64,000 bases of DNA, taken from Verrucomicrobiota bacterium. Lineage in GTDB: Bacteria; Verrucomicrobiota; Verrucomicrobiia; Limisphaerales; UBA9464. Made by a program: the position numbers and the translations under genes. A model generated the notes under the pieces. It had not been told where the DNA came from and ran no database searches. It saw only the letters and a program-made list of their open reading frames with translations. The stretch spans positions 1 through 64,000 of the forward strand of contig JAFLEF010000002.1 of assembly GCA_017309115.1 (NCBI GenBank), in the 5' to 3' direction. Shown here piece after piece: positions 1-64,000 of the stretch (positions are counted from its first letter, which is position 1; the number at the start of each line of letters is the position of its first letter).

Positions 1-1886
1 GCAATACCCCGCCGCCGCCGCCGCCTCGTCCCGCCGCTCCGCCGCCCCGTCCGGCACCTTCCCGGGTGCAGATGCCGTCCAACGCCCCGGTAATCATCAT
101 GAAGCCGCCCATCGCGATTCGCGAACTCGCGGACAAGATGAATCGGCGCGCCTTCCAGATCATTGCCGATCTCATGGGCATGGGGGTGTTCGTCACTGTC
201 AATCAGACCATTGATGCCGAGGTGGCCCAGCGGCTTTGTGCCAAGAACGGGTTCCGGTTCGAAACCGAACGCCGCGACCTCGAAACGCACAAGACCAACA
301 TCCAGCCGCGCGAGCCCAAGATCGAACTGGACAAGGACGACACCCTCGAAGACCTGCGTCCACGTGCTCCAATCATCACGATCATGGGGCATGTCGATCA
401 CGGCAAAACCACTTTGCTGGACCGGATTCGCAAGTCCGACGTGGCGGCTGGGGAAGCAGGCGGCATCACCCAGCACATCGGTGCCTACACGATTTCGTAT
501 CCGCATCCGATAACCGGCAAGCTTGAGCAGTTGACCTTTCTGGACACCCCGGGTCATGCGGCCTTCTCGGCAATGCGAGCCCGCGGCGCGAATGTCACGG
601 ACATCGTAATTCTCGTAGTGGCCGCCAACGACGGCGTGATGCCGCAGACAATGGAGGCCCTGTCTCATGCCAAGGTGGCTCGAGTGCCGATCATCGTGGC
701 GGTCAACAAGTCCGACCATCCCGCCGCCAACGGCCTGAAGGTCCGCCAGCAACTCCAGGAAAAGGGACTGGTTCCCGACGATTGGGGTGGCGACACCCTC
801 TATGTGGATTGCTCCGGACTAACCGGATTGGGCGTCGACAAGCTGATTGAAAGTATCCTGCTCCAGGCGGAGTTGCTCGAACTCAAGGCGAACCCCAACC
901 GCAAGGCCAAGGGCAACGTCATTGAGTCCGGTATCGAGCCCGGAGGTCCGGTCGCTACGGTTCTGGTGCGTAAGGGCACGCTGCGTCAGGGCGATGTCAT
1001 TATTTGCGGCGAACACTACGGCAAAGTGCGCTCGATGATGGATGAGGAAGGCGTTCGTCTGAAGGAGGCCGGTCCGTCCGTCGCGGTGCGCGTTCTGGGC
1101 TTGAACGGTGTGCCGGAAGCGGGTTCCGAGTTCAGCGCGGTGGACCACGAAAAGGCTGCCCGCGACCTCGCCGAGGAGCGGATGATGGATCGGAAGAAGT
1201 CGCACCTCGACGGCGGACGGCCCAAACGCCAGACGCTGGAAGATATCTTCGGTCGCATTGATGAGCGCTCGGCGAAGGTGCTCAAAGTCATCGTCAAGGC
1301 TGATACCCAAGGATCCGTGGAAGCCATCTGCGAAGCCTTGGAGAAGATCGAGGCCACCAAAGTTTCGTTGGAGATCATCCGGGACGCGGTGGGAGCAATC
1401 ACCGAAAGTGACGTTCTGTTGGCCAGTTCGGCGGATGCCGTCATCCTCGGCTTCCACACCCGGGTGGACAACAGTGCGGCGGAAGCTGCCAAGCGCGAAG
1501 GCGTTCAGATCAAGCTTTACGCCATCATCTACGAACTCATCGATCAGGTGAAGGAGGCGATGGCTGGCTTGCTGGATCCGCTCCAAAAGGAAGTGGTCGT
1601 CGGCCAGGCGGAAGTCCGCAAGGTCTTCGAATTGTCCAAGGGCGGCAAGGTGGCCGGTTGTTATGTGGCTTCCGGCAAGCTGGTTCGGGGCAAGATGCGC
1701 GTTCGCCGTCGCTCCCACGTCATTTACGAAGGCGTTTCGCTGACCCTGAAGCGCTTTCAGGATGAGGTGAACGAGGTTCGCTCCGGCATGGAATGCGGTG
1801 TGCGCCTGGACGGTTTTGATGATCCCCAGGAAGGGGATTTCATCGAGTGTTACACCATCGAGAAGGTGGCGCAGAAGCTGTCGTAA
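1..1886 (+). CDS. infB: Translation initiation factor IF-2 (5' end missing)
   Basis: GTPase that places initiator tRNA on the 30S subunit and promotes subunit joining. The reading frame is open to the left edge, so the N-terminus lies outside the window; the first visible codons form a proline/arginine-rich linker typical of IF-2. The G domain follows: G1 motif GHVDHGKT at nt 387-410, then DTPGHAAF and NKSD, with domain II/III/IV beta-barrels to the stop. IF-2 is universal and this copy looks intact after the edge. It heads a plus-strand run infB-rbfA-nrnA-truB-ribF, the conserved bacterial arrangement usually preceded by nusA. Identity is very secure; only the true start is unknown. Confidence 0.98.
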
Positions 1887-1954
1887 CCGGTGGAACGCTC
1901 CGGCCGGGACTTCCCTTGCCGGAAGCCTCCTCGGGGACGTCATTGCCTGTGGTC

Positions 1955-2347
1955 ATGGAAAACAACAATAACCGCCGTATCGCTCGGGTTCGCGAACTCC
2001 TCAAACAGGAGATCGCGGAAGTGATCCGGCAGGAAATCTCCATCGAAGAAGCCGGACTGCTCACGGTCAACGACGTCGGGATCGCCCGGGATCTTCGCGG
2101 AGCCATTGTGTTCCTCGGATTCGTCGGCTCCCCCGCTCAACGCAAGGTCGCCCTGACTTTGCTCGGGGAGCGAGCCAAGCTGATTCAATCCCGCGTGGGC
2201 GGAACAGTGCGCCTGAAATTCACGCCGGAACTGCGCTTCCAAATCGACGATTCCATCGAGCAGGGCAATCGCGTCATCGCGATCCTGGACCAGTTGGATC
2301 ACGAGCGTAAGCCGACCTCGACTCCTCCGCCTCCGCCAGCGGCTTGA
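1955..2347 (+). CDS. rbfA: Ribosome-binding factor A
   Basis: Small KH-fold factor that binds the 30S subunit and helps mature the 5' end of 16S rRNA. The start at 1955 gives MENNNNRRIARVRELL, the normal RbfA beginning; an open frame extends upstream into infB but has no RbfA-like sequence. The protein is 130 aa, with the typical LLKQEIAEVI helix and an RLKFTPELRF-type core strand (RbfA consensus has 'P.L.F..D'). The last residues are a proline run (PPPPPAA), a low-complexity tail beyond the family core. It sits 68 nt after infB and 21 nt before nrnA, so very likely shares their transcript. Confidence 0.95.
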   Translation: MENNNNRRIARVRELLKQEIAEVIRQEISIEEAGLLTVNDVGIARDLRGAIVFLGFVGSPAQRKVALTLLGERAKLIQSRVGGTVRLKFTPELRFQIDDSIEQGNRVIAILDQLDHERKPTSTPPPPPAA

Positions 2348-2368
2348 CCGCCTTGATTTCCCGCGCGC

Positions 2369-3358
2369 ATGAAGCCTACTCCGAAGTCGGTCCAGGACCT
2401 GTTGGAAGCCCTCAAGGAAGCCAAGACTGTGTGTATCGTGGGTCACATCCGCCCCGACGGCGATTGCATCGGATCCCAGGTGGGATTGGCGGAAGCGCTG
2501 GAACAGGCCGGCAAAACCGTGACGGTGTGGAATGACGACGGATGTCCGGACAAACTGCGAATTCTGGATCCAGATCGTCGGGTCAAGCGGCCTCAATCGG
2601 GACATCAGTTTGACGCCGTGGTGGCGACGGACTGCGCCAGCTTCGAGCGGTTGGGGCGATGCGGGGAACACACCCGGGACCGCAAGGTGTTCATCAACAT
2701 TGACCACCATGCCAGCAACACCAAATACGCCGATATCAATTGGATTTCCCCGCGGGAACCATCGACGGGCGAACTGATCTATCAGCTGTGCGGATGGGCG
2801 GGCTGGAAGATCAACAAGCGGATTGCGAACTGCCTGTTCGCGGCGGTTAGCACCGATACCGGCAGCTTTCAATACGCCACGACCACGCCTGAGACTTTGG
2901 AAGTGGCTTCGAAGTTGGTGAGTGCCGGGGCGGAACTGGGCGAACTCTGTGAGGAGATTTACCAGAGCTATCCGCTGACCCGCGTCCGCTTGCTGAGGCA
3001 CGTGTACAGCAAGTTTCGGCTGACCCACGACAATCGGACGGCGTACTTCTGGCTGCGGAAAGCAGACTACAGCCGGGCGGGTGCTCACTCCGAGGAGAGC
3101 GAGGGATTGATCGATCACATTCGCGCCATCGAAGGCGTCGTGGTGGCGATCATGTTCGAAGAAACGGAACCCGGTCTGATTCGGCTGAGCCTCCGGAGTA
3201 AGAGCAACTCGGTCAATGTCAGCGATATTGCCGCCCTTTTTGGGGGTGGTGGGCACAAGGCGGCGGCGGGAGCACGCTTCCAAGGTACGCCGGTGGGCGC
3301 CCAGCGGCGGGTTCTGGCCGCTGTCAAAAAGGCGCTCGCAGGAAAGCCTCTGAAGTAA
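2369..3358 (+). CDS. nrnA: DHH-family bifunctional oligoribonuclease/PAP phosphatase (NrnA type)
   Basis: Phosphoesterase that degrades 2-5 nt RNA and converts 3'-phosphoadenosine 5'-phosphate to AMP. The 329-aa protein has the DHH domain (GHIRPDGDCIGS near residue 25 and the metal-binding DHH triad at about residues 112-114) followed by a DHHA1 domain ending with GGGGHKAAAG, the substrate-binding loop. Length is typical of NrnA. The stop overlaps the truB start (TAATG), so translation is probably coupled. Its place between rbfA and truB is a conserved arrangement in many bacteria. The exact substrate preference cannot be read from sequence. Confidence 0.92.
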   Translation: MKPTPKSVQDLLEALKEAKTVCIVGHIRPDGDCIGSQVGLAEALEQAGKTVTVWNDDGCPDKLRILDPDRRVKRPQSGHQFDAVVATDCASFERLGRCGEHTRDRKVFINIDHHASNTKYADINWISPREPSTGELIYQLCGWAGWKINKRIANCLFAAVSTDTGSFQYATTTPETLEVASKLVSAGAELGELCEEIYQSYPLTRVRLLRHVYSKFRLTHDNRTAYFWLRKADYSRAGAHSEESEGLIDHIRAIEGVVVAIMFEETEPGLIRLSLRSKSNSVNVSDIAALFGGGGHKAAAGARFQGTPVGAQRRVLAAVKKALAGKPLK

Positions 3359-4074
3359 TGCAGCCTTTTACCGCACTCGACGGAGCCTTGTTGGTGGACA
3401 AGCCCGGCGAATGGACCTCGCATGACGTGGTCGCCAAACTCCGCAACCACTTTCGCCTCGAGAAAGTAGGGCATTGCGGAACGCTGGATCCCATGGCCAC
3501 GGGTCTCTTGATCCTCGTACTGGGCAAGGCCACCCGGATGTCGGAACGCTTCATGGCGTCGGACAAGGTGTACGAAGGCACGATGCGGCTGGGTGAAACC
3601 ACCGACAGTTATGATGCCGACGGGGAGATTCTGGAGACCAAGTTGATTCCCCTGATGACCCTGGAGGATCTCAACGAAGCTGCTGAGGAGTTCCGGGGCG
3701 ACATTCAACAGATCCCCCCGATGGTCAGTGCCAAGAAGATTGGTGGCGTGCCGCTCTACAAGATGGCGCGTCAGGGCAAGGAAGTGGTTCGGGAGCCCCG
3801 TCTGATCCACGTCTACACCTACCGATTTCACGAATACGAGGAGCCGTTCGCATACTTCCGGGTCAGCTGCACGAAGGGAACCTACGTCCGCTCACTGGCG
3901 CATGACCTGGGACAAAAGTTGGGCTGCGGTGCCCACCTGACGGCCCTGCGCCGGACCGGCTCCGGTCGCTTCGACGTGGCCGATGCCATTCCCTTGGCGG
4001 AACTGCTGAAGATGGATCGGAAGGCCCTGGAAGCGCAGGTCATCCCGTTGCTGAAGTTGCGGGGTTACGAGTAG
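3358..4074 (+). CDS. truB: tRNA pseudouridine(55) synthase
   Basis: Isomerises U55 of tRNA to pseudouridine in the T loop. At 238 aa it is a short TruB without a clear C-terminal PUA domain. The catalytic loop is GTLDPMATG with the nucleophilic aspartate at residue 44. Other family motifs seen are LLVDKPGEWTSHDVV at the N-terminus, the KVYEGTMRLGETTDSYDADG strand-loop and the CTKGTYVRSLAHDLG motif. The start codon overlaps the nrnA stop. It belongs to the infB-ribF operon. Confidence 0.96.
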   Translation: MQPFTALDGALLVDKPGEWTSHDVVAKLRNHFRLEKVGHCGTLDPMATGLLILVLGKATRMSERFMASDKVYEGTMRLGETTDSYDADGEILETKLIPLMTLEDLNEAAEEFRGDIQQIPPMVSAKKIGGVPLYKMARQGKEVVREPRLIHVYTYRFHEYEEPFAYFRVSCTKGTYVRSLAHDLGQKLGCGAHLTALRRTGSGRFDVADAIPLAELLKMDRKALEAQVIPLLKLRGYE

Positions 4075-4090
4075 TCTGCGCCGCGTTGCC

Positions 4091-5023
4091 ATGTTGGTCC
4101 TCCGCTCGCCCGTCGAACTTCCCCGCGCGTCGCGGGGTTGCTGTTTGGCGTGGGGCATGTTTGATGGCGTTCACCTCGGCCATCAGCACGTCATTCGCGC
4201 CGCCCTAACGGAGGCTCGGACTCACGGGGCGCCGGCCGTGGCTCTGACGTTTGATCCGCACCCGCTTCGGGTGGTGGCTCCGGAGCGAGCCCCCCGACTG
4301 CTCCAACCGCTCAGCCAGCGCCTGCGCAACTTTTCCGAGTTGGGCCTGCACGCAGCCTTGGTTTTTCCCTTCACCGCAGAAGTGGCTGCCTGGTCCGGGG
4401 AAAGATTCATTCGCCAATTGGTTCAGGAGGCGGGCGGTCTGCGCAGTTTGAGTGTGGGTGAAGGGTTTCAGTTCGGGAACAGCCGAAGCGGGGACATCCC
4501 GCTGCTCGAACGGTTGGGACGGGAACTTGGCTTTGGTCTGCATGTCGCTTCACCGGTTTCCCTCGGGGGAAACGTGGTCAGCAGTTCCCGCATTCGTCAG
4601 TGCCTGCGCGCCGGGCAACTGGATCAGGTCAACGAACTCCTGGGCCGGGCCTATGCCATTTCCGGAGTGGTTCAACCCGGCGACCGTCTGGGTCGGCAGT
4701 GGGGCGTGCCGACGGCGAATCTCAATGTCCTCGGATTGGAACTCCCGCCTTTCGGGGTTTACGCCGCCCGGGTTCGTCGGTTGGCCCGCTCCGAGGATTT
4801 CCCGGGTGTTCTCAACGTCGGCGTTCGACCCACCCTGGGACAACCCCAGGGGGAACTGCGCTTCGAGGTCCATCTATTGGACTTTGACGGTGACCTCTAC
4901 GGCGAGGAACTGGAAGTCACCTTCGTCGAGTTCCTGCGGGCAGAACAGCGCTTCGGTTCGTTGGACTTGCTGCGGGAACAGATTGGTCGAGATCTGCTGG
5001 CGGCCCGTCACGCCTTGGGCTGA
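4091..5023 (+). CDS. ribF: Bifunctional riboflavin kinase/FAD synthetase
   Basis: Makes FMN from riboflavin and then FAD. The 310-aa protein has the N-terminal nucleotidyltransferase domain (GMFDGVHLGHQHVI with the HLGH signature and TFDPHP; SSSRIRQ later) and the C-terminal kinase domain (GRQWGVPTANLN, then GVYAARVRR and a FLRAEQRFGSLDLLREQI end). The first about 20 residues before GMFDGVHLG are longer and less conserved than usual, so the exact start is less certain. It is the last gene of the infB operon, 16 nt after truB; a strand-conserved gap of 166 nt separates it from rtcA. Confidence 0.96.
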   Translation: MLVLRSPVELPRASRGCCLAWGMFDGVHLGHQHVIRAALTEARTHGAPAVALTFDPHPLRVVAPERAPRLLQPLSQRLRNFSELGLHAALVFPFTAEVAAWSGERFIRQLVQEAGGLRSLSVGEGFQFGNSRSGDIPLLERLGRELGFGLHVASPVSLGGNVVSSSRIRQCLRAGQLDQVNELLGRAYAISGVVQPGDRLGRQWGVPTANLNVLGLELPPFGVYAARVRRLARSEDFPGVLNVGVRPTLGQPQGELRFEVHLLDFDGDLYGEELEVTFVEFLRAEQRFGSLDLLREQIGRDLLAARHALG

Positions 5024-5080
5024 CTCGGCTCGCGATAACACGAACTCCTTCGCCCAATCGCGAGATTTAGCTTGGGAAAA

Positions 5081-5105
5081 CCGGTCGCCCCCTTTTCCGG
5101 TCGCC
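5081..5105 (+). promoter_or_regulatory. Direct repeat, possible upstream activator site for rtcAB
   Basis: The nonamer CCGGTCGCC occurs at 5081-5089 and again at 5097-5105, a 16-bp period, about 60-80 bp upstream of the sigma-54-like promoter. Enhancer-binding proteins often bind repeated sites at such a distance. This role is only inference; the repeat itself is seen directly. Confidence 0.25.
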
Positions 5106-5162
5106 GTCTTAACGTGTTGTTGCAGAGGATACCTGTGAGGTTTGGTTGAAGTGTTTTTCGAT

Positions 5163-5177
5163 TGGCACTCGGATTGC
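5163..5177 (+). promoter_or_regulatory. Sigma-54 (-24/-12) promoter of rtcA
   Basis: TGGCAC at 5163-5168 and TTGC at 5174-5177 with exactly five bases between match the sigma-54 consensus TGGCACG-N4-TTGC at every invariant position (GG at -25/-24, GC at -13/-12). The predicted transcription start is near 5189, one base before the rtcA ATG, so the mRNA would be nearly leaderless. In Escherichia coli the rtcBA operon is known to be driven by sigma-54 and the activator RtcR, which supports the assignment. No rtcR gene is in this window. Confidence 0.65.
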
Positions 5178-5189
5178 CTTGGGGTGGGT

Positions 5190-6236
5190 ATGACTTGGAT
5201 CGAACTGGATGGCTCAGAAGGCGAAGGCGGAGGACAGATCCTTCGGTCGTCGCTCTCGCTCAGCCTCATCACTGGACGACCGTTTCGGCTGCGACGGATT
5301 CGCGCCGGTCGGGCCCGTCCGGGTCTGATGCGTCAGCATCTGGCCTGCGTGGAAGCGGCGGTGGCGATAGGCTCGGCCGAAGTGACGGGCGCCACACTGC
5401 ATTCGAGCGAACTGACGTTTCGCCCCCAGGGAGTTTCACCTGGACGTTATTCCTTTCGGGTCGATTCCGCCGGAAGCGCCCTGTTGGTGTTCCAGACGCT
5501 GCTCTTGCCGCTTCTACGAACCGGTGCAGCCACAGAACTGCTGCTGGAAGGCGGCACCCACAATCCGTTTGCGCCCCCGTTTCCCTACATTGCGGAGACG
5601 TTCTTGCCGTTGCTCCGCCGCCTGGGATTGCGCGTGGAGGCGATCCTAGAACAGCCGGGATTCTATCCGGCGGGTGGAGGTCGGTGCGGCTTTTGGTTGG
5701 AGCCGAACCTTCCTGCGGAGCGTGCCCCCCTTCATTTGGCCAACGACACCGCACCTCCGAAAGTCACCGCCCAAGTGCTGCTGGCTGGCATTCCCCGGTC
5801 CGTGGCCGAGCGGGAACTGCGGGTCATCCGGTCGCGGCTCGATTTGTCGGAAGATCAAGTCTCGATTGAGGTTTTGCCGGAGTGCCACGGGCCCGGGAAT
5901 ACAGTTCACCTGCGAGTGGAGCGGGGTGGGCTGACGGAAGTGTTCAGCGGATTCGGCGCACCGCGCCGGCCCGCCGAGGAGGTGGCGCAGGAAGCCCTCG
6001 ACGCCGTCGAACGATTCCTCGCCGTCCCCGTGTTGGTCGGAGAACATACCGCCGATCAATTACTCCTCCCGCTGGCCCTCGGACCAGGTGGGAGCTTTGA
6101 GACGACCGAACCCAGTGAACACACCCGGACCCAGTGCCGGGTCATCGAACAATTTTTGGGACGTCGCATTCACCTGGAGCCGGTAGTACCGGGCCAGTGG
6201 CGAATCCGCGTTCCGGGAGAAGGAGACGCATCATGA
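5190..6236 (+). CDS. rtcA: RNA 3'-terminal phosphate cyclase
   Basis: ATP-dependent enzyme that turns an RNA 3'-phosphate into a 2',3'-cyclic phosphate. The chosen ATG gives MTWIELDGSEGEGGGQILR, the canonical RtcA start; a TTG 48 bases upstream would add residues unlike the family and lies before the predicted transcription start. Also visible are RPGLMRQHLA, a GGGRCGFW-type glycine loop and EHTADQLLLPLAL, where His286 should be the adenylated residue. Length 348 aa is normal. The stop overlaps the rtcB start (ATGA), so the two are an operon. Expression probably needs sigma-54 and an activator encoded elsewhere. Confidence 0.95.
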   Translation: MTWIELDGSEGEGGGQILRSSLSLSLITGRPFRLRRIRAGRARPGLMRQHLACVEAAVAIGSAEVTGATLHSSELTFRPQGVSPGRYSFRVDSAGSALLVFQTLLLPLLRTGAATELLLEGGTHNPFAPPFPYIAETFLPLLRRLGLRVEAILEQPGFYPAGGGRCGFWLEPNLPAERAPLHLANDTAPPKVTAQVLLAGIPRSVAERELRVIRSRLDLSEDQVSIEVLPECHGPGNTVHLRVERGGLTEVFSGFGAPRRPAEEVAQEALDAVERFLAVPVLVGEHTADQLLLPLALGPGGSFETTEPSEHTRTQCRVIEQFLGRRIHLEPVVPGQWRIRVPGEGDAS

Positions 6237-7645
6237 ACCAGAAAGATCTTATTCGCCTGGGTATCCCGCCCGGCGAAGCCATGCGGCGCGGATTGGAATT
6301 CATCACCCGCTATGTGCTTAAGGGACTCGACAAAACTCAACTAGCGTCCGCGGTGGAAGCTGTGGTGAACGCCCCGGCTGACTTCGTGGACGATCCGCTG
6401 CGGGGCGAGTTTGCCCAAGCGCTCTTGCGCTGCCCACGGGTGATTCAGACGGCTCCCGCTCCCTGGCGTCAATGGGGCGAGGGCTTGGAACCCGAGGCGG
6501 TCAACCAGATGGCCCGGGCCTGTCAGTTGCCGGTATCGGTGGCGGGAGCCCTGATGCCGGATGCGCATGTCGGCTACGGATTGCCGATCGGCGGGGTGCT
6601 GGCCACCGACAATGCCGTCATCCCTTATGCGGTTGGAGTGGATATCGCCTGTCGCATGAAACTGACGGTCCTGGACTGGCCGCGGCGCGATTTGGATCGC
6701 CGACGCGACCGGTTGATCCGGGCCATTGAAGAGGAGACCCGCTTCGGCGTGGGAGCGCACTTCAAGGATCGCCGTCAGCACGACGTTATGGATGCCGACT
6801 GGTCGGTGACTTCGGTGACCCGGGGATTGAAGGATCGCGCCTGGTCACAGCTGGGAACCAGCGGGAGCGGAAACCACTTCGTCGAGTTCGGGGTGTTCAC
6901 ACTGACCGAGGCGTTCCCAGCGGCGAACGGACAGTCGTCCCTGCCGCCCGGGGAATACGTGGCACTGCTCTCGCACAGCGGAAGCCGCGGATCCGGCGCC
7001 ACGGTTTGTGATGTCTACAGCAAGCGCGCGATGGAACGTCATCCCGACCTGCCGAAGGAGCACAAGCATCTGGCCTGGCTGCCGCTCGATTCGGCGGAAG
7101 GCGCGGAATACTGGGCGGCCATGGAGTTAATGGGCCGCTATGCCGCCGCCAATCATGCCGTGATTCATCGGCACATTGCCGAACACCTCGGGGTGCAGGT
7201 GCTGTTGGACGTGGAGAACCACCACAACTTCGCCTGGAAGGAACGCCACGTCATTGACGGGGTGGAACGCGAGGTAGTCGTACACCGAAAGGGAGCGACG
7301 CCGGCTCATGCTGGAGTCCTGGGAGTGATCCCGGGTTCCATGGCCACCCCGGGCTTTGTGGTTCGCGGCAAGGGCGGGGCCGGTTCCCTGGGTTCCGCCT
7401 CGCACGGAGCCGGTCGAGTGATGAGCCGGACCAAGGCCATTGAAACGTTCCAATGGGAGAAGGTGAATCGCGTGCTCAAGGAGCGAAATGTCCACCTCCT
7501 TTCGGCCGGTTTGGACGAGGTGCCGATGGTCTACAAGGACATCCACCAGGTGATGGCCGCTCAGAGCGATCTGGTGGACGTCCTGGGTCAGTTTGATCCG
7601 AAACTGGTGAAGATGGCTCCGAGCGGGGAGCGCGCGGAGGATTGA
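6233..7645 (+). CDS. rtcB: RNA-splicing ligase RtcB
   Basis: GTP- and Mn-dependent ligase joining RNA 2',3'-cyclic phosphate or 3'-phosphate ends to 5'-OH ends. The start overlaps the rtcA stop, giving 470 aa. Metal-site motifs are present: PDAHVGYGLPIGGV, GVDIACRM with Cys140, GSGNHFVEFG with His215, LSHSGSRGSG and an HHNF block. The open frame extends further upstream into rtcA, but MNQKDLIRLGIPPGEAM is the sensible beginning. Together with rtcA it forms an RNA end-healing and sealing module, for repair of cleaved tRNA or rRNA. Confidence 0.95.
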   Translation: MNQKDLIRLGIPPGEAMRRGLEFITRYVLKGLDKTQLASAVEAVVNAPADFVDDPLRGEFAQALLRCPRVIQTAPAPWRQWGEGLEPEAVNQMARACQLPVSVAGALMPDAHVGYGLPIGGVLATDNAVIPYAVGVDIACRMKLTVLDWPRRDLDRRRDRLIRAIEEETRFGVGAHFKDRRQHDVMDADWSVTSVTRGLKDRAWSQLGTSGSGNHFVEFGVFTLTEAFPAANGQSSLPPGEYVALLSHSGSRGSGATVCDVYSKRAMERHPDLPKEHKHLAWLPLDSAEGAEYWAAMELMGRYAAANHAVIHRHIAEHLGVQVLLDVENHHNFAWKERHVIDGVEREVVVHRKGATPAHAGVLGVIPGSMATPGFVVRGKGGAGSLGSASHGAGRVMSRTKAIETFQWEKVNRVLKERNVHLLSAGLDEVPMVYKDIHQVMAAQSDLVDVLGQFDPKLVKMAPSGERAED

Positions 7646-7686
7646 ACCCGGCGGCGAGACGGCTTGGCATCCGACCCAATCCTTGA

Positions 7687-8838
7687 ATGGATGGGCGGGT
7701 GCCGGCCGTGCTCGCCAATTTTGAAGTGGAGTCGCTCGCCTCATTGTTTGAGGCGTGGGGCTACAAGCCGTCACATGCGGCCCGCGTCCTGCGGTCGTTC
7801 TATGCGAGCGGTGGACTATCGGTGGACGATGGAAGTCCCTGGCCGGCCGGCTTGCTGTCTCGACTCGAACATCACTTCGAACGGGCCGCGACGATTGCGT
7901 CCCGCCAAGAATCGGCCGACGGCACAGTGAAACTACTCCTGCGTCTGGCCGACGGGCGAACGGTAGAATCCGTGCTGATGCCCGCCTATCGGGCGGATCG
8001 CGCCGCGGGTTGTCTGTCCACCCAGGTGGGGTGCGCGATGCGCTGCGATTTCTGCGCCACCACGAAGACGGGCTTCGAACGTAACCTGAGCGCGGCCGAA
8101 ATCATCGAACAGTTCCTCCACTTGCGTCGGGAAGCTCTGAATCTGGGCCGAACGCTGCAAACCGTGGTTTTCATGGGCATGGGTGAGCCCTTGATGAATC
8201 TCGAGGCCGTCTTGACGGCGGGCCGGAGGTTGGCGGAACAGCGCCTGGGCGGCGTGGGGTGGCGACAGATCACCGTTTCCACCGTCGGCGTGATTCCCGG
8301 CCTCGAGGCGTTGCGTCTCAGCGGTCTCAATCTTCAACTCGCGGTTTCCCTGCACGCTCCGGATGACACCACCCGCGCCCGACTGCTTCCCATCGGACAA
8401 AGGTATCCAGTGTCGGAAATTCTGGCGGCAGTGGACCGCTTTCAGAACGATCACCGGCGACCCGTCACCGTGCAGTACTGCCTCCTGGCGGGCGTTAATG
8501 ATTCGCCCGCGCAGGCGGAACTGCTGGCGGATCTGATTGGCTCACGGCGTCTGCACGTGAACTTACTCCGCTACAACTCCACCGGAACCAGTTTGCAAGG
8601 CGTGCACTACGAACCGTCTTCCGAGGAGGCGTCCGAAGCCTTCGCCGAGATGCTGCGGTCCCGGGGAGTCGTGGCCCATTTCCGGCGTTCCCGGGGGCCG
8701 GATATCGATGCCGCGTGCGGTCAACTCCGGCGACGTTGGGCCCGGGCGGAATCGCTGGCGGATCAGAATTCGAAGGGCACGTTGGTTCGACCGCAGGCCG
8801 GACAGCGCGAACGGTCAACACCCGCGTCGTCGGTGTAG
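7687..8838 (+). CDS. rlmN: 23S rRNA (adenine2503-C2)/tRNA methyltransferase RlmN
   Basis: Radical-SAM enzyme methylating C2 of A2503 in 23S rRNA and A37 of some tRNAs. The 383-aa protein carries the [4Fe-4S] motif CAMRCDFC with Cys116, Cys120 and Cys123, MGMGEPLMN for SAM binding, STVGVIPG and SLHAPDD, and a C-terminal RRSRGPDIDAACGQL with the methyl-carrying cysteine. The start ATG at 7687 is the first plausible one; the first eight residues are poorly conserved so a start a few codons later is possible. The last 76 bases overlap, convergently, the end of the minus-strand zinc-ribbon gene. Confidence 0.95.
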   Translation: MDGRVPAVLANFEVESLASLFEAWGYKPSHAARVLRSFYASGGLSVDDGSPWPAGLLSRLEHHFERAATIASRQESADGTVKLLLRLADGRTVESVLMPAYRADRAAGCLSTQVGCAMRCDFCATTKTGFERNLSAAEIIEQFLHLRREALNLGRTLQTVVFMGMGEPLMNLEAVLTAGRRLAEQRLGGVGWRQITVSTVGVIPGLEALRLSGLNLQLAVSLHAPDDTTRARLLPIGQRYPVSEILAAVDRFQNDHRRPVTVQYCLLAGVNDSPAQAELLADLIGSRRLHVNLLRYNSTGTSLQGVHYEPSSEEASEAFAEMLRSRGVVAHFRRSRGPDIDAACGQLRRRWARAESLADQNSKGTLVRPQAGQRERSTPASSV

Positions 8839-8987
8839 ACCAGGTTGCAGTTCACACAGCGGAAGATTCGATCCTCCGAGACTTCGCGATCCACCCGACG
8901 CCGGCGCAGTTCGCTCCGGAAGGCAATTGCGGCCACCGCCGAGAGCAATCCCAAGGTCCAGCAAGTAATGAGTGTTTCCGGGGACAT
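8763..8987 (-). CDS. Small membrane-anchored zinc-ribbon protein
   Basis: 74-aa protein with one N-terminal transmembrane helix (LITCWTLGLLSAVAAIAF) and a C-terminal zinc ribbon formed by CVNC and CPAC separated by 15 residues. It is the last gene of the exbB-exbD-TonB-like set, 3 nt after the TonB-like gene, and runs 76 bases into the 3' end of rlmN on the other strand. No enzymatic motif is present. It may bind zinc or support the TonB-type complex, but that is inferred from position only. Confidence 0.75.
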   Translation of the reverse strand: MSPETLITCWTLGLLSAVAAIAFRSELRRRRVDREVSEDRIFRCVNCNLVYTDDAGVDRSRCPACGRTNVPFEF

Positions 8988-8990
8988 CGG

Positions 8991-9755
8991 TCAGCGAAGA
9001 CTGGGTTGAACGCTCCAGATGACAACCAATTCGCCCTGGGTCCAGGTTTGGGGATCACTGGCGCTCGGCGATACGATGGCACCAGCGGCGGCAAAGGTCA
9101 GTGTGCGCGCCCACGCCAGTGCCTGGGTATCGGCATCCCGATTGCCACTACTGGAGACCAGTCGGGCTGACATGACATCCCCGGAGGCCGACACCGCCAA
9201 TTCGATAACGGTAGCCGAGAGGGCGTCGGAACCGGCGGCCGGCAACAGTTCGCCCACCGCAGTGAACGGCCGTTGCGCCAGGTCACCGCGCAAGGACGCG
9301 GAACTCTGGCTGGCCAGAGCCCGGGGAGTGTTAGTCGAGGCGGGAAGAGTTAGGGGAAGAGTCGGTCGGGTGGAGATGGGCGGACTCGCCACCGTCGGTA
9401 CGGAACCCAGCGCGTTGGGGGTGGAAGCCGACAACCAACGCGGCCGGCCGCTCCATTCGGCGAGGCGATATTCCGGAGTGGGCAAGGCCCGGGCCGCAAC
9501 TCCGGAAAAGCCGGAAGAATCGGGTAAGGCAAACAGCCGGGGATCCGACACCCAAGGTGTGGAGTCGGGAGAACCGGACTCCGGAAGGTTCAGACTGAGC
9601 AACCAAGGTGATGCCGGCCGTTCCACCGCAGGCAACCGAGGCCAGTGGGCCAGGGCCAGGACCAGTCCAATCTGTCCGGCCGCAATGACTCCGATAACCA
9701 GCGTCCAATGCCATCGTCCCCAGCTGGGGGCACACTCTGAGCTGCCAGGCGTCAT
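8991..9755 (-). CDS. TonB-like energy transducer
   Basis: 254-aa protein with a short cytoplasmic N-terminus, one transmembrane helix (HWTLVIGVIAAGQIGLVLALA), a long Pro/Ser-rich periplasmic linker and a C-terminal domain. The C-terminal domain has the TonB-type pattern 'V..SGDVMSARLVSSSGN..AD..AL.WAR...F'. TonB proteins pass the proton-motive force to outer-membrane transporters. It overlaps exbD by four bases, which supports the role. The C-terminal domain is divergent, so a specialised partner rather than the general TonB is possible. Confidence 0.7.
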   Translation of the reverse strand: MTPGSSECAPSWGRWHWTLVIGVIAAGQIGLVLALAHWPRLPAVERPASPWLLSLNLPESGSPDSTPWVSDPRLFALPDSSGFSGVAARALPTPEYRLAEWSGRPRWLSASTPNALGSVPTVASPPISTRPTLPLTLPASTNTPRALASQSSASLRGDLAQRPFTAVGELLPAAGSDALSATVIELAVSASGDVMSARLVSSSGNRDADTQALAWARTLTFAAAGAIVSPSASDPQTWTQGELVVIWSVQPSLR

Positions 9756-10168
9756 CGTTTTCGGGGCGGTAGCGTTCCGAAAATGGCTTCCTGAATGCCC
9801 GCGCGACGGGCCAAAGCGGCCAATTCCGCGAGGCGTCCATAGGGAACGGACGTGTCGGCTTGGATGAGCAGGATTCGCGGTCCGCCCGCTTGAACTCGGC
9901 GGGCCAGAGCCGGTTCGAGATGAGTGGGGGTGGTAATCTGATTCTCAAAATATAAACGCTGCGAGGCATCCACGGCGACTACCAGGGCGCGTTCACCGGG
10001 AGCGAGGGTTGATCCGGAACCGAGGGCGGGAAGGGTAAGCCGGGCGCCCCGGGGCAGGACCAGGTAGTTCTGAAACAGCGCCACCAGCGCCAGCGGAAAA
10101 AGCACACACAGGAAAGGGGCCAGATCCAACTGACCCCGGAACAGACGTGTCGTGCGTTGGACCTTCAT
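9752..10168 (-). CDS. Biopolymer transport protein ExbD/TolR family
   Basis: 138-aa membrane protein with one N-terminal helix (LDLAPFLCVLFPLALVALFQNYLVL) and a periplasmic domain with LYFENQITTPTHLEPAL and ILLIQADTSVPYGRLAELAALARRAG, the ExbD/TolR pattern. The usual membrane aspartate is found at the cytoplasmic edge of the helix in LDLAPF (consensus D-x-x-P-M). Starts within the end of exbB and ends within the start of the TonB-like gene, so the three are one transcript. Confidence 0.85.
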   Translation of the reverse strand: MKVQRTTRLFRGQLDLAPFLCVLFPLALVALFQNYLVLPRGARLTLPALGSGSTLAPGERALVVAVDASQRLYFENQITTPTHLEPALARRVQAGGPRILLIQADTSVPYGRLAELAALARRAGIQEAIFGTLPPRKR

Positions 10169-10878
10169 GCCGACTTCTCGGAATCACTGGAGTGACCATT
10201 CTCACCCAGGGTGAGCTTCACGGCTTCGCGACTCGCCCGTTCCATGTCGAGGACGATCAGATTGACCCGGTGAACTAGGTAGTTGTAGGCGGCATAACAG
10301 AAGGCGGCGATGCCGATGCCCAGCGCCGCCGAGTAGAGGGCCTGCATCATGCCGTCGAACATTTGTCCCGGCGCAGCATAGCCCACGGCCAATCCATCCG
10401 GACTGCGCAGTTCGCGAAAGACAGCGGCGAATCCGAACAACGTCCCGATCAGCCCCAGGAGTGGTGCCACCTGGGCGATGGTGGCCAGCAGCGGGAGATT
10501 GTGTTCCAGACGCGGCACCTCGCTCTGGCCGATTTCCTCGATGACTTCGTCGACCCGACCGCGGCCACCGTCCCGATTCAGGATGGCCGCCTTTACCAAC
10601 CGGGCGACCGGGCCAGGGGTGGCATCACAGATCGACAAGGCCTCGATGACATTGTCCCGCTTGATTACGTTGCGCACCCCGGCCAGGAACTGCGCGGAAT
10701 CAATCTGCGCGCGGTGAAAGTAGAGCAGACGTTCAATGACCACGGCGATAGCGGCGGCGCTGATCAGGACTAGGACCCAGAACATGAGTCCGAAACCCGG
10801 CTGCGGCACCGGAGTGGCGGGTGACGGAGTCAGCAGATTCGTGGAATTGGCGGCAGCCAAAAGCAGCCCAAGCGGCAT
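10165..10878 (-). CDS. MotA/TolQ/ExbB proton channel family protein
   Basis: 237-aa inner-membrane proton channel subunit. A possible signal-like first segment is followed by a helix (GLMFWVLVLISAAAIAVVIERLLYF), a cytoplasmic domain and the paired helices LPLLATIAQVAPLLGLIGTLFGF and YSAALGIGIAAFCYAAYNYLV. The pattern 'LATIAQVAPLLGLIGTL.G' is the ExbB/TolQ signature. First gene of the exb operon, transcribed away from the 10.9-11.2 kb intergenic region. Confidence 0.9.
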   Translation of the reverse strand: MPLGLLLAAANSTNLLTPSPATPVPQPGFGLMFWVLVLISAAAIAVVIERLLYFHRAQIDSAQFLAGVRNVIKRDNVIEALSICDATPGPVARLVKAAILNRDGGRGRVDEVIEEIGQSEVPRLEHNLPLLATIAQVAPLLGLIGTLFGFAAVFRELRSPDGLAVGYAAPGQMFDGMMQALYSAALGIGIAAFCYAAYNYLVHRVNLIVLDMERASREAVKLTLGENGHSSDSEKSA

Positions 10879-11205
10879 GCCGCCAAGGTATGCCGCACCC
10901 GGCCGCGGGACGAAGTCAAATTACAGCCGTCGGACGTGCGGAAGCGGGTTGATTCACGCATTGCTCCAGCCAGAGGTCGGGAGGCAACGGAGGTGAACCG
11001 CAGATTAAGCACAGATTGAACGCAGATTTTCTCCGGCAGAAAGAACGAATCTTACTGCTGCCCAACCGCTCATCAAGCACGGCCATCGGACCCCAAACTC
11101 GCCGAAAACCAAAAGAAGAAACCTGCGTTAATCTGCGTCAATCTGCGGTTCCAACGGCTCCGCGGAGCGTCGCCCTACCGGCTTACCGCTTACCGCTTCG
11201 CCTCC
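10879..11205 (+). other. Intergenic region between exbB and leuS with an inverted repeat
   Basis: No credible gene in these 327 bases. The left third should hold the exb promoter (reading leftward). The centre holds the ACGCAGATT repeat pair described separately. The stretch from 11151 to 11200 carries G+C-rich text with short direct repeats (GGCTTACCGCTTACCGCTT), immediately after the leuS stop codon. Confidence 0.6.
10997..11150. repeat. Inverted pair of (A/T)ACGCAGATT-type repeats
   Basis: The left arm, 10997-11029, contains CCGCAGATT, CACAGATT and CGCAGATT in a row. The right arm, 11122-11150, is its near reverse complement (CTGCGTTAATCTGCGTCAATCTGCGG). The arms could pair with about 90 bases between. 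Repeats of this AACGCAGATT kind are common between genes of environmental bacteria; they may be REP-like mobile remnants or a bidirectional terminator. Confidence 0.6.
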
Positions 11206-13956
11206 CTACACCGCGGCGATGTTCACCAGCTTCCGGGGGACCACGATGACCTTCTTGATGGTCTTGCCCGCCAGGAACGGCAGGACCTTTTCGGCCTTCA
11301 GCGCGGCGGCCTCCAGTTCGGCATTGGTCGCCGCGGCCGGGACCCGGATGACTTCCCGGAGCTTGCCGTTGACCTGCACCGGAATCTCCAGGGTGTCCTC
11401 CACCAGCAGAGTCGGATCAAACCGGGGCCAAGGTTCGTACGACAGGGAAGGGGTCGAGACACCCAACGACTGGTGCAAACGGCTCCACAGATCCTCCGCC
11501 AGATGCGGGGCAAATGGGGCCAGCAACTGCAGAAACGGCTTCAGCGCCGCAACCGGCTTCACGTCCCAGGCAATCGCTTCGTTGACGAAGATCATCATGG
11601 CCGAGATGGCGGTGTTGAACCGCAGACCTTCCAAGTCTTCCGTGACCTTTTTGATGCAGGAGTGCAGCGGCTTCAGATGGAAGGGATCCGCCGGGATGTC
11701 CTGCACGTTGGGTGCCAGACGCACTTCCGTCAGAAACTCCGCCGAACGACTCGGATCGACCGTACAGCGTTGTTCGAACTCCGATTCGGTCGCCTCATCG
11801 ATGAACAGTCGCCAGACCCGGCCGAGGAACTTGTACACGCCAGCCACGCCCTGGGTGTTCCAGGGTTTCACGTCCTGCAACGGGCCCATGAACATCTCGT
11901 ACAACCGGAACGCATCGGCGCCAAACTCCTTCAGGATATCGTCGGGATTCACCACATTGCCACGCGACTTGGACATCTTCTGATTGTCCTCGCCGAGGAT
12001 CAGGCCCTGGTTGACGAGTCGATGGAATGGTTCCGGCGTGGAGACGTGGCCCAGATCGAACAGCACCTTGTGCCAGAACCGTGCGTAGAGCAGATGAAGC
12101 ACCGCGTGCTCCGTACCACCAACGTACAGATCCACGCCGGGCGAAGGACGGAACGAAGCGGAGAGGGTCGGGGCCGCCTCCGGAGCCTTCATCCAGTAAG
12201 ACTCCGCGTCGCTTCCCACGAAGCCGGAACTGCTGCGGGCGTCGAGATAGCGGAGGTAATACCAGCAACTGCCCGCCCATTGCGGCATGGTGTTGGTTTC
12301 GCGAATGGATCCATCCGGCAATTCCACCCAGTCCGCAGCCCGAGCCAGCGGCGGACGTCCATCCGCGGTCGGCTTGTAGTCGTCGAGCGGCGGCGGAATC
12401 ACCGGCAGAGCGCTCTCGGGCAGGGCTTCGTGATACAGCGTACCGTCGGCGTCGCGTTTCCAAATCAGCGGGAACGGCTCGCCCCAGTACCGCTGCCGAC
12501 TGAACAGCCAGTCGCGCAGTTTGTAGTTGGTGGTGCCGCGACCCAGGTTTCGGGATTCGAGCCAGGCGGTGATAGCGCGCTTGGCTTCGGCCGTGGGGAG
12601 TCCATCCAGGGACAATTCGGCGCTACTGGAATTCACGGCGGTACCCGGATCGGTGAAGCCCTGCCAGGGCGTCTTGGCGTCGGGAGGCTGAACCACTTGG
12701 CGAACCGGCAGATTGAACTTCGCGGCGAACTCGAAATCGCGGGTATCGTGGGCCGGCACCGCCATGATCGCGCCCGTGCCATAGCTCGCGAGCACGTAGT
12801 CGGCGATCCAGATGGGGATGCGCTCTCCGTTGACCGGATTGATGGCGAACGCGCCGGTGAACACGCCCGTCTTCTCTTTGGCCAGTTCGGTTCGCTCCAG
12901 ATCCGAACGCCCGGCGGCGAACGTCTGATACTCCCGCACCGCGGCGGCTTGGTCCGGGGTGGTGAGGGAGGCGACCAGAGCGTGCTCCGGCGACAGAACC
13001 ATGTAAGTCGCGCCGAACAACGTGTCCGGCCGCGTGGTGAACACCGTGATCGCAGCGTCAGCGACTCCCGCCACCGCGAAAGTCACTAGGGCGCCCTGGC
13101 TTTTCCCGATCCAGTTCCGCTGCATCTCCTTCAGCGAATCCGTCCAGTCGATCGTGTCGAGATCCGCCAGTAGTCGCTCCGCATAGGCCGTGATGCGCAG
13201 CATCCATTGGCGCATCGGTTTTCGGATCACTGGGAAACCGCCCACCTCGCTCTTCCCGTCGATGACCTCTTCGTTGGCCAGCACGGTGCCCAACTCCGGA
13301 CACCAATTCACGGGCGCTTCGCTGACGTAGGCCAGGCGCTTGCCGTCCCGGAATGTCCGGCGTTGGGCTTCGGTCTGGCAGTCGGCGGGATAGGTCAGGG
13401 TGGAGATGGGTTCTGCCCGTTGGGTCTCCGGATTGAACCAAGCGTGGTACAACTGGAGGAAGATCCACTGGGTCCAGCGGAAGTATTCCGGGTCGGTCGT
13501 CGCCAGTTCCCGGGACCAATCGTAGGAGAACCCGAGCGAACGGATCTGGCGGGTAAAGTTGGCGATGTTCTGCTCGGTGGTTTTGCGCGGATGCTGTCCG
13601 GTCCGAACGGCGTACTGTTCCGCCGGCAGACCGAAGGAATCCCAACCCATGGGGTGCAGCACGTTGAACCCCTGAGCGCGGCGGTACCGCGAGAGAATGT
13701 CGGTGGCGGTGTAGCCCTCGGGATGTCCGACATGCAATCCCGCCCCGGACGGGTAGGGGAACATGTCGAGGATGTAGCACTTGGGCGGCAGCGACTCCTT
13801 GCGGGCCACGGCACTGGCCAGGGAATGACGAAGCGCGAAGGGATGCGCCGCCGGGAGTTGGTCGCCCGGATTCCAGGCGCGAAACGTCTGTTCCGCCTCC
13901 CAGTGCTGCTGCCACTTCGGTTCGATCAAATGAAACGGGTACTGCCGCCTTGCCAT
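11206..13956 (-). CDS. leuS: Leucyl-tRNA synthetase
   Basis: Charges tRNA-Leu. The start at 13956 gives [20 protein letters not shown], the usual LeuRS beginning, and 916 aa; a longer frame adds 11 residues with no support. Class I motifs are HVGH (in [16 protein letters not shown]) and KMSKS (in [12 protein letters not shown]). The CP1 editing domain is present with [19 protein letters not shown] and the [15 protein letters not shown] block. C-terminal anticodon-binding and LeuRS-specific domains are complete, ending [15 protein letters not shown]. Transcribed as a single gene, flanked by repeats on both sides. Confidence 0.97.
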
Positions 13957-14028
13957 AAATGAAGGGGCAGCATGAGGAACTGTGTGCACCGGGGCAAGAA
14001 CGGGGACATCTCACCAAAGGATGGAGTA

Positions 14029-14405
14029 ACCCGGTAGGGCGAGGTTCCACCGAGCCGTCCCCGTAGCCGCCGACGGCAGGAGGCGCAATCCAGTCCCTTC
14101 GCGTCACTTGGCCTTACGCCCGTGGAGTTCATTGCGGGCCGGTTTCGCGCGAAGCGTCTTGGAGTGCGGTCGCGGAACGCAGTGGAGCTACCGCTTTTCG
14201 TCCCGGCGAGTGACCTGTCGAACCACTTCTAACGCCCACCGCACAACGCAGTCCAGAACGTCCGAAGGATCTCCCGCGGAGGGCGCGGAGGCCGCGGAGT
14301 CTGCAAACCCCGAATCGAACGAAGAGCACGAATGGGAACCAGACTTACCTATTGCCCCGTACACCTTGGCTACCCGGTAGGGTGAGGCTTCACCGAACCA
14401 TTCGC
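14029..14405 (+). repeat. Island repeat, copy A
   Basis: First copy of a long dispersed repeat. It begins ACCCGGTAGGGCGAGGTTCC, has the core GTAGCCGCCGACGGCAGG at 14063, runs through the GGAGTGCGGTCGCGGAACGC block and the CTCCCGCGGAGGGCGCGGAGG block (about 14266-14300), and ends with CCTTGGCTACCCGGTAG followed by a degenerate new head. The core can form an imperfect hairpin (GCCGCC with GGAGGC). Continuous reading frames through it are artefacts of high G+C; it is not convincingly coding. Confidence 0.85.
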
Positions 14406-14433
14406 CTACCCGCAACCGCCAACCCCGGGAGGC

Positions 14434-14450
14434 GCCAGTGAATCACTGGC
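14434..14450. promoter_or_regulatory. Perfect palindrome before the antitoxin gene
   Basis: GCCAGTG-AAT-CACTGGC is a 7-bp perfect inverted repeat with a 3-bp centre, 31 bases upstream of the DUF433 start. Antitoxins of this kind usually bind a palindrome over their promoter, so it may be the operator. Alternatively it is a decayed end of repeat copy A. Confidence 0.35.
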
Positions 14451-14481
14451 ATTGCGATTCAATCCACCCTCGGTTACTCGT

Positions 14482-14733
14482 TTGAATGTGAGCTTCGACT
14501 ACGCCAGCTTCTTTGACCGGAGCCCCGACGTTTGCGGCGGTACGACCGTCATTAAGGGGACGCGTGTGACTGTGAGAACCTTGCTCGCAAGCCTAGCCGA
14601 GGGCTCATCGGTCGAAGAGTTACAGGCGGACTTTCCCACGGTGTCGCGAGAGGCGATCCGTGCAGTAATCGCGTTCGCCGCTGCGTCCGCCGAGGAAGAC
14701 CAACCCGTGCCGCCAATGCCCGCGCTGGCATGA
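14482..14733 (+). CDS. DUF433 family antitoxin-like protein
   Basis: 83-aa protein. DUF433 proteins have a small helix-turn-helix fold and act as antitoxins of DUF5615 (PIN-like) toxins. Seen here: 'RSPDVCGGTTVIKGTRVTVRTLLASLAEG' in which 'P.VCGG...I.GTRV' is the family signature, and a helix-turn-helix like FPTVSREAIRAVIAFA. I prefer TTG at 14482 (just before NVSFDYASF); GTG at 14488 or TTG at 14452 are alternatives. The stop overlaps the toxin start by ATGA. It should bind its own promoter and neutralise the neighbouring toxin, which is however truncated. Confidence 0.8.
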   Translation: MNVSFDYASFFDRSPDVCGGTTVIKGTRVTVRTLLASLAEGSSVEELQADFPTVSREAIRAVIAFAAASAEEDQPVPPMPALA

Positions 14734-15092
14734 AGGTTAAGCTGGACGAAAACCTGCCAGAATCACTGGTGTCTGCCCTGTCGGTTCTGGGTCATGACGT
14801 TGACACGGTGCGGTTCGAGGGGTTAGCCGGCCTAAGCGACCCAAAGATCTGGCGGGCTTGCCAATGCGATGAACGGTTTCTCATCACGCAGGACCTCGAC
14901 TTCTCAGACGTTCGCCAGTTCAAGCCAGGAACCCATCACGGTCTGATGCTCGTGCGAAGGATCTCCCGCGGAGGCCGCGGAGTCTGGGAACCCCGAATCG
15001 AACAAAGAGCACGAATGGGAACCAGACTTACCTATTGCCCCTTACCCCTTGGCTACCCGGTAGTGCGAGGTTCCACCGAGCCGTTCCCGTAG
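14730..15092 (+). pseudogene. DUF5615 PIN-like toxin, 3' end replaced by repeat
   Basis: The first about 75 residues match the DUF5615 family: MKVKLDENLP with the acidic pair, LGHDVDTV, and FLITQDLDFSD, then HHGLMLVR. At nt 14955 the sequence switches to the island repeat (CGAAGGATCTCCCGCGGAGG), so residues from about 76 on (RISRGGRG...) are repeat-encoded and the family's C-terminal third, usually about 35-40 aa, is missing. A chimeric 120-aa product ends by chance at 15092. The active-site acids of the N-terminal half are still present, but the fold is probably incomplete. Likely inactive toxin beside an intact antitoxin. Confidence 0.8.
14955..15054 (+). repeat. Island repeat, partial copy B (3' half)
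   Basis: Starts abruptly inside the DUF5615 gene with CGAAGGATCTCCCGCGGAGG and continues with the GAGCACGAATGGGAACCAGAC and CTATTGCCCCTTACCCC text that is almost identical to the tail of copy A (14263-14370). It runs directly into copy C, so B and C are tandem. Confidence 0.85.
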
Positions 15093-15420
15093 CCGCCGAC
15101 GGCAGGAGGCGCCATCCAGTCCCTTCGCGTCACCTGGCCTTTCGCCCGTGGAGTTCAGTGCGGGCCAGTTTCACGCGAAGCGTCTTGGAGTGCGGTCGCG
15201 GAACGCAGTGGAGCTACCGCTTTTCGTCCCGGCGAGTGACCCGTCGAACTACTTCTAACGCCCCCCCGCACAATGCAGTCCAGAACGTCCGAAGGGTCTC
15301 CCGCGGAGGCCGCGGAGTCTGGGAACCACGAATCGAACGAAGAGCTCGAATGGCCACCCAACCTGCCTCTTACCCCTTGGCTCCTGGGCCGGGCGAGGTC
15401 CCACCGAGCCGACCGAGGCG
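15055..15420 (+). repeat. Island repeat, copy C
   Basis: Full copy: head ACCCGGTAGTGCGAGGTTCC, core GTAGCCGCCGACGGCAGG at 15089, body nearly identical to copy A from about 15115 to 15330, then a degenerate tail CCTTGGCTCCTGGGCC and a further partial head (GGGCGAGGTCCCACCGAGCC). It ends about 50 bases before the next gene. Confidence 0.85.
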
Positions 15421-15466
15421 CTTCTTTCTGGAGCATCCTCACGGATACCGATTACATGGAGAACCA

Positions 15467-16318
15467 ATGCAAATTAATGCACTGAAACCGACGACCCGGT
15501 TCGTGAACGGGGCGAAGCTCAAGTGTCTGGTCGGGAAAATCCACCTCACTGGGTTCGATGGCGGGAGATCGGGAATGGTGGCGATCACGGTTCCGAAATC
15601 TGGAAGCAAGTTGTATTTGGTGGGTGGGGATGGGGTGAGCACATCAGTTTGGCACCGTGAGGAACTGGACCGATTGAAGGAAGACACGGCGAGTCTCAAT
15701 AAACTGGAGACCGCGTTGGAAGATCATGTGGCGAGGATCATGTCGCCTGCGGAGCGGCGTCAAAACGGTTTGAAGCCCGTTGTTAAGCTGACCGTGGACG
15801 CCGTTGTCTTGGACGATGTTTGCAAGCTTGCCCTCCTGATCTTCGCCTCGGACGAAATGGACATCGACGAGCACGGACTTGTGGCCGTTCAAGAGAACGC
15901 CAACTGGCGCTTGGAAACGGGTGACTTTGTCTCGGGCTATGGAGGCGACGCTGCGCTTCCAGAAAGCAAAGACACTGTGTCGCCCTTGGTGAACCTCATC
16001 GGAACTTGGCAGTTCGATGAAAAAGCCACTGCTGACCTGCTCAGAAGGCAGGGAGACTCCGAGAGTTTCATTCGGATGAGTTTGAAGAATTTAAGGGGAA
16101 CCGAATGGGTTGTTACTGAGTCTGAGATTTTTCAGAAGCACCCAACCTATCGTCATGAATACAAGGTGGTAGCTGTTGAATCGAAAATGGGCTTTTGCCA
16201 GATCACTGTGAATGCGCCCGGACTCACCACACCGGAAGTTTGGAAGGTGAAGATCAAAAATGACCAGATGGTGGGCGTGGGAGGTGTTTTGAAAAAACAG
16301 CAGACAGCTTCGAATTGA
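15467..16318 (+). CDS. Hypothetical protein, possible C-terminal lipocalin-like domain
   Basis: 283-aa protein starting MQINALKPTTRFVNG with GGAGAA three bases upstream; the frame is open further upstream only through repeat copy C. The N-terminal half mixes short strands and an acidic/basic helix (REELDRLKEDTASLNKLETALEDH). The C-terminal part from about residue 185 reads GTWQFDEKATADLL, later 'EWVVTES', 'YKVVAVES' and VWKVKIKNDQM, a beta-rich pattern like small lipocalin-type domains in Planctomycetes/Verrucomicrobia proteins. No signal peptide. Gene is isolated between two repeats and lower in G+C than its surroundings, as expected for acquired DNA. Function unknown. Confidence 0.65.
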   Translation: MQINALKPTTRFVNGAKLKCLVGKIHLTGFDGGRSGMVAITVPKSGSKLYLVGGDGVSTSVWHREELDRLKEDTASLNKLETALEDHVARIMSPAERRQNGLKPVVKLTVDAVVLDDVCKLALLIFASDEMDIDEHGLVAVQENANWRLETGDFVSGYGGDAALPESKDTVSPLVNLIGTWQFDEKATADLLRRQGDSESFIRMSLKNLRGTEWVVTESEIFQKHPTYRHEYKVVAVESKMGFCQITVNAPGLTTPEVWKVKIKNDQMVGVGGVLKKQQTASN

Positions 16319-16371
16319 GGTTCCTACCCACCCGCCCACTTCACCTTCTTTCGATTGCGAGCTGTTCTCGC

Positions 16372-16650
16372 GTAGCCGCCGACGGCAGGAGGCGCCATCC
16401 AATCCCCTCGCGTCACTTGGCCTTTCAACCGTGGAGTTCAGTGCGGGCCGGTTTCACGCGAAGTGTCTTGGAGTGCGGTTGCGCAACGCAGTGGAGCTAC
16501 CGCTTTTCGTCCCGGCGGGTGACCTGTCGAACTACTTCTAACGCCCAACCACACAACGCAGTCCAGAACGTCCGAAGGATCTCCCGCGGAGGGCGCGGAG
16601 CTCGCGGAGTCGGAATGGAAACCGCGAAGGGCACGAATGGGAGACCAGTC
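16372..16650 (+). repeat. Island repeat, copy D
   Basis: Core GTAGCCGCCGACGGCAGG at 16372, then the same body as copies A and C to CTCCCGCGGAGGGCGCGGAG at about 16580 and CGAAGGGCACGAATGGGAG. It lacks the TACCCGGTAG head and the CCCTTGG tail. The remaining bases to 16763 hold no feature I can name. Confidence 0.85.
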
Positions 16651-16763
16651 CGCGCGAACCGCCTGTCTTCGTTTCGAGTTTCGAGTTCAGACGTGACAGT
16701 TCATCGAATGCTGGCTTCGCTGCGAGCTCGGTCGGTTGATGAACTCCGGCCTTGGGCGTGATC

Positions 16764-17180
16764 ATGACCTTGACCAGACTTCGGCGTCTTTTCAAAGGAT
16801 GGGGTGCACTCAGAAGGCTCTACCCCGATCAAGACCTGGTTGTTGACCGTACTTTCTCCGAGTCATCGCTCGACTTGGGTGGCTCGTTATTTGGCCGCTT
16901 CAGCATGTGTATTGATGTAGAGGTCGGAGATTACGGGATTCGTCTGAGCGTAGTAGTGTTGTCGGTAGGGCCTCTCCGTTCGCCCATTGTATTGCCGTGG
17001 ACCGCGATTGAAAGCTGCACCCGGGCGCGTCTTTGGTGGTTCTTCGAGGCACTTCGGATCACCGTTCAAGGGTGGCCGGAACCCATCCTCCTAGGCCGGT
17101 TCCTATGGAAGTACGGTGACGCCTATTCCCACATCATAAAGCGTTGGCAGCAGGCAGGAGTTCAAGGCGAGAGCAAATGA
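16764..17180 (+). CDS. Hypothetical protein (138 aa)
   Basis: Starts MTLTRLRRLFKGW; an in-frame GTG two codons upstream is an alternative start. The sequence has LPWTAIESCTRARLWWFFEALRITV, a mix of strands and an amphipathic segment that resembles PH-like small proteins found in Planctomycetes and Verrucomicrobia, and no signal peptide or catalytic motif. It stands alone after repeat copy D and ends 41 bases before the pafA stop, converging with the proteasome operon. Composition and strand pattern suggest a real gene, but function is unknown. Confidence 0.55.
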   Translation: MTLTRLRRLFKGWGALRRLYPDQDLVVDRTFSESSLDLGGSLFGRFSMCIDVEVGDYGIRLSVVVLSVGPLRSPIVLPWTAIESCTRARLWWFFEALRITVQGWPEPILLGRFLWKYGDAYSHIIKRWQQAGVQGESK

Positions 17181-17221
17181 TGATGATGCCCAACCGATGA
17201 CATGATTGCGGCACTAACTGC

Positions 17222-18652
17222 TCACTCCACTGGTCGGATCGACTCGGTGCCGGGCCAGGGGGCTTGACGGACTTCCTGGAGCCACTGGTCGGCTGCGGTG
17301 GGGTCGCAGTCGAAGGGATTCAGGAGCATCAGGGGATTGACGCCGTGGGTGTCCACGATTTCCCAGTCCACAAAACACCCGCGTCCTTCGGAGGCGAGCT
17401 GGCGCATGACCCGGGAGCGAATGGCGGCGCGGGTGTCGGCAGGAGGCACGGTCTTGGCCTGCTGAACCTGGGTGTCGGTGGGTTCCCACCGGGAATTGGT
17501 GTCGGCCAGGGACCAGGCGAGATTTCGCAGCGGATCCACGTGGTGGAACTCCAAGTCCTGGGAACGAAGCCAGGGGGAACTCCAGGACAGTCCCTCAGCC
17601 TCCAGGAATTGGGAGAACAGCCAACGCTTGGTGATCCAATCCACCCGGCCCACCAAGGACTCCGGTGACTGACTCAAGCCGGCGAGGGTTTGCGCCCAAT
17701 CCTCCAACACACCGTCGGTCTCGGCATCGCGGCCGGCGAACTCCCGTTGCGCGGCCGACTGGAACTGACCTAGCAATTCGAGAGCGTCCATGGTTTCACC
17801 GCCGGCGAGGGTCACCTGCCAGGGTCCGTCCGGGCGCCGGGACAGATCGCGGAAGGTGCTCACGGAATCGGCCAGGGCGAGCGGCGGCAACTGATCGGCC
17901 TCCAACAAATCCAACACCAGCGCGGTCGTACCAATCTTCAACGCCAGCGTCGTGGGCAAGACGCTGGTGTCGCCGTGCAGCAGATGCAGTCGGCGGAACT
18001 TCCGGGCATCGGCCAGCGGTTCGTCCCGGGTGTTGATGATGGCGCGGTTGAACTGAACCCATTCGAACAGTTCGTTCTGGATGTAGTCGGCGCGTTGCGA
18101 GATCTGAAACGGGAAGACCTCCGGCGCCGGATCGCCTCCCCCGCGAATTTCGATTCCCGGTGACATGCCCACCTTACCGGCTCCGCACATCAGGACGCGG
18201 ACAGTCAGGAAGGCGAGCAGGGACTGAACATTACGTTCGCTCAGCGGCGCCGTGCGGCGGACCAGATAGTTCTCATGACAGCCGAAGGTGGCGCCGGAAT
18301 AATGATCAATGTTGTTCCGGACGAAGCCCGCGCGATTGGTGTAGTTCAGGGCGGCGAGCCCTTCGTTCAACAGGAGGTCATTGGCGCGGTCGTGACGAAT
18401 CAGGTCCTGGAGGGAGAGGCATTCTGCGGTGCACAGCTCCAGATGGCCCATGTCGATGTAGGCTCGGCCGCCGTTGAAGAGAAAGCCCCCGTTGCCGGCG
18501 GGCTCATCCCAATCGCGCTGATGCTGGTCGATCAGTCCGTAGCGGTTGCCGACAAAGAGCCAGTCGCGCACCCGGCGGATGATTTCCTGGGTGGTTCCCG
18601 GGTCATTCGACAGACAGCCATACTCGGTTTCCAGACCAGCGAGGCGAATCAT
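17222..18652 (-). CDS. pafA: Pup-protein ligase (PafA-like)
   Basis: Ligase that joins the C-terminal glutamate of Pup to lysines of target proteins, using ATP. The 476-aa protein has the glutamine-synthetase-like fold of the PafA/Dop family: GLETEYG at the N-terminus (metal-binding Glu), FNGGRAYIDMG with the proposed catalytic Asp, TFGCHENYLV, FQISQRADYI, INTRDEPLAD and LKIGTTALVLDLLEA. It lacks the extra 'RWDY...RGF' loop of Dop, so I call it PafA. Odd point: the usual DVGSHPEY is DMGHLELC, one residue shorter and without Pro-Glu-Tyr. It is the last gene of the operon, 30 nt after prcA. Confidence 0.85.
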   Translation of the reverse strand: MIRLAGLETEYGCLSNDPGTTQEIIRRVRDWLFVGNRYGLIDQHQRDWDEPAGNGGFLFNGGRAYIDMGHLELCTAECLSLQDLIRHDRANDLLLNEGLAALNYTNRAGFVRNNIDHYSGATFGCHENYLVRRTAPLSERNVQSLLAFLTVRVLMCGAGKVGMSPGIEIRGGGDPAPEVFPFQISQRADYIQNELFEWVQFNRAIINTRDEPLADARKFRRLHLLHGDTSVLPTTLALKIGTTALVLDLLEADQLPPLALADSVSTFRDLSRRPDGPWQVTLAGGETMDALELLGQFQSAAQREFAGRDAETDGVLEDWAQTLAGLSQSPESLVGRVDWITKRWLFSQFLEAEGLSWSSPWLRSQDLEFHHVDPLRNLAWSLADTNSRWEPTDTQVQQAKTVPPADTRAAIRSRVMRQLASEGRGCFVDWEIVDTHGVNPLMLLNPFDCDPTAADQWLQEVRQAPWPGTESIRPVE

Positions 18653-18682
18653 GGGAAACTCCGGGAAGAAAAAGTCAGCAGA

Positions 18683-19435
18683 CTAGGGGGAGGGCGGAGG
18701 GAGCAGTTGATTCAGATCTAGAACTTCGTAGCGAACGAGACGCGAGGACCGGCGGTTCAGCCAGCCGAGTTCGATTTGAGCCCCGGCCGTCGCCGTTCGC
18801 CAGCCGGCAGCCCGCTCCTCCAGCGACGGAGAAGGCTCCTTCGCGGTCTGCTGCGTTTGCAGCAGCCACCAGGTTTCCAGGAGTTGTTGGGCGGCTTCCG
18901 CCAGCGAAAGGGAATCCCGCCATTTCTGCTCCAGGGCGGCTTGGGCGGTACTCTCTTCATCGGGATCGGCCGCCACCACCCGAGCGCCGCCCATTTGAAC
19001 AGAATAAGTGCCATCGAAGTGCACGCGCACCAAAAGATCGCGACTGGGCGTGGTGCCCAACTCGGCAAAGACAAACTCACCTAACACCGGAGCGGTGAAG
19101 AGTTGTTCGAAGTTCTGCTTGAGCTGGGCGCTCAGCCCGAAGCCCACCAAGCGGCGCAGACTGACGTCTTCGGCGGCCCGGGTGAAGGCCTCGAGATGCG
19201 CCGCATCAATCGCGGCCTGGCGGATTCGCTCGAGATCGGCCGGATGTCCCAATCCCGCCATGGCATGGCGATCGTGGATTTCGAACACCTTTCCCAGGCC
19301 ACGAGATACACCCAGCAGCAGAATCCCGTCGGCGAGGCATCCGGCCAGCACGGGGGAACCTCCCTTGAGCTGGTCGCGGACGTATTCGCGCCGGTTTCCA
19401 ATGGCTTCCAACCAACGATACGGTTCTTCAGTCAT
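18683..19435 (-). CDS. prcA: Proteasome alpha subunit
   Basis: Forms the outer rings of the 20S proteasome. The 250-aa protein begins MTEEPYRWLEAIGNRREYVRDQLKGG, similar to the bacterial alpha N-terminal gating segment, then GGSPVLAGCLADGILLLGVSRGLGKVFEIHDRHAMAGLG, matching 'P.LAY..GVLF...N.SR.L.KI.E..DR.AFAA.G' of actinobacterial PrcA. No N-terminal threonine nucleophile, as expected. The C-terminal part past residue 190 is Gln/Ala-rich and divergent. Overlaps prcB by 8 bases. Sequence alone gives moderate identity; gene order makes it secure. Confidence 0.88.
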   Translation of the reverse strand: MTEEPYRWLEAIGNRREYVRDQLKGGSPVLAGCLADGILLLGVSRGLGKVFEIHDRHAMAGLGHPADLERIRQAAIDAAHLEAFTRAAEDVSLRRLVGFGLSAQLKQNFEQLFTAPVLGEFVFAELGTTPSRDLLVRVHFDGTYSVQMGGARVVAADPDEESTAQAALEQKWRDSLSLAEAAQQLLETWWLLQTQQTAKEPSPSLEERAAGWRTATAGAQIELGWLNRRSSRLVRYEVLDLNQLLPPPSP

Positions 19436-20216
19436 GGTCGGTTCCGGCCAGCGCGGCTGATTGTTGTTCTTCGGTCACGGTTTCCACGCCGGTCGCTCGC
19501 AAAATCTTGAGCGTGGCAAATAGTTGCGCCTCCGGGTTCACGCCGCCCGTGGCCGAATCAAACTCAGCGGCCGTCATGAGCAGACGCAGGGCGAACCGCA
19601 CGGCCTCCGGCAAAGTCATTTCCACCGGTTTGGGAGATCCGTGTCGTTCCTGGAACGCCAGGATGCTCCGAATCGTCCCGCTGCCGCTGCCGCTGGCGGC
19701 GTAATTGACGGCCTGGAATTGCGCGCCGAGTGGGTCGTAGAAGTAGATGCGCGGTTGAGCGGGAGACACCGTGTGATCCACACCGGCAAAGAGCGGGACC
19801 ACGATTCCCACGCCCTGAAGCGCCAGCGGCATGTTCTCCCGCAATAGCCGAGCCAGGGCGCGAACCTTGGCGGGTAGGCTCAACGGCTGCAGCTGGCTGC
19901 GGCGGTAGTACTCAAAAGAGGTTTGCAGCACGCGGGCCATTTCGAACGCGGTCGCCGGAACACCCGCGATGGCCAACAGGGAGGAGTCATCAATCTCGAC
20001 GACCTTCTCCACGGCATCGGTGACGATGATGTTGCCGGCGGTGGCCCGACGGTCGCCGGCCATTAGAATTCCCTCGGCGAACCGGAAGGCAAAGACGGTG
20101 GTGGCCTGGGTGATCGCCGGACCGTCTCCGCCCAGTTCCATTCGCGGCAACGCCATCTGGGACCGCTGGAGCAGACTGACAAAATCTCCGGCCAGCGGAG
20201 TCGCCGGAGTGCTCAT
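19428..20216 (-). CDS. prcB: Proteasome beta subunit
   Basis: Proteolytic subunit. The 262-aa precursor has a 38-residue propeptide and then TTVFAFRFAEGILMAGDRRATAGN, so Thr39 should be the mature N-terminal nucleophile. With Thr39 as residue 1, Asp17 (AGDRRAT) and Lys33 (DAVEKVVEID) are in the expected positions, and YAASGSGSG supplies the Ser129-like loop. The residue before the cleavage site is Ala, not the usual Gly. The ATG overlaps the pup stop (ATGA), the same coupling as in actinobacteria. Confidence 0.95.
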   Translation of the reverse strand: MSTPATPLAGDFVSLLQRSQMALPRMELGGDGPAITQATTVFAFRFAEGILMAGDRRATAGNIIVTDAVEKVVEIDDSSLLAIAGVPATAFEMARVLQTSFEYYRRSQLQPLSLPAKVRALARLLRENMPLALQGVGIVVPLFAGVDHTVSPAQPRIYFYDPLGAQFQAVNYAASGSGSGTIRSILAFQERHGSPKPVEMTLPEAVRFALRLLMTAAEFDSATGGVNPEAQLFATLKILRATGVETVTEEQQSAALAGTDHD

Positions 20217-20386
20217 TGGCCGGTTCGTTGCCGGTATCGTTTGGCCTGGTCCGGATCCACTTTCTTCATCCGTTCGAGCAGACTCTTCACGTCAGGTTTG
20301 TCGACTTGCGGGGTGCTTGGACCCTCACCGCCCCCGCTGCGCGGTTGGGGCATTGCCGGTTTCGGTTTTTGGAGCTGATCAGGCAT
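20213..20386 (-). CDS. pup: Prokaryotic ubiquitin-like protein Pup
   Basis: 57-aa modifier, read by hand on the minus strand from ATG at 20386 to TGA at 20213. The N-terminal half is Pro/Gln/Gly-rich and disordered; the C-terminal half is a charged helix (VKSLLERMKKVD) followed by AKRYRQRTGQ. It ends in Gly-Gln, so deamidation to Glu by Dop is expected before ligation. The usual ending GGQ is TGQ here. It starts 3 nt after the dop stop and its stop overlaps the prcB start. Short length makes it easy to miss; gene order dop-pup-prcB makes the call very firm. Confidence 0.95.
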   Translation of the reverse strand: MPDQLQKPKPAMPQPRSGGGEGPSTPQVDKPDVKSLLERMKKVDPDQAKRYRQRTGQ

Positions 20387-20389
20387 AGG

Positions 20390-21919
20390 TCAAAGGTTCA
20401 GAAGTGTGGGAATTTCGTCGGGAAACCTCGCCTTTTCCACGGCGACACGGTAGCGCGACACCGTTTCCGAGGCGAACAAATCTAGAAGCGAAATGCGGAC
20501 TGGGCCGGTGCGTCCCTCGAGGGTCACGTGATCCCACTGAGCCGAGATCACTGCGGACCCAAACTTCTGAATGCACAGGCCGCGGATCAACGCCCGGGTC
20601 GTTTCTGGTGGATGATGCTCGGCCCGGCGCACGTCTTCTTCGGCCGGAACACCGCGAATAGCCCCCGCCTGTTCTAGACCGAAGTAGAGTCCCTCCTCGG
20701 GATCGAGCCGATGGTAGGCCAAATCCAAACTTTGCAGCCACGGGTCGTCCTCGGCGACGCCTTGCGCCTGCTGGAATTCCCGGATTAATGCGTGTTTGGC
20801 GACCCAATCCAGTCGGTCGCCGCAGCGGGTCGGATCGGTTGCCAGATCGTTGAGTACTTCCTCCCAATCCGCCACCAGCGCCTGTCGCTCTGGCGTGTGC
20901 AAGGGAACCCGGGCTCGGACGGCGTCGAGATAGGCGCGCTGCACCTCCAGGGCGGTGGACACTCGTCCGCCGGAAACCACTTCCCAGCGCCAGTCCGGAT
21001 CCCGCGAAATGTAGCGCAAGGCGGCCAGCGGATCGTCGAGAGCGGGCAGGGAAGCCGCCAGCTTGGCCGGGGTCGGGGTGCCGGCCAGTAGTTCCAACAC
21101 CAGCGCAGTGGTGCCGACCTTCAGGCGCGTGGCAAAGGGACTCAGATTGGCGTCACCAAGAATTACGTGAAATCGGCGCCAATGATGAGCGTTGGCGTGC
21201 GGTTCATCCCGGGTATTGATGAGCGGGCGCCGTTGCATGGTGTCCACGCTCTGGAGCTCGCTGAAAAAGTCCGACCGCTGGGAAATCTGGAAGCCGGGCC
21301 CAACAAATTCATCCTCGGCTTCCAGCCCGAATTTGCCGGCCCCGGTGAAGATCTGCCGCGTGACTAGGAAGGCTTCGATGCCCCTGACCAACGCCTTCCA
21401 GTCGAGACGGCGGGGCAGAAGGTAGTTCTCGTGACACCCATAGCTGTGGCCTCGGAAGTCGGTGTTGTTTTTGTAGAGCAGAACCGCTTCGGAGCGCTCG
21501 GACTGCACATGCTGCGCACAGGCCATGGCCAAGCGCTCCCCGGCACGATCCTGGGCCAGTAACTCCGCCAGCGTGCTGCACTCTGGCGTGCAGTATTCGG
21601 GATGGGCGTGGTCGTTGTAAAAGCGGGCCCCGTTAGCCAGCACCAGATCGCTTTTGATCTCGGTGAAACTCATCGGCCGGGCGGCGTCCTGCGCAAAGTA
21701 GTTGGCCTCGTCGGTATCCTGGCGCAGTTCCTCGACGCGGAACCCGCGCATGTCCTGATGCGGATCCTCACACGCATAGTCCCAGCGCATGCGCACCCCG
21801 GGCTCGATCGCCGCCCGGACCAGCGCGATGGAATCCGCCACGACGTCGTAGTCGCCCTCCGTGTCCCGGGCGATGCCGAACTCGGTTTCCAAACCGAATA
21901 AAACGGTCGGTGTCTCCAC
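20390..21919 (-). CDS. dop: Pup deamidase/depupylase
   Basis: Converts the C-terminal Gln of Pup to Glu and removes Pup from targets. The 509-aa protein has GLETEFG, NGARFYNDHAHPEYCTPEC with the proposed catalytic Asp, YKNNTDFRGHSYGCHENYLL, FQISQRSDFF, INTRDEPHANA and LKVGTTALVLELL. The segment RMRWDYACEDPHQDMRGF corresponds to the Dop-specific loop absent from PafA. Start is GTG at 21919 (METPTVLFG); no better upstream start is visible and the divergent gene limits it. First gene of the operon; the promoter must lie in 21920-22053. Confidence 0.93.
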   Translation of the reverse strand: METPTVLFGLETEFGIARDTEGDYDVVADSIALVRAAIEPGVRMRWDYACEDPHQDMRGFRVEELRQDTDEANYFAQDAARPMSFTEIKSDLVLANGARFYNDHAHPEYCTPECSTLAELLAQDRAGERLAMACAQHVQSERSEAVLLYKNNTDFRGHSYGCHENYLLPRRLDWKALVRGIEAFLVTRQIFTGAGKFGLEAEDEFVGPGFQISQRSDFFSELQSVDTMQRRPLINTRDEPHANAHHWRRFHVILGDANLSPFATRLKVGTTALVLELLAGTPTPAKLAASLPALDDPLAALRYISRDPDWRWEVVSGGRVSTALEVQRAYLDAVRARVPLHTPERQALVADWEEVLNDLATDPTRCGDRLDWVAKHALIREFQQAQGVAEDDPWLQSLDLAYHRLDPEEGLYFGLEQAGAIRGVPAEEDVRRAEHHPPETTRALIRGLCIQKFGSAVISAQWDHVTLEGRTGPVRISLLDLFASETVSRYRVAVEKARFPDEIPTLLNL

Positions 21920-22053
21920 GCGGAATCAACAAGACATCTATTCGTACGGCGGCAACTCCCAAGTTGGAAATCTGCCGCGGAAGACACGCCTTCGGATTCG
22001 AGCTTGGCGGCGCCCGCCCGTTGGCCCGACGCTTTGCCAGTACTTCTCATTGC
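21920..22053. promoter_or_regulatory. Divergent promoter region of dop and the SGNH gene
   Basis: 134 bases between two divergent starts, so both operons must be driven from here. I see no clear sigma-70 hexamer pair, palindrome or riboswitch. No ATPase gene is found on the proteasome side of it. Confidence 0.4.
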
Positions 22054-23310
22054 ATGAAAGCATTCTGGTCTTGGGTGGTCTGCGCGGGGTTGTGGGCCGG
22101 GTTCGGCGTTCACGGGGCGGACGCCGTGTCAGTGCGACTTCCGGCGACGGATGACGGGTTGCCGGGCAGCGGTCCGATTCGGCGCTACGATTGGTTCCAG
22201 GATTTGTGGACTAAAAAACGCACCGCCTGGGCGCAACGGGTGGAACTCGACCGGTACTCGTTGGTGTTCCTCGGGGATTCCATCACCCAAGGCTGGGGCG
22301 ACGATCTCGGTGGGAGTTTTCCGGGCGTCAAAGTGGCCAACCGCGGGATCAGCGGCGATACGACCCGGGGAATGTTGATCCGTCTGGCCGATGATGTTCT
22401 GGCGCTCAATCCGCTCGGCGTGGTGCTGCTCCTGGGCACCAACGATCTGGAAGAGGGCGCGGACCCGGAGACCATCGCGGGGAACGTCCGGCTCATCCTG
22501 GCGGAACTGAAACGGCACAATCCGCAGATGCCGATCATCCTGTGCGAAGTGTTCCCGAGTTCAGCCTCGAAGAAGCGGCCGGCGGAGAAGATCAAGAAGT
22601 TGAACGCGCTCTATGCGGCCTTGGTGAAGGGGGATCCGCAGGTGACCTTGGTGGAGACTTGGCCGTTGTTTGCCGATGCCCAAGGCGATGCCAAGGAAGC
22701 GCAGTTCCCGGACTTGCTGCATCCCAACGCCGCGGGCTATGCCCTGTGGGCGGCGGCGCTGCGTCCGATCTTGGCGACCCAGGGATTTCTGGAGACCACG
22801 CCGGATGTGTTCACGCCGGAGCCGGGGTTTGTCAGTTTGTTCAACGGACGCGACCTGACGGGCTGGGGATTTCGAACCAATGATTTCAGCGGATTATCAC
22901 GGAGTCCAGATGGACGGTATGTGGCCCGGCACGGTCGGCTGATTGTGACCACACCGCCGGAGCACAGCCGAGTCCAGCAACTCTGGACCACCCGTTCATT
23001 CCCCAAAAACTTCGTCCTGAAGCTGGAGTTTCGGGCGACGCCCAACGCCGACAGCGGCATTTTTATCCGCGAACCCCAGCTGCAATGCCGGGACTATCCG
23101 CTGGCGGGACCGTACAAGAACCTGAAGTCCTACCGACCTCAGGACTGGAATGAAGTCGTAGTGACCGTGAAGGACGGTATCGCGCACTGCACCTGCAATG
23201 GCGAGGTTTTGGAAGCGGCCTTGAAGGTGCCCCCGACCGGCCCCATCGGCTTGGAAGGCGATCGGGGGCAAATGGAATACCGCCGGATTCGCATTCGCGA
23301 GCTGCCCTGA
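22054..23310 (+). CDS. Secreted SGNH-hydrolase fused to a DUF1080 domain
   Basis: 418-aa exported protein. The ATG at 22054 gives a signal peptide (MKAFWSWVVCAGLWAGFG-VHGAD). The first domain is a SGNH/GDSL esterase: FLGDSITQGW (Ser), RGISGDTT (Gly), LGTNDLEEGAD (Asn) and DLLHPNAAGY (Asp-x-x-His). From about residue 250 a DUF1080/3-keto-disaccharide-hydrolase-like beta-sandwich begins (FVSLFNGRDLTGWGF, ...). Such two-domain proteins are common in Verrucomicrobia and Planctomycetes and probably strip acyl groups and process sugars of polysaccharides. Divergent from dop; the next gene ends 3 bases downstream on the other strand. Confidence 0.88.
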   Translation: MKAFWSWVVCAGLWAGFGVHGADAVSVRLPATDDGLPGSGPIRRYDWFQDLWTKKRTAWAQRVELDRYSLVFLGDSITQGWGDDLGGSFPGVKVANRGISGDTTRGMLIRLADDVLALNPLGVVLLLGTNDLEEGADPETIAGNVRLILAELKRHNPQMPIILCEVFPSSASKKRPAEKIKKLNALYAALVKGDPQVTLVETWPLFADAQGDAKEAQFPDLLHPNAAGYALWAAALRPILATQGFLETTPDVFTPEPGFVSLFNGRDLTGWGFRTNDFSGLSRSPDGRYVARHGRLIVTTPPEHSRVQQLWTTRSFPKNFVLKLEFRATPNADSGIFIREPQLQCRDYPLAGPYKNLKSYRPQDWNEVVVTVKDGIAHCTCNGEVLEAALKVPPTGPIGLEGDRGQMEYRRIRIRELP

Positions 23311-23312
23311 CG

Positions 23313-24668
23313 CTAAGCGCTCCAGCCTTTGCGATACTCGCGGCGGAGGTAGCGCTCGGCGTCGCGTCCGCTTGAGGTAAAGCGGAAGTTCGGTCCGTCC
23401 CATCCCAGCGGAACGCCGGCCCGAATGGCGACATTGCCCAAGAGAATGGCTTCCGTGAGGGGGCCGGCGTAGTCGAAGTTCGAGAACGGTTTGGGGCCGC
23501 CTCGAATCGCCTCCACCCACTCGTTCTTCATGCCCTGATCCCCCTTGCCATTGCGAGCCAGGGTAGGGGCGGGGGCCACGAAGCCGGCGAAGCGATCGCC
23601 CGGGAGGAGTTTCCAGTCGGCACCGTAATCGGAGGGCGAATACAGCACCCCTTTTTCGCCCACCATGAGGCAGCCGCTGTCGGACGGTTTCTCACCATGG
23701 AACAGATCCATCGGCGGGAGATTCTTCGAGCCGGAGGGTAACTTGCCTTCGTACCAGGTGAAGCGGACCGGGCCACGTGCTCCGCGGGTCGGGAACTCGT
23801 AATAGACCGTCGCCCAACCCGGATACGTCTCCGGATTCGGCGGCTCGTTTTCGGCCCGAATAGCGGTGGGATAATCCAGTTCCAACGCCATGAAGGGCAG
23901 GTTGGCGGTGTGGCATCCCATGTCACCCAGGGCGCCGGTGCCGAAGTCCCACCAACCCCGCCAGGCAAACGGATGATAGGCCGGGTGGTAAGGCCGCATG
24001 GGGGCCGGACCAATGAATTCGTCCCAGTGCACGTTGGCCGGGATCGGAGGCGTCTCGACCGGCCGGGCGACGATTCCGGGGGACTGAGGCCAAACCGGGC
24101 GATTCGTCCAGACATGAACTTCGGTCACTTTGCCCAGCGCTCCGGCACGAATCGCTTCCACACCCCGGCGCAACCCGTCCTCGGCGGTTCCCTGGTTGCC
24201 CATTTGCGTCACTACCTTGTGCTTGCGGGCCAGATCCCGGAGCCAACGGGCTTCCCAGACGTCATGGGTCATGGGCTTTTGGACATACACATGCATCCCG
24301 CGCTGCATCGCCAGGGCCGCGGCGAGGGCGTGCGTGTTGTCCGGAGTGCTGATGGTGACGGCGTCAATCTTGCCGGACATCTCGTCGAGCATCTTGCGGA
24401 AGTCGTAGTACGGCTTGGCCTGGCCGAACTTGGCCAGCTTGGCTTGAAGCGATTTGTCATCGCAGTCGCAAAGGGCCACGACATCTCCGAGCGTTCCGGC
24501 TTGATCAATGTCGCTCGAACCCTTGCCACCGACACCGATGCCCGCCATTCGCAGCCGTTCGTTCGCTCCCCAAACCCGGGCGGGAAGGAACGAAAAGGCC
24601 AGTGACGTGGCGGCGGCAGATTGAAGAAACCGACGGCGGGAATAGGTCTTGGAAAAAGTAGGGCGCAT
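23313..24668 (-). CDS. Tat-exported Gfo/Idh/MocA-family oxidoreductase
   Basis: 451-aa NAD(P)-dependent sugar oxidoreductase. The start at 24668 gives MRPTFSKTYSRRRFLQ, a twin-arginine signal (SRRRFLQSAAATSLAFSFL). Then the Rossmann fold with GIGVGGKGSSD, VVALCDCDD, STPDNTHA and the conserved EKP-like VQKPMTHDV (Glu replaced by Gln), followed by the GALGDMGCHTANLPF block of the C-terminal domain. Typical of the large exported oxidoreductase sets of Planctomycetes/Verrucomicrobia that act on carbohydrates. A longer open frame adds unsupported residues. The Glu-to-Gln change in the KP motif is worth noting. Confidence 0.9.
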   Translation of the reverse strand: MRPTFSKTYSRRRFLQSAAATSLAFSFLPARVWGANERLRMAGIGVGGKGSSDIDQAGTLGDVVALCDCDDKSLQAKLAKFGQAKPYYDFRKMLDEMSGKIDAVTISTPDNTHALAAALAMQRGMHVYVQKPMTHDVWEARWLRDLARKHKVVTQMGNQGTAEDGLRRGVEAIRAGALGKVTEVHVWTNRPVWPQSPGIVARPVETPPIPANVHWDEFIGPAPMRPYHPAYHPFAWRGWWDFGTGALGDMGCHTANLPFMALELDYPTAIRAENEPPNPETYPGWATVYYEFPTRGARGPVRFTWYEGKLPSGSKNLPPMDLFHGEKPSDSGCLMVGEKGVLYSPSDYGADWKLLPGDRFAGFVAPAPTLARNGKGDQGMKNEWVEAIRGGPKPFSNFDYAGPLTEAILLGNVAIRAGVPLGWDGPNFRFTSSGRDAERYLRREYRKGWSA

Positions 24669-25007
24669 GCCAGGAATCAATGCGGGTGAAGTTTCCAAAG
24701 GGTGCTGATGAGGCTGCTCTAGGACAAGTCCCGACATCGAAATTGGGCCGTAACGATTCGCTTGGACCTCGACTTTCCTCAATTCCCGCTTGCTGCGGAG
24801 TCGGGAGGCAGGCACATACTTCCGCATTCGTGAAACACTCGGTTCGCCAAGATCAGCCGCTCTCCAGTTCCTTCGGAATCGGAATTGGCTCGATTAGCAT
24901 TGGATGCTTCCCGCGTCGCTGAACGAGTTTTCCGTCAATCGAAAGCCCCGTTCCGCGACCCGGAACGGGGCTTTCGGTTTTCGGGACCGAATGGATCCCC
25001 TCCTCTC
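24669..25007 (+). other. Intergenic region between the oxidoreductase and cimA
   Basis: 339 bases between divergent genes. Apart from the long hairpin at 24940-24976 no gene, riboswitch or tRNA is recognised. It must hold the promoters of both neighbours. Confidence 0.5.
24940..24976 (+). terminator. Perfect 16-bp hairpin in the cimA leader (attenuator-like)
   Basis: CGAAAGCCCCGTTCCG at 24940-24955 and its exact reverse complement at 24961-24976 are separated by CGACC, then GTTTTCGGG follows. The stem is perfect and G+C-rich; the tail has only four U. It lies 31 bases upstream of the cimA start. It could be a terminator of an upstream transcript or an attenuator acting on cimA, a branched-chain amino-acid gene. 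Confidence 0.6.
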
Positions 25008-26573
25008 ATGAAAGTACCCCAGGTCGAAATCTACGACACCACTCTCCGCGACGGCGCCCAGGCCGAAGGCATCAACTTCTCCCTGGCCGACAAGCTGCGC
25101 ATTGCCGAACGGCTGGATCAGTTCGGAATTCATTACGTCGAAGGCGGCTGGCCGGGGTCCAATCCGAAGGACCTGGAGTTCTTCCAGCAGGCAGCCCGAC
25201 GCAAGTGGCGCCAGGCGAAGATCGCCGCGTTTGGCTTCACCCGTCGCAAAGGGGTGGCCGTCGAACAGGATGACCAGGTGCGGCTGTTGCTCGATGCCGA
25301 ATCGCCGGTGGTCACCATCGTTGGCAAAACTTGGTTGCTTCACGTCCACGAAGTGCTGCGGGTGAAGCCCGAGGAGAACCTGGCGATGATCGCCGACACC
25401 ATCCGGTACCTGAAGGATCAGGGTCGGACCGTGGTGTACGATGCCGAGCACGCGTTCGATGGGTTCACCGATGCTCCCGACTACGCCTTGGCCACCTGGC
25501 AGGCAGCGGAGAAGGCGGGGGTCGACGTGGTCTGTCTTTGCGACACCAATGGCGGACGGCTCCCGGCCGAAGTCGCTCGGATCACCGCCTTTGCCAAGGG
25601 TAAACTCAATGTTCGCCTGGGCATTCACACGCACAACGACTGCGGATTCGGTGTGGCCAACGGCATCGCCGCCCTGGAAGCCGGAGCCAGCCACATTCAG
25701 GGAACCATCAACGGCTACGGCGAACGCACCGGGAACTGCAATCTGATCAGCGTCATTCCCACCGTGCATTTCAAACTGGGATGGAAGGGTGTCCCGGTGA
25801 AGTCGATGCCGAAGCTGCGCGAGCTCTCCGAGTTCGTCGACGAAATCGCCAACGTGCGCCATGACCCGCGTCAGCCGTGGGTGGGCCAGACGGCGTTCGC
25901 GCACAAAGGCGGCATCCATGTTCACGCTATCGAGCGCGTGGCGCGCAGTTATGAGCACATCCAACCCGAGGCTGTGGGCAACACCCGCCGCGTCCTGGTC
26001 AGCGACATGTCGGGTCGGACCAACATTCTGCTCAAGGCCCAGGAGCTGGGCTTCAAGTTGAGCGCTGACGCCCCGGAAACCCGGACCATCACCACCCGAG
26101 TCAAGGAATTGGAATCGCAAGGCTTCGAGTACGAGGCGGCTGAAGCGTCGCTGGCGCTCTTGATCCGCGGGGTCTTGGACCACAATCCCGAACTATTGTT
26201 TTCAGTGGTGGATTACCACGTCTCCATGCGCGGGGACGGGACCAGCTCCACCTGCGAAGCTACGGTAAAGGTCAAGGTGGGACAGAAGATCCACCATACC
26301 GTGGCCGACGGCGACGGACCGGTGAATGCGTTGGACGGAGCACTCCGATCAGCGTTGGCGCAGTCGTTCCCCAAGCTGGAGCGCATTCAACTGACCGACT
26401 ACAAGGTGCGCATCCTCGATGGCGTTGCTGGAACCGGCGCGAAGACCCGGGTGCTGATCCAATCCACCGACGGCAAACGCGAGTGGGGCACCGTGGGTGT
26501 GAGCGAGAACATCATCTCGGCATCGTTGCAGGCGTTGGTGGACTCAATGGAGTACGCGCTGCTGAAAAAGTGA
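25008..26573 (+). CDS. cimA: (R)-citramalate synthase
   Basis: Condenses acetyl-CoA with pyruvate to citramalate, the first step of a threonine-independent isoleucine route. Start ATG at 25008 gives MKVPQVEIYDTTLRDGAQAEG; a longer frame runs through the leader hairpin. The TIM barrel carries DTTLRDG, GGWPGSNP, CDTNGG and GIHTHNDCGFGVAN with metal-binding His residues, then the linker and a C-terminal LeuA-type allosteric domain ('VKVKVGQ...TVADGDGPVNALDGALR'). 521 aa fits CimA rather than the LeuA or NifV forms. Substrate identity is from overall similarity to CimA. Confidence 0.9.
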   Translation: MKVPQVEIYDTTLRDGAQAEGINFSLADKLRIAERLDQFGIHYVEGGWPGSNPKDLEFFQQAARRKWRQAKIAAFGFTRRKGVAVEQDDQVRLLLDAESPVVTIVGKTWLLHVHEVLRVKPEENLAMIADTIRYLKDQGRTVVYDAEHAFDGFTDAPDYALATWQAAEKAGVDVVCLCDTNGGRLPAEVARITAFAKGKLNVRLGIHTHNDCGFGVANGIAALEAGASHIQGTINGYGERTGNCNLISVIPTVHFKLGWKGVPVKSMPKLRELSEFVDEIANVRHDPRQPWVGQTAFAHKGGIHVHAIERVARSYEHIQPEAVGNTRRVLVSDMSGRTNILLKAQELGFKLSADAPETRTITTRVKELESQGFEYEAAEASLALLIRGVLDHNPELLFSVVDYHVSMRGDGTSSTCEATVKVKVGQKIHHTVADGDGPVNALDGALRSALAQSFPKLERIQLTDYKVRILDGVAGTGAKTRVLIQSTDGKREWGTVGVSENIISASLQALVDSMEYALLKK

Positions 26574-26959
26574 GGAAGGGAAGGGCGACGTCCGCCGACG
26601 GCAGGAGGCGCCATTCTGCCTTGTGACGTATTCCGGAGAAACGGGTGCATGGAGTTCTCTGGTTGAGTCGGCGCGTCGTCCCCTCCGCGGCTACGGGTTG
26701 GGCGACGTGATGCAGAGCCTCGCGCGGGGGAGATGTCACACGGGGAGTTCGTCCTGACGCAGACGCCTCGCCCATTCCTCCGGTCATCCCTGGTCTGAGT
26801 CCTGCAAACGGGGTAGGCACGTGACGAATGCGGAACGGACCGGGCGCGATTGAGGGAAATAAGGACATCAACAGCGACGAATCATTGCATTCGGAAGCTG
26901 CTTCGGTTAACCGGAACGAACTCTCCCAGTACATCACTAACTCCTACGCGCACAGTTCC
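26574..26959 (+). other. Intergenic region between cimA and the beta-helix protein
   Basis: 386 bases. The first 130 are repeat E. The rest has no recognised gene; an open frame reading through it into the next gene lacks a signal peptide until ATG at 26960. The promoter of the large secreted protein should lie here. Confidence 0.5.
26591..26705 (+). repeat. Short island-type repeat, copy E
   Basis: Core CCGCCGACGGCAGGAGGCGC at about 26592, then CATTCTG, GACGTATTCC, GCATGGAGTTCTCTGGTTGAG and GCGCGTCGTCCC. It matches copy F at 30468 over about 115 bases in the same orientation, and its first 25 bases match copies A, C and D. Confidence 0.8.
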
Positions 26960-29900
26960 ATGAAGCGAATGCACTTCGAGCGGAACGTGGCTGCCATGCT
27001 CCTGGCAACCGCGTTTCAAGTCGGCGCTGCCGATATCACGGTGACGACCGTCAACAACGTCAATCCACCGGTGGGGCAAACGTCCCTCGCACAGGCCCTC
27101 GCGGCCGCCGCAGCGGGTGACACTATCAAATTCAACATCCCCGGTGACGGTCCCCATGTCATCGTGACTCCCCTGGGCGGCTATCCGCTGATTCAAGTCG
27201 ATAACCTGACCATCGACGGTTACAGCCAACCCGGATCCAAGGCCAACAGCAACGGCATCCTCGGCGGCAATAACGCCAACATCAAAATCGTGTTGGACTC
27301 GACCAGCGAGGCCCAAGGCGTGAATCCGGAGAATGCCGAGTTGCCCTTGCGCCACTCGACGCGCCTGCCGTTTTCCGGTTATGGCGGTTCCGAGAATGCC
27401 ATTCTGGGCGTGCTCGGGGCCGACGGAGTCAAAGTTAAGGGGCTCGCATTTATCGGCCGACACACCGAGGGAAGTGACGCCGACCCCTCCATTTACGCCA
27501 TCGCCCTGGTGCAGGAAGCGCTCAATGCGAAGGTCCAAGGCTGTTGGTTTGGTTTGAAGCCTGGTGATGAACCGACCACCGAGAATCTCAAACCTGTGAG
27601 TTCAGCCGTGGCCGCTTTTCGGCATCGGGAACCGACCGACACCTATTCCGGCGGTCTGACTATGGGAACCGACGGTGACGGCTCCAAGGATGTCGAGGAA
27701 TTCAATGTAATCCTGGGTTGCCACATTGGCCTGGCAATTGAAGCACCCAGTCTCCGGGTCTCGGGAAACTATGTGAACGTGTTTCCCGATGGCGTGACGT
27801 TTGTCGATATCGACGCGGTACACCAGACCCTGCTGGCCACCGGCCGTACCGGCAGTGATGCCAGCGTGGAGTTCATGGAGAATGGACGCACGGCTCACAA
27901 CACCATCATTGGTACCAACGGCGATGGAAAGAGCGACGGCAACGAACGGAATATCGTCGGTCACACGGTGTATGATGTGCACGTGGAGTTCTACAGCGGG
28001 GCCACCAACACGGTCATCGCGGGCAACTACTTCGGTGTTGGTGTTGACGGCGTGACCGCCGCTCCCGTTTCCGTGAATGCCACTCCAGGATTCGCTGCGC
28101 TCCCGGGAACGGCTGACGTCCGTATTGGCTCCAATGGCGACGGCGTCAGTGACGGGCTGGAAGGCAATTTCCTGATGGGAATCCCCGGGACGCGTTTGGT
28201 CGAAGCGGGACCAACGGTGCCGATTACCGTGCGCCGCAACATTTACTCGGGAAATGCGATTGATGGTTTCCCGTTTGTGGATGGTCAGAACGCCACCTAC
28301 GAGGCGTATTACGCCAATGCCCTGCTGGACAGTGCTGCCGGCGCGATTCCGGTCATCGAAAGCATCGTGGCCGGCGTGATGAAAGGGACCGTTCCGGCTC
28401 CCAATAAGGCCAACTACGCCAACCACGTGGTGGACGTGTATGTGATTGACTCAAAAGCGGCAGAGGCGGGACTGACCGTTCCCGGTACCTATGCCGGATC
28501 TTTCGTGGAAGGTTCGCCGAGTGATCAGAATGCGGCGGCGAATGCCTTTACGGTGGATCTGAAAGGAATGTCGATTGCTCCCGGCGCCTCGGTGGCCATT
28601 GCGGTGACTTACACTGCAGCCGCCAAAGGTACGCCTGGAACCAACTCGCTGACTGGCCCGCTCTCGGCGCCGGTCACGGCTGACATCCCGGTCGTGGTTC
28701 CGGGAAGTATCGAGTCGGTTGGGCTTACCCGAATTGTTCCGGATACGGCGGTGATCGTTCCGGAGGCCGATTCCCTCGGCAACTGGGAGCCCTACGCCAG
28801 CGTGCTAGGCACCAATGTCTTCCTGATTGAAGGCAACACGTTCGCCGAAGGCGCGGTGTTCCCGCTGCCGGACGGTCGCCAACGCTATGTGGTCGCCTTG
28901 CAACCGGCCGCGGGCGGAGCAATGAAGCTCGGCGAAGGATTCTACTCGGACGCCGGGCAGCCCTACCGGACCGAAATCAACAAGTCCCGCGAGAATGGGA
29001 ATCCCGGCCGTGTTGCTGGTGACAAGCGTCCAGGCGCAGTGAACTTCATCGTGGGCGGCGAAGCGTCGCCGCACGCCTATCCGGCCTTCCAAAGCGACAA
29101 CCGCTGGAATCTCGGCTTCACCCGATCCGGCCTGGGTGCGGACGGCAATGGGCCGGATCCCACGGAAGGGCGCTACGGCACGGTTCAGAGCTATTCGCTC
29201 AACCTCACGACTCTGGAACAAACCCCGCTCACCAAAGCTCTGGACGCCGCCAACGGCCGGCTCACCACCGGAACTCCGCCGAACTCCCAGGTCACGCGCT
29301 TCGGCGGTGATGTGGTTGCTCTGGATAACGGCAACTTTGTCTCCGTGGTCGAAGACCGATCCCGGACTCGCAATGAGGCGGGCAATGCCGTCGTGGCGAC
29401 CATTCTCAGTCCCACCGGACAGATTGTGACCGAGAGTTTCGTGGTCGCGAATGGCGACATCTGGGCCAACGTGGCGGGCTTCAAGGGTGGCTTCGCCGTC
29501 CGCGTGGCGGGCGTGATCCATCTTTTCGACAACGCCGGCACCCGACTCGCTCCGATCGACCAGAACACGTCGGGCGAATCCTTTGACCGCAATCGCGGCG
29601 ACGGTGTTCGCATGGCCGGTCATATCAATTCACCGTTTATCTTCCTCGCTGGCAAGGTCACCACGGCCAACCTCATCAAGGTGGCGGCGTGGGACACCCG
29701 GGATGGCAGTTTCGCCGGCTCGGCTGAAGTGAGCGAACCCGCCTTCGCCGGTGGCTTCGATCGCGCCAATCTAGCCGTCGACGCGTTGAATCGCGTGGTG
29801 GTGGGCTGGGTTTCCCAGCCGGAGGGTTATGAGAAGCAACAAGTCGCTGCGCGCGTGCTGGCACTCGATGAAACTTCCAAAACCATCACCCCTCTGACCG

Positions 29901-30322
29901 GCAGCTTCCTGCCCTTCATCAACGCCGCCCAATCGGGTGGAATCGGCAGTGTGCAAATGAGTATTGCCATGACGACCCGCCAGATCTGCGTGGCCGCCAA
30001 GGGCGAGATCAATCTGCAGAACAAACCGGAGCAGGGTGCGTTCATCAATCCAAACACCGGCGAACCGTTGAAAGAGATCAATTTCTACACGGTGTTCACG
30101 CATCCAAATCCGCAGGCGGATCCCACGCCTCCGGTGGGTGGCGTGACACCGACCCTCGGAGTCAGCCTGGGTGCCAACGGCAACGTGACGATCACCTGGA
30201 GCAGTGGTGTTCTCGAATCATCCACCAGCGCCAACGGCAACTGGACTCCGCTGCCCGCGCTGACCAGCCCGCTCGTGATTACGCCGACCGAGCCGTCGAT
30301 CCTGTACCGCGTCCGGTACTGA
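26960..30322 (+). CDS. Large secreted right-handed beta-helix-like protein
   Basis: 1120 aa with a signal peptide (MLLATAFQVGAAD cleaved near residue 24, if ATG at 26960 is used; ATG at 26969 also possible). Residues about 25-470 contain recurrent 'N.I.GN..G...DG' turns (IIGTNGDGKSDGNERNI, VIAGNYFGVGVDG, RIGSNGDGVSDGLEGNF), typical of parallel beta-helix proteins in pectate-lyase-like adhesins. The second half has beta-rich segments resembling propeller repeats (YVVALQPAAGG, VVALDNGNFVSVVED). The end SILYRVRY is the verrucomicrobial secreted-protein tail. Function unknown, probably surface or extracellular binding. Followed by a strong terminator. Confidence 0.75.
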   Translation: MKRMHFERNVAAMLLATAFQVGAADITVTTVNNVNPPVGQTSLAQALAAAAAGDTIKFNIPGDGPHVIVTPLGGYPLIQVDNLTIDGYSQPGSKANSNGILGGNNANIKIVLDSTSEAQGVNPENAELPLRHSTRLPFSGYGGSENAILGVLGADGVKVKGLAFIGRHTEGSDADPSIYAIALVQEALNAKVQGCWFGLKPGDEPTTENLKPVSSAVAAFRHREPTDTYSGGLTMGTDGDGSKDVEEFNVILGCHIGLAIEAPSLRVSGNYVNVFPDGVTFVDIDAVHQTLLATGRTGSDASVEFMENGRTAHNTIIGTNGDGKSDGNERNIVGHTVYDVHVEFYSGATNTVIAGNYFGVGVDGVTAAPVSVNATPGFAALPGTADVRIGSNGDGVSDGLEGNFLMGIPGTRLVEAGPTVPITVRRNIYSGNAIDGFPFVDGQNATYEAYYANALLDSAAGAIPVIESIVAGVMKGTVPAPNKANYANHVVDVYVIDSKAAEAGLTVPGTYAGSFVEGSPSDQNAAANAFTVDLKGMSIAPGASVAIAVTYTAAAKGTPGTNSLTGPLSAPVTADIPVVVPGSIESVGLTRIVPDTAVIVPEADSLGNWEPYASVLGTNVFLIEGNTFAEGAVFPLPDGRQRYVVALQPAAGGAMKLGEGFYSDAGQPYRTEINKSRENGNPGRVAGDKRPGAVNFIVGGEASPHAYPAFQSDNRWNLGFTRSGLGADGNGPDPTEGRYGTVQSYSLNLTTLEQTPLTKALDAANGRLTTGTPPNSQVTRFGGDVVALDNGNFVSVVEDRSRTRNEAGNAVVATILSPTGQIVTESFVVANGDIWANVAGFKGGFAVRVAGVIHLFDNAGTRLAPIDQNTSGESFDRNRGDGVRMAGHINSPFIFLAGKVTTANLIKVAAWDTRDGSFAGSAEVSEPAFAGGFDRANLAVDALNRVVVGWVSQPEGYEKQQVAARVLALDETSKTITPLTGSFLPFINAAQSGGIGSVQMSIAMTTRQICVAAKGEINLQNKPEQGAFINPNTGEPLKEINFYTVFTHPNPQADPTPPVGGVTPTLGVSLGANGNVTITWSSGVLESSTSANGNWTPLPALTSPLVITPTEPSILYRVRY

Positions 30323-30354
30323 GATCTCGATCGGATACGACGACTTAACGCAAC

Positions 30355-30387
30355 AACGGGCTCGGCTCTCGCCGGGCCCGTTTTTTT
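30355..30387 (+). terminator. Rho-independent terminator of the beta-helix gene
   Basis: AACGGGCTCGGC (30355-30366) pairs with GCCGGGCCCGTT (30371-30382) with one G-U pair and a TCTC loop; the T run covers 30381-30387. It lies 32 bases after the stop codon. Classic intrinsic terminator. Confidence 0.92.
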
Positions 30388-30633
30388 GCCTCGGTGGGGC
30401 GACACTCCGTGGAGCCGTCCGCGCGTGGACTGGCGCCGTGTGACTTCGCTATGACGCGTCCGCCTCCGTAGCCGCCGACGGCAGGAGGCGCCATTCTGTC
30501 TCCAGACGCGTTACTGGGATTCCGGCGCGTGGAGTACTCTGGTTGAGTCAGCGCCTCGTCCTCTCGGCGGATACGGTGGGGATTGCCTCGGCGAACCAGA
30601 CTTGGCTAACGTTCCTTCGCCCTTTCACCATTT
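30388..30633 (+). other. Intergenic region before the PEP-CTERM gene
   Basis: 246 bases after the terminator, mostly occupied by repeat copy F (30468-30585), with no recognised gene. The remaining 48 bases before the start codon at 30634 show no clear ribosome binding site. Confidence 0.5.
30468..30585 (+). repeat. Short island-type repeat, copy F
   Basis: GTAGCCGCCGACGGCAGGAG at 30468, then CGCCATTCTGTCTCC, GACGCGTTACT, GCGTGGAGTACTCTGGTTGAG and GCGCCTCGTCCTC. Copies E and F lie on either side of the 1120-aa protein gene in direct orientation. Confidence 0.8.
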
Positions 30634-31371
30634 ATGCCTTCCTCTTCGCTTTCGCGCGGTCTCCTGAGTTTGCCGCTGATCTTCACTCTGACACCCAGTG
30701 TGGCCAGGGCCGCGTTGGTCATCGAAAATCGACTGACCCGACTCGAAGCCAACACCCAGTTTGGATACATTGGAGGCCTTAACACTCAGCTCGATTCCAA
30801 GACTTACTCCAGTCTCATCGCGGATCTGCAGGTCTCCCTAAGTGGCTCCAATAGCGGAGAGGGCGCGCTGGGGGATGGTTCGTGGATTGCGAATTTCAAC
30901 TATACGCACTTTCAGGATCTGACCTGGAACTCCCAGGGATGGGAGGCCAACGGAAGCACGGATCTGTTCGCCTTCGTTGGAGATCAGGGGGTGGCGGCCG
31001 TGGACGCCCAGCAGGGGAATCGACTCGAACTCGGATTTCGGGTGGACGCGCCGACCACCTATACGTTCTCTGGAGTGTTTACGGATCTGGCGGAAATTCA
31101 CTTAGACCAGTCCGTCGGAAATGGTCTGTGGACTCCTCTGGCCAATCCAGTCCCGGGGACCTTCGGAATCGAGCTAACACTCGCGCCGGGAAGTTACCGC
31201 TTGCTGGCCAGTGGCGGCGGATTCCATGACGGCTCCACGGGCATGGGTTCCGCGTGGACCGCCAAGCTGACGGCTGTGCCGGAGCCCAGCACATGGGCTC
31301 TCGGCTTCACTGGTTTAATGGGAGTGGGCGCCGTCATCGGTTTCCCAAGGACGCGTCGCCCGCTGAATTGA
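30634..31371 (+). CDS. PEP-CTERM sorting-signal protein
   Basis: 245-aa exported protein with an N-terminal signal peptide (LLSLPLIFTLTPSVARA) and a beta-rich middle. The end is VPEPSTWALGFTGLMGVGAVIG followed by FPRTRR: VPEP motif, hydrophobic helix and basic tail, the PEP-CTERM signal recognised by exosortase. The product should be processed at the inner membrane and sent to the cell surface or matrix. The stop codon is directly against the convergent thiC stop, with no space for a terminator. Function of the middle part is unknown. Confidence 0.85.
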   Translation: MPSSSLSRGLLSLPLIFTLTPSVARAALVIENRLTRLEANTQFGYIGGLNTQLDSKTYSSLIADLQVSLSGSNSGEGALGDGSWIANFNYTHFQDLTWNSQGWEANGSTDLFAFVGDQGVAAVDAQQGNRLELGFRVDAPTTYTFSGVFTDLAEIHLDQSVGNGLWTPLANPVPGTFGIELTLAPGSYRLLASGGGFHDGSTGMGSAWTAKLTAVPEPSTWALGFTGLMGVGAVIGFPRTRRPLN

Positions 31372-33474
<2,103 letters not shown>

Positions 33475-33513
33475 TCATCGATTCGTAACGGCACCCCGGG
33501 AGAAGACGGAAAG

Positions 33514-33606
33514 GTTCTTCCCTTCGCCGGCATTACCCGGGGCAGGTTCAACGGGTCTCATGCTAAACCGCATGACTCTCAGCCGCACCACAGCGGCTCC
33601 CCGAAC
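33514..33606 (-). promoter_or_regulatory. TPP (thiamine pyrophosphate) riboswitch
   Basis: Read on the minus strand: GGGG at 33602-33599, GCGGCTGAGAGT at about 33586-33575, TGAACCTG at 33550-33543, GGGTAATGCCGGCG at 33538-33525, then AAGGGAA at 33524-33518. These are the invariant THI-box motifs in the correct order. P1 can form from GTTC (33606-33603) and GAAC (33517-33514). It precedes thiC on the same strand; about 160 bases between aptamer and start leave room for an expression platform, which I did not resolve. Its 5' side is only 32 bases from the sulfatase stop. Confidence 0.95.
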
Positions 33607-33637
33607 ACGACGCAGAATGCCGCCAGAGCTGGCCGGG

Positions 33638-35143
33638 TCAAGGCTGGGGGCGAGGAGATGCAGGGTCTCGTGGAACCGACTCTGCGCCCGGAGAACGGAC
33701 TCGCGTGGCTTCAATCCAGGTTTGAAGTTGGGATCGTAGGCGTCGCTCCTGTTCGGAATAGGTAGTGGACTGGTCACGAGTTTCTCCGGGATCCGTCGTC
33801 AAATCGTAGAGCTCCGACCGCGCATCGGTCAGGGAAAGGATCAACTTCCACCGACCTTCGCGCAGAGCCGCGCTGGGCCGGTGCCCGGATCCATGGGCGT
33901 GGGGATAGTACCAAGCCAGGAATCGCTGTTCCAAGGCGGGATCCGACTGGCCTTCCAAGACGCGAACCAGGGAGTGTCCATCACGAGGCGGGTTTTGGTT
34001 TGAGGAAAGGCCACACGCTTCGACCAGGGTGGGGTAGAGGTCGGTGGTTGACGCCGGGAGGGAGACCGTTCGTGCCGACCAGCGAGCCGGCCAGGAAATC
34101 AGGAACGGCACCCGGATTCCGCCTTCGTAGTTCCAACCTTTGCCGCTTCGCCAGGGAAGGTTGCAAGTAGGCCCCGGTGACTTGCCTTCCAAGGTACAAA
34201 GTCCGCCGTTGTCGGAGGTGAACACCACCAGCGTGTTGTCGCGAAGTTTCAACCGATCCAGGGCGTCGAGCAGACGCCCCACATTGGTGTCGAGGTTTTC
34301 GACCATAGCGGCGTACGCGGGGTCATCCTGACGGGCGCGCGAAACGGCACCAGGGGCAGCCGACACGGTCGGAGTCGGGGAATCACCAAAACGGGCCTGC
34401 CGCTTGGCCCGGTACTTCTCGACCAAACCGGGAGGTGCCTGAATCGGCGTGTGGACGGCATAGTGCGCCAAACACAGGAAAAACGGCCGCTGGGGATCTC
34501 GTGCCTCCAGAAACGAAATCGCCGACGACGTCAGCAGATCGGTCAGATAATCTCCCGGCTGAGCGGAACCAAAATCGGGAACATCCCAAACCGTTGCGCG
34601 AGTCTCGGAGTTGCGGAAGGGTGGAAAGAATGAGGCCGGCTGACCCGCCCGATTCACCCCCCGGGACCAGGCGAATCCATGTTGGGAGGGGTGATCGGAG
34701 TCGAGTTCGCCCAAGTGCCATTTGCCCAGGTAGGCGGTCTGATAGCCGGCGGCTTGGAACGCTTCGCCAAGGGTGATTTCCGAGGCGGCCAGCGCGACCC
34801 CGGAACCGGGATGAATCCAATCCGTGATGCCCAATCGCTGCGGCGCCCGGCTGGTTAGAAGCGCGGCCCGGGTGGGCGAACAAACGGGATGGGCGGAATA
34901 GAAGTCGGTGAAGCGAACGGCCGACCGGGCCCAGGCATCGAGCCGAGGTGTCTCATGAAAGGTGGAACCATCGACCCCGAGGTCACTACGACCGAGATCG
35001 TCCACCAGCACCAAAACGACATTGGGTTGGCTGGGACCAGCTCCCTGAAGTCCAACAGAGATCAGGGCGAACAGGGCCGCGATTCCCAGCCTGCGTAACC
35101 AGGGGAACCGACGCCCCACCCCACCTCTTGCGGATCGAATCAC
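33638..35143 (-). CDS. Secreted sulfatase
   Basis: 501-aa exported sulfatase, signal helix LGIAALFALISVGLQGAG. VLVLVDDLGRSDLG holds the metal-binding aspartates and CSPTRAALLTSRAP is the C-x-P-x-R motif, in which the cysteine is converted to formylglycine by a maturase. GKWHLG and FTSDNGG complete the family pattern. Probably desulfates algal or host polysaccharides. Its start overlaps the end of the downstream-numbered small secreted gene (35140-35631) by four bases, so both are one transcript. Confidence 0.92.
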   Translation of the reverse strand: MIRSARGGVGRRFPWLRRLGIAALFALISVGLQGAGPSQPNVVLVLVDDLGRSDLGVDGSTFHETPRLDAWARSAVRFTDFYSAHPVCSPTRAALLTSRAPQRLGITDWIHPGSGVALAASEITLGEAFQAAGYQTAYLGKWHLGELDSDHPSQHGFAWSRGVNRAGQPASFFPPFRNSETRATVWDVPDFGSAQPGDYLTDLLTSSAISFLEARDPQRPFFLCLAHYAVHTPIQAPPGLVEKYRAKRQARFGDSPTPTVSAAPGAVSRARQDDPAYAAMVENLDTNVGRLLDALDRLKLRDNTLVVFTSDNGGLCTLEGKSPGPTCNLPWRSGKGWNYEGGIRVPFLISWPARWSARTVSLPASTTDLYPTLVEACGLSSNQNPPRDGHSLVRVLEGQSDPALEQRFLAWYYPHAHGSGHRPSAALREGRWKLILSLTDARSELYDLTTDPGETRDQSTTYSEQERRLRSQLQTWIEATRVRSPGAESVPRDPASPRPQP

Positions 35144-35631
35144 TTGCCCGGTAATTGAAAACTATCGACGCAGGCCTTCAGGAGGGCGCTTTCCTCTTTC
35201 CACCGGTCCTCGGAAGCGGTGGCTGTGACGAGGTAGAGCTTCTGATTCACCAACTCGGCACGAGCGTACCAGTGCAGCACTCGATTCTGTAGTTTTCCAA
35301 AGTATTCCAGAACGGCGACGGAATCCGAGGGCCGGGTGGTCTTCAGGAGGGAAATCCCGGCGGTCTTGAACTGGGCCTCGCTGAGCCGGATGTATTGATC
35401 CAGCGAGTTGGTGTAGGACTGAATGAGGACGTTCACATTGCCGGCGAAGCCATCCTGGATCGGCAGCGACATAGTCAACGCCATCTGCGGTGTCTGGGGT
35501 GTTTTGGGCTCCAAGGGTTGGATGGAAAAACCGGCCACGGGAAAGGAAAGGCGGTTCGGCGGTTCGGCCGCTCCGACCGTCATTGCCGAAATCAAACTCA
35601 AGCCCAGTAGCCCTCCCAACCCACAATTCAT
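35140..35631 (-). CDS. Small secreted protein of unknown function
   Basis: 163-aa protein with signal peptide MNCGLGGLLGLSLISAMTVGAAE. The rest has strands and helices with KTTRPSDSVAVLEYFGKLQ and LYLVTATASEDRWKEESALL, resembling the PsbP/DUF1795-like fold seen in small periplasmic proteins, but this is weak. It is the upstream gene of the sulfatase (4-base overlap). Confidence 0.65.
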   Translation of the reverse strand: MNCGLGGLLGLSLISAMTVGAAEPPNRLSFPVAGFSIQPLEPKTPQTPQMALTMSLPIQDGFAGNVNVLIQSYTNSLDQYIRLSEAQFKTAGISLLKTTRPSDSVAVLEYFGKLQNRVLHWYARAELVNQKLYLVTATASEDRWKEESALLKACVDSFQLPGK

Positions 35632-35752
35632 CCGTCGAGGATGAGGTTAGGCGGGCGACCTGTCACGTATTCCCACCCACACACCCACACCCACACCTTG
35701 GAGTGTACTCGACCTTGCGAAGACGCCTCATCGCTGGCAAAAAGGGTGACTT

Positions 35753-38700
35753 GTGAATCTGACGAAAAGCCTCGACCGACTTGGCAATTTTAGTCTGCTG
35801 CGAATGGGAGTTCTTCTGGCCGGGCTCCTCGCAGGAGGGTGCCTCCTTCGGGCTCAGCAGTTTGGTCCGATCGTCACCATCCCCATCGCGAAAGTCACCG
35901 AGCCGTACCTCTCGATAGATGAGGCGGGGACACGAAAGTCCTGTGGAGTGCGTCTTTACGGGGAATGGCCGGCCTACCTCAACTACACCAATCGAACCTC
36001 CTATCGGATTTACACTCCGGGCCTAGCGCGTCTGCCGACCCCCCAAAACTCGGTCGCGGTGGGTGGACGCTTTCGCTTCTATTGCTTTTTCAATGGAGTC
36101 GACACTCCCGATCTGAACGCCGAATGTCCGACGCAGATTGGGGGCGGACTCCCGGATTGGTATGTCGAGGTGCAGCGGCAGGGACCCTTCGCTGCTTTCC
36201 AAAGGATCACGGAAGACCCCTCGCAGCCCGGGCGTTGGACTTTTGTATCCCGCTCAACCGATCCGGAGGGCGATCCGGTTACTGAGCATTGGGAATTTGG
36301 CGATGGCAGCACCGCCAGTGGCAACAGTGTGGTTCATCAGTACACTCAACCGGGGACCTATTCGCTGTATCTCACCGCGACCGATTCGGACACGCTCACC
36401 AATCGAGCCCGAATCACCGTCCTCGTACCTGCCCCCAAGCTGGAGTCCTCGCTTCGGATGCCGGACAGCCCCAACAGCACCAAAGTGGTCCTCGACCAGG
36501 ATTTCAAGGTGCGACTGCGGGTGGGCGCCACGGCCAGCGGTGTTGGCGGCCTGAGCGAGGTTCGGTTCACCACCAATGCGATTCTCGAGTTCCCGAACTG
36601 GATCACAGTGGTCGAACAACCATCTACGTTCGAGTTGGGGACGCTCCAACCGGGCGAGTCGAGGTTCTTCGACTTCACTCTTCGAGCCACCAATATTGGG
36701 AAATTCTCCCTTATCTCCGCGCCGTTGGTGGCCAAGGACGCTGCGGGTCGGACTGTGAACGGTCCGCGGGCCACCTTGAACGGATCGGTTCCGGGACTCA
36801 CGGTGGAGGTGGTGTTCCCGGAGGAACCGGTTCGGCTCACGCGAAAGGAGCAGGACGAAGAAGAGAACAGTCTTTCGGAGAAGCCCGGATATCGACCGCT
36901 CGGGTTTCCCGTGACCTTACGCGTGTCGGTACCGAGGTATGGTCGACCGGTACGCGAGGTGCGTTTGAACAACGCCGAAGCCAACGATGGCGGGATCGAT
37001 ATTGATCGCGTTACGCGGACGGAAAATCCGGAGGTTCCCTGGGTACAGGCCGTACCCCAGCCTGTGCCGTTTCCGCTCACCGTCACCAACAAGGCTTCTC
37101 CGGCGATGGTCCCCGGGGTGCTCGAACCAGGGGGCAAACCCGTTGAATTTCGGCTGATGGTCGAGACGGATACACCGGGCGACTTTTCCTTCACGGGGAT
37201 AATTTCCGCGCTTCGGGAAGACGGTCTCGGTGAAGTCACCGAGGTGGGTTCGGACGTACTGACCATCGGCGGCGACATCCTGCTCGCGGTGCAGGTGGAA
37301 CTGGTTCACCCGCTGGTGTTGCCCCGGATCACCGAAGGCGAAGAGGTTGAGGTGTTCGGCAAACTGAAGAACATGACCTGGGATGACACCATCCGAATGC
37401 ACCCGGTGCGGGTCATCAGCCAAGGACAGGGATTTGTTCTCGGGCCGGCACCCTACGAAGGGGATCTGCCGCCTCTGGGTATACCCGGCATCTTCGATCC
37501 GGTCCTGAAACCACGCGAAGAGCGCAGCTTCAGGGCGCGGGTGAAAACGGAAAGGATTCCTGGATTAGATTCGCGGTTGCTGGGCCGGACGAATGTCCTC
37601 GTGGACTTCGCGGTAGGCGGTGTCCTGATCCCTCCCAAAGGCGAAGAGCGGGATCTCAAGCCGGAAGATATCCTGGTGGAGTGGGGTAAAGGCCGACACC
37701 GACCAAGTTCAAGTGCTAACCTGCTTCGGGCGCGGGTTGATCCGGATCCCCAAGACACGCCCCTGCTCACGGCGGAACAGTTCTTCTCGCTTTCGGCCGG
37801 TAAGGCCATGGAGAACATCGCACTGGGGGGAAGGGACTTTGCGATGGTCACTATCCCCCAGACCCTGGGGTCCATTCTTCCCGCTACTTGGGCGGTGCTG
37901 GATACCACTGGGGCAGCAGCCGTGGAGACTCTGGTCGCCGTCAATAACGCCGGAAGATATCTCTGGGCCTGGGCGGACTGGCAGCGAGACATCTATGAAG
38001 GACTAGATCCTGAAACTCATCGTCAGCAGTATCAACTGATCGCCAACGAGCTGTATTCCTATTACTCCGACAAGTTCGAATCGGCCCAGCAAGTACAAGA
38101 GATCGTGAACCGCGGGATCGAGGGGTATTTCAGCAAGGTGATCGACTACCAAAACCGTGCCTACGAAGCTTCGGGTCATGGTTTCTCGGAGGAGTTGGCC
38201 GCAGTGGTGGGGGAACCGTTCCGGGCGGGAACGTCGCTCGTTCTTGAAGAAATCGTGGTTGGAGCAGCCGTTCAGAGTTTCGTGGTCAAGGTGAGCCGCT
38301 CCAGAGCCCTTATCGAGGAGGCGGTGGCAGCCAAGTTGGCCCGGGCTCGGAAGGCGGAACAGGAACTCGCGGAAGCGACGGCGGAGGTCGCTCGCCGGGG
38401 AGAATTGGGTGATCCGCGTTTGGTGGAGGCGACACCGGGCCTGAAGGCGATCCCCGGCGGAACCAAGGTGACGACCGCTCAGGCCATCGCCGGTTGGGCG
38501 GTAGACCAGATTTCCGACCGAAACTTGCGCCGGATGACCGACGTGAAGAATGGCGGCATGGCGATCATCGTGGCCTTGCGTTCGCGGGCGGACGAAACCA
38601 TCGAGTGGATGAAAACGCCCCTCGGCGTCGTACCGAAACCCGTCACTTTCAAACCCAAGAACGTGGATGCTGATGACGTGGCCTTTCTGGGCTATCGCGA

Positions 38701-41700
38701 CGGTGTGGGTTACGGAGGTGCCAATGGAGTGGGCGCGGGAGACCGTGGAGCGACGGCATTGGCCGAGCCCTTGTCGCGGGAGGAGGTGCTGGCGCGCCTC
38801 GACCGGGCCAATGCCGACGCCGCGACCCGCAATCGGGTATTGGAGCGACACGACAAGCGTTGGAAGGAATGGCATGGCGCGGATTGGCCTGGCTCAAATC
38901 CATCCCAGTCCAAGGTGCAGGAACTCAAGAACCGGACCCCCGTCGTTGAAGTGGTGAATGGACGGGGGATCCGCAAAGGATCATTGGATGTGCCCAAGCG
39001 GGGAACCACACCGGATTCTAGCATCAACTCCGACGTCATGGGGCCCGTGGTCATGGATCAACGCCGCTTCGAGATGCGTCAGGTTATTGATCCGCCCGGC
39101 TCCCCCGATTTTCCCGAGGGGCGCGAATACTGGGAGTGCTGGCTGGAAGACGACACCCGGGTGGTGGATCCCAAGACTGGGGTGGTGTTGCGCGAGGGCG
39201 CGATGCGACGCATTGCTGGTGATATTGACCTGGTAGCAGTGACCCACGCTTCGGGACATGCCTTGCAACCCTTCACGGAGTTCACGGAAACGGTGGCCCG
39301 AAACCTCCAACACGGGATCAACGCTCAGCACCCGTGGAGCAGTTCACTTCGAGATCCCAAAATGAGGGCGGAGTTCCTGGATCCACACCGCTGGCACGAA
39401 GACCCCGCCAAACGCGGCGAACCACTGCTCCTCTATGTCAATGGCGAGGCCCGCGTCGGCTGGTTCCATCCCACGCGTGAAATCTCGGCGGATAACCCGC
39501 TGGATGGTTTCATGTGGCTCGATGGCGGTACGGGAGATGTGGACGATGTCGTGGACTTCCAGCGCGACCTGCGCGGGACAATCGACAGTCCGGCCGACGT
39601 ATTGCCGCCTTCGTTTGCCCCCATGAGTTCCAAGGTCCGGGCGGCGATGATCAATTCTGACAACGCCAAGGGAACGAAACTGCTGGCCCGCTGCGCGGTT
39701 CGCACCGGCCGCACCGGCGGGGCAGTCTATCGACTGGGACAGGCTGAGACCCTCGAAAAGCGGATCGAAGACGGAAGCTGGCAGCCTACCGACCCGGCGC
39801 TCGAATGTAACGACGGGGAACTCGTTATCGTGCCTGAAACAGCGTTGAGCGAGGACGTACCGGCCGGCGCATTTGCCTTACCCATCCTCGAAGATCTTCT
39901 GGGGTTCAACTGGCGCGAGATGTTCCAAATTGGGGATCAAGTGGTGATCAATCCCGGTTCGGCTACCGAGGAGGTTCGCACCGTGGCGGGCCACGGTTCC
40001 ATCATTGTGGACCGGCCCTTGACCTATTCTCACCCGATGGGCACGCAAATCTTGCTTCACCGGACTCGGGAGCAGTCCAGTCCCTCAACACGTGTACCTC
40101 CTCCTTTCCGGAGCGAACCGCTGGTGTGGCTGCGGGCCGATGCGGGGCTGGTCCTGACCAACGGAACCAGCGTCATTTCCTGGACGGACCAATCACGGAA
40201 TCAATTCGTTTTCACGGCTCCATCGGACGCGACCCGACCGGAGTGGGTGACTAACTCCGGGCCCGGCGTTCCCGCCGTCCGATTTGCGGCGGCATCCACG
40301 CCGCACCTTCGGGGTAATCTGGGAGGGACCCTGACCAATGCCACGATTTTCTCCCTGGTGCGGTGGGTCGATACCAGTGCGGGCGATCGGTATGTCTACT
40401 CCTTTGGAACACCGAGTTTTTCCGGGTGGATGATGACGCTGCTCCGTAGAAATAGCACCCAGGGTTGCCACTGGGACGGCGCGGCGCTCCGCACGGCGGC
40501 CGATGCCATCGCCGGCACTGGCTTCCGGGTTTTTTCTCAGGTTTATGGAGAGGATCGAGCGGATCGCCATCGACTTTCCGTCGACCTGCAAACGGTTCTG
40601 GATACCCGCACCACCACCGGCCGCGCCTACTCGGCCGTGGCCACAAATGTGGTTCTCGGGAGCTATGTGAACGGGAAATCAGGCCTCGGCGGCGACCTTG
40701 TGGAATGGCTGGTGTACGACCGAGTCCTATCGGCTGAAGAGCGATTTGAAGTGGAAGAGTATCTCCGGCAACGCGCGGGCCTCCGTCCGTTCGTGGAACC
40801 CGGCGGCGTTGATCTGAGCTCGTCCCAAATTCTAGACTTTGATGTCACGACCGCACCCGAGGCCGGATGGTCGCTGGAGTCGGCCAATCGCCAGTTGATT
40901 CAAGCCGGGGCCGGGGATCCTTCTTTAGTCCTTTCCGACGCCACCAGCGTGGGACAGGTCATTCGCACGAAGATCAGCGCCAGCGCCGGTTCCGGTTCGA
41001 TCGGACTCGTGTTTGGCTATCAGCATTCGGGCGCGTTTCACCTGCTCGACTGGCGGCAAGTGGTCAGCGGTCAAGAGACGTGGGGCGTGGCTCCGGTTGG
41101 GATGCGCTTACGGTCCTTCCATCTACCTATCGGCCAAAGTCCTACTGGGGCTGACTTCTGGACGGGCGCGGAGGCGCAGCGAGTCACGATCTGGCGTACC
41201 AACGCGGTGCCTTGGGTGGCGGGACGCGAATACGACCTGATAGTCCGAATGGGCGCGGACGAGACGGTGGTCGAGGTTAGCTATGGGGCCACGGTTCTGG
41301 AACGGTGGTCTGTGCCGGAATTAAAGGGCGTGACGGGTCAGTTCGGGCCTTTCTCCCACTTTCTGCCCAACGCGCGCTTCGGACCGACGGTTTTGCCGGG
41401 AGCAGCGCCGGTGATTGTCGATCTTCAGCGCGATCAGGACGAGATTACCCGGGTGCGCTGGATGAACGGCCTACCGCCGTTCGTGATCGAGTCCACGACC
41501 GACTTGTCCACGGATGCCTGGCACCCGGTGGCTCCAGCCACACCCAATAATTCACTGGTTATCCCAACGCCGAACTCGACCCAGTTGTTCCGCGTACGCA
41601 GCGCCGGTCTGGCTCCGGACCGGGCCGACGAGGAAGTCAATGGGCGGTCGCAAACGTTCGGGAACGAGGGTCGGCTCTGGCTCGTCACGAGAACGGCGCT

Positions 41701-42139
41701 ATTGCGAATCGAGGCAGAGAACTTTGATAGCGGCGGTCCGGAGGTCGCCTATCACGACACTACTGGGTCCAATCGGGGCGGTGCTTACCGCCAGGAAGCC
41801 GTCGATATTGGCCCAATCAACGATCTCGGCGGTGGTTACGCCATTGGGTACACCGAGAGCGGCGAATGGCTCCACTATACGATCCGAGTTGAGACCCCCG
41901 GCGTGTACCGGCTCAGGGTGCGAACCGCACGCGGTCAGTCGGGTGTGGGTTCAGTTCGTTTTCTCTTCGATGGCGTGGACAAGACAGGAAGCATGGAGGT
42001 GCCAGCCACCGGAAATTGGTCCACCTACACCACGCTCGAGTCGGAGCCATTTCAACTCGGCGCTGGCACCCAGATACTTCGAATGGATCTGAGCAGCGGT
42101 GGCACCGACCTGAATTGGTTCGAGATCTCCCCGGAATAG
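35753..42139 (+). CDS. Giant secreted multidomain protein, possible cyclase-toxin-like core
   Basis: 2128 aa from a GTG start with a signal peptide ending near LLAGGCLLRAQQ, in which LLAGGC is a possible lipobox. Domains: a PKD domain at about 160-225 (DPEGDPVTEHWEFGDG... YTQPGTYSLYLTATDSD); beta-sandwich repeats to about 650; a helical region about 690-890; a region about 1060-1250 that resembles anthrax edema factor-type cyclases (Lys1075 and Lys1082 in KGSLDVPK, D1157-I-D1159-L, H1187-G1188); a LamG-like domain (WLRADAGLVLTNG, about 1450-1650); a thrombospondin-C-like beta-sandwich (about 1690-1880); a verrucomicrobial W/LFRVR segment; and a C-terminal CBM6-like domain (EAENFDSGG... about 1980-2128). 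No known system is confirmed; a polysaccharide- or cell-targeted effector is possible. Confidence 0.7.
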   Translation: MNLTKSLDRLGNFSLLRMGVLLAGLLAGGCLLRAQQFGPIVTIPIAKVTEPYLSIDEAGTRKSCGVRLYGEWPAYLNYTNRTSYRIYTPGLARLPTPQNSVAVGGRFRFYCFFNGVDTPDLNAECPTQIGGGLPDWYVEVQRQGPFAAFQRITEDPSQPGRWTFVSRSTDPEGDPVTEHWEFGDGSTASGNSVVHQYTQPGTYSLYLTATDSDTLTNRARITVLVPAPKLESSLRMPDSPNSTKVVLDQDFKVRLRVGATASGVGGLSEVRFTTNAILEFPNWITVVEQPSTFELGTLQPGESRFFDFTLRATNIGKFSLISAPLVAKDAAGRTVNGPRATLNGSVPGLTVEVVFPEEPVRLTRKEQDEEENSLSEKPGYRPLGFPVTLRVSVPRYGRPVREVRLNNAEANDGGIDIDRVTRTENPEVPWVQAVPQPVPFPLTVTNKASPAMVPGVLEPGGKPVEFRLMVETDTPGDFSFTGIISALREDGLGEVTEVGSDVLTIGGDILLAVQVELVHPLVLPRITEGEEVEVFGKLKNMTWDDTIRMHPVRVISQGQGFVLGPAPYEGDLPPLGIPGIFDPVLKPREERSFRARVKTERIPGLDSRLLGRTNVLVDFAVGGVLIPPKGEERDLKPEDILVEWGKGRHRPSSSANLLRARVDPDPQDTPLLTAEQFFSLSAGKAMENIALGGRDFAMVTIPQTLGSILPATWAVLDTTGAAAVETLVAVNNAGRYLWAWADWQRDIYEGLDPETHRQQYQLIANELYSYYSDKFESAQQVQEIVNRGIEGYFSKVIDYQNRAYEASGHGFSEELAAVVGEPFRAGTSLVLEEIVVGAAVQSFVVKVSRSRALIEEAVAAKLARARKAEQELAEATAEVARRGELGDPRLVEATPGLKAIPGGTKVTTAQAIAGWAVDQISDRNLRRMTDVKNGGMAIIVALRSRADETIEWMKTPLGVVPKPVTFKPKNVDADDVAFLGYRDGVGYGGANGVGAGDRGATALAEPLSREEVLARLDRANADAATRNRVLERHDKRWKEWHGADWPGSNPSQSKVQELKNRTPVVEVVNGRGIRKGSLDVPKRGTTPDSSINSDVMGPVVMDQRRFEMRQVIDPPGSPDFPEGREYWECWLEDDTRVVDPKTGVVLREGAMRRIAGDIDLVAVTHASGHALQPFTEFTETVARNLQHGINAQHPWSSSLRDPKMRAEFLDPHRWHEDPAKRGEPLLLYVNGEARVGWFHPTREISADNPLDGFMWLDGGTGDVDDVVDFQRDLRGTIDSPADVLPPSFAPMSSKVRAAMINSDNAKGTKLLARCAVRTGRTGGAVYRLGQAETLEKRIEDGSWQPTDPALECNDGELVIVPETALSEDVPAGAFALPILEDLLGFNWREMFQIGDQVVINPGSATEEVRTVAGHGSIIVDRPLTYSHPMGTQILLHRTREQSSPSTRVPPPFRSEPLVWLRADAGLVLTNGTSVISWTDQSRNQFVFTAPSDATRPEWVTNSGPGVPAVRFAAASTPHLRGNLGGTLTNATIFSLVRWVDTSAGDRYVYSFGTPSFSGWMMTLLRRNSTQGCHWDGAALRTAADAIAGTGFRVFSQVYGEDRADRHRLSVDLQTVLDTRTTTGRAYSAVATNVVLGSYVNGKSGLGGDLVEWLVYDRVLSAEERFEVEEYLRQRAGLRPFVEPGGVDLSSSQILDFDVTTAPEAGWSLESANRQLIQAGAGDPSLVLSDATSVGQVIRTKISASAGSGSIGLVFGYQHSGAFHLLDWRQVVSGQETWGVAPVGMRLRSFHLPIGQSPTGADFWTGAEAQRVTIWRTNAVPWVAGREYDLIVRMGADETVVEVSYGATVLERWSVPELKGVTGQFGPFSHFLPNARFGPTVLPGAAPVIVDLQRDQDEITRVRWMNGLPPFVIESTTDLSTDAWHPVAPATPNNSLVIPTPNSTQLFRVRSAGLAPDRADEEVNGRSQTFGNEGRLWLVTRTALLRIEAENFDSGGPEVAYHDTTGSNRGGAYRQEAVDIGPINDLGGGYAIGYTESGEWLHYTIRVETPGVYRLRVRTARGQSGVGSVRFLFDGVDKTGSMEVPATGNWSTYTTLESEPFQLGAGTQILRMDLSSGGTDLNWFEISPE

Positions 42140-42152
42140 AAACCCGGCGATT

Positions 42153-42337
42153 CAGGGCCCGTCTGAAAAATGGGATGGGCCCTGCGACGAGGGTTTTTGG
42201 GGGAGGCCGAGGCGGCGAGATCGGCGCATCCCCGCAGCGGGCTGTGACGGTCGAGCCAACGAAGGCCTCGCTCAAAAGAACCATCGCCCGGAGAGTTTGC
42301 CCAAACAGGACCCATCCGATTTTTCAGACGGGCTCTA
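42153..42337. mobile_element. MITE-like element, 185 bp, with 32-bp terminal inverted repeats
   Basis: Left arm 42153-42184 and right arm 42306-42337 are inverted copies with 28 of 32 matching bases, both with AGCCCGTCTGAAAAAT-type text (left GGCCCGTCTGAAAAAT). No coding capacity inside. Arms of this GCCCGTCTGAAAAAT type resemble ends of IS5/IS1182-like elements, but no transposase is present; that origin is inferred. The left arm alone can also fold (AGGGCCC with GGGCCCT), and may end transcription of the upstream giant gene 13 bases away. Confidence 0.75.
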
Positions 42338-42522
42338 AGGTGCCAGTGGGCTGGGGAGCTGTGGATCCGCGAAGCACGTCCACACCGGGCCAGCGGGTGT
42401 CTATTGAGTTTGCCGGCACCTCGTTCCCCCGCCCATTGCCGAGGAGTCGTTGCAGGGAAGGAGGGATGGCTGTCCGGGCGGGGGGCCTCTCCCACCCTGC
42501 GGGCAAACCCAAGAGGCACGCG

Positions 42523-42570
42523 CCGACACAACCTGTCGCCCGCAGTGGATTCGCAGGGAGAGGTTGTCGG
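42523..42570. repeat. REP-like hairpin
   Basis: CCGACACAACCT (42523-42534) pairs with AGGTTGTCGG (42561-42570) with a two-base bulge; the loop is CGCCCGCAGTGGATTCGCAGGGAG-type text. Looks like a REP-type palindrome between genes. Confidence 0.5.
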
Positions 42571-42739
42571 GTCGCTCTGACGCCAAGGGTTCATGATCTG
42601 AGCTAGCTTACGGCTGTAATTTCTATCGGAGAGCGTTGGGGGTTTGCAATCATAAACGTCACCTCCAAGTGTTTCAGTTGAGAAAATCTGTCCCCGATCG
42701 CGGACCGTGGGGATAGTCCGGTAACTTCAGGTGAAAAGC

Positions 42740-45625
42740 ATGGATGATCGGGAACTGTTGCAACGTTGGGTGGCCGAGCGTTCGGAAGCGGCCTTCGCCG
42801 ATTTGGTCCGACGGCATATTGGACTCGTCTACGGCTCGGCGATGCGGCAGGTGCGCGATCCGGAGTTGGCCCGGGACATCACTCAAGCGGTCTTTGTTCT
42901 GCTGGCCCAGAAGGCGGCGTCCCTGAATGCCGAGGTCGTCCTCTCGGGCTGGCTGCTCCGGACGGCTTCCTATGTGGCGTCCCGAATCCAACGCTCCGAA
43001 TCCCGTCGCCGTCTGCGCGAACAGGCTAGTCTTGTCATGAATGACCCCACTCACCGGGCTCCGGACGATGCCCACCTTTGGGAGGACGTCGCGCCCCATC
43101 TCGACGCTGCGTTGGTCGCATTATCCACTGCTGACCGTGATGCCGTGGTTCTGCGGTATTTCGAACAATTGCCCGTGCGAGAAGTGGGAGTCCGGCTGGG
43201 ACTTTCCGAAGAAGCGACCAAGAAGCGGCTGCAGCGCGCTCTGGAGAAACTGCGCCAAGCATTTCACGCCAAGGGAGTCCTCGTCACCTTGATCGGTTTG
43301 TCTTCACTGCTGAGCCATGTTCCAGCGCAATCAGTGCCGACGGTGTGGGTGGATCAAGTGGTCCAGAACGCGATCAGTACGACAACGGCGCCATTGGGAG
43401 TGTCCTTGGTGGAACGTTGGTCAGAATGGTGGCGAAATTCCCCGGGCTGGCTGCCGTGGGCGGGCGTAACCGTCGCTCTCCTGCTTTCCGTCGGATGGTG
43501 GTGGCGACCGCATTCCGCGAGTTCGGGATCGTCAGCTCCGTCGTCCCTGACTTCAGCCGACACCGCGAGCTTGGATCCGAGCGACCAGCAGACGGGCCGG
43601 CAGTATCGACTGACCGCGCTGTCAGCCGCCACCGGAGAGCCACTGCTGGCGTCGATCCATTGGGAGATCGAACGGGATGGGGAGATTTTGGCGACCGGGG
43701 AAGGGGAGACGTCCTCTGCCGGCGTTTGGTCATGGACCAAGCCCGAGCGCGAATTCGATTCCCTCACCGTGTGGGTTGCGGCCCGCAAACATGGGCCGCG
43801 CCGGAGCATCTGGCATGGGCATGAACTGGCCGCCGCGCTTCCGAACGAAACATTCCTCCTCGAACCCGGCACGGAACTGCGCGGACAGGTGGTCGATTCG
43901 GAGGGGAAGCCAGTGGCCGGGGCTCGAATCCAACTTGATGTTCCCCGAGCCGACCCCCGCCAGACGCGGCAACGGCCGGCGTTTCATCCCCGGGTTCATG
44001 CCTTGGTCAGCGATGAAGACGGGCGGTTTCAGACCGACTGGGTTCCTCGATTGGAGAACCAGCGTCTCAACCTTTACGCCGATCATCCGGAGTTTGTGCC
44101 CCACACGACTTCCATTGGAGGCACCGGCGGGCGGCCCGCGGATCCACGATTGGTGTTGTCCCGCGGCGGATGGGTGAGCGGCCAAGTGGTTTCGGGAGCG
44201 GAGGCACATCCCGCGCCCCACGTGTCATTGACCTTTAATTCCAAGGCGACACCCGGTGAACGTCAGGTCGTCGCGGATGAATTGGGACACTTCAAGGTGG
44301 GCCCGTTCCCACCAGGCCCTGTGCGCCTCAGGGTCGAGATGGACGGTTTTATCCCAATCTCGAGTCAATTCGAGATGCCGGAGGGACCGAAGGAGCTTCA
44401 GGTTTATCTCCCGTCCAATTTGGAAACGCAGAATCCGGAGACCTCCAGCAAACGGGTCCGGCTGCGAATCCGGGGATCGGTCACTGATGCACTGACCGGA
44501 CAACCCATTCCCCGGTTCCGAGTGAGTTCAGCCGAGCAATTCCTAGGAGAGGGCGCCGACGGAACCTTCGATTGGACGGTCTCCTTGGTTCGACAAGACC
44601 AGTACAGCTTGGAAATTGAAGCGGACGGGTATCTGGCCGCGGCAACGCCGGAGCGGGTATTTTCGGCCGACAGCGAGGAGATCTCGGTCCAGTTAACCGC
44701 AGGACGGGAGATCCGCGGCACGGTGGTCGATCACGCGAAGCGCCCGATGGAAGGAGTCCTCGTGGCGCTCCTGGGAGGCAATGTTCCAGCGAGTCTTTCG
44801 ACCGATGGGGGACTGACGGGAACCGTTGACCGGACCCTGACAGACTTTGCCGGACGCTTCTCGTTCCCTCCCAATGCGGACGGTAATCGGGTGTTTGCTT
44901 TGGCCGCTTCGGGAACGGCAGCCGCCTTGATAGGGGAGTCCCCAGAACTGACCCTGGAGATCCAGCCTTGGGGAATGGTCGAAGGGCAGTGGAACTCCAC
45001 TGCCACCAATGTTTCCTTCCTCCTTGAGTCTGGTTGGGACGAGTCGATGCGGGGCGGCATGCCCCGCGTGAATCAGTTCTATGCTGCCTTACTCGACAAG
45101 GGTCGGTTTCATTTCGACCGCGTACCCGTCGGTGTTTTCACCGTAATCTCTCAACAGATGGGCGAAAGTTCTGTGGCCAGAACGGCATCAGCAACCGTCC
45201 GAGTGAACCCTGGAAGCGTCAGCCAGGTTGAACTCACTCCCCACAATCGGGAAGTTTTGGTCCAAGTAACCGCCGACTCCTCGGATCTGGGTTCAACTTG
45301 GGATCATGGAAACGGGCAATTGATGCCGGTCGCCCAGTATCGACATCTTCATCAGGCGGCCAGTGATCCGCCTTTGGGAATCCCTCGACTCGGCGAGTTC
45401 ACTCTCCTCGACAACATGTTTGGTTCCGACGGCAAATTGCGCTTCGACTTGGTCCCGGCCGGCCAGTATGTGCTCACGCTCCGATTGTACGGAAAGGTTG
45501 ATCCGGAGAAGCCCGGCCAGATTCCCGTCGTCGCCGAGGACGAGATTCAAATCACTGTTCCGGTCGCTGAGCCCAACGATGACACCGCCTTCGTGCTGCC
45601 GATCAAGATGCCCCTGGAGCGTTGA
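42740..45625 (+). CDS. ECF-type sigma factor fused to membrane helix and carboxypeptidase-regulatory-like domains
   Basis: About 961 aa. The first about 170 residues are a sigma-70-family ECF factor: region 2 (VRRHIGLVYGSAMRQVRDPELARDITQAVFVLLAQKA) and region 4 with a helix-turn-helix (REVGVRLGLSEEATKKRL). A transmembrane helix (LPWAGVTVALLLSVGWWW) near residue 240 anchors it; the rest has several carboxypeptidase-regulatory-like (CarboxypepD_reg) beta-domains (LRGQVVDSEGKPVAGARIQL, GQVVSGAEAHPAPHVSL, GTVVDHAKRPMEGVLVAL). Start at ATG 42740 has GGTGAA upstream; GTG at 42731 is the alternative. This architecture is known in Verrucomicrobia; it may sense the cell surface directly and release the sigma domain. 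Confidence 0.88.
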   Translation: MDDRELLQRWVAERSEAAFADLVRRHIGLVYGSAMRQVRDPELARDITQAVFVLLAQKAASLNAEVVLSGWLLRTASYVASRIQRSESRRRLREQASLVMNDPTHRAPDDAHLWEDVAPHLDAALVALSTADRDAVVLRYFEQLPVREVGVRLGLSEEATKKRLQRALEKLRQAFHAKGVLVTLIGLSSLLSHVPAQSVPTVWVDQVVQNAISTTTAPLGVSLVERWSEWWRNSPGWLPWAGVTVALLLSVGWWWRPHSASSGSSAPSSLTSADTASLDPSDQQTGRQYRLTALSAATGEPLLASIHWEIERDGEILATGEGETSSAGVWSWTKPEREFDSLTVWVAARKHGPRRSIWHGHELAAALPNETFLLEPGTELRGQVVDSEGKPVAGARIQLDVPRADPRQTRQRPAFHPRVHALVSDEDGRFQTDWVPRLENQRLNLYADHPEFVPHTTSIGGTGGRPADPRLVLSRGGWVSGQVVSGAEAHPAPHVSLTFNSKATPGERQVVADELGHFKVGPFPPGPVRLRVEMDGFIPISSQFEMPEGPKELQVYLPSNLETQNPETSSKRVRLRIRGSVTDALTGQPIPRFRVSSAEQFLGEGADGTFDWTVSLVRQDQYSLEIEADGYLAAATPERVFSADSEEISVQLTAGREIRGTVVDHAKRPMEGVLVALLGGNVPASLSTDGGLTGTVDRTLTDFAGRFSFPPNADGNRVFALAASGTAAALIGESPELTLEIQPWGMVEGQWNSTATNVSFLLESGWDESMRGGMPRVNQFYAALLDKGRFHFDRVPVGVFTVISQQMGESSVARTASATVRVNPGSVSQVELTPHNREVLVQVTADSSDLGSTWDHGNGQLMPVAQYRHLHQAASDPPLGIPRLGEFTLLDNMFGSDGKLRFDLVPAGQYVLTLRLYGKVDPEKPGQIPVVAEDEIQITVPVAEPNDDTAFVLPIKMPLER

Positions 45626-45958
45626 GCTCCCCCCAGGGCATAGAAACAGCCCGCCACCGATGCCTTCGATCCCTCCCTGGACTGCGTCCTGAGTGGTGAC
45701 ACCGATGACGGGCTAAAGTGACGCCCGCCCCCTGCGTTGACCGGTTCCGCTTTCCGTCCAGTTGCTCGGTCCACTTCTGCGCGGGTGACGCGGTTGACGG
45801 GCGCACCAAAGTGTCTGCTGGGAATGTGCCAAGCGGCTACCCCCAAGGAATTCGGCCCAATTGCCGGGTCGGATAAGTTGGTTTCAGGCAGAACGCCCGA
45901 CATCTCTCGCAGATTGCAGGGAATACCGCCGCAGCAGAAAGCTCGTGAAATATCCGGG
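45626..45958 (+). other. Intergenic region between the sigma fusion and the ABC permease
   Basis: 333 bases between convergent genes. Frames on the minus strand reading ...AGGGRHFSP... are repeat-like text with no family support. No terminator hairpin with a U run, gene or tRNA is seen. Confidence 0.5.
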
Positions 45959-48900
45959 CTAGAGTTCCCGCAGTCCCTCCAGGAGACGACCGCGCAGGGC
46001 GCGAGTCACGGCGATCACAGTCCATACCAGTCCATTGAGCACGACCGCGATCAGGGTGAGGGCCAGCGATGTCCAGGGAATTCCCGAGCCCGGAGTGCCC
46101 AAGGCCGGGAGCACCGCAAGCGCCGCGGCGCCGGTTCCCAGGCCGACTCCGAGTAGGAGCAAGGCAACGTGTTCAGTGAGCAATAGGCGACGCAGTTGAC
46201 CCGCTTCAAAGCCCACCGCCTGCATGAGGGCCAGTTCGCCCCGGCGTTCGAACACATTGCGAACCACGACCACGCCGAGGCCAATACTGCCCAGGAGCAG
46301 ACCCAGACCTCCGAGTACTTGGAAGGTGTTCAGATAGGTGTTCTGGACGGAGTTGAAACGGTCCAACCGTCGGACGGTGGGAGTGAGTTCCAGGCCGACA
46401 TCTTGCAACGCCCGACTCAGCGCGGCGGAGAGCGGTTGGGAATCTCCCGGGGCATCGATCAGCAGCACCCGATGCCCGCTTTCGCTGGGGAAGAGTCGGA
46501 CCAAATCGGACTCCGCCACGATCAGATTGCCTTGCAGGATGGAGTTGGCGACCGCTCCCACGAGACGAATCTTGAAGGGCTGACCGCGTTCGTCGAGGTA
46601 GTCGAGGGTGTCGCCGATCTTCTTGCCGAGCGCCCATTGGAGGGAGTTGGCGTCCCCGATTGCTGGAATCTCCGGCACACCGGAATCAGACGGGGGCAGG
46701 GGAGCGGAGAGGATTCGCCAGCCGTCCTGCGGATTCAGCCCGGTCAATACTTTGGTGAAGGTGAAGGCCCCGCGCTCGGCCAGTGCCTGAGTATTCACGC
46801 CGAGCAGGCGCGGACGTTGGGCGCGATTCAGATTGAGGCAACTGGCGTCGTCGCCATCCCGAACGCGGAATCCCACGAAGGAAACCCCTTTGAGATCGTC
46901 CGGCTCGAGTCCGTAGAATTCCTGACCCTTCAGAGTATTGAGATCCTGGAGAACCGGCAGCGTGCTCTCGCCCCAAAGGGCAAAGCCTCCGGTGCCGGAG
47001 CTGCGAACCGCGGCGTTGCGGGTGGCGTCCAAGCGGTTCGCCGCGACGGCCACAATCAGGAACGCCGCGGAAGCCAAGAGCGCGATGGTACCGAGGGATC
47101 GCGAGGGGCGTCGGGTGAGACCGCGCAGCGCCAGCGCCGGCAATGACCGAACCACCGCTGACCCACCCTGAGGTTGACCACTGCGGGCCAACCAGAGACG
47201 AACCCAGAGCAGGGCCGCAATCAACCAAAGGGCACCCGCACCGAAGAACAGTTCCGGATTGGTGTCGCGGCGCAGTGCGGCCAAGCCGGTGAGGAGCAGC
47301 CCGATTCCCGTGCTGATCCAAGCGCCTGAGCGGATCCAGCGGGCGACCTGGCCCGGGCCGGCGGAAAGGTCCTGGGCTCCTTGATTCAGCAATTGGCGGG
47401 CGGGCCGATCCGCTTGCCGACGGAGCGAGACCCACAGGGTTCCCGCCGCCACCGCAATGCTCAGGAAAACTCCCAAGACCAACGTGCCGCCCGTGAGATG
47501 AAACTGGATTCCAGCCCCCGCCACGGCGTCCTTCCACAAGGTGGACAGTCCCCAAATGACTCCCTTGGCATACCAAGCCCCGAGCACAGCACCGAGCACG
47601 GATCCCACCACCGCCAGAAGCAGTCCTTCGCGAAAGAGCAAGCCGCGGACCTGACGCGGGGTCCAACCAATCGCCAGGAGAATTCCCGTCTCCGTGGCCC
47701 GTTGTTCGAGTCCGAACTGAAACAACATCGAGGTGAGCAAGAGCGCCGAGACGATCAGGAAGAAGCTGAACCCGATGAACAGTCCGCCGAAGTCCTGACC
47801 CGACGTCGCGGCTTTCAAGGCGGACTCCCGGATGGGCTGCCAGACGAGACCCACGTCACGGGGATCCAGTCCCGCCAGAAGTTGGTCGTGCTTTTCCTTC
47901 CACAACTCCGCTGCCGGAGTGTTGGTCGGCACGAACCAACGAATGGCCGTGAGATCTCCAAAGCGGTTCGCCCAGATCTTTTGTCCAGCAGCGAGAGAGA
48001 TGTAGGCCTTGGGAGTGCCCCGCCATTGCTTCCAGTAGGCCTCATCTTTATCGCGAATCGGATGAACCAGATCGAATCCAGCATCCCAATCCCGGGTGCT
48101 TTCGGCTTTGGCGAGTCCGGGGAACTCCGGCATGAGTGTCTTGTCGGCGTAGAGTCCCTTCAGCGGGACGATGCTGCGAACGCGGAACGAGTTGGTGTGT
48201 TCGATCAGACGGGTGCCAGCATCGACCCGGTAGTAGGCCAGGTCGACCGAGTCGCCGGGTTTCACGCCTAGGTCATCGGCGAGCCATTCGTTCAACACGA
48301 TCTCGTCGTCCTTCAAATCGGCTGGGGTGTAGGGCGCGCCCACCGCGGTGACCATGGAATAGGGCGTCAGTTGGTCGCCGTTGCGGATCGAATTGACTAG
48401 GTAGGTGAGCAGCGGGGTCGGGGGCGGGACTGGCGAATTGGTGGACAACGCCACCTGAGTCACTGCGGGTTCGAGGAAGATGCGGCGGGTGCTGAGTTCG
48501 AAGTGGCGCGGGACGTCCGCCGGTGGGGCTCGCAGGGGAACTTCGGGGAAGTTGAGTTCGGCGTCGGAGAGTTGGAAGGCGGAGCGAAGTTCGGAATCCA
48601 GGAACTCGGTCGTTTCTCCGGTAGGAGCGTACTGAGTTTTACCTCCCAGGAGTCTGGCCAATGGCCCCCAGTTGTTTTTTGCAGCCCAATGGAACGCCTC
48701 AATTCTCCAAGGGGACCAATTGTTGTTTCCTTTTACATAGCGTGGGGCGTGTGTGAGGAGGAGATTTGCGCGACCCTCAACACCCGCCAACCGCGCCAAT
48801 TCAGAGAGTGAAACGAAAACGTTCAGTGGATCGGCCTGGTCAGCGACCAGAGAAACGTTACCTCCCTGAGCTCCCTCCAAGATTCCGTCCACCACTCCCC

Positions 48901-49501
48901 GAAACGCCAACGACTGATCATCCCGAGGCGTAACGATGGCATCTCTCGATAAGGCCGACGGTTTGGCGACTCGAAGGACCACGGAATCACCGACCTTGGC
49001 GTTCAGTTGTCGGGCTATCGCCGGATTGAGCCAAATCCGATCCTGAGAGAAATCGAGCTGAGCTCCAAAGGCCTGACCGTTCTGGTTAGTCCACCCTCCC
49101 ATAAGTTCCCCCGGCAGAATGCCGATGATGTTGGCCCGGTTGACCCTGGCCTCTCCATCTTGGCGAGTAACGGAACCTGGAAGAACCAAAAGACTGGCGC
49201 CTTCCGGAGCTCCGACATCCTTTACTCGAGCCCAAAAAAAGTCTCCCGGTTTGGCGTTTTCGGCCGTTGGTATCAGGCGCTCAACGAGGTCCTGCTTGAA
49301 AAACCGATCCCCCGTCGCCAGGGCGTACGACGTGCGTGCCAACCGTTCCAGCGCCTTTGCTTTAAGACTTTCCCGGACGGAATCCCCCACGGCCAAAGCG
49401 CCAATCAGCACCGCCGCGGCTGCAATGGCGCCGGCCAGGGCTCCGAGATGGGCGCGAAAGTAGTAAACCAGGGAACGGCGGGCGAGTTGTCGGCGCGTCA
49501 T
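45959..49501 (-). CDS. Large ABC-transporter permease with duplicated FtsX domains
   Basis: 1180 aa inner-membrane permease. N-terminal helix YFRAHLGALAGAIAAAAVLIG followed by a MacB-type periplasmic domain, then the first FtsX three-helix set (FLIVSALLLTSMLFQFGL... ALLLAVVGSVLGAVLGAWY... GTLVLGVFLSIAVAAGTLWV), two further helices, and a second FtsX set near the C-terminus (QVLGGLGLLLGSIGLGVVVV, LLLTEHVALLLLGVGLGTGAAALAVL, IPWTSLALTLIAVVLNGLVW). Partner of the LolD-like ATPase encoded in the same operon; substrates may be lipoproteins or peptides. Overlaps the methyltransferase by four bases. Confidence 0.9.
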   Translation of the reverse strand: MTRRQLARRSLVYYFRAHLGALAGAIAAAAVLIGALAVGDSVRESLKAKALERLARTSYALATGDRFFKQDLVERLIPTAENAKPGDFFWARVKDVGAPEGASLLVLPGSVTRQDGEARVNRANIIGILPGELMGGWTNQNGQAFGAQLDFSQDRIWLNPAIARQLNAKVGDSVVLRVAKPSALSRDAIVTPRDDQSLAFRGVVDGILEGAQGGNVSLVADQADPLNVFVSLSELARLAGVEGRANLLLTHAPRYVKGNNNWSPWRIEAFHWAAKNNWGPLARLLGGKTQYAPTGETTEFLDSELRSAFQLSDAELNFPEVPLRAPPADVPRHFELSTRRIFLEPAVTQVALSTNSPVPPPTPLLTYLVNSIRNGDQLTPYSMVTAVGAPYTPADLKDDEIVLNEWLADDLGVKPGDSVDLAYYRVDAGTRLIEHTNSFRVRSIVPLKGLYADKTLMPEFPGLAKAESTRDWDAGFDLVHPIRDKDEAYWKQWRGTPKAYISLAAGQKIWANRFGDLTAIRWFVPTNTPAAELWKEKHDQLLAGLDPRDVGLVWQPIRESALKAATSGQDFGGLFIGFSFFLIVSALLLTSMLFQFGLEQRATETGILLAIGWTPRQVRGLLFREGLLLAVVGSVLGAVLGAWYAKGVIWGLSTLWKDAVAGAGIQFHLTGGTLVLGVFLSIAVAAGTLWVSLRRQADRPARQLLNQGAQDLSAGPGQVARWIRSGAWISTGIGLLLTGLAALRRDTNPELFFGAGALWLIAALLWVRLWLARSGQPQGGSAVVRSLPALALRGLTRRPSRSLGTIALLASAAFLIVAVAANRLDATRNAAVRSSGTGGFALWGESTLPVLQDLNTLKGQEFYGLEPDDLKGVSFVGFRVRDGDDASCLNLNRAQRPRLLGVNTQALAERGAFTFTKVLTGLNPQDGWRILSAPLPPSDSGVPEIPAIGDANSLQWALGKKIGDTLDYLDERGQPFKIRLVGAVANSILQGNLIVAESDLVRLFPSESGHRVLLIDAPGDSQPLSAALSRALQDVGLELTPTVRRLDRFNSVQNTYLNTFQVLGGLGLLLGSIGLGVVVVRNVFERRGELALMQAVGFEAGQLRRLLLTEHVALLLLGVGLGTGAAALAVLPALGTPGSGIPWTSLALTLIAVVLNGLVWTVIAVTRALRGRLLEGLREL

Positions 49502-50169
49502 GACGGTTGCCCTCCAGCGCGTTGGCCCACGCGATAGTCAACACACCAGTAGTGCGTGAGCTCCCGCACTCGCAGTTGATCCGCCAGAGGCGACAAGAGA
49601 GCGGTTAGTTCCTGGGCCGTGGGGAAGTTCTTCAGCACTTCATGCTCGGTGCCGTCGGCCAGCGTCCGGGTCTGGTAGGTATTGCCGTCCGAATCAGTCC
49701 GGGAGATCGGAGTGCTGCTGCCGGAAACATAACGGTTGTCCAGAAACAGGACGCGAGCTCCGGGCTCGAGTTGCCGATGCACCATCACGAGGAATCCGGG
49801 TAACTTTCTTCGGGGAACATGCGACCACCAGAACCCGGCCATTCCCGCAGTGAACGAACCCGGAATCGGCTCGGATGCGTACACGTCCCGACAACACCAT
49901 TCCACGCCGGGCAGGGATTTGGCGCGGGCCACTTCAAGGACCTCGGGATTCAGATCCACCGCCGTGACGGCTTTCGCCACGGGAGCCAGGACGGCCGTCC
50001 ACCACCCCGTGCCGCACGCGAGTTCGAGCACCCGTTGGTCTCGACCGAAGTCTGCCACCCAGTCCTCCAACTGGCGCAGATCATCCTGGCGTTCGGGCTT
50101 GGTGTAGATCCGTTCGTACTCGCCAGCGCGGCGGGCGTAGTACTGAGCCAGGGGATGATCAGCCGTCAT
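49498..50169 (-). CDS. SAM-dependent methyltransferase, class I
   Basis: 223-aa cytosolic protein. SAM-binding motif VLELACGTGWWTAVLAP and VTAVDLNPEVLEVA identify the Rossmann methyltransferase fold; N-terminal Q-Y-Y-A-R-R-A-G-E-Y resembles UbiE-like methyltransferases. It lies inside the ABC operon, overlapping the ATPase gene at its start and the permease gene at its end by four bases each. The substrate is unknown; position suggests a link to the exported molecule. Confidence 0.8.
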   Translation of the reverse strand: MTADHPLAQYYARRAGEYERIYTKPERQDDLRQLEDWVADFGRDQRVLELACGTGWWTAVLAPVAKAVTAVDLNPEVLEVARAKSLPGVEWCCRDVYASEPIPGSFTAGMAGFWWSHVPRRKLPGFLVMVHRQLEPGARVLFLDNRYVSGSSTPISRTDSDGNTYQTRTLADGTEHEVLKNFPTAQELTALLSPLADQLRVRELTHYWCVDYRVGQRAGGQPS

Positions 50170-50852
50170 ACGAGTTTTCCGTCCTGAAGTTCCACCGTCC
50201 GGCCCATTTGACGCGCCAATTCCTGACTGTGCGTCACGACGATCAGGGTCACCCCTTCCTCCCGATTCAATTCCACCAGGAGCTTTCCGAGGGTCTCGGC
50301 GCTGATCCGATCCAAGGCGCCCGTGGGTTCATCGGCCAGTAGGAGTTTGGGTTGATTGATCAGCGCTCGCACGACGGCTGTCCGCTGACGTTCGCCGCCG
50401 CTGAGTTGACCGGGCAGGTGATCCAAGCGGGCCGCCAGACCGACCCGATTCAAGAGTCGGCGGGCGCGCTGCTCGGCATCCGGGGGGGAAGCTTTGGCGT
50501 CCGCCAGCGTTGGCAAGAGAACGTTCTCGAGAACCGAACACTGGGGAAGGAGGTGGTGGCTCTGGAAAATGAAACCCACCTGACGATTGCGAACCTGGGC
50601 CAGCTCCGCGCCGTGAAGTCGGGTCAGATCCTGCCCGTCGAGCAGTACCAGTCCGGAGTCGGGATGATCCAAGGTTCCGAGCAGGTTGAGAATGGTGCTC
50701 TTGCCACTTCCACTGGGGCCAATGATGGCGACGCTTTCACCCCGGTTCACCCGCAGGGAGGCTCCTCGCAGGACGGGGACCGGGACGACTCCGGGATAGG
50801 CTTTGGAGACGTCGCGTAACTCGAGCAAGGGAACGGCCACTGCAGCGGACAT
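50166..50852 (-). CDS. ABC transporter ATPase, LolD/MacB type
   Basis: 228 aa after choosing MSAAVAVPLLELRDVSKAYPG at 50852 (the longer frame adds 12 Ala-rich residues). Walker A GPSGSGKST, Q-loop FIFQSHHLLPQ, signature LSGGERQR, Walker B LLLADEPTGALD, H-loop VVTHS. Energises the FtsX permease encoded two genes downstream. Fits the LolD/MacB family, where ATPase and permease are separate polypeptides. Confidence 0.93.
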   Translation of the reverse strand: MSAAVAVPLLELRDVSKAYPGVVPVPVLRGASLRVNRGESVAIIGPSGSGKSTILNLLGTLDHPDSGLVLLDGQDLTRLHGAELAQVRNRQVGFIFQSHHLLPQCSVLENVLLPTLADAKASPPDAEQRARRLLNRVGLAARLDHLPGQLSGGERQRTAVVRALINQPKLLLADEPTGALDRISAETLGKLLVELNREEGVTLIVVTHSQELARQMGRTVELQDGKLV

Positions 50853-50900
50853 GCCGGCGATGGTAACGGCAGCTGCGGTTCCGGCCAAGCCGCAGCGTCA

Positions 50901-51161
50901 TCAACCGCCCTGAACCGGCGGAAACAACGACACTTCATCTCCCGGCCGGAGCACATAGGAAGGTCCCTGGTACTCCACGCCCACGGCGATCAGGGTCGAA
51001 TTGCGCAGGGCGCCCAGGCGGGGGTGGCGCCGATAAACTTCGGTCAGCAACTGTTCGATCGACGCTCCGGCCGGAAGTTCGACCCGCAATTCACTGACGC
51101 CGGCCAAATCGCGGAAATAACTCCAAAGCTGGACGGGAATGGAGAGCAAGGGAGGGTTCAC
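50901..51161 (-). CDS. MoaD/ThiS-family sulfur carrier
   Basis: 86-aa beta-grasp protein ending PPVQGG; the terminal Gly-Gly is the thiocarboxylate-forming site of sulfur carriers. Sequence 'VQLWSYFRDLAGVSELRVELP' and 'LRPGDEVSLFPPVQGG' match MoaD, the small subunit of molybdopterin synthase. No moaE, moeB or other molybdopterin gene is near. It shares a 4-base overlap with hpt. Confidence 0.85.
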   Translation of the reverse strand: MNPPLLSIPVQLWSYFRDLAGVSELRVELPAGASIEQLLTEVYRRHPRLGALRNSTLIAVGVEYQGPSYVLRPGDEVSLFPPVQGG

Positions 51162-51718
51162 TCGGCTGGGGGTGGGTTCTTCAGGACTCCGATGTACGGC
51201 AGGTTTCGGTATCGTTCGTCGTAATCGAGTCCGTAGCCGACCACGAACTGATTGGGAATGGAGAATCCCACGTAGTCCGCCTGGAGACTGCCGCTACGGC
51301 GTTCCGGCTTATCCAAAAGAACGCAGGTCTTGAGACTGGCGGGCTGCAGGCGGCGAAGACGTTCCAACACGGCGTTGAGGGTCTTCCCGGTGTCCAGAAT
51401 GTCATCGACGACCAAGACGTGCCGATGCCGCACGTCCAGCCGAAGTTCCTTGGTGAAGATCAAGGTGCCGGATTCCGTGCCGCTGCCGTAGCTGGAGACC
51501 CCCATGAAATCCAATCGAAGCGGAAGACTGATCCGGCGAATCAAGTCCGCCAGGAAGATCACCGTTCCATTGAGCAGCGCGACTAAGACCACTTCCTTGC
51601 CAGCAAAATCCTGGTTGATCTGTTCGGCCAGGACATTGATGCGCCGGTGAATCCGGCTGGCGGAAATCAGGATATCAACGGAAGGGTCAAGGGGAACCGA
51701 GGTGGACGATCGACTCAT
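51158..51718 (-). CDS. hpt: Hypoxanthine phosphoribosyltransferase
   Basis: Salvages hypoxanthine (and guanine) to IMP/GMP. 186 aa with the PRPP-binding motif VLVVDDILDTGKTL and LVALLNGTVIFLADL, SSYGSGTES and the C-terminal FVVGYGLDYDERYRNLPYIG. Starts over the end of the TPR gene and overlaps the MoaD-like gene, so all three are co-transcribed. Confidence 0.95.
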   Translation of the reverse strand: MSRSSTSVPLDPSVDILISASRIHRRINVLAEQINQDFAGKEVVLVALLNGTVIFLADLIRRISLPLRLDFMGVSSYGSGTESGTLIFTKELRLDVRHRHVLVVDDILDTGKTLNAVLERLRRLQPASLKTCVLLDKPERRSGSLQADYVGFSIPNQFVVGYGLDYDERYRNLPYIGVLKNPPPAE

Positions 51719-52437
51719 TTGGCTTTGATCTGTGCCAGGTCGGAATGCCCGGACAGTTCGCGCCGCAATTCCTCCGCTACCTTGGAGGTCGGGTCAACCG
51801 CAAGTCCCTCCTCCCACAGCTGACGAGCCCGCTCTTTTTGCCCCCAGCGCTTCTGCGCGTAGCCGTGGTACAAGTACACATACTGACGAAAATCCACGGC
51901 AAACTCCCCCCGATCGGCCCGTTCCTGCAACCAGGCAAAGTCGGTTTGCACCACGCTTTTCCGGTCGAAGAGATCGGGCAGGAAGAGGTTATTGCTGGCC
52001 CGGGTAAATCGGGCGTCGGCGTCCTCAGGATTTTCGGCCAGCGCCGCATCCATGAGGGCCAGGCCTTCGCGGACCCGCCGAATTTTGGCCCCCGGCCAGA
52101 ATGGCTCCCGGGCACTGATCACCGTGGCGCTGCCGAGCAGCGTCCGGGCGAACGTATTTCGGGGATCCAATTCCAGCAGTCGGTTCAGGTAGCTCTTGGA
52201 CTGCTTCAGAAGCTTGGTTTGCCCGTCGCCGCCAAATGCCGCCCGATTGTGACACTCCAGCGCGGTGCGAATCAGCACCATCGTGTTGGTCGGATCCTGT
52301 TCCAACCGTGCTTCCAGCAGGGTGAGATCCGACGGCAAATCGGGCATCCCCTTCGAAGTGGCGGCGGCCCAAAGCGGACTCAGACCCAGGAATTGGATCA
52401 AGGCCACCATGCACCAGCGCTGGAGACTGCGGATCAC
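51715..52437 (-). CDS. Exported tetratricopeptide-repeat protein
   Basis: 240 aa from a GTG start I prefer (52437); TTG at 52443 and ATG at 52410 are alternatives. A signal peptide (MVALIQFLGLSPLWA) is followed by TPR-like helices: LLEARLEQDPTNTMVLIRTAL, LNRLLELDPRNTFARTLLG, GLALMDAALAENPEDADARF and ARQLWEEGLAVDPTSKVAEEL. Probably periplasmic scaffold. First gene of the set with hpt; the role is unknown. Confidence 0.75.
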   Translation of the reverse strand: MIRSLQRWCMVALIQFLGLSPLWAAATSKGMPDLPSDLTLLEARLEQDPTNTMVLIRTALECHNRAAFGGDGQTKLLKQSKSYLNRLLELDPRNTFARTLLGSATVISAREPFWPGAKIRRVREGLALMDAALAENPEDADARFTRASNNLFLPDLFDRKSVVQTDFAWLQERADRGEFAVDFRQYVYLYHGYAQKRWGQKERARQLWEEGLAVDPTSKVAEELRRELSGHSDLAQIKAK

Positions 52438-52556
52438 GTGCAAGCAATGGCATTGAACGACGGAAGGTCAACCTGCGGGATTCGTTCGTCCGAGAATTGT
52501 CACGTGGGTGACTCGGAAGTTCGCTTTGGACGCGTTCCACCGTATGGTTTCCGCCG

Positions 52557-54620
52557 ATGGCGCGCCCGTTTGAACTTGTGTCCCAGTATGCCCCCGCCGG
52601 GGATCAGCCGACGGCCATTGCCAAACTCACGGATGGCCTAAAGCGCGGCGTAAAGCATCAGGTCCTGCTCGGGGTCACCGGATCCGGCAAGACGTTCACC
52701 ATGGCCAACGCCATCGCGAATCTCAACCGGCCCACCCTGATCATCTCCCACAACAAAACCCTGGCTGCCCAGCTTTACGCCGAATTCAAGGCGTTCTTCC
52801 CCAACAACGCCGTCGAGTACTTCGTCAGCTACTTCGACTACTACCAACCCGAGGCCTACATCCCGCGGACCGACACCTTCATCGAAAAGGACTCCTCGGT
52901 GAACGATGAGATTGAGCGGCTCCGACTGTCGGCGATGTCGAATCTGTTGACCCGGCGCGACGTGGTGGTGGTGGCTTCGGTCTCGTGCATTTACGGTATT
53001 GGCGACCGCCGCGACTACGAGGCGATGGTGATTCCCTTGCGAGTTGGCCAACAGATTGGGCGCAATCAATTGCTGGAGCGACTGGTGGACCTTCAGTTTT
53101 CGCGCAACGACTACGAAGTGCAGCGGGGGAAATTCCGCGTTCGAGGCGACGTCATCGAACTTCAGCCGGCGTATGCCGAGGACGCCGTGCGCATCGAATT
53201 CTTTGGCGATGAGATTGAACGGTTCACCCGCTTTGAACCGTTGACCGGCGAGACCATCGAAACCCTCGAAGGGTTCAATGTGTTTCCGAGCAAGCAGTTC
53301 GCCACGCCCCAGGAGAAGATCAACCGGGCCATGCTCACCATTCGCGAGGAACTGACCGACCGGATCGCCTGGTTTGAGAAGCAGGGAAAACTGCTGGAGG
53401 CTCAGCGAATTAAGATGCGGTGCGAATTCGACCTCGAGCAGTTGCAGGAGCTGGGGTTCTGTTCGGGCATCGAGAACTACTCGCGCCACATCACCGGGCG
53501 CCCACCGGGTTCGCGGCCCGGGGTGTTGATCGACTTTTTCCCGGACGACTTCCTGCTGATCATTGACGAATCGCACGCGACCTTGCCGCAGGTTCAGGGC
53601 ATGCATGCGGGCGATATGGCCCGCAAGTCGGTGTTGGTGGAACATGGCTTTCGCTTGCCCAGTGCCCTGGATAATCGCCCGCTGAATTTTGAGGAGTTCA
53701 AGGGGATGGTGAATCAGGCGATCTACGTCAGTGCCACCCCGGGTCCCACGGAATTGGAATGGGCCGGCACCCAGAATGTGGCGGAACAGATTGTTCGGCC
53801 TACCGGGTTGGTGGATCCCGAGATCGTGATTCGACCGCTCAAGGGCCAGATTGACGATCTAATGGAGGAAGCGCGTCAGCGTGTGGAGAAGAAAGAGCGG
53901 GTTTTGGTGACCACCTTAACCAAGCGGACCGCCGAGGAATTGACGGACTACCTGCGCGACCTGGCGGTCAACGTCCGGTATTTGCACAGCGAGATTGACG
54001 CCATCGAGCGGGTGGAGATTTTGCGAGCTCTGCGGAAGGGGGATTGCGACGTATTGGTGGGGATCAATCTGCTCCGGGAAGGCCTGGATCTACCGGAGGT
54101 TTCCCTGGTCGCCATTCTGGACGCCGACAAGGAGGGCTACCTCCGCAGCGCAACCAGTCTGATTCAAACCGCCGGCCGGGCCGCCCGGCATCTGAATGGA
54201 AAGGTCATCCTGTACGCCGACGTCCGAACCCAGAGCATCCAAAAGTTCCTCGCCGTTTCGGAATACCGGCGTCAGCGCCAGATGGCCTACAATCTTCAAC
54301 ACGGAATCACCCCTCGATCCGTCACGCGGGCCGTTGAAGGCAGTCTCGGCAGTCAGCCGGGACACGCTGCCGCCGCAGCTGCGTTGCACGAAAGTGTGGA
54401 GCAGTTTGATCTGACCGAGACGTTGCGTGAGTTGGAGCAGGAGATGGTGCAGGCGGCCAATAACTTGGAGTTTGAGAAGGCGGCCCTGTTGCGGGACCAG
54501 ATTCGGGAACTCAAACAGCGGATGACGGGCAACGAGCTCAAGACGCCCGGGATCACCGGCCAAGCGCAGCACGATGCCCGCCGCAGCCGCGAACGGGGCC
54601 GGGGACGCAGTCGCCGATAG
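52557..54620 (+). CDS. uvrB: UvrABC excinuclease subunit B
   Basis: DNA-damage verification helicase of nucleotide-excision repair. 687 aa; Walker A GVTGSGKTFTMAN, SYFDYYQPEAYIPRTD beta-hairpin, helicase motifs (IDESHATLPQ, SATPGPTELE, GINLLREGLDLPEVSLVAILDADKEG), and a C-terminal UvrC-binding domain (LEQEMVQAANNLEFEKAALLRDQI). Start ATG at 52557 gives MARPFELVSQYAPAGDQP, the family beginning. Confidence 0.97.
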   Translation: MARPFELVSQYAPAGDQPTAIAKLTDGLKRGVKHQVLLGVTGSGKTFTMANAIANLNRPTLIISHNKTLAAQLYAEFKAFFPNNAVEYFVSYFDYYQPEAYIPRTDTFIEKDSSVNDEIERLRLSAMSNLLTRRDVVVVASVSCIYGIGDRRDYEAMVIPLRVGQQIGRNQLLERLVDLQFSRNDYEVQRGKFRVRGDVIELQPAYAEDAVRIEFFGDEIERFTRFEPLTGETIETLEGFNVFPSKQFATPQEKINRAMLTIREELTDRIAWFEKQGKLLEAQRIKMRCEFDLEQLQELGFCSGIENYSRHITGRPPGSRPGVLIDFFPDDFLLIIDESHATLPQVQGMHAGDMARKSVLVEHGFRLPSALDNRPLNFEEFKGMVNQAIYVSATPGPTELEWAGTQNVAEQIVRPTGLVDPEIVIRPLKGQIDDLMEEARQRVEKKERVLVTTLTKRTAEELTDYLRDLAVNVRYLHSEIDAIERVEILRALRKGDCDVLVGINLLREGLDLPEVSLVAILDADKEGYLRSATSLIQTAGRAARHLNGKVILYADVRTQSIQKFLAVSEYRRQRQMAYNLQHGITPRSVTRAVEGSLGSQPGHAAAAAALHESVEQFDLTETLRELEQEMVQAANNLEFEKAALLRDQIRELKQRMTGNELKTPGITGQAQHDARRSRERGRGRSRR

Positions 54621-54670
54621 CGTCCAAAGATCCGAACCAAACTCCTCGGTTGACAACTGTGCTTACTGGG

Positions 54671-54690
54671 ATTTCTGTCCTGACAGAAAT
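54671..54690. promoter_or_regulatory. 20-bp palindromic operator of the GbsR-type regulator
   Basis: ATTTCTGTC-CT-GACAGAAAT, a perfect palindrome, lies 6 bases before the regulator start codon and overlaps the expected -10 region of a promoter whose -35 is TTGACA at 54650-54655. The placement suggests autorepression by the encoded regulator. Confidence 0.75.
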
Positions 54691-54696
54691 TATCGA

Positions 54697-55230
54697 ATGA
54701 ACGATCTCTCGCCAGTGGAACAGAAATTCGTCCTGCATTGGGGCGAAATGAGCGCGCGTTGGGGGATCAACCGCACGGTCGCTCAGGTTCATGCTTTGCT
54801 GTTTCTGGCGCCGGAGCCTCTCAATGCCGAAGCGATTCAACAGAAACTTGGAGTGGCTCGATCGAACGTCAGCACCAGTCTGCGCGAGTTGCAGGGTTGG
54901 GGCATTGTGAAACTCATTCACCTTCCGGGGGATCGGCGGGACCACTTCGAGACGAAAAAGGATGTCTGGGAGCTATTCCGTTGCGTATTGGACGAGCGCA
55001 AGAAGCGGGAAGTGGATCCGACCCTGGCGGTGCTGCGGGAGTGTTTGGAAGAGGCTTCCAAGGATGAGGCCACCAGTCAGTACAGCGAGGATCGGTTGCG
55101 GGATCTCCACGACTTTTTCGACACCACTTCGAAGTGGTACACGCAGTTCCGGACCTGGCCGATCAGTGCCGTCACCAAACTGGCGCGGTTGGGCGACCGG
55201 GCGCTCAAGCTATTGAAGATTGGCGACTAA
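54697..55230 (+). CDS. GbsR/MarR-family transcriptional regulator
   Basis: 177-aa winged-helix protein. Start at 54697 (MNDLSPVEQKFVLHWGEM), with the palindrome before it; the longer open frame comes from the end of uvrB. The helix-turn-helix reads AEAIQQKLGVARSNVSTSLRELQGWGIVKLI, the usual GbsR pattern, with a GDRRDHFETKKDVWELFR wing. Probably controls itself and the following DCC gene 14 bases downstream, which lies in the same orientation. The ligand is unknown. Confidence 0.9.
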   Translation: MNDLSPVEQKFVLHWGEMSARWGINRTVAQVHALLFLAPEPLNAEAIQQKLGVARSNVSTSLRELQGWGIVKLIHLPGDRRDHFETKKDVWELFRCVLDERKKREVDPTLAVLRECLEEASKDEATSQYSEDRLRDLHDFFDTTSKWYTQFRTWPISAVTKLARLGDRALKLLKIGD

Positions 55231-55244
55231 CTCAGGAGCGAACC

Positions 55245-55718
55245 ATGACCCTCATTGCACATCAACCAAGCCCTAGACCGTCGACTCCGCCTGGTTTCCC
55301 CGGAGACCGAATGGGCTGGGTCTTTTACGACGGAATCTGTCCCGTCTGTACGAGCATCATCAGTCGGCTGGGTGGACTGTTCGAACGTCAGGGCTTTGCC
55401 TTCGTGCCGCTCCAGGAGACCTGGGTGGCCCCGGCTCTGGGAGTCTCTCCCGAGGAATTGAGACGGGAAATGAAGCTGCGCCGACGGGACGGAAGAATTG
55501 TCGGCGGCATGGACGCTTGGCGGGAACTGGGGCGTTCAGTCTGGTGGTTGCGACCGTTCGTCGTGCTGGCCGGATGGCCGGGATTCCGACAACTGGCCGA
55601 CGCCACGTATCGGTGGGTGGCAGCCAATCGGTACTGCCTGTCCGGGGTCTGCCCGATGCGCACCAAGGTTTCGCCAACCCCGCATCACGGCCCGGCCAAC
55701 ATCTTGGAACTGCCTTAG
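55245..55718 (+). CDS. DCC-family thiol-disulfide oxidoreductase (DUF393)
   Basis: 157 aa from ATG at 55245 with AGGAG seven bases upstream. GWVFYDGICPVC carries the family D-x-x-C-x-x-C motif (here DGICPVC). No signal peptide. Follows the GbsR-type regulator by 14 bases and is likely co-transcribed. Physiological partner unknown. Confidence 0.88.
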   Translation: MTLIAHQPSPRPSTPPGFPGDRMGWVFYDGICPVCTSIISRLGGLFERQGFAFVPLQETWVAPALGVSPEELRREMKLRRRDGRIVGGMDAWRELGRSVWWLRPFVVLAGWPGFRQLADATYRWVAANRYCLSGVCPMRTKVSPTPHHGPANILELP

Positions 55719-55806
55719 CCCGGAGACTCAATTCGCAAACTCGTTCCGACGGTCTGGGGTGCAATTGACGCTGGCCAGTCTGTTGGCCGCGTGCTATCCG
55801 CAATCC

Positions 55807-56208
55807 ATGAAGGCGCTCTGGATGGTGATGACGGGATGGATCCTGACGGCTCCCGGTTACGCCCAGCAAAATCAGGCCTCCCTCGTTCCCAACGTTCCCC
55901 AGGTCCAGACTGCCGGCGCGGCGACGGACCGACCGGGCGGAATCTCCTACGTTACCCGGCAGCGCTCCACCGCGGGTTCCATCAACCTCGCGAATTCCTT
56001 CTGGGCCGCTGGCGGCGTTCGGGTCGTCACGGCCACGGGAACTGCCGGCGCCAGCGCGACCTCCCAGGTGACCCCGGGCGTGGCCGCCGTAAAGACGACT
56101 CCCCAGGCCGTCGATCCCCGGGTCATTGCGGCGCTACGCCAGCAGGCGGCCCGAGGGGACGCGACCGCTCAGAAGGCACTGGTCGCGCTTACCGGAAACC
56201 GGCGCTGA
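55807..56208 (+). CDS. Small secreted low-complexity protein
   Basis: 133 aa from ATG at 55807: signal peptide MKALWMVMTGWILTAPGYAQ, then Gln/Pro/Ala/Thr-rich sequence and an end PRVIAALRQQAARGDATAQKALVALTGNRR that looks like a Sel1-type or similar helix. No known domain. The N-terminal part of the longer frame overlaps the DCC gene and is not supported. Confidence 0.6.
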   Translation: MKALWMVMTGWILTAPGYAQQNQASLVPNVPQVQTAGAATDRPGGISYVTRQRSTAGSINLANSFWAAGGVRVVTATGTAGASATSQVTPGVAAVKTTPQAVDPRVIAALRQQAARGDATAQKALVALTGNRR

Positions 56209-56348
56209 CCCGTTCGAATCGGCTAGCGAGACTGTGAGGAACCTCAATTCCTCCGTGATTTCCCCTTCCCACCGGAAGCTTCAACAGTATCTTCCGCCGC
56301 AGTGTCAGGCCGCGTTGAGGCAACGGCTTCAGCGCGGCATTTGTATCC

Positions 56349-58142
56349 ATGGACGCCTCACACATTCGCAATTTCAGCATCATCGCACACATCGACCACG
56401 GGAAGACGACTCTTTCCGACCGTTTGCTCCATCGCACCGGTACCGTCGCGACCCGCGACATGGAAGACCAGCTCCTCGACGCCATGGACCTCGAGCGCGA
56501 ACGGGGCATCACCATCAAGGCGCATCCGGTAACGATGTACTACACCGCTAAGAACGGTGAACAGTATGAGCTCAACCTGATCGACACTCCGGGACACGTT
56601 GATTTTGCGTACGAAGTCTCCCGTTCTTTAAGTGCCTGTGAAGGAGCGTTGCTGATCATCGATGCCGCGCAGGGCGTGGAAGCTCAGACAGTCGCAAATG
56701 TTCACCTGGCGATGAAGCAGAACCTCTTCATCATTCCGGTCATTAACAAAATTGACCTGCCGCACGCCAACGTCGCGCAGGCCAAGCAGCAACTGGAGGA
56801 GATTCTCGCGATTCCCGCTGAGGAGGCGATTCTCGCCAGCGCCAAGGAAGGCATCGGAATCGAGGACATCCTGGAAGCCATCGTCCAGCGGATTCCCGCC
56901 CCCAAGCCGACCGGAGTGCCTTCCCTCCAAGGGCTCATCTTCGACAGTTACTTCGACACCTATAAAGGCGTCGTGATTTTGGTCCGGGTTACCAACGGCG
57001 AACTGCGGGCCGGAAGCATGGTCAAGCTGCTTCACTCCGGCCGGACGGTGGAGGTGAAGGAAGTGGGCTCCTTCAATCCGAAGCCGTACACCCGCGAGAA
57101 ACTCGAGGTCGGCGAGACCGGGTACATGACGGCCAACATCAAGACGCCCCGCGAGGTCAAGGTAGGCGACACGATTACAGATCCCCGGAATCCGGCGCCG
57201 GAATTGCCCGGGTTCCAGGAGATTCATCCAATGGTGTTTTCGGGAATTTATCCGATCAACACCGCCGACTACGAGGGCTTGAAGGTGGCGGTGGCCAAGT
57301 TGCAGTTGAATGACTCGGCGTTGACCTTCCAGACCGAGAGTTCCGCCGCCCTGGGCTTTGGATTCCGCTGCGGGTTCCTCGGGTTGCTGCACATGGAGAT
57401 TGTCCAGGAGCGGCTCCGCCGGGAGTTCGACATGGACATCATCGCGACCTACCCGAGCGTGGTGTACCGGATTCGGATGACCGACGGGACCGAGAAGGAA
57501 GTCGACAATCCGGCGTTCATGCCGGATGTGACCTACATCGACACCATCTTTGAGCCGATCGTGAAGGCCTTTGTCATTTGTCCCGGGGACAACATAGGCG
57601 ACATCATGGGGCTGATCTCGGAGAAGCGTGGGGCAATCCAGAACACCGAGACCTTGGATGCCCGGCGGGTGATGATGACGTGTCGCATCCCGATGAATGA
57701 AATTCTGATCGATTTCCACGACCGCATTAAGTCGATCACCCGGGGTTACGGATCGATGGATTACGAACCGGCCGGCTACGAAGCGAGCGAGATGGTCAAA
57801 CTCGACATGCTCGTGAACGGCGAAGTCATGGAGGCCTTTTCGAGCCTGGTGCATCGGACGAAAGCGGAGACCCGGGGACGGGTGCTGGCGGCCAAGCTGA
57901 AAGAGGTCATTCCTCGGCAGCAATTCCAGGTGGCCATTCAGGCGGCGATTGGCGGGAAGATTGTCGCTCGTGAGACCGTGAGCGCGGTTCGCAAGGACGT
58001 CACCGCGAAGTGCTATGGCGGCGACATTTCCCGGAAGCGAAAACTCCTGGAGAAGCAGAAGGAAGGTAAGAAGCGGATGAAATCCATCGGCTCGGTGGAA
58101 ATCCCGCAGGAGGCCTTCGTGGAAGTTCTCAAAACGAACTGA
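56349..58142 (+). CDS. lepA: Elongation factor 4 (LepA)
   Basis: Ribosomal back-translocase GTPase. 597 aa; G1 AHIDHGKTTLSDRL, DTPGHVDFAYEVSRSL, NKIDLPHA, domains II, III, V and the LepA-specific C-terminal domain (GGDISRKRKLLEKQKEGKKRMKSIGSVEIPQEAF). Start ATG at 56349 follows no obvious ribosome binding site. A hairpin follows at once. Confidence 0.97.
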   Translation: MDASHIRNFSIIAHIDHGKTTLSDRLLHRTGTVATRDMEDQLLDAMDLERERGITIKAHPVTMYYTAKNGEQYELNLIDTPGHVDFAYEVSRSLSACEGALLIIDAAQGVEAQTVANVHLAMKQNLFIIPVINKIDLPHANVAQAKQQLEEILAIPAEEAILASAKEGIGIEDILEAIVQRIPAPKPTGVPSLQGLIFDSYFDTYKGVVILVRVTNGELRAGSMVKLLHSGRTVEVKEVGSFNPKPYTREKLEVGETGYMTANIKTPREVKVGDTITDPRNPAPELPGFQEIHPMVFSGIYPINTADYEGLKVAVAKLQLNDSALTFQTESSAALGFGFRCGFLGLLHMEIVQERLRREFDMDIIATYPSVVYRIRMTDGTEKEVDNPAFMPDVTYIDTIFEPIVKAFVICPGDNIGDIMGLISEKRGAIQNTETLDARRVMMTCRIPMNEILIDFHDRIKSITRGYGSMDYEPAGYEASEMVKLDMLVNGEVMEAFSSLVHRTKAETRGRVLAAKLKEVIPRQQFQVAIQAAIGGKIVARETVSAVRKDVTAKCYGGDISRKRKLLEKQKEGKKRMKSIGSVEIPQEAFVEVLKTN

Positions 58143-58176
58143 ACCGAAGGGCAGGGGAGGGGCCCTGCCCTGGTTC
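58141..58176 (+). terminator. G+C-rich hairpin after lepA
   Basis: AGGGCAGGG (58148-58156) pairs with CCCTGCCCT (58163-58171), and GAACC (58141-58145) with GGTTC (58172-58176). There is no U run, so it may be a weak terminator or mRNA-stabilising hairpin rather than a classical one. Confidence 0.5.
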
Positions 58177-58265
58177 CTTGGAATTCACGGTTCATGGCGC
58201 CGGGACCAAACCACGCTGGAGTTTGAACCGTTCACCGGTCAGGATGTCTGCGCTACACGCATCGC

Positions 58266-59480
58266 ATGCACTTTTTCCGCTGGTTGTTTTCCCGCACGGT
58301 TCGCAAGGCGGGTGAGATGGAGGACACCGTCCGTAAGATCCTGAATCATCAGCGGGATCTCCTCACGCCGGTTGCCATTAACGCTATGGAAGAGGCGCTG
58401 GCGGGTTTCCGTAAGACGGTTCGCAGCGGTGCGCCGGAGTCGACGCTCCTGGACGCCATGGATTCGCTGGAGCTGGCCGCTCGCAAATGGCTCAAGCCGT
58501 ATCCCAGTCAGGGTTTGCGGGAGAATCTACTGATGTTCCTGGAAATCGCCGTCCTGATCGTTGGGAGTCGAGCGTTCTTCATTCAGCCGATGGTGATTCC
58601 CACGGGATCGGCGCAACCGACCTTGTGGGGCGTGACGTATCAGGATTTGCGGGAGACCAACACACCGATTCCTTCACTACCGCAGCGGATTTGGGAAAAG
58701 GTCATGTACGGCGTGAGCTACTACCAGGTGATCGCCCCGGCGGACCTGGAACTGCGCGGTTGGGAAGAAAAGCCGAGGATGTTTTTCCCGTTTGTGAAGC
58801 GGCAGAGCCTTCAGACCTCGGCCGGACCGGTTCCGGTCTGGTTTCCTCCGGATGATTTCCCGCGCCAGCTGGGTTTGTTCGATGAAGCGCAACGGACCTA
58901 TAAAAAGACCCGCTTCAAGAAAGGCGAAGAGATCGCCCGGGCCCGCGTCATCACCGGTGACCATCTTTTCGTGGAACGCGTCTCGTACAACTTCCGCCGG
59001 CCCGAACGCGGCGACATCATTGTGTTTCGCTCAGAGAAGCATCCGGGAATGACGGCCGACACACACTACATCAAGCGCTTGGTGGGATTGGGCGGCGAGA
59101 CGATCCGAATTGGTGATGACCGGCACAGCTACATCAATGGGCGTCAGTTGACCACCAATGACGTCGGATTCGAAAAAGTGTTCGCCTTTGATCCGAAGCA
59201 GCCGCCGCAAGCCGACCACTACTCGGGACACGTGAACGGGACCATCTGGCAGCAAACCCTGGGAGTACCGGGACCGACCCGGAATTTTCCGAACGGAAGC
59301 ACCGAAGTGCAGATTCGCCCCAAGCACTACGTCACGTTCGGCGACAATACCATGAACAGCGCGGATTCTCGGTACTGGCCGGTGCCGGACTTCCCGCAGG
59401 AACAAGTGATTGGCCGGCATTGGATGGTCTTTTGGCCGTTTTTGCGCAACGGAATCAACATCGGCTGGCACCAGGAATAG
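58266..59480 (+). CDS. lepB: Signal peptidase I
   Basis: Removes signal peptides at the inner membrane. 404 aa, long for the family: about 90 extra N-terminal residues precede the membrane helix (LMFLEIAVLIVGSRAFFIQPMVIP). The catalytic serine is in IPTGSAQPTL (usual form SGSMxPTL, so Met is Ala), and the catalytic lysine in HYIKRLVGLGGE. The C-terminal VTFGDNTMNSADSRYWP and VIGRHWMVFWP complete the family boxes. A large insertion lies between the Ser and Lys regions, common in Verrucomicrobia and Planctomycetes. Confidence 0.93.
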   Translation: MHFFRWLFSRTVRKAGEMEDTVRKILNHQRDLLTPVAINAMEEALAGFRKTVRSGAPESTLLDAMDSLELAARKWLKPYPSQGLRENLLMFLEIAVLIVGSRAFFIQPMVIPTGSAQPTLWGVTYQDLRETNTPIPSLPQRIWEKVMYGVSYYQVIAPADLELRGWEEKPRMFFPFVKRQSLQTSAGPVPVWFPPDDFPRQLGLFDEAQRTYKKTRFKKGEEIARARVITGDHLFVERVSYNFRRPERGDIIVFRSEKHPGMTADTHYIKRLVGLGGETIRIGDDRHSYINGRQLTTNDVGFEKVFAFDPKQPPQADHYSGHVNGTIWQQTLGVPGPTRNFPNGSTEVQIRPKHYVTFGDNTMNSADSRYWPVPDFPQEQVIGRHWMVFWPFLRNGINIGWHQE

Positions 59481-59626
59481 CTCCGAAGTCCCAGAAAACC
59501 CTTCTCCCGGGCCCACTCTTTCGGGCCACAATAAAGGTTATATTCAATTGAACGGTCGGCGTTAGGTGACCTTCCCTCGACTTTGATCTCACTGCCCACC
59601 GCGAAGCCAACGGGGTCCTCAATCCG

Positions 59627-61825
59627 TCATCGCCAGTAACCGAGCAACCGATCGGGTCCGTACTCCGGCTCCAGCGCCCCCTTCCGGTTGGCGGCCTTGA
59701 GTTGGAACGCCACACCAACCGTCCAGTCTATTCCATTGGGTCCGTTGTTCTGAATGCGAACCATCAGGGCGCCAACCCAGCTGCGAAAATCCCGGGACAA
59801 CGTGTAATACTGGGCCTCCATCGTACTGGTTTCCACCTCGTACTGCTGGCTCATCCGGAGACTCCAGTTCTCGTTCATCCGATACGCCAGGCTGGACACG
59901 AACAGCTTGCTGTCCAAGAGACCCAGTTCGGGATCCGCCACCAGATACCGATTACCGAATGTCCAGCTCCACACGTCATTGGGTGTCAGTCGAATCAGGT
60001 TGTCGAACTCCGCGATTTGCGAAGCGGCCACGTCATAGCGCAACAGCGTCCCATACCCAAACCACTCCCGGGGCTGAATCATCATTCGGGAATAAACGTC
60101 GCTGAAGCGCGTCACCAGATCCGGCTCCAGTTCGCCTACGTTCCAATCCGTGTACAGCTGCCACGAAACGAACGGCCGCACATTCCCGGACCGTTTTGTT
60201 TGCAGCAGATTGAAGAGGGACAGTCGGATGACGTTGCGGTAGTCGAGCGAATCGATGGAGTTGTTGTCAGGAAATTCGATGGGGTTGAGTTCCAGAGACG
60301 GAACCCGCCGGTCGAATTGCGGTATCTCGGATGGCAATACGTTAGGCGTCGGGACGTAGGCATAATTGACCGACGGCTGCAGCACGTGGCGCAATCCATT
60401 GAGCTCCCAGAAGTCGCTTCGGACGCCTTTCCACAGGGCCGAGGCCTTGGCGGTTGCTTCTGCGCCGGTGTTGAAAATCCAGCGATTCTCCGCCTCCAAA
60501 TCCAGTCCGGTCGGTTCGGAGTAATGGGTGAATCGACCCCCTACCCTGGGAGTAACGTTCAGCCAACCAAAGGCCGTGTAGGGCAGCGTGATCTGATGGA
60601 ATGTGTCGGCCCGCAAGGCTGCGTAGTTTGTCGGGGAATAATCACCACCCCGAAACTCCAGGTATCCGGCCGAATTCTGCGTCTCGTAGTAAAACGGCGT
60701 GGGTCCCAACTGCTGACGCGCCCCGTTCAAGACGAGTTCGGGTAGTCGCTCCACCTGCTGCTGGAACGAGTTGACCTGGGGAACGACCACGACACCAAGG
60801 GTGTAGTTTTTCCCAATCTGCTGACCCTCAAACAAGGTCAGCGGCTGGGTGTTGGCCCGATACTCGTTGTCAAAAAAGTCATGAATGATGTCGGGATCCG
60901 ACTGATAACGGACTGCGGCCTTGGCGTAGAAATCCTGCCAAGGGTTGGCGGTGTGCGTGTAGTACACCCTACCCCGATTGTCGCTGATAGGATTGCCGAA
61001 CGAGTCGGTTCCGGGATCCCGGTCATTGATGTAGTACACTTGGCCCTCCCCCTGCCCCCAGCGGCCGAGATCGTAATTGACTGATGGCCCAATGCCCGGC
61101 CCGCGTTTGGTGTAGTAATCGAGTTCTACCGCGGTCTGAACGCGGTCGTTCCAATTTTGGTGGTAGGCCCCCAGGACAAACGCTCCCCAGGAGGATCGGT
61201 AGCCAGGAACGCCACTCCAATAGAAGCGACGTTCGCCAAGGGTCTCGGTGTACTTGGGGAAATACATCACCGGCACCGGACCAGCGAACACCACTGCATC
61301 CTCCGCCGTGACCGTCTTGTTGTCGGTGACGATGATGGTTCGGGCCTTCAGTCGATACGCCGGCTCGGCGACATCGTCTGTCGTCACCAACGCATTCACA
61401 GCCGTCTGAACCTGATTCGTTTCGCCGGCCTGAAGATGTTCGCCTGCGGCAAAGTAAGGAGGCTGTCCAAACCGGAAGGAATTAGCCTGGATCGTTTTGC
61501 GGACATAATCGTACTGCACTTTGTCGCCGCGCCACAGCACGGTGCCGCCGTCTGGGCGGGTCTGTTGAACGGAAACATCGCCCTCGGCTTCGATAACACT
61601 GGAGTTGGGAATCAGCCGCACGCGTTGGGCCGTGAGAACGGCATTGCCGTAGTGAACCACCACTCCGTTGCGGGCCGTCGCAATGTTGGTCTTGCGGTCC
61701 AATTCCGCCTCCCCCATGCCGTCGGCAGAAGTAATGACCAGCTCCGGCGCCTCGGTCGGCGATGGATCCTGTCCCAGCGCCGCGGCGGTCAGCAGCACTG
61801 CAAGGCCCAGCGGCGTGTATCTCAT
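59627..61825 (-). CDS. lptD: LPS-assembly protein LptD (OstA)
   Basis: Outer-membrane beta-barrel that inserts lipopolysaccharide. 732 aa with signal peptide (MRYTPLGLAVLLTAAALG), then an OstA N-terminal domain (TAQRVRLIPNSSVIEAEGDVSV, KVQYDYVRKTIQA) and a barrel with aromatic-ended strands (YKARTIIVTD..., RGPGIGPSVNYDLG, HVLQPSVNYAYVPT). Its presence implies a diderm cell. Divergent from tilS with a 110-base gap. Confidence 0.88.
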   Translation of the reverse strand: MRYTPLGLAVLLTAAALGQDPSPTEAPELVITSADGMGEAELDRKTNIATARNGVVVHYGNAVLTAQRVRLIPNSSVIEAEGDVSVQQTRPDGGTVLWRGDKVQYDYVRKTIQANSFRFGQPPYFAAGEHLQAGETNQVQTAVNALVTTDDVAEPAYRLKARTIIVTDNKTVTAEDAVVFAGPVPVMYFPKYTETLGERRFYWSGVPGYRSSWGAFVLGAYHQNWNDRVQTAVELDYYTKRGPGIGPSVNYDLGRWGQGEGQVYYINDRDPGTDSFGNPISDNRGRVYYTHTANPWQDFYAKAAVRYQSDPDIIHDFFDNEYRANTQPLTLFEGQQIGKNYTLGVVVVPQVNSFQQQVERLPELVLNGARQQLGPTPFYYETQNSAGYLEFRGGDYSPTNYAALRADTFHQITLPYTAFGWLNVTPRVGGRFTHYSEPTGLDLEAENRWIFNTGAEATAKASALWKGVRSDFWELNGLRHVLQPSVNYAYVPTPNVLPSEIPQFDRRVPSLELNPIEFPDNNSIDSLDYRNVIRLSLFNLLQTKRSGNVRPFVSWQLYTDWNVGELEPDLVTRFSDVYSRMMIQPREWFGYGTLLRYDVAASQIAEFDNLIRLTPNDVWSWTFGNRYLVADPELGLLDSKLFVSSLAYRMNENWSLRMSQQYEVETSTMEAQYYTLSRDFRSWVGALMVRIQNNGPNGIDWTVGVAFQLKAANRKGALEPEYGPDRLLGYWR

Positions 61826-61935
61826 TCGCGGACCGCGACGCTACGAAGCCCGCCGCTCAGCGCCAAGCCGAAGTATCGGAGAATCTGGAATCTACCAGAC
61901 TCCTCAAGGTTCGCCCCATCCCCTACTCTGCCGGT

Positions 61936-63288
61936 GTGTCCGAGTTTGTTCCGCGCCTGTTGGGTAATTTCGAACGGCACCAACTGCGACCGCACAACGG
62001 CCGACTGTTGGTGGCGGTTTCCGGCGGTATCGACTCCATGGTCCTGCTCACAGGCCTCCTCAATCTGGCTCCCAAGTTAGAGTTGAGTTTGCGAATCGCT
62101 CATGCGGACCATCAATTGCGCGGAGCCGAATCGGATCGGGATGCGGCATCGGTGGCGGCTGTCGCGGCCCATTTCGGGTTGCCGGTGGTCATCCGTAAAC
62201 TGGAGGTGCGTTCGAAGAAGTCCGCTTCGCCGGAATCCGTAGAAATGGTCGCCCGGCGACTGCGCCACCGCTTTCTGGCGGAGGAAGCCCTGGCGGGCGG
62301 CGAATCCACGGTGGCACTGGGACATCAGGCTGATGATCAGGCCGAGCTCGTGCTGCTTCGTCTCCTCCGTGGGGCCGGGAGTGACGGGTTGAGCGGAATG
62401 AACTGGTGCGATCCTTCGCCCGCAGACTCACAGGTGCGGCTGATTCGCCCGCTTTTGGACTTTTCCAGAGACGAACTGCGACAGGCCGCGGCTGAACTGG
62501 AAGTGACTTTCCGGGAGGATTCGAGCAATCAGGGCCCTCAGTACCTCCGCAATCGAATCCGTCATGAACTACTTCCGTATCTGGAACGGGAGTTCAATCC
62601 TAGGATCCGTCGGGGTCTGCAGCGAACGGCCGACATTCTCGGTGCTGAAGCCGCCTGGTTGGCCGACGAGGTCCGGAAGTGGCGGGCCGCAACCAATGCT
62701 CTGCCGTTCGCCGAACTCCCCGTGGCCCTACAGCGGGGCATTTTGCGGCAGCAACTTTGGGAATGGGGTCAAGAAGGGGACTTCGAGACGATTGAAAAGC
62801 TCCGTGAATCCGTTCCTTCAACCCAGTCGCCATTGCTGACCCTGACCCGCGGCTCGGACGGCATTCTGCGGTCGAAGTCGACCCTTCCGAACTACCGGAT
62901 AGAAGAGCGTTCAGTCGTCCTCGGCCGGACCAACCGCGTGCATTTCGGCGGCGCCGAATTGGTTCTGAAGAGATCCCGAAAGGTAGCTGCTGCGAATGCG
63001 TTGTTTGCTCAGGAATCATTTGATGCCCAACGTGTTGGACCCGTTGTGACGTTCCGCCATTGGCGCCCGGGCGATCGGTTTCAGCCGCTCGGTTTCCGGC
63101 AACCTTCCAAAGTGCAAAACCTTTTTGTGAATCGGAAGATTCCCCCCGCCGAACGGCGAACGGCGGTGGTTGGCACCACCTCGGCGGGGATCTTGTTTTG
63201 GGTGGAGGGATTGCCTCCCGGTGAAGCCTTCAAACTGGGTCCGAAGACGGATCAGATCCTGACGGTGAAGTGGCGTCGGGAACGCTGA
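61936..63288 (+). CDS. tilS: tRNA(Ile)-lysidine synthase
   Basis: Makes lysidine at C34 of tRNA-Ile(CAU). 450 aa from GTG at 61936 (VSEFVPRLLGNFERH); the longer open frame overlaps the lptD start and has no family sequence. PP-loop LLVAVSGGIDSMVLL, HADHQLRG, LGHQADDQAELVLLRLLRG, the RNRIRHELLPYLE block and C-terminal TilS domains (PGDRFQPLGFRQPSKVQNLFVNRKIP). Start choice is the only doubt. Promoter should lie in the 110-base gap to lptD. Confidence 0.92.
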   Translation: MSEFVPRLLGNFERHQLRPHNGRLLVAVSGGIDSMVLLTGLLNLAPKLELSLRIAHADHQLRGAESDRDAASVAAVAAHFGLPVVIRKLEVRSKKSASPESVEMVARRLRHRFLAEEALAGGESTVALGHQADDQAELVLLRLLRGAGSDGLSGMNWCDPSPADSQVRLIRPLLDFSRDELRQAAAELEVTFREDSSNQGPQYLRNRIRHELLPYLEREFNPRIRRGLQRTADILGAEAAWLADEVRKWRAATNALPFAELPVALQRGILRQQLWEWGQEGDFETIEKLRESVPSTQSPLLTLTRGSDGILRSKSTLPNYRIEERSVVLGRTNRVHFGGAELVLKRSRKVAAANALFAQESFDAQRVGPVVTFRHWRPGDRFQPLGFRQPSKVQNLFVNRKIPPAERRTAVVGTTSAGILFWVEGLPPGEAFKLGPKTDQILTVKWRRER

Positions 63289-63361
63289 TTACGGGGGATT
63301 TCAGGGGGAAACATGCCTTGCACCGAATGGCCCCGGTGATAGGTTCGATCCAAGTTTCAAC

Positions 63362-64000
63362 ATGCCCGACGACAACGATAGCGGACGGAACCAGAACGCC
63401 GGCGGTGGCTCACCGATTCAAGCACGCACGTGGCTGGTTTGGATAGCGGTGGCCGCCCTGATCCCCCTGCTCCTCTTTTTCCAACGCAACAGCCAGCAGC
63501 GGTATCAGCCGATTTCGCAGAAGAAGCTGTTTGATCTCGTGTCGTCGAACCTGATCGAGAGTGGCGAGATCAACTACAGTGCTCAGTCGCAGAACCTACG
63601 CATTGTCCGAGGTCGGTATTTCACTTTGGAAGAGGGGAAAACCAATTTGATTCCGTTCTCAGTGGAAGCCCGGTTGACGCCCATGAAGGAGGACATCCTA
63701 CTGGACACGGGTCGTTTCCGGGCAGTGGATAACAACAATGTTTTCCTGCAGGTGGTCCTCGGGTTGTTACCGATCATCATTGTCGGCTTGCTGATTTGGT
63801 TCTTCTTCATTCGCCAAATCAAAGCAGCGGGTCGCGGAGCGCTGAGCTTCGGTAAATCCAAGGCCCGTTTGCTCAGCAAAGAAAAAAACAAAACCACCTT
63901 CAAGGACGTCGCCGGTGTGGAAGAAGCCAAAGAGGAAGTGGCGGAACTGGTCGAGTTCCTCAAAGACCCCAAGAAGTTTCAAAAACTGGGCGGGCGAATT
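63362..64000 (+). CDS. ftsH: ATP-dependent zinc metalloprotease FtsH (3' end missing)
   Basis: First 213 residues of FtsH, cut by the window edge. ATG at 63362 gives a hydrophilic start, a transmembrane helix (TWLVWIAVAALIPLLLFF), a periplasmic domain, a second helix (VVLGLLPIIIVGLLIWFFFI) and the start of the AAA domain (TTFKDVAGVEEAKEEVAELVEFLKDP). Walker A and zinc motifs lie outside the window. Follows tilS by 73 bases in the same direction, a common neighbour pair in bacteria. Confidence 0.95.
   Translation, partial: MPDDNDSGRNQNAGGGSPIQARTWLVWIAVAALIPLLLFFQRNSQQRYQPISQKKLFDLVSSNLIESGEINYSAQSQNLRIVRGRYFTLEEGKTNLIPFSVEARLTPMKEDILLDTGRFRAVDNNNVFLQVVLGLLPIIIVGLLIWFFFIRQIKAAGRGALSFGKSKARLLSKEKNKTTFKDVAGVEEAKEEVAELVEFLKDPKKFQKLGGRI

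Follow-up and report, generated by a model that had tools for sequence, protein, structure and literature searches.

The stretch of DNA analysed here (the window, 64,000 nucleotides), from a verrucomicrobial bacterium, carries genes for a Pup-type modifier, its enzymes and a 20S proteasome, and no remnant of the partner ATPase gene, ARC, was found within it. The locus raises the questions of which ATPase serves this proteasome and how the two are coupled. The system reportedly received its name, the UBact-proteasome system of Gram-negative bacteria, in a 2017 paper. UBact is the form in which the Pup-proteasome is known from Gram-negative bacteria (Pfam PF20513, NCBIfam NF033388), and the operon is one further member of it. 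According to the accessible parts of the sources, Pup in verrucomicrobia was published in 2008 (PMC2588565) and proteasome subunits in Armatimonadetes, Nitrospirae and Verrucomicrobia in 2017 (PMC5666114).

The operon and its surroundings

The minus strand between 17222 and 21919 encodes dop, UBact (pup), prcB, prcA and pafA. This order, and the spacing by stop/start overlaps or gaps of 3–30 bases, had been noted in an earlier sequence-only reading and were confirmed. All five frames appear intact, and decay of the locus was rejected. The modifier gene (20213..20386, minus strand) encodes a 57-aa UBact that scores over the cut-offs of both PF20513 (E 7e-23) and NF033388 (76 bits, cut-off 35). 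It terminates in RTGQ, and by analogy such a Gly-Gln end would need deamidation prior to ligation. On its two sides lie the only two matches to the Pup-ligase fold (PF03136) in the whole genome, encoded by dop and pafA. The first (20390..21919, minus strand, GTG start, E 1e-146) is a predicted UBact deamidase/depupylase of 509 aa with an N-terminal segment of 92 residues, and TIGR03688 scores it higher than TIGR03686 (435 vs 333 bits, both under cut-off). The second (17222..18652, minus strand, E 7e-108) is the putative UBact ligase; its N-terminal segment is short (59 residues), and its scores with TIGR03686 and TIGR03688 are close to a tie (259 vs 251 bits).

Both subunits of the 20S core are encoded in the locus. 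The beta subunit gene prcB (19428..20216, minus strand; PF00227, E 6e-27) specifies a propeptide followed by Thr1 at residue 39, and the residues Thr1, Asp17 and Lys33 are all present; the alpha subunit encoded by prcA (18683..19435, minus strand) is divergent. A second core of the HslV or Anbu type was rejected, since prcB gives the only PF00227 match in this genome (95% complete). PafA, Dop, PrcA and PrcB, as well as the ARC described below, all score under the NCBIfam equivalog cut-offs. The full order dop-UBact-prcB-prcA-pafA recurs in 14 of 22 relative loci; the remaining eight hold part of the operon, three of them (L034, L036 and L037) near a contig end. Gene set, order and proteins are shared with, or homologous to, those of the actinobacterial Pup-proteasome (Mpa/ARC, Dop, Pup, PrcB, PrcA, PafA), from which the present system differs by its UBact-family modifier.

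Upstream of dop lies a divergent gene (22054..23310, plus strand; longest frame from 21910) for a GDSL/3-keto-disaccharide hydrolase (PF13472, PF06439), probably secreted judging by eye from its N-terminus. It stands outside the UBact-proteasome system. If the hydrolase starts at the ATG at 22054, the intergenic stretch 21920..22053 is a probable promoter region; a sigma-70 scan of this stretch found nothing. The suggestion that the hydrolase had taken the place of ARC before dop was rejected, because two genomes of the same genus (G196 and G197) have ARC behind pafA. G197 carries another, different GDSL gene before dop, likewise divergent. In eight relative loci, tblastn at 1e-12 found no match to the window's flanking proteins.

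The ATPase on another contig

A different contig of the same genome, C84, carries an ARC/Mpa gene at about 25.1–26.8 kb (positions 1018–2724 of locus L001), as had been anticipated by the proposal that the unfoldase is encoded elsewhere. Together with the operon it makes up the full pupylation-proteasome set outside Actinobacteria that the sequence-only reading had claimed. Its product matches PF17758, PF16450 and PF00004 over cut-off and thus has the OB and AAA domains by Pfam; TIGR03689 gives 412 bits, below the cut-off of 505, and the best Foldseek match is Mpa (E 3e-42). In an AF2 model in which domain placement is weak (mean pLDDT 75.9, pTM 0.54), a helix (59–96) precedes the OB strands (101–219), while a hairpin (463–478) and a strand (551–556) follow the AAA domain. 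The protein is therefore predicted to have the same domain plan as actinobacterial Mpa/ARC: an N-terminal coiled coil, two OB domains, AAA and a C-terminal beta-grasp, the last deduced from the modelled hairpin and strand rather than from a domain model. The search proposed earlier, for an AAA ATPase with a coiled coil and a GQYL-like tail, yielded the ATPase, with a predicted coiled coil; the tail is a different one, ending in RRSAV.

As the gene lies apart from the operon, 0.8 kb from the end of another contig, and contamination of the bin is 3.69%, we considered that it might come from a contaminating genome. This is very improbable: the nearest relative of the protein belongs to the same genus (G197, 76% identity), a value resembling the 65–77% of the five operon proteins, and the ARC-type OB match is the only one in the genome. 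In addition, both contigs bear copies of one dispersed 233-nt repeat: three lie directly downstream of pafA, and another precedes ARC by 6.7 kb. The repeat has 50 matches across the genome, so it is no proof that it relocated ARC and helps only to link the contigs to one genome.

The known UBact system comprises the same components, UBact, Dop, PafA, PrcA, PrcB and the ARC ATPase, and the genome of the window differs by having ARC on a different contig. The same holds for six further genomes among the 23 with both UBact and ARC, bringing this arrangement to 7/23; ARC precedes dop in 13, does so at a contig edge in one, and follows pafA in two, both of the genus of the window (G196 and G197). 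Thus, an unlinked ATPase is ordinary in this group. ARC was found in 23 of 25 genomes examined, and UBact is missing as well from the two without ARC (G194 and G195); among the genomes behind named UBact loci it was found in 28 of 29, one of the 29 duplicating an earlier genome. These counts bear on the earlier suggestion of a possible other partner for the proteasome. The unlinked ARC would be compatible with it, and actinobacteria do have the additional activators Bpa and Cpa, according to the available part of PMC8223512. With ARC present in the genome and accompanying UBact, we give this possibility hardly any credence. A search for the Bpa family gave no match in 10 genomes; as it gave none in any control genome either, it does not count as evidence of absence.

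An actinobacterial origin of the pathway, with later transfer to other phyla, has been proposed (PMC7947786 and PMC5666114, accessible parts), also for Leptospirillum (PMC3511204, likewise). In our ARC tree (88 rows, two of them actinobacterial; a quick method, with long branches meeting at the actinobacterial join) the verrucomicrobial-type rows form one starred group and rows from the phylum of bacterium HR16 another, which gives no support to a recent transfer private to the lineage of the window. The three same-genus ARCs group together (SH-aLRT 87, not starred). The system is patchy, being found in 8 of 36 genomes of the window's family, and the ARC tree places one genus, g108, with a different family; the system has therefore probably been lost and exchanged within the phylum.

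ARC tails and the alpha-ring pocket

The C-termini of 95 UBact-type ARC proteins, 85 of them distinct, were read from two phyla, the verrucomicrobial type and the phylum of bacterium HR16; a contig scan covered the best 80 of 365 relatives, none of them titled Nitrospirota. The predicted GQYL-like tail is absent from the ARC of the window's genome and from all 95 (0/85 distinct). No distinct tail has an aromatic residue at –2 (0/85), and the HbYX motif (Hydrophobic-Tyr-any) of PAN and Rpt is likewise missing. Instead, 78 of the 85 terminate in Val/Ile-Val/Ile (50/55 verrucomicrobial-type, 28/30 HR16 phylum). The Ser-Ala-Val end of the window's ARC is one of the seven exceptions. Entropy is 1.1–1.3 bits at the last two positions compared with 2.4–3.5 at the preceding twelve, and the linker from EDW to the end varies in sequence and length (31–41 residues). 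Among only three actinobacterial C-termini read, those of Nonomuraea and Tsukamurella end in GQYL, and a 414-aa frame from a Streptomyces plasmid does not.

The pocket that would receive such a tail differs from the actinobacterial one as well. Mapped through alignments at about 20% identity, the equivalent of Lys52 is K in 83/83 distinct PrcA sequences, and that of Arg26 is R in none of the 83. The equivalent of Asp144 is D in 79/79, and the Glu119 position, whose column adjoins a two-residue gap, is L, V, I or M in all 79 distinct sequences that reach it. Ser146, a further mycobacterial contact, is not conserved in UBact-type PrcA. Arg26 and Glu119 are kept in mycobacterial, Rhodococcus and Nonomuraea PrcA. 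The tyrosine of mycobacterial Mpa has two binding modes, with a bond to either Arg26 or Glu119, and in the five-subunit mode the carboxylate makes no bond to Lys52 (PMC9599533, as far as accessible); thus, the pocket lysine is not always used. In the archaeal 20S the tyrosine bonds the G19 backbone, according to the accessible text of PMC10349882, so the loss of Arg26 and Glu119 is no proof against tyrosine binding.

Docking and gate opening

Taken together, these observations make it probable that the genome encodes a complete UBact-proteasome working like the actinobacterial Pup-proteasome, with a UBact-type ARC that docks on the 20S particle differently. Dop would deamidate the C-terminal Gln of UBact, and PafA would attach the modifier to lysine residues of its targets. 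The coiled coil of ARC would bind UBact, and its AAA ring would unfold the target and thread it into the PrcA/PrcB cylinder, with Dop also recycling the tag. The extreme C-terminus of ARC, in most cases Val/Ile-Val/Ile instead of GQYL or HbYX, would be seated in the alpha-ring pocket, where its carboxylate may be held by the invariant lysine and its side chains by aliphatic contacts, in the absence of a penultimate tyrosine. The gate would then have to be opened through some other contact, for instance that of the beta-grasp hairpin, or by a different response of the pocket.

Alternatively, the tail could dock and open the gate exactly as GQYL or HbYX does, with the aliphatic pair filling the hydrophobic pocket for the tyrosine. 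In agreement with this, the last two residues are strongly conserved beyond a variable linker and the Glu119 equivalents are aliphatic; in archaea, gate opening depends in part on the hydrophobic pocket being occupied. The accessible part of the same source (PMC10349882) describes a fixed-length tyrosine-lysine bridge thought to drive subunit rotation in archaea, which a tail devoid of tyrosine could not form likewise, and we regard this alternative as somewhat unlikely. Less likely still, the tail may not be the main docking element: ARC would be held on the 20S by its beta-grasp hairpin or by some unknown adaptor, and the hydrophobic end would be used elsewhere, for example in self-inhibition of the ring. 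According to the available parts of the sources, the mycobacterial hairpin makes contact with helix H0 and is important for degradation (PMC9599533), and the tail can tuck into the ring (PMC8142254). Conservation of the pocket lysine in all PrcA would be expected if a free carboxylate binds there and argues against this reading, although the lysine may also have a structural role.

For docking through the tail without tyrosine, a precedent in working may be found in the 11S activators, which to our knowledge are not homologous to ARC. Those such as PA26 have a tyrosine-free penultimate position in C-terminal docking, and differ in being heptamers with activation loops (PMC10349882, accessible part). 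More tentatively, with somewhat less than even confidence, we propose that Gram-negative UBact proteasomes use a third ATPase–20S coupling, in which a tyrosine-free Val/Ile-Val/Ile tail co-evolved with a pocket that lacks Arg and Glu and keeps Lys, docking and gate opening being separate as in 11S. A description of UBact-type ARC tails lacking tyrosine was not found in the accessible parts of the open-access literature, a scope that excludes the main UBact paper.

We consider the tail-and-pocket pattern of greater importance than the operon itself. Proteasome activation is described as requiring GQYL in mycobacteria and HbYX in eukaryotes, and in vitro Mpa is still unable to drive robust degradation by the 20S (PMC12288473, accessible part). 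A natural ATPase family in which every member read, from two phyla, lacks this tyrosine would offer a direct means to tell the binding part of the tail from the part that opens the gate.

ARC gene of the window's genome

A whole-genome search with the proteasomal-ATPase OB family gave a single match in the window's genome, located on contig C84. The ARC gene found there (positions 1018-2724 of L001, the fetched stretch of this contig) encodes a protein of 568 aa, with both OB domains and the AAA domain above cut-offs. The proposal of the sequence-only reading that the unfoldase is encoded elsewhere in the genome was thus borne out. The top PDB match of this ARC is Mpa, both by sequence and by fold. 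The AF2 model, which was built from 12 sequences and is of moderate confidence overall (pLDDT 75.9, pTM 0.54), contains a 38-residue helix that precedes the OB domains; farther on come a beta hairpin (residues 463-478) and a final strand (551-556), after which the tail is modelled with low confidence.

On sequence grounds, we consider the C84 gene to be part of the window's genome, because its nearest relative (76% identity) comes from the same-genus genome G197, it clusters with its genus in the ARC tree (SH-aLRT 87), and a dispersed repeat is common to the window contig and C84. Identities of the operon proteins to those of G197 are 73% for Dop, 72% for UBact, 77% for PrcB, 65% for PrcA, and 68% for PafA. 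The repeat is 233 nt long and has 50 matches genome-wide: three copies lie just downstream of pafA (14060-14290, 15085-15317, and 16368-16600) and one lies on C84, 6.7 kb upstream of the ARC gene.

The same flank of the operon carries, on the plus strand, a DUF433 gene overlapping a DUF5615/PIN-like gene (14452-15092, Pfam), which looks like a toxin-antitoxin pair. A 142-aa frame behind pafA (16752-17180, plus strand) had no Pfam match. PF00227 matched only prcB in the window's genome (95% complete), and this search found neither HslV nor Anbu. In G197, a divergent gene before dop (L041 7124-7810, plus strand) was judged by eye from sequence to be GDSL-type; it differs from the GDSL-3-keto-disaccharide fusion of the window.

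UBact and ARC placement in relatives

UBact was detected above cut-off in 8 of 194 genomes drawn from the phylum, the window's genome counted, and a ninth had a weak match. A sample of 59 closer relatives contained 16 genomes with UBact, including 8 of 36 from the window's family. The full five-gene operon was in order at 14 of 22 relative loci. ARC was present in 23 of the 25 genomes searched for it; the other two, G194 and G195, belong to the window's genus and also have no UBact (G195 is only 79% complete). The gene precedes dop in 13 of the 23, with one more case at a contig edge (G212), and lies behind pafA in two members of the window's genus (G196, where it is cut by a contig end, and G197). 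In the remaining seven (G000, which is the window's genome, G207, G233, G248, G249, G013, and G166) it is on another contig. A scan of named genomes for UBact relatives, from which the best 80 of 365 loci were taken, gave ARC in 28 of 29 genomes by whole-genome search, one of the 29 (G273) being the same genome as G166.

Reduced arrangements were also observed. Among the best 80 of 365, many Spartobacteria-like genomes (many of the loci L087-L156) have a UBact-prcB-prcA block, with dop, pafA, and ARC missing from the locus stretch examined. Two order/family members (L042 of G231 and L046 of G201) carry ARC-dop-UBact-prcB-prcA with no pafA within 6.4 kb behind prcA. In the family member G207, UBact and prcB stand together (L047), and neither prcA nor dop nor pafA could be detected within 16 kb of sequence at this locus; two ATPase-type OB matches are on contigs other than that of the UBact locus (contigs C51, C32, and C11 of G207 are concerned).

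Pup in verrucomicrobia was reported in 2008 by Iyer and others (PMC2588565), and in a 2017 paper on Anbu the proteasome subunits of verrucomicrobia cluster together with those of armatimonadetes and nitrospirae (PMC5666114). Given these reports and the placement counts, the operon is a known kind of system, and its unlinked ATPase is ordinary.

ARC tail and alpha-subunit pocket

We read 95 ARC C-termini ending at a stop codon, 85 of them distinct over the last 150 residues; some frames are truncated N-terminally at a contig end, down to 60 aa in the shortest case. The sample comprises verrucomicrobial-type sequences and the phylum of bacterium HR16 (HR16 phylum), where an OB-family match occurs in 80 of 151 genomes and tails were taken only from the loci listed (HRBIN16 is assigned to Armatimonadota in PMC11071339). 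A few record titles in the verrucomicrobial-type group name Klebsiella, Akkermansia, Proteobacteria, or Betaproteobacteria, and the ARCs under them fall among verrucomicrobial rows of the tree.

The GQYL-like tail anticipated for the unfoldase is absent: the window's ARC ends in RRSAV. None of the 85 distinct UBact-type tails ends in GQYL, has an aromatic residue at the second-last position, or contains a tyrosine within the last six residues. A Val/Ile-Val/Ile end was found in 78 of 85 (verrucomicrobial-type, 50/55; HR16 phylum, 28/30), the seven exceptions including the window's own ARC. Residues ahead of this end are freely variable, and the terminus lies 31 to 41 residues from the conserved EDW. 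Such conservation of the extreme C-terminus behind a free linker is the pattern of a docking peptide. Among the controls, the ARCs of Nonomuraea and Tsukamurella carry a terminal GQYL, which is missing from a shorter Streptomyces plasmid frame (414 aa) that is probably nonfunctional.

The Mpa tail of mycobacteria is described as binding in two modes, its tyrosine bonding PrcA Arg26 or Glu119; the carboxylate bonds Lys52 in only one of them, and Asp144 and Ser146 hold the tail backbone (PMC9599533). These positions were mapped by profile alignment to PDB chains, with the numbering set so that all five residues agree with the stated letters; structural alignment gave the same offset at the PrcA N-terminus. 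Among the 83 distinct PrcA sequences of UBact loci (merged from 89 rows), Lys52 is invariant, and Arg never occurs at the Arg26 position, which holds Pro, Gly, Thr, Ser, Asp, Ala, Glu, or Val. All 79 sequences that cover the Glu119 position, in a low-identity part of the alignment, have Leu, Val, Ile, or Met there. Asp144 is Asp in 79, and Ser146 is variable. Arg26 and Glu119 are both kept in mycobacterial, Rhodococcus, and Nonomuraea PrcA. Judged from these alignments, ARC tail and PrcA pocket differ together from those of actinobacteria (three alpha subunits and two GQYL tails compared). Loss of Arg and Glu is only suggestive of tyrosine-free docking, since archaeal pockets are described as holding the tyrosine by a backbone atom.

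Proposed working

The gene set supports the textbook route, each activity being assigned from protein family: deamidation would be followed by ligation, coiled-coil recognition, threading, cleavage, and tag recycling. In docking, the Val/Ile pair would enter the alpha pocket and the carboxylate would rest on the pocket lysine. As in UBact-type ARC, the tail tyrosine is missing from 11S activators, which are described as opening the gate by other loops (PMC10349882); by analogy, our guess is that gate opening by ARC may likewise depend on a further contact, either its beta-grasp hairpin or some other one.
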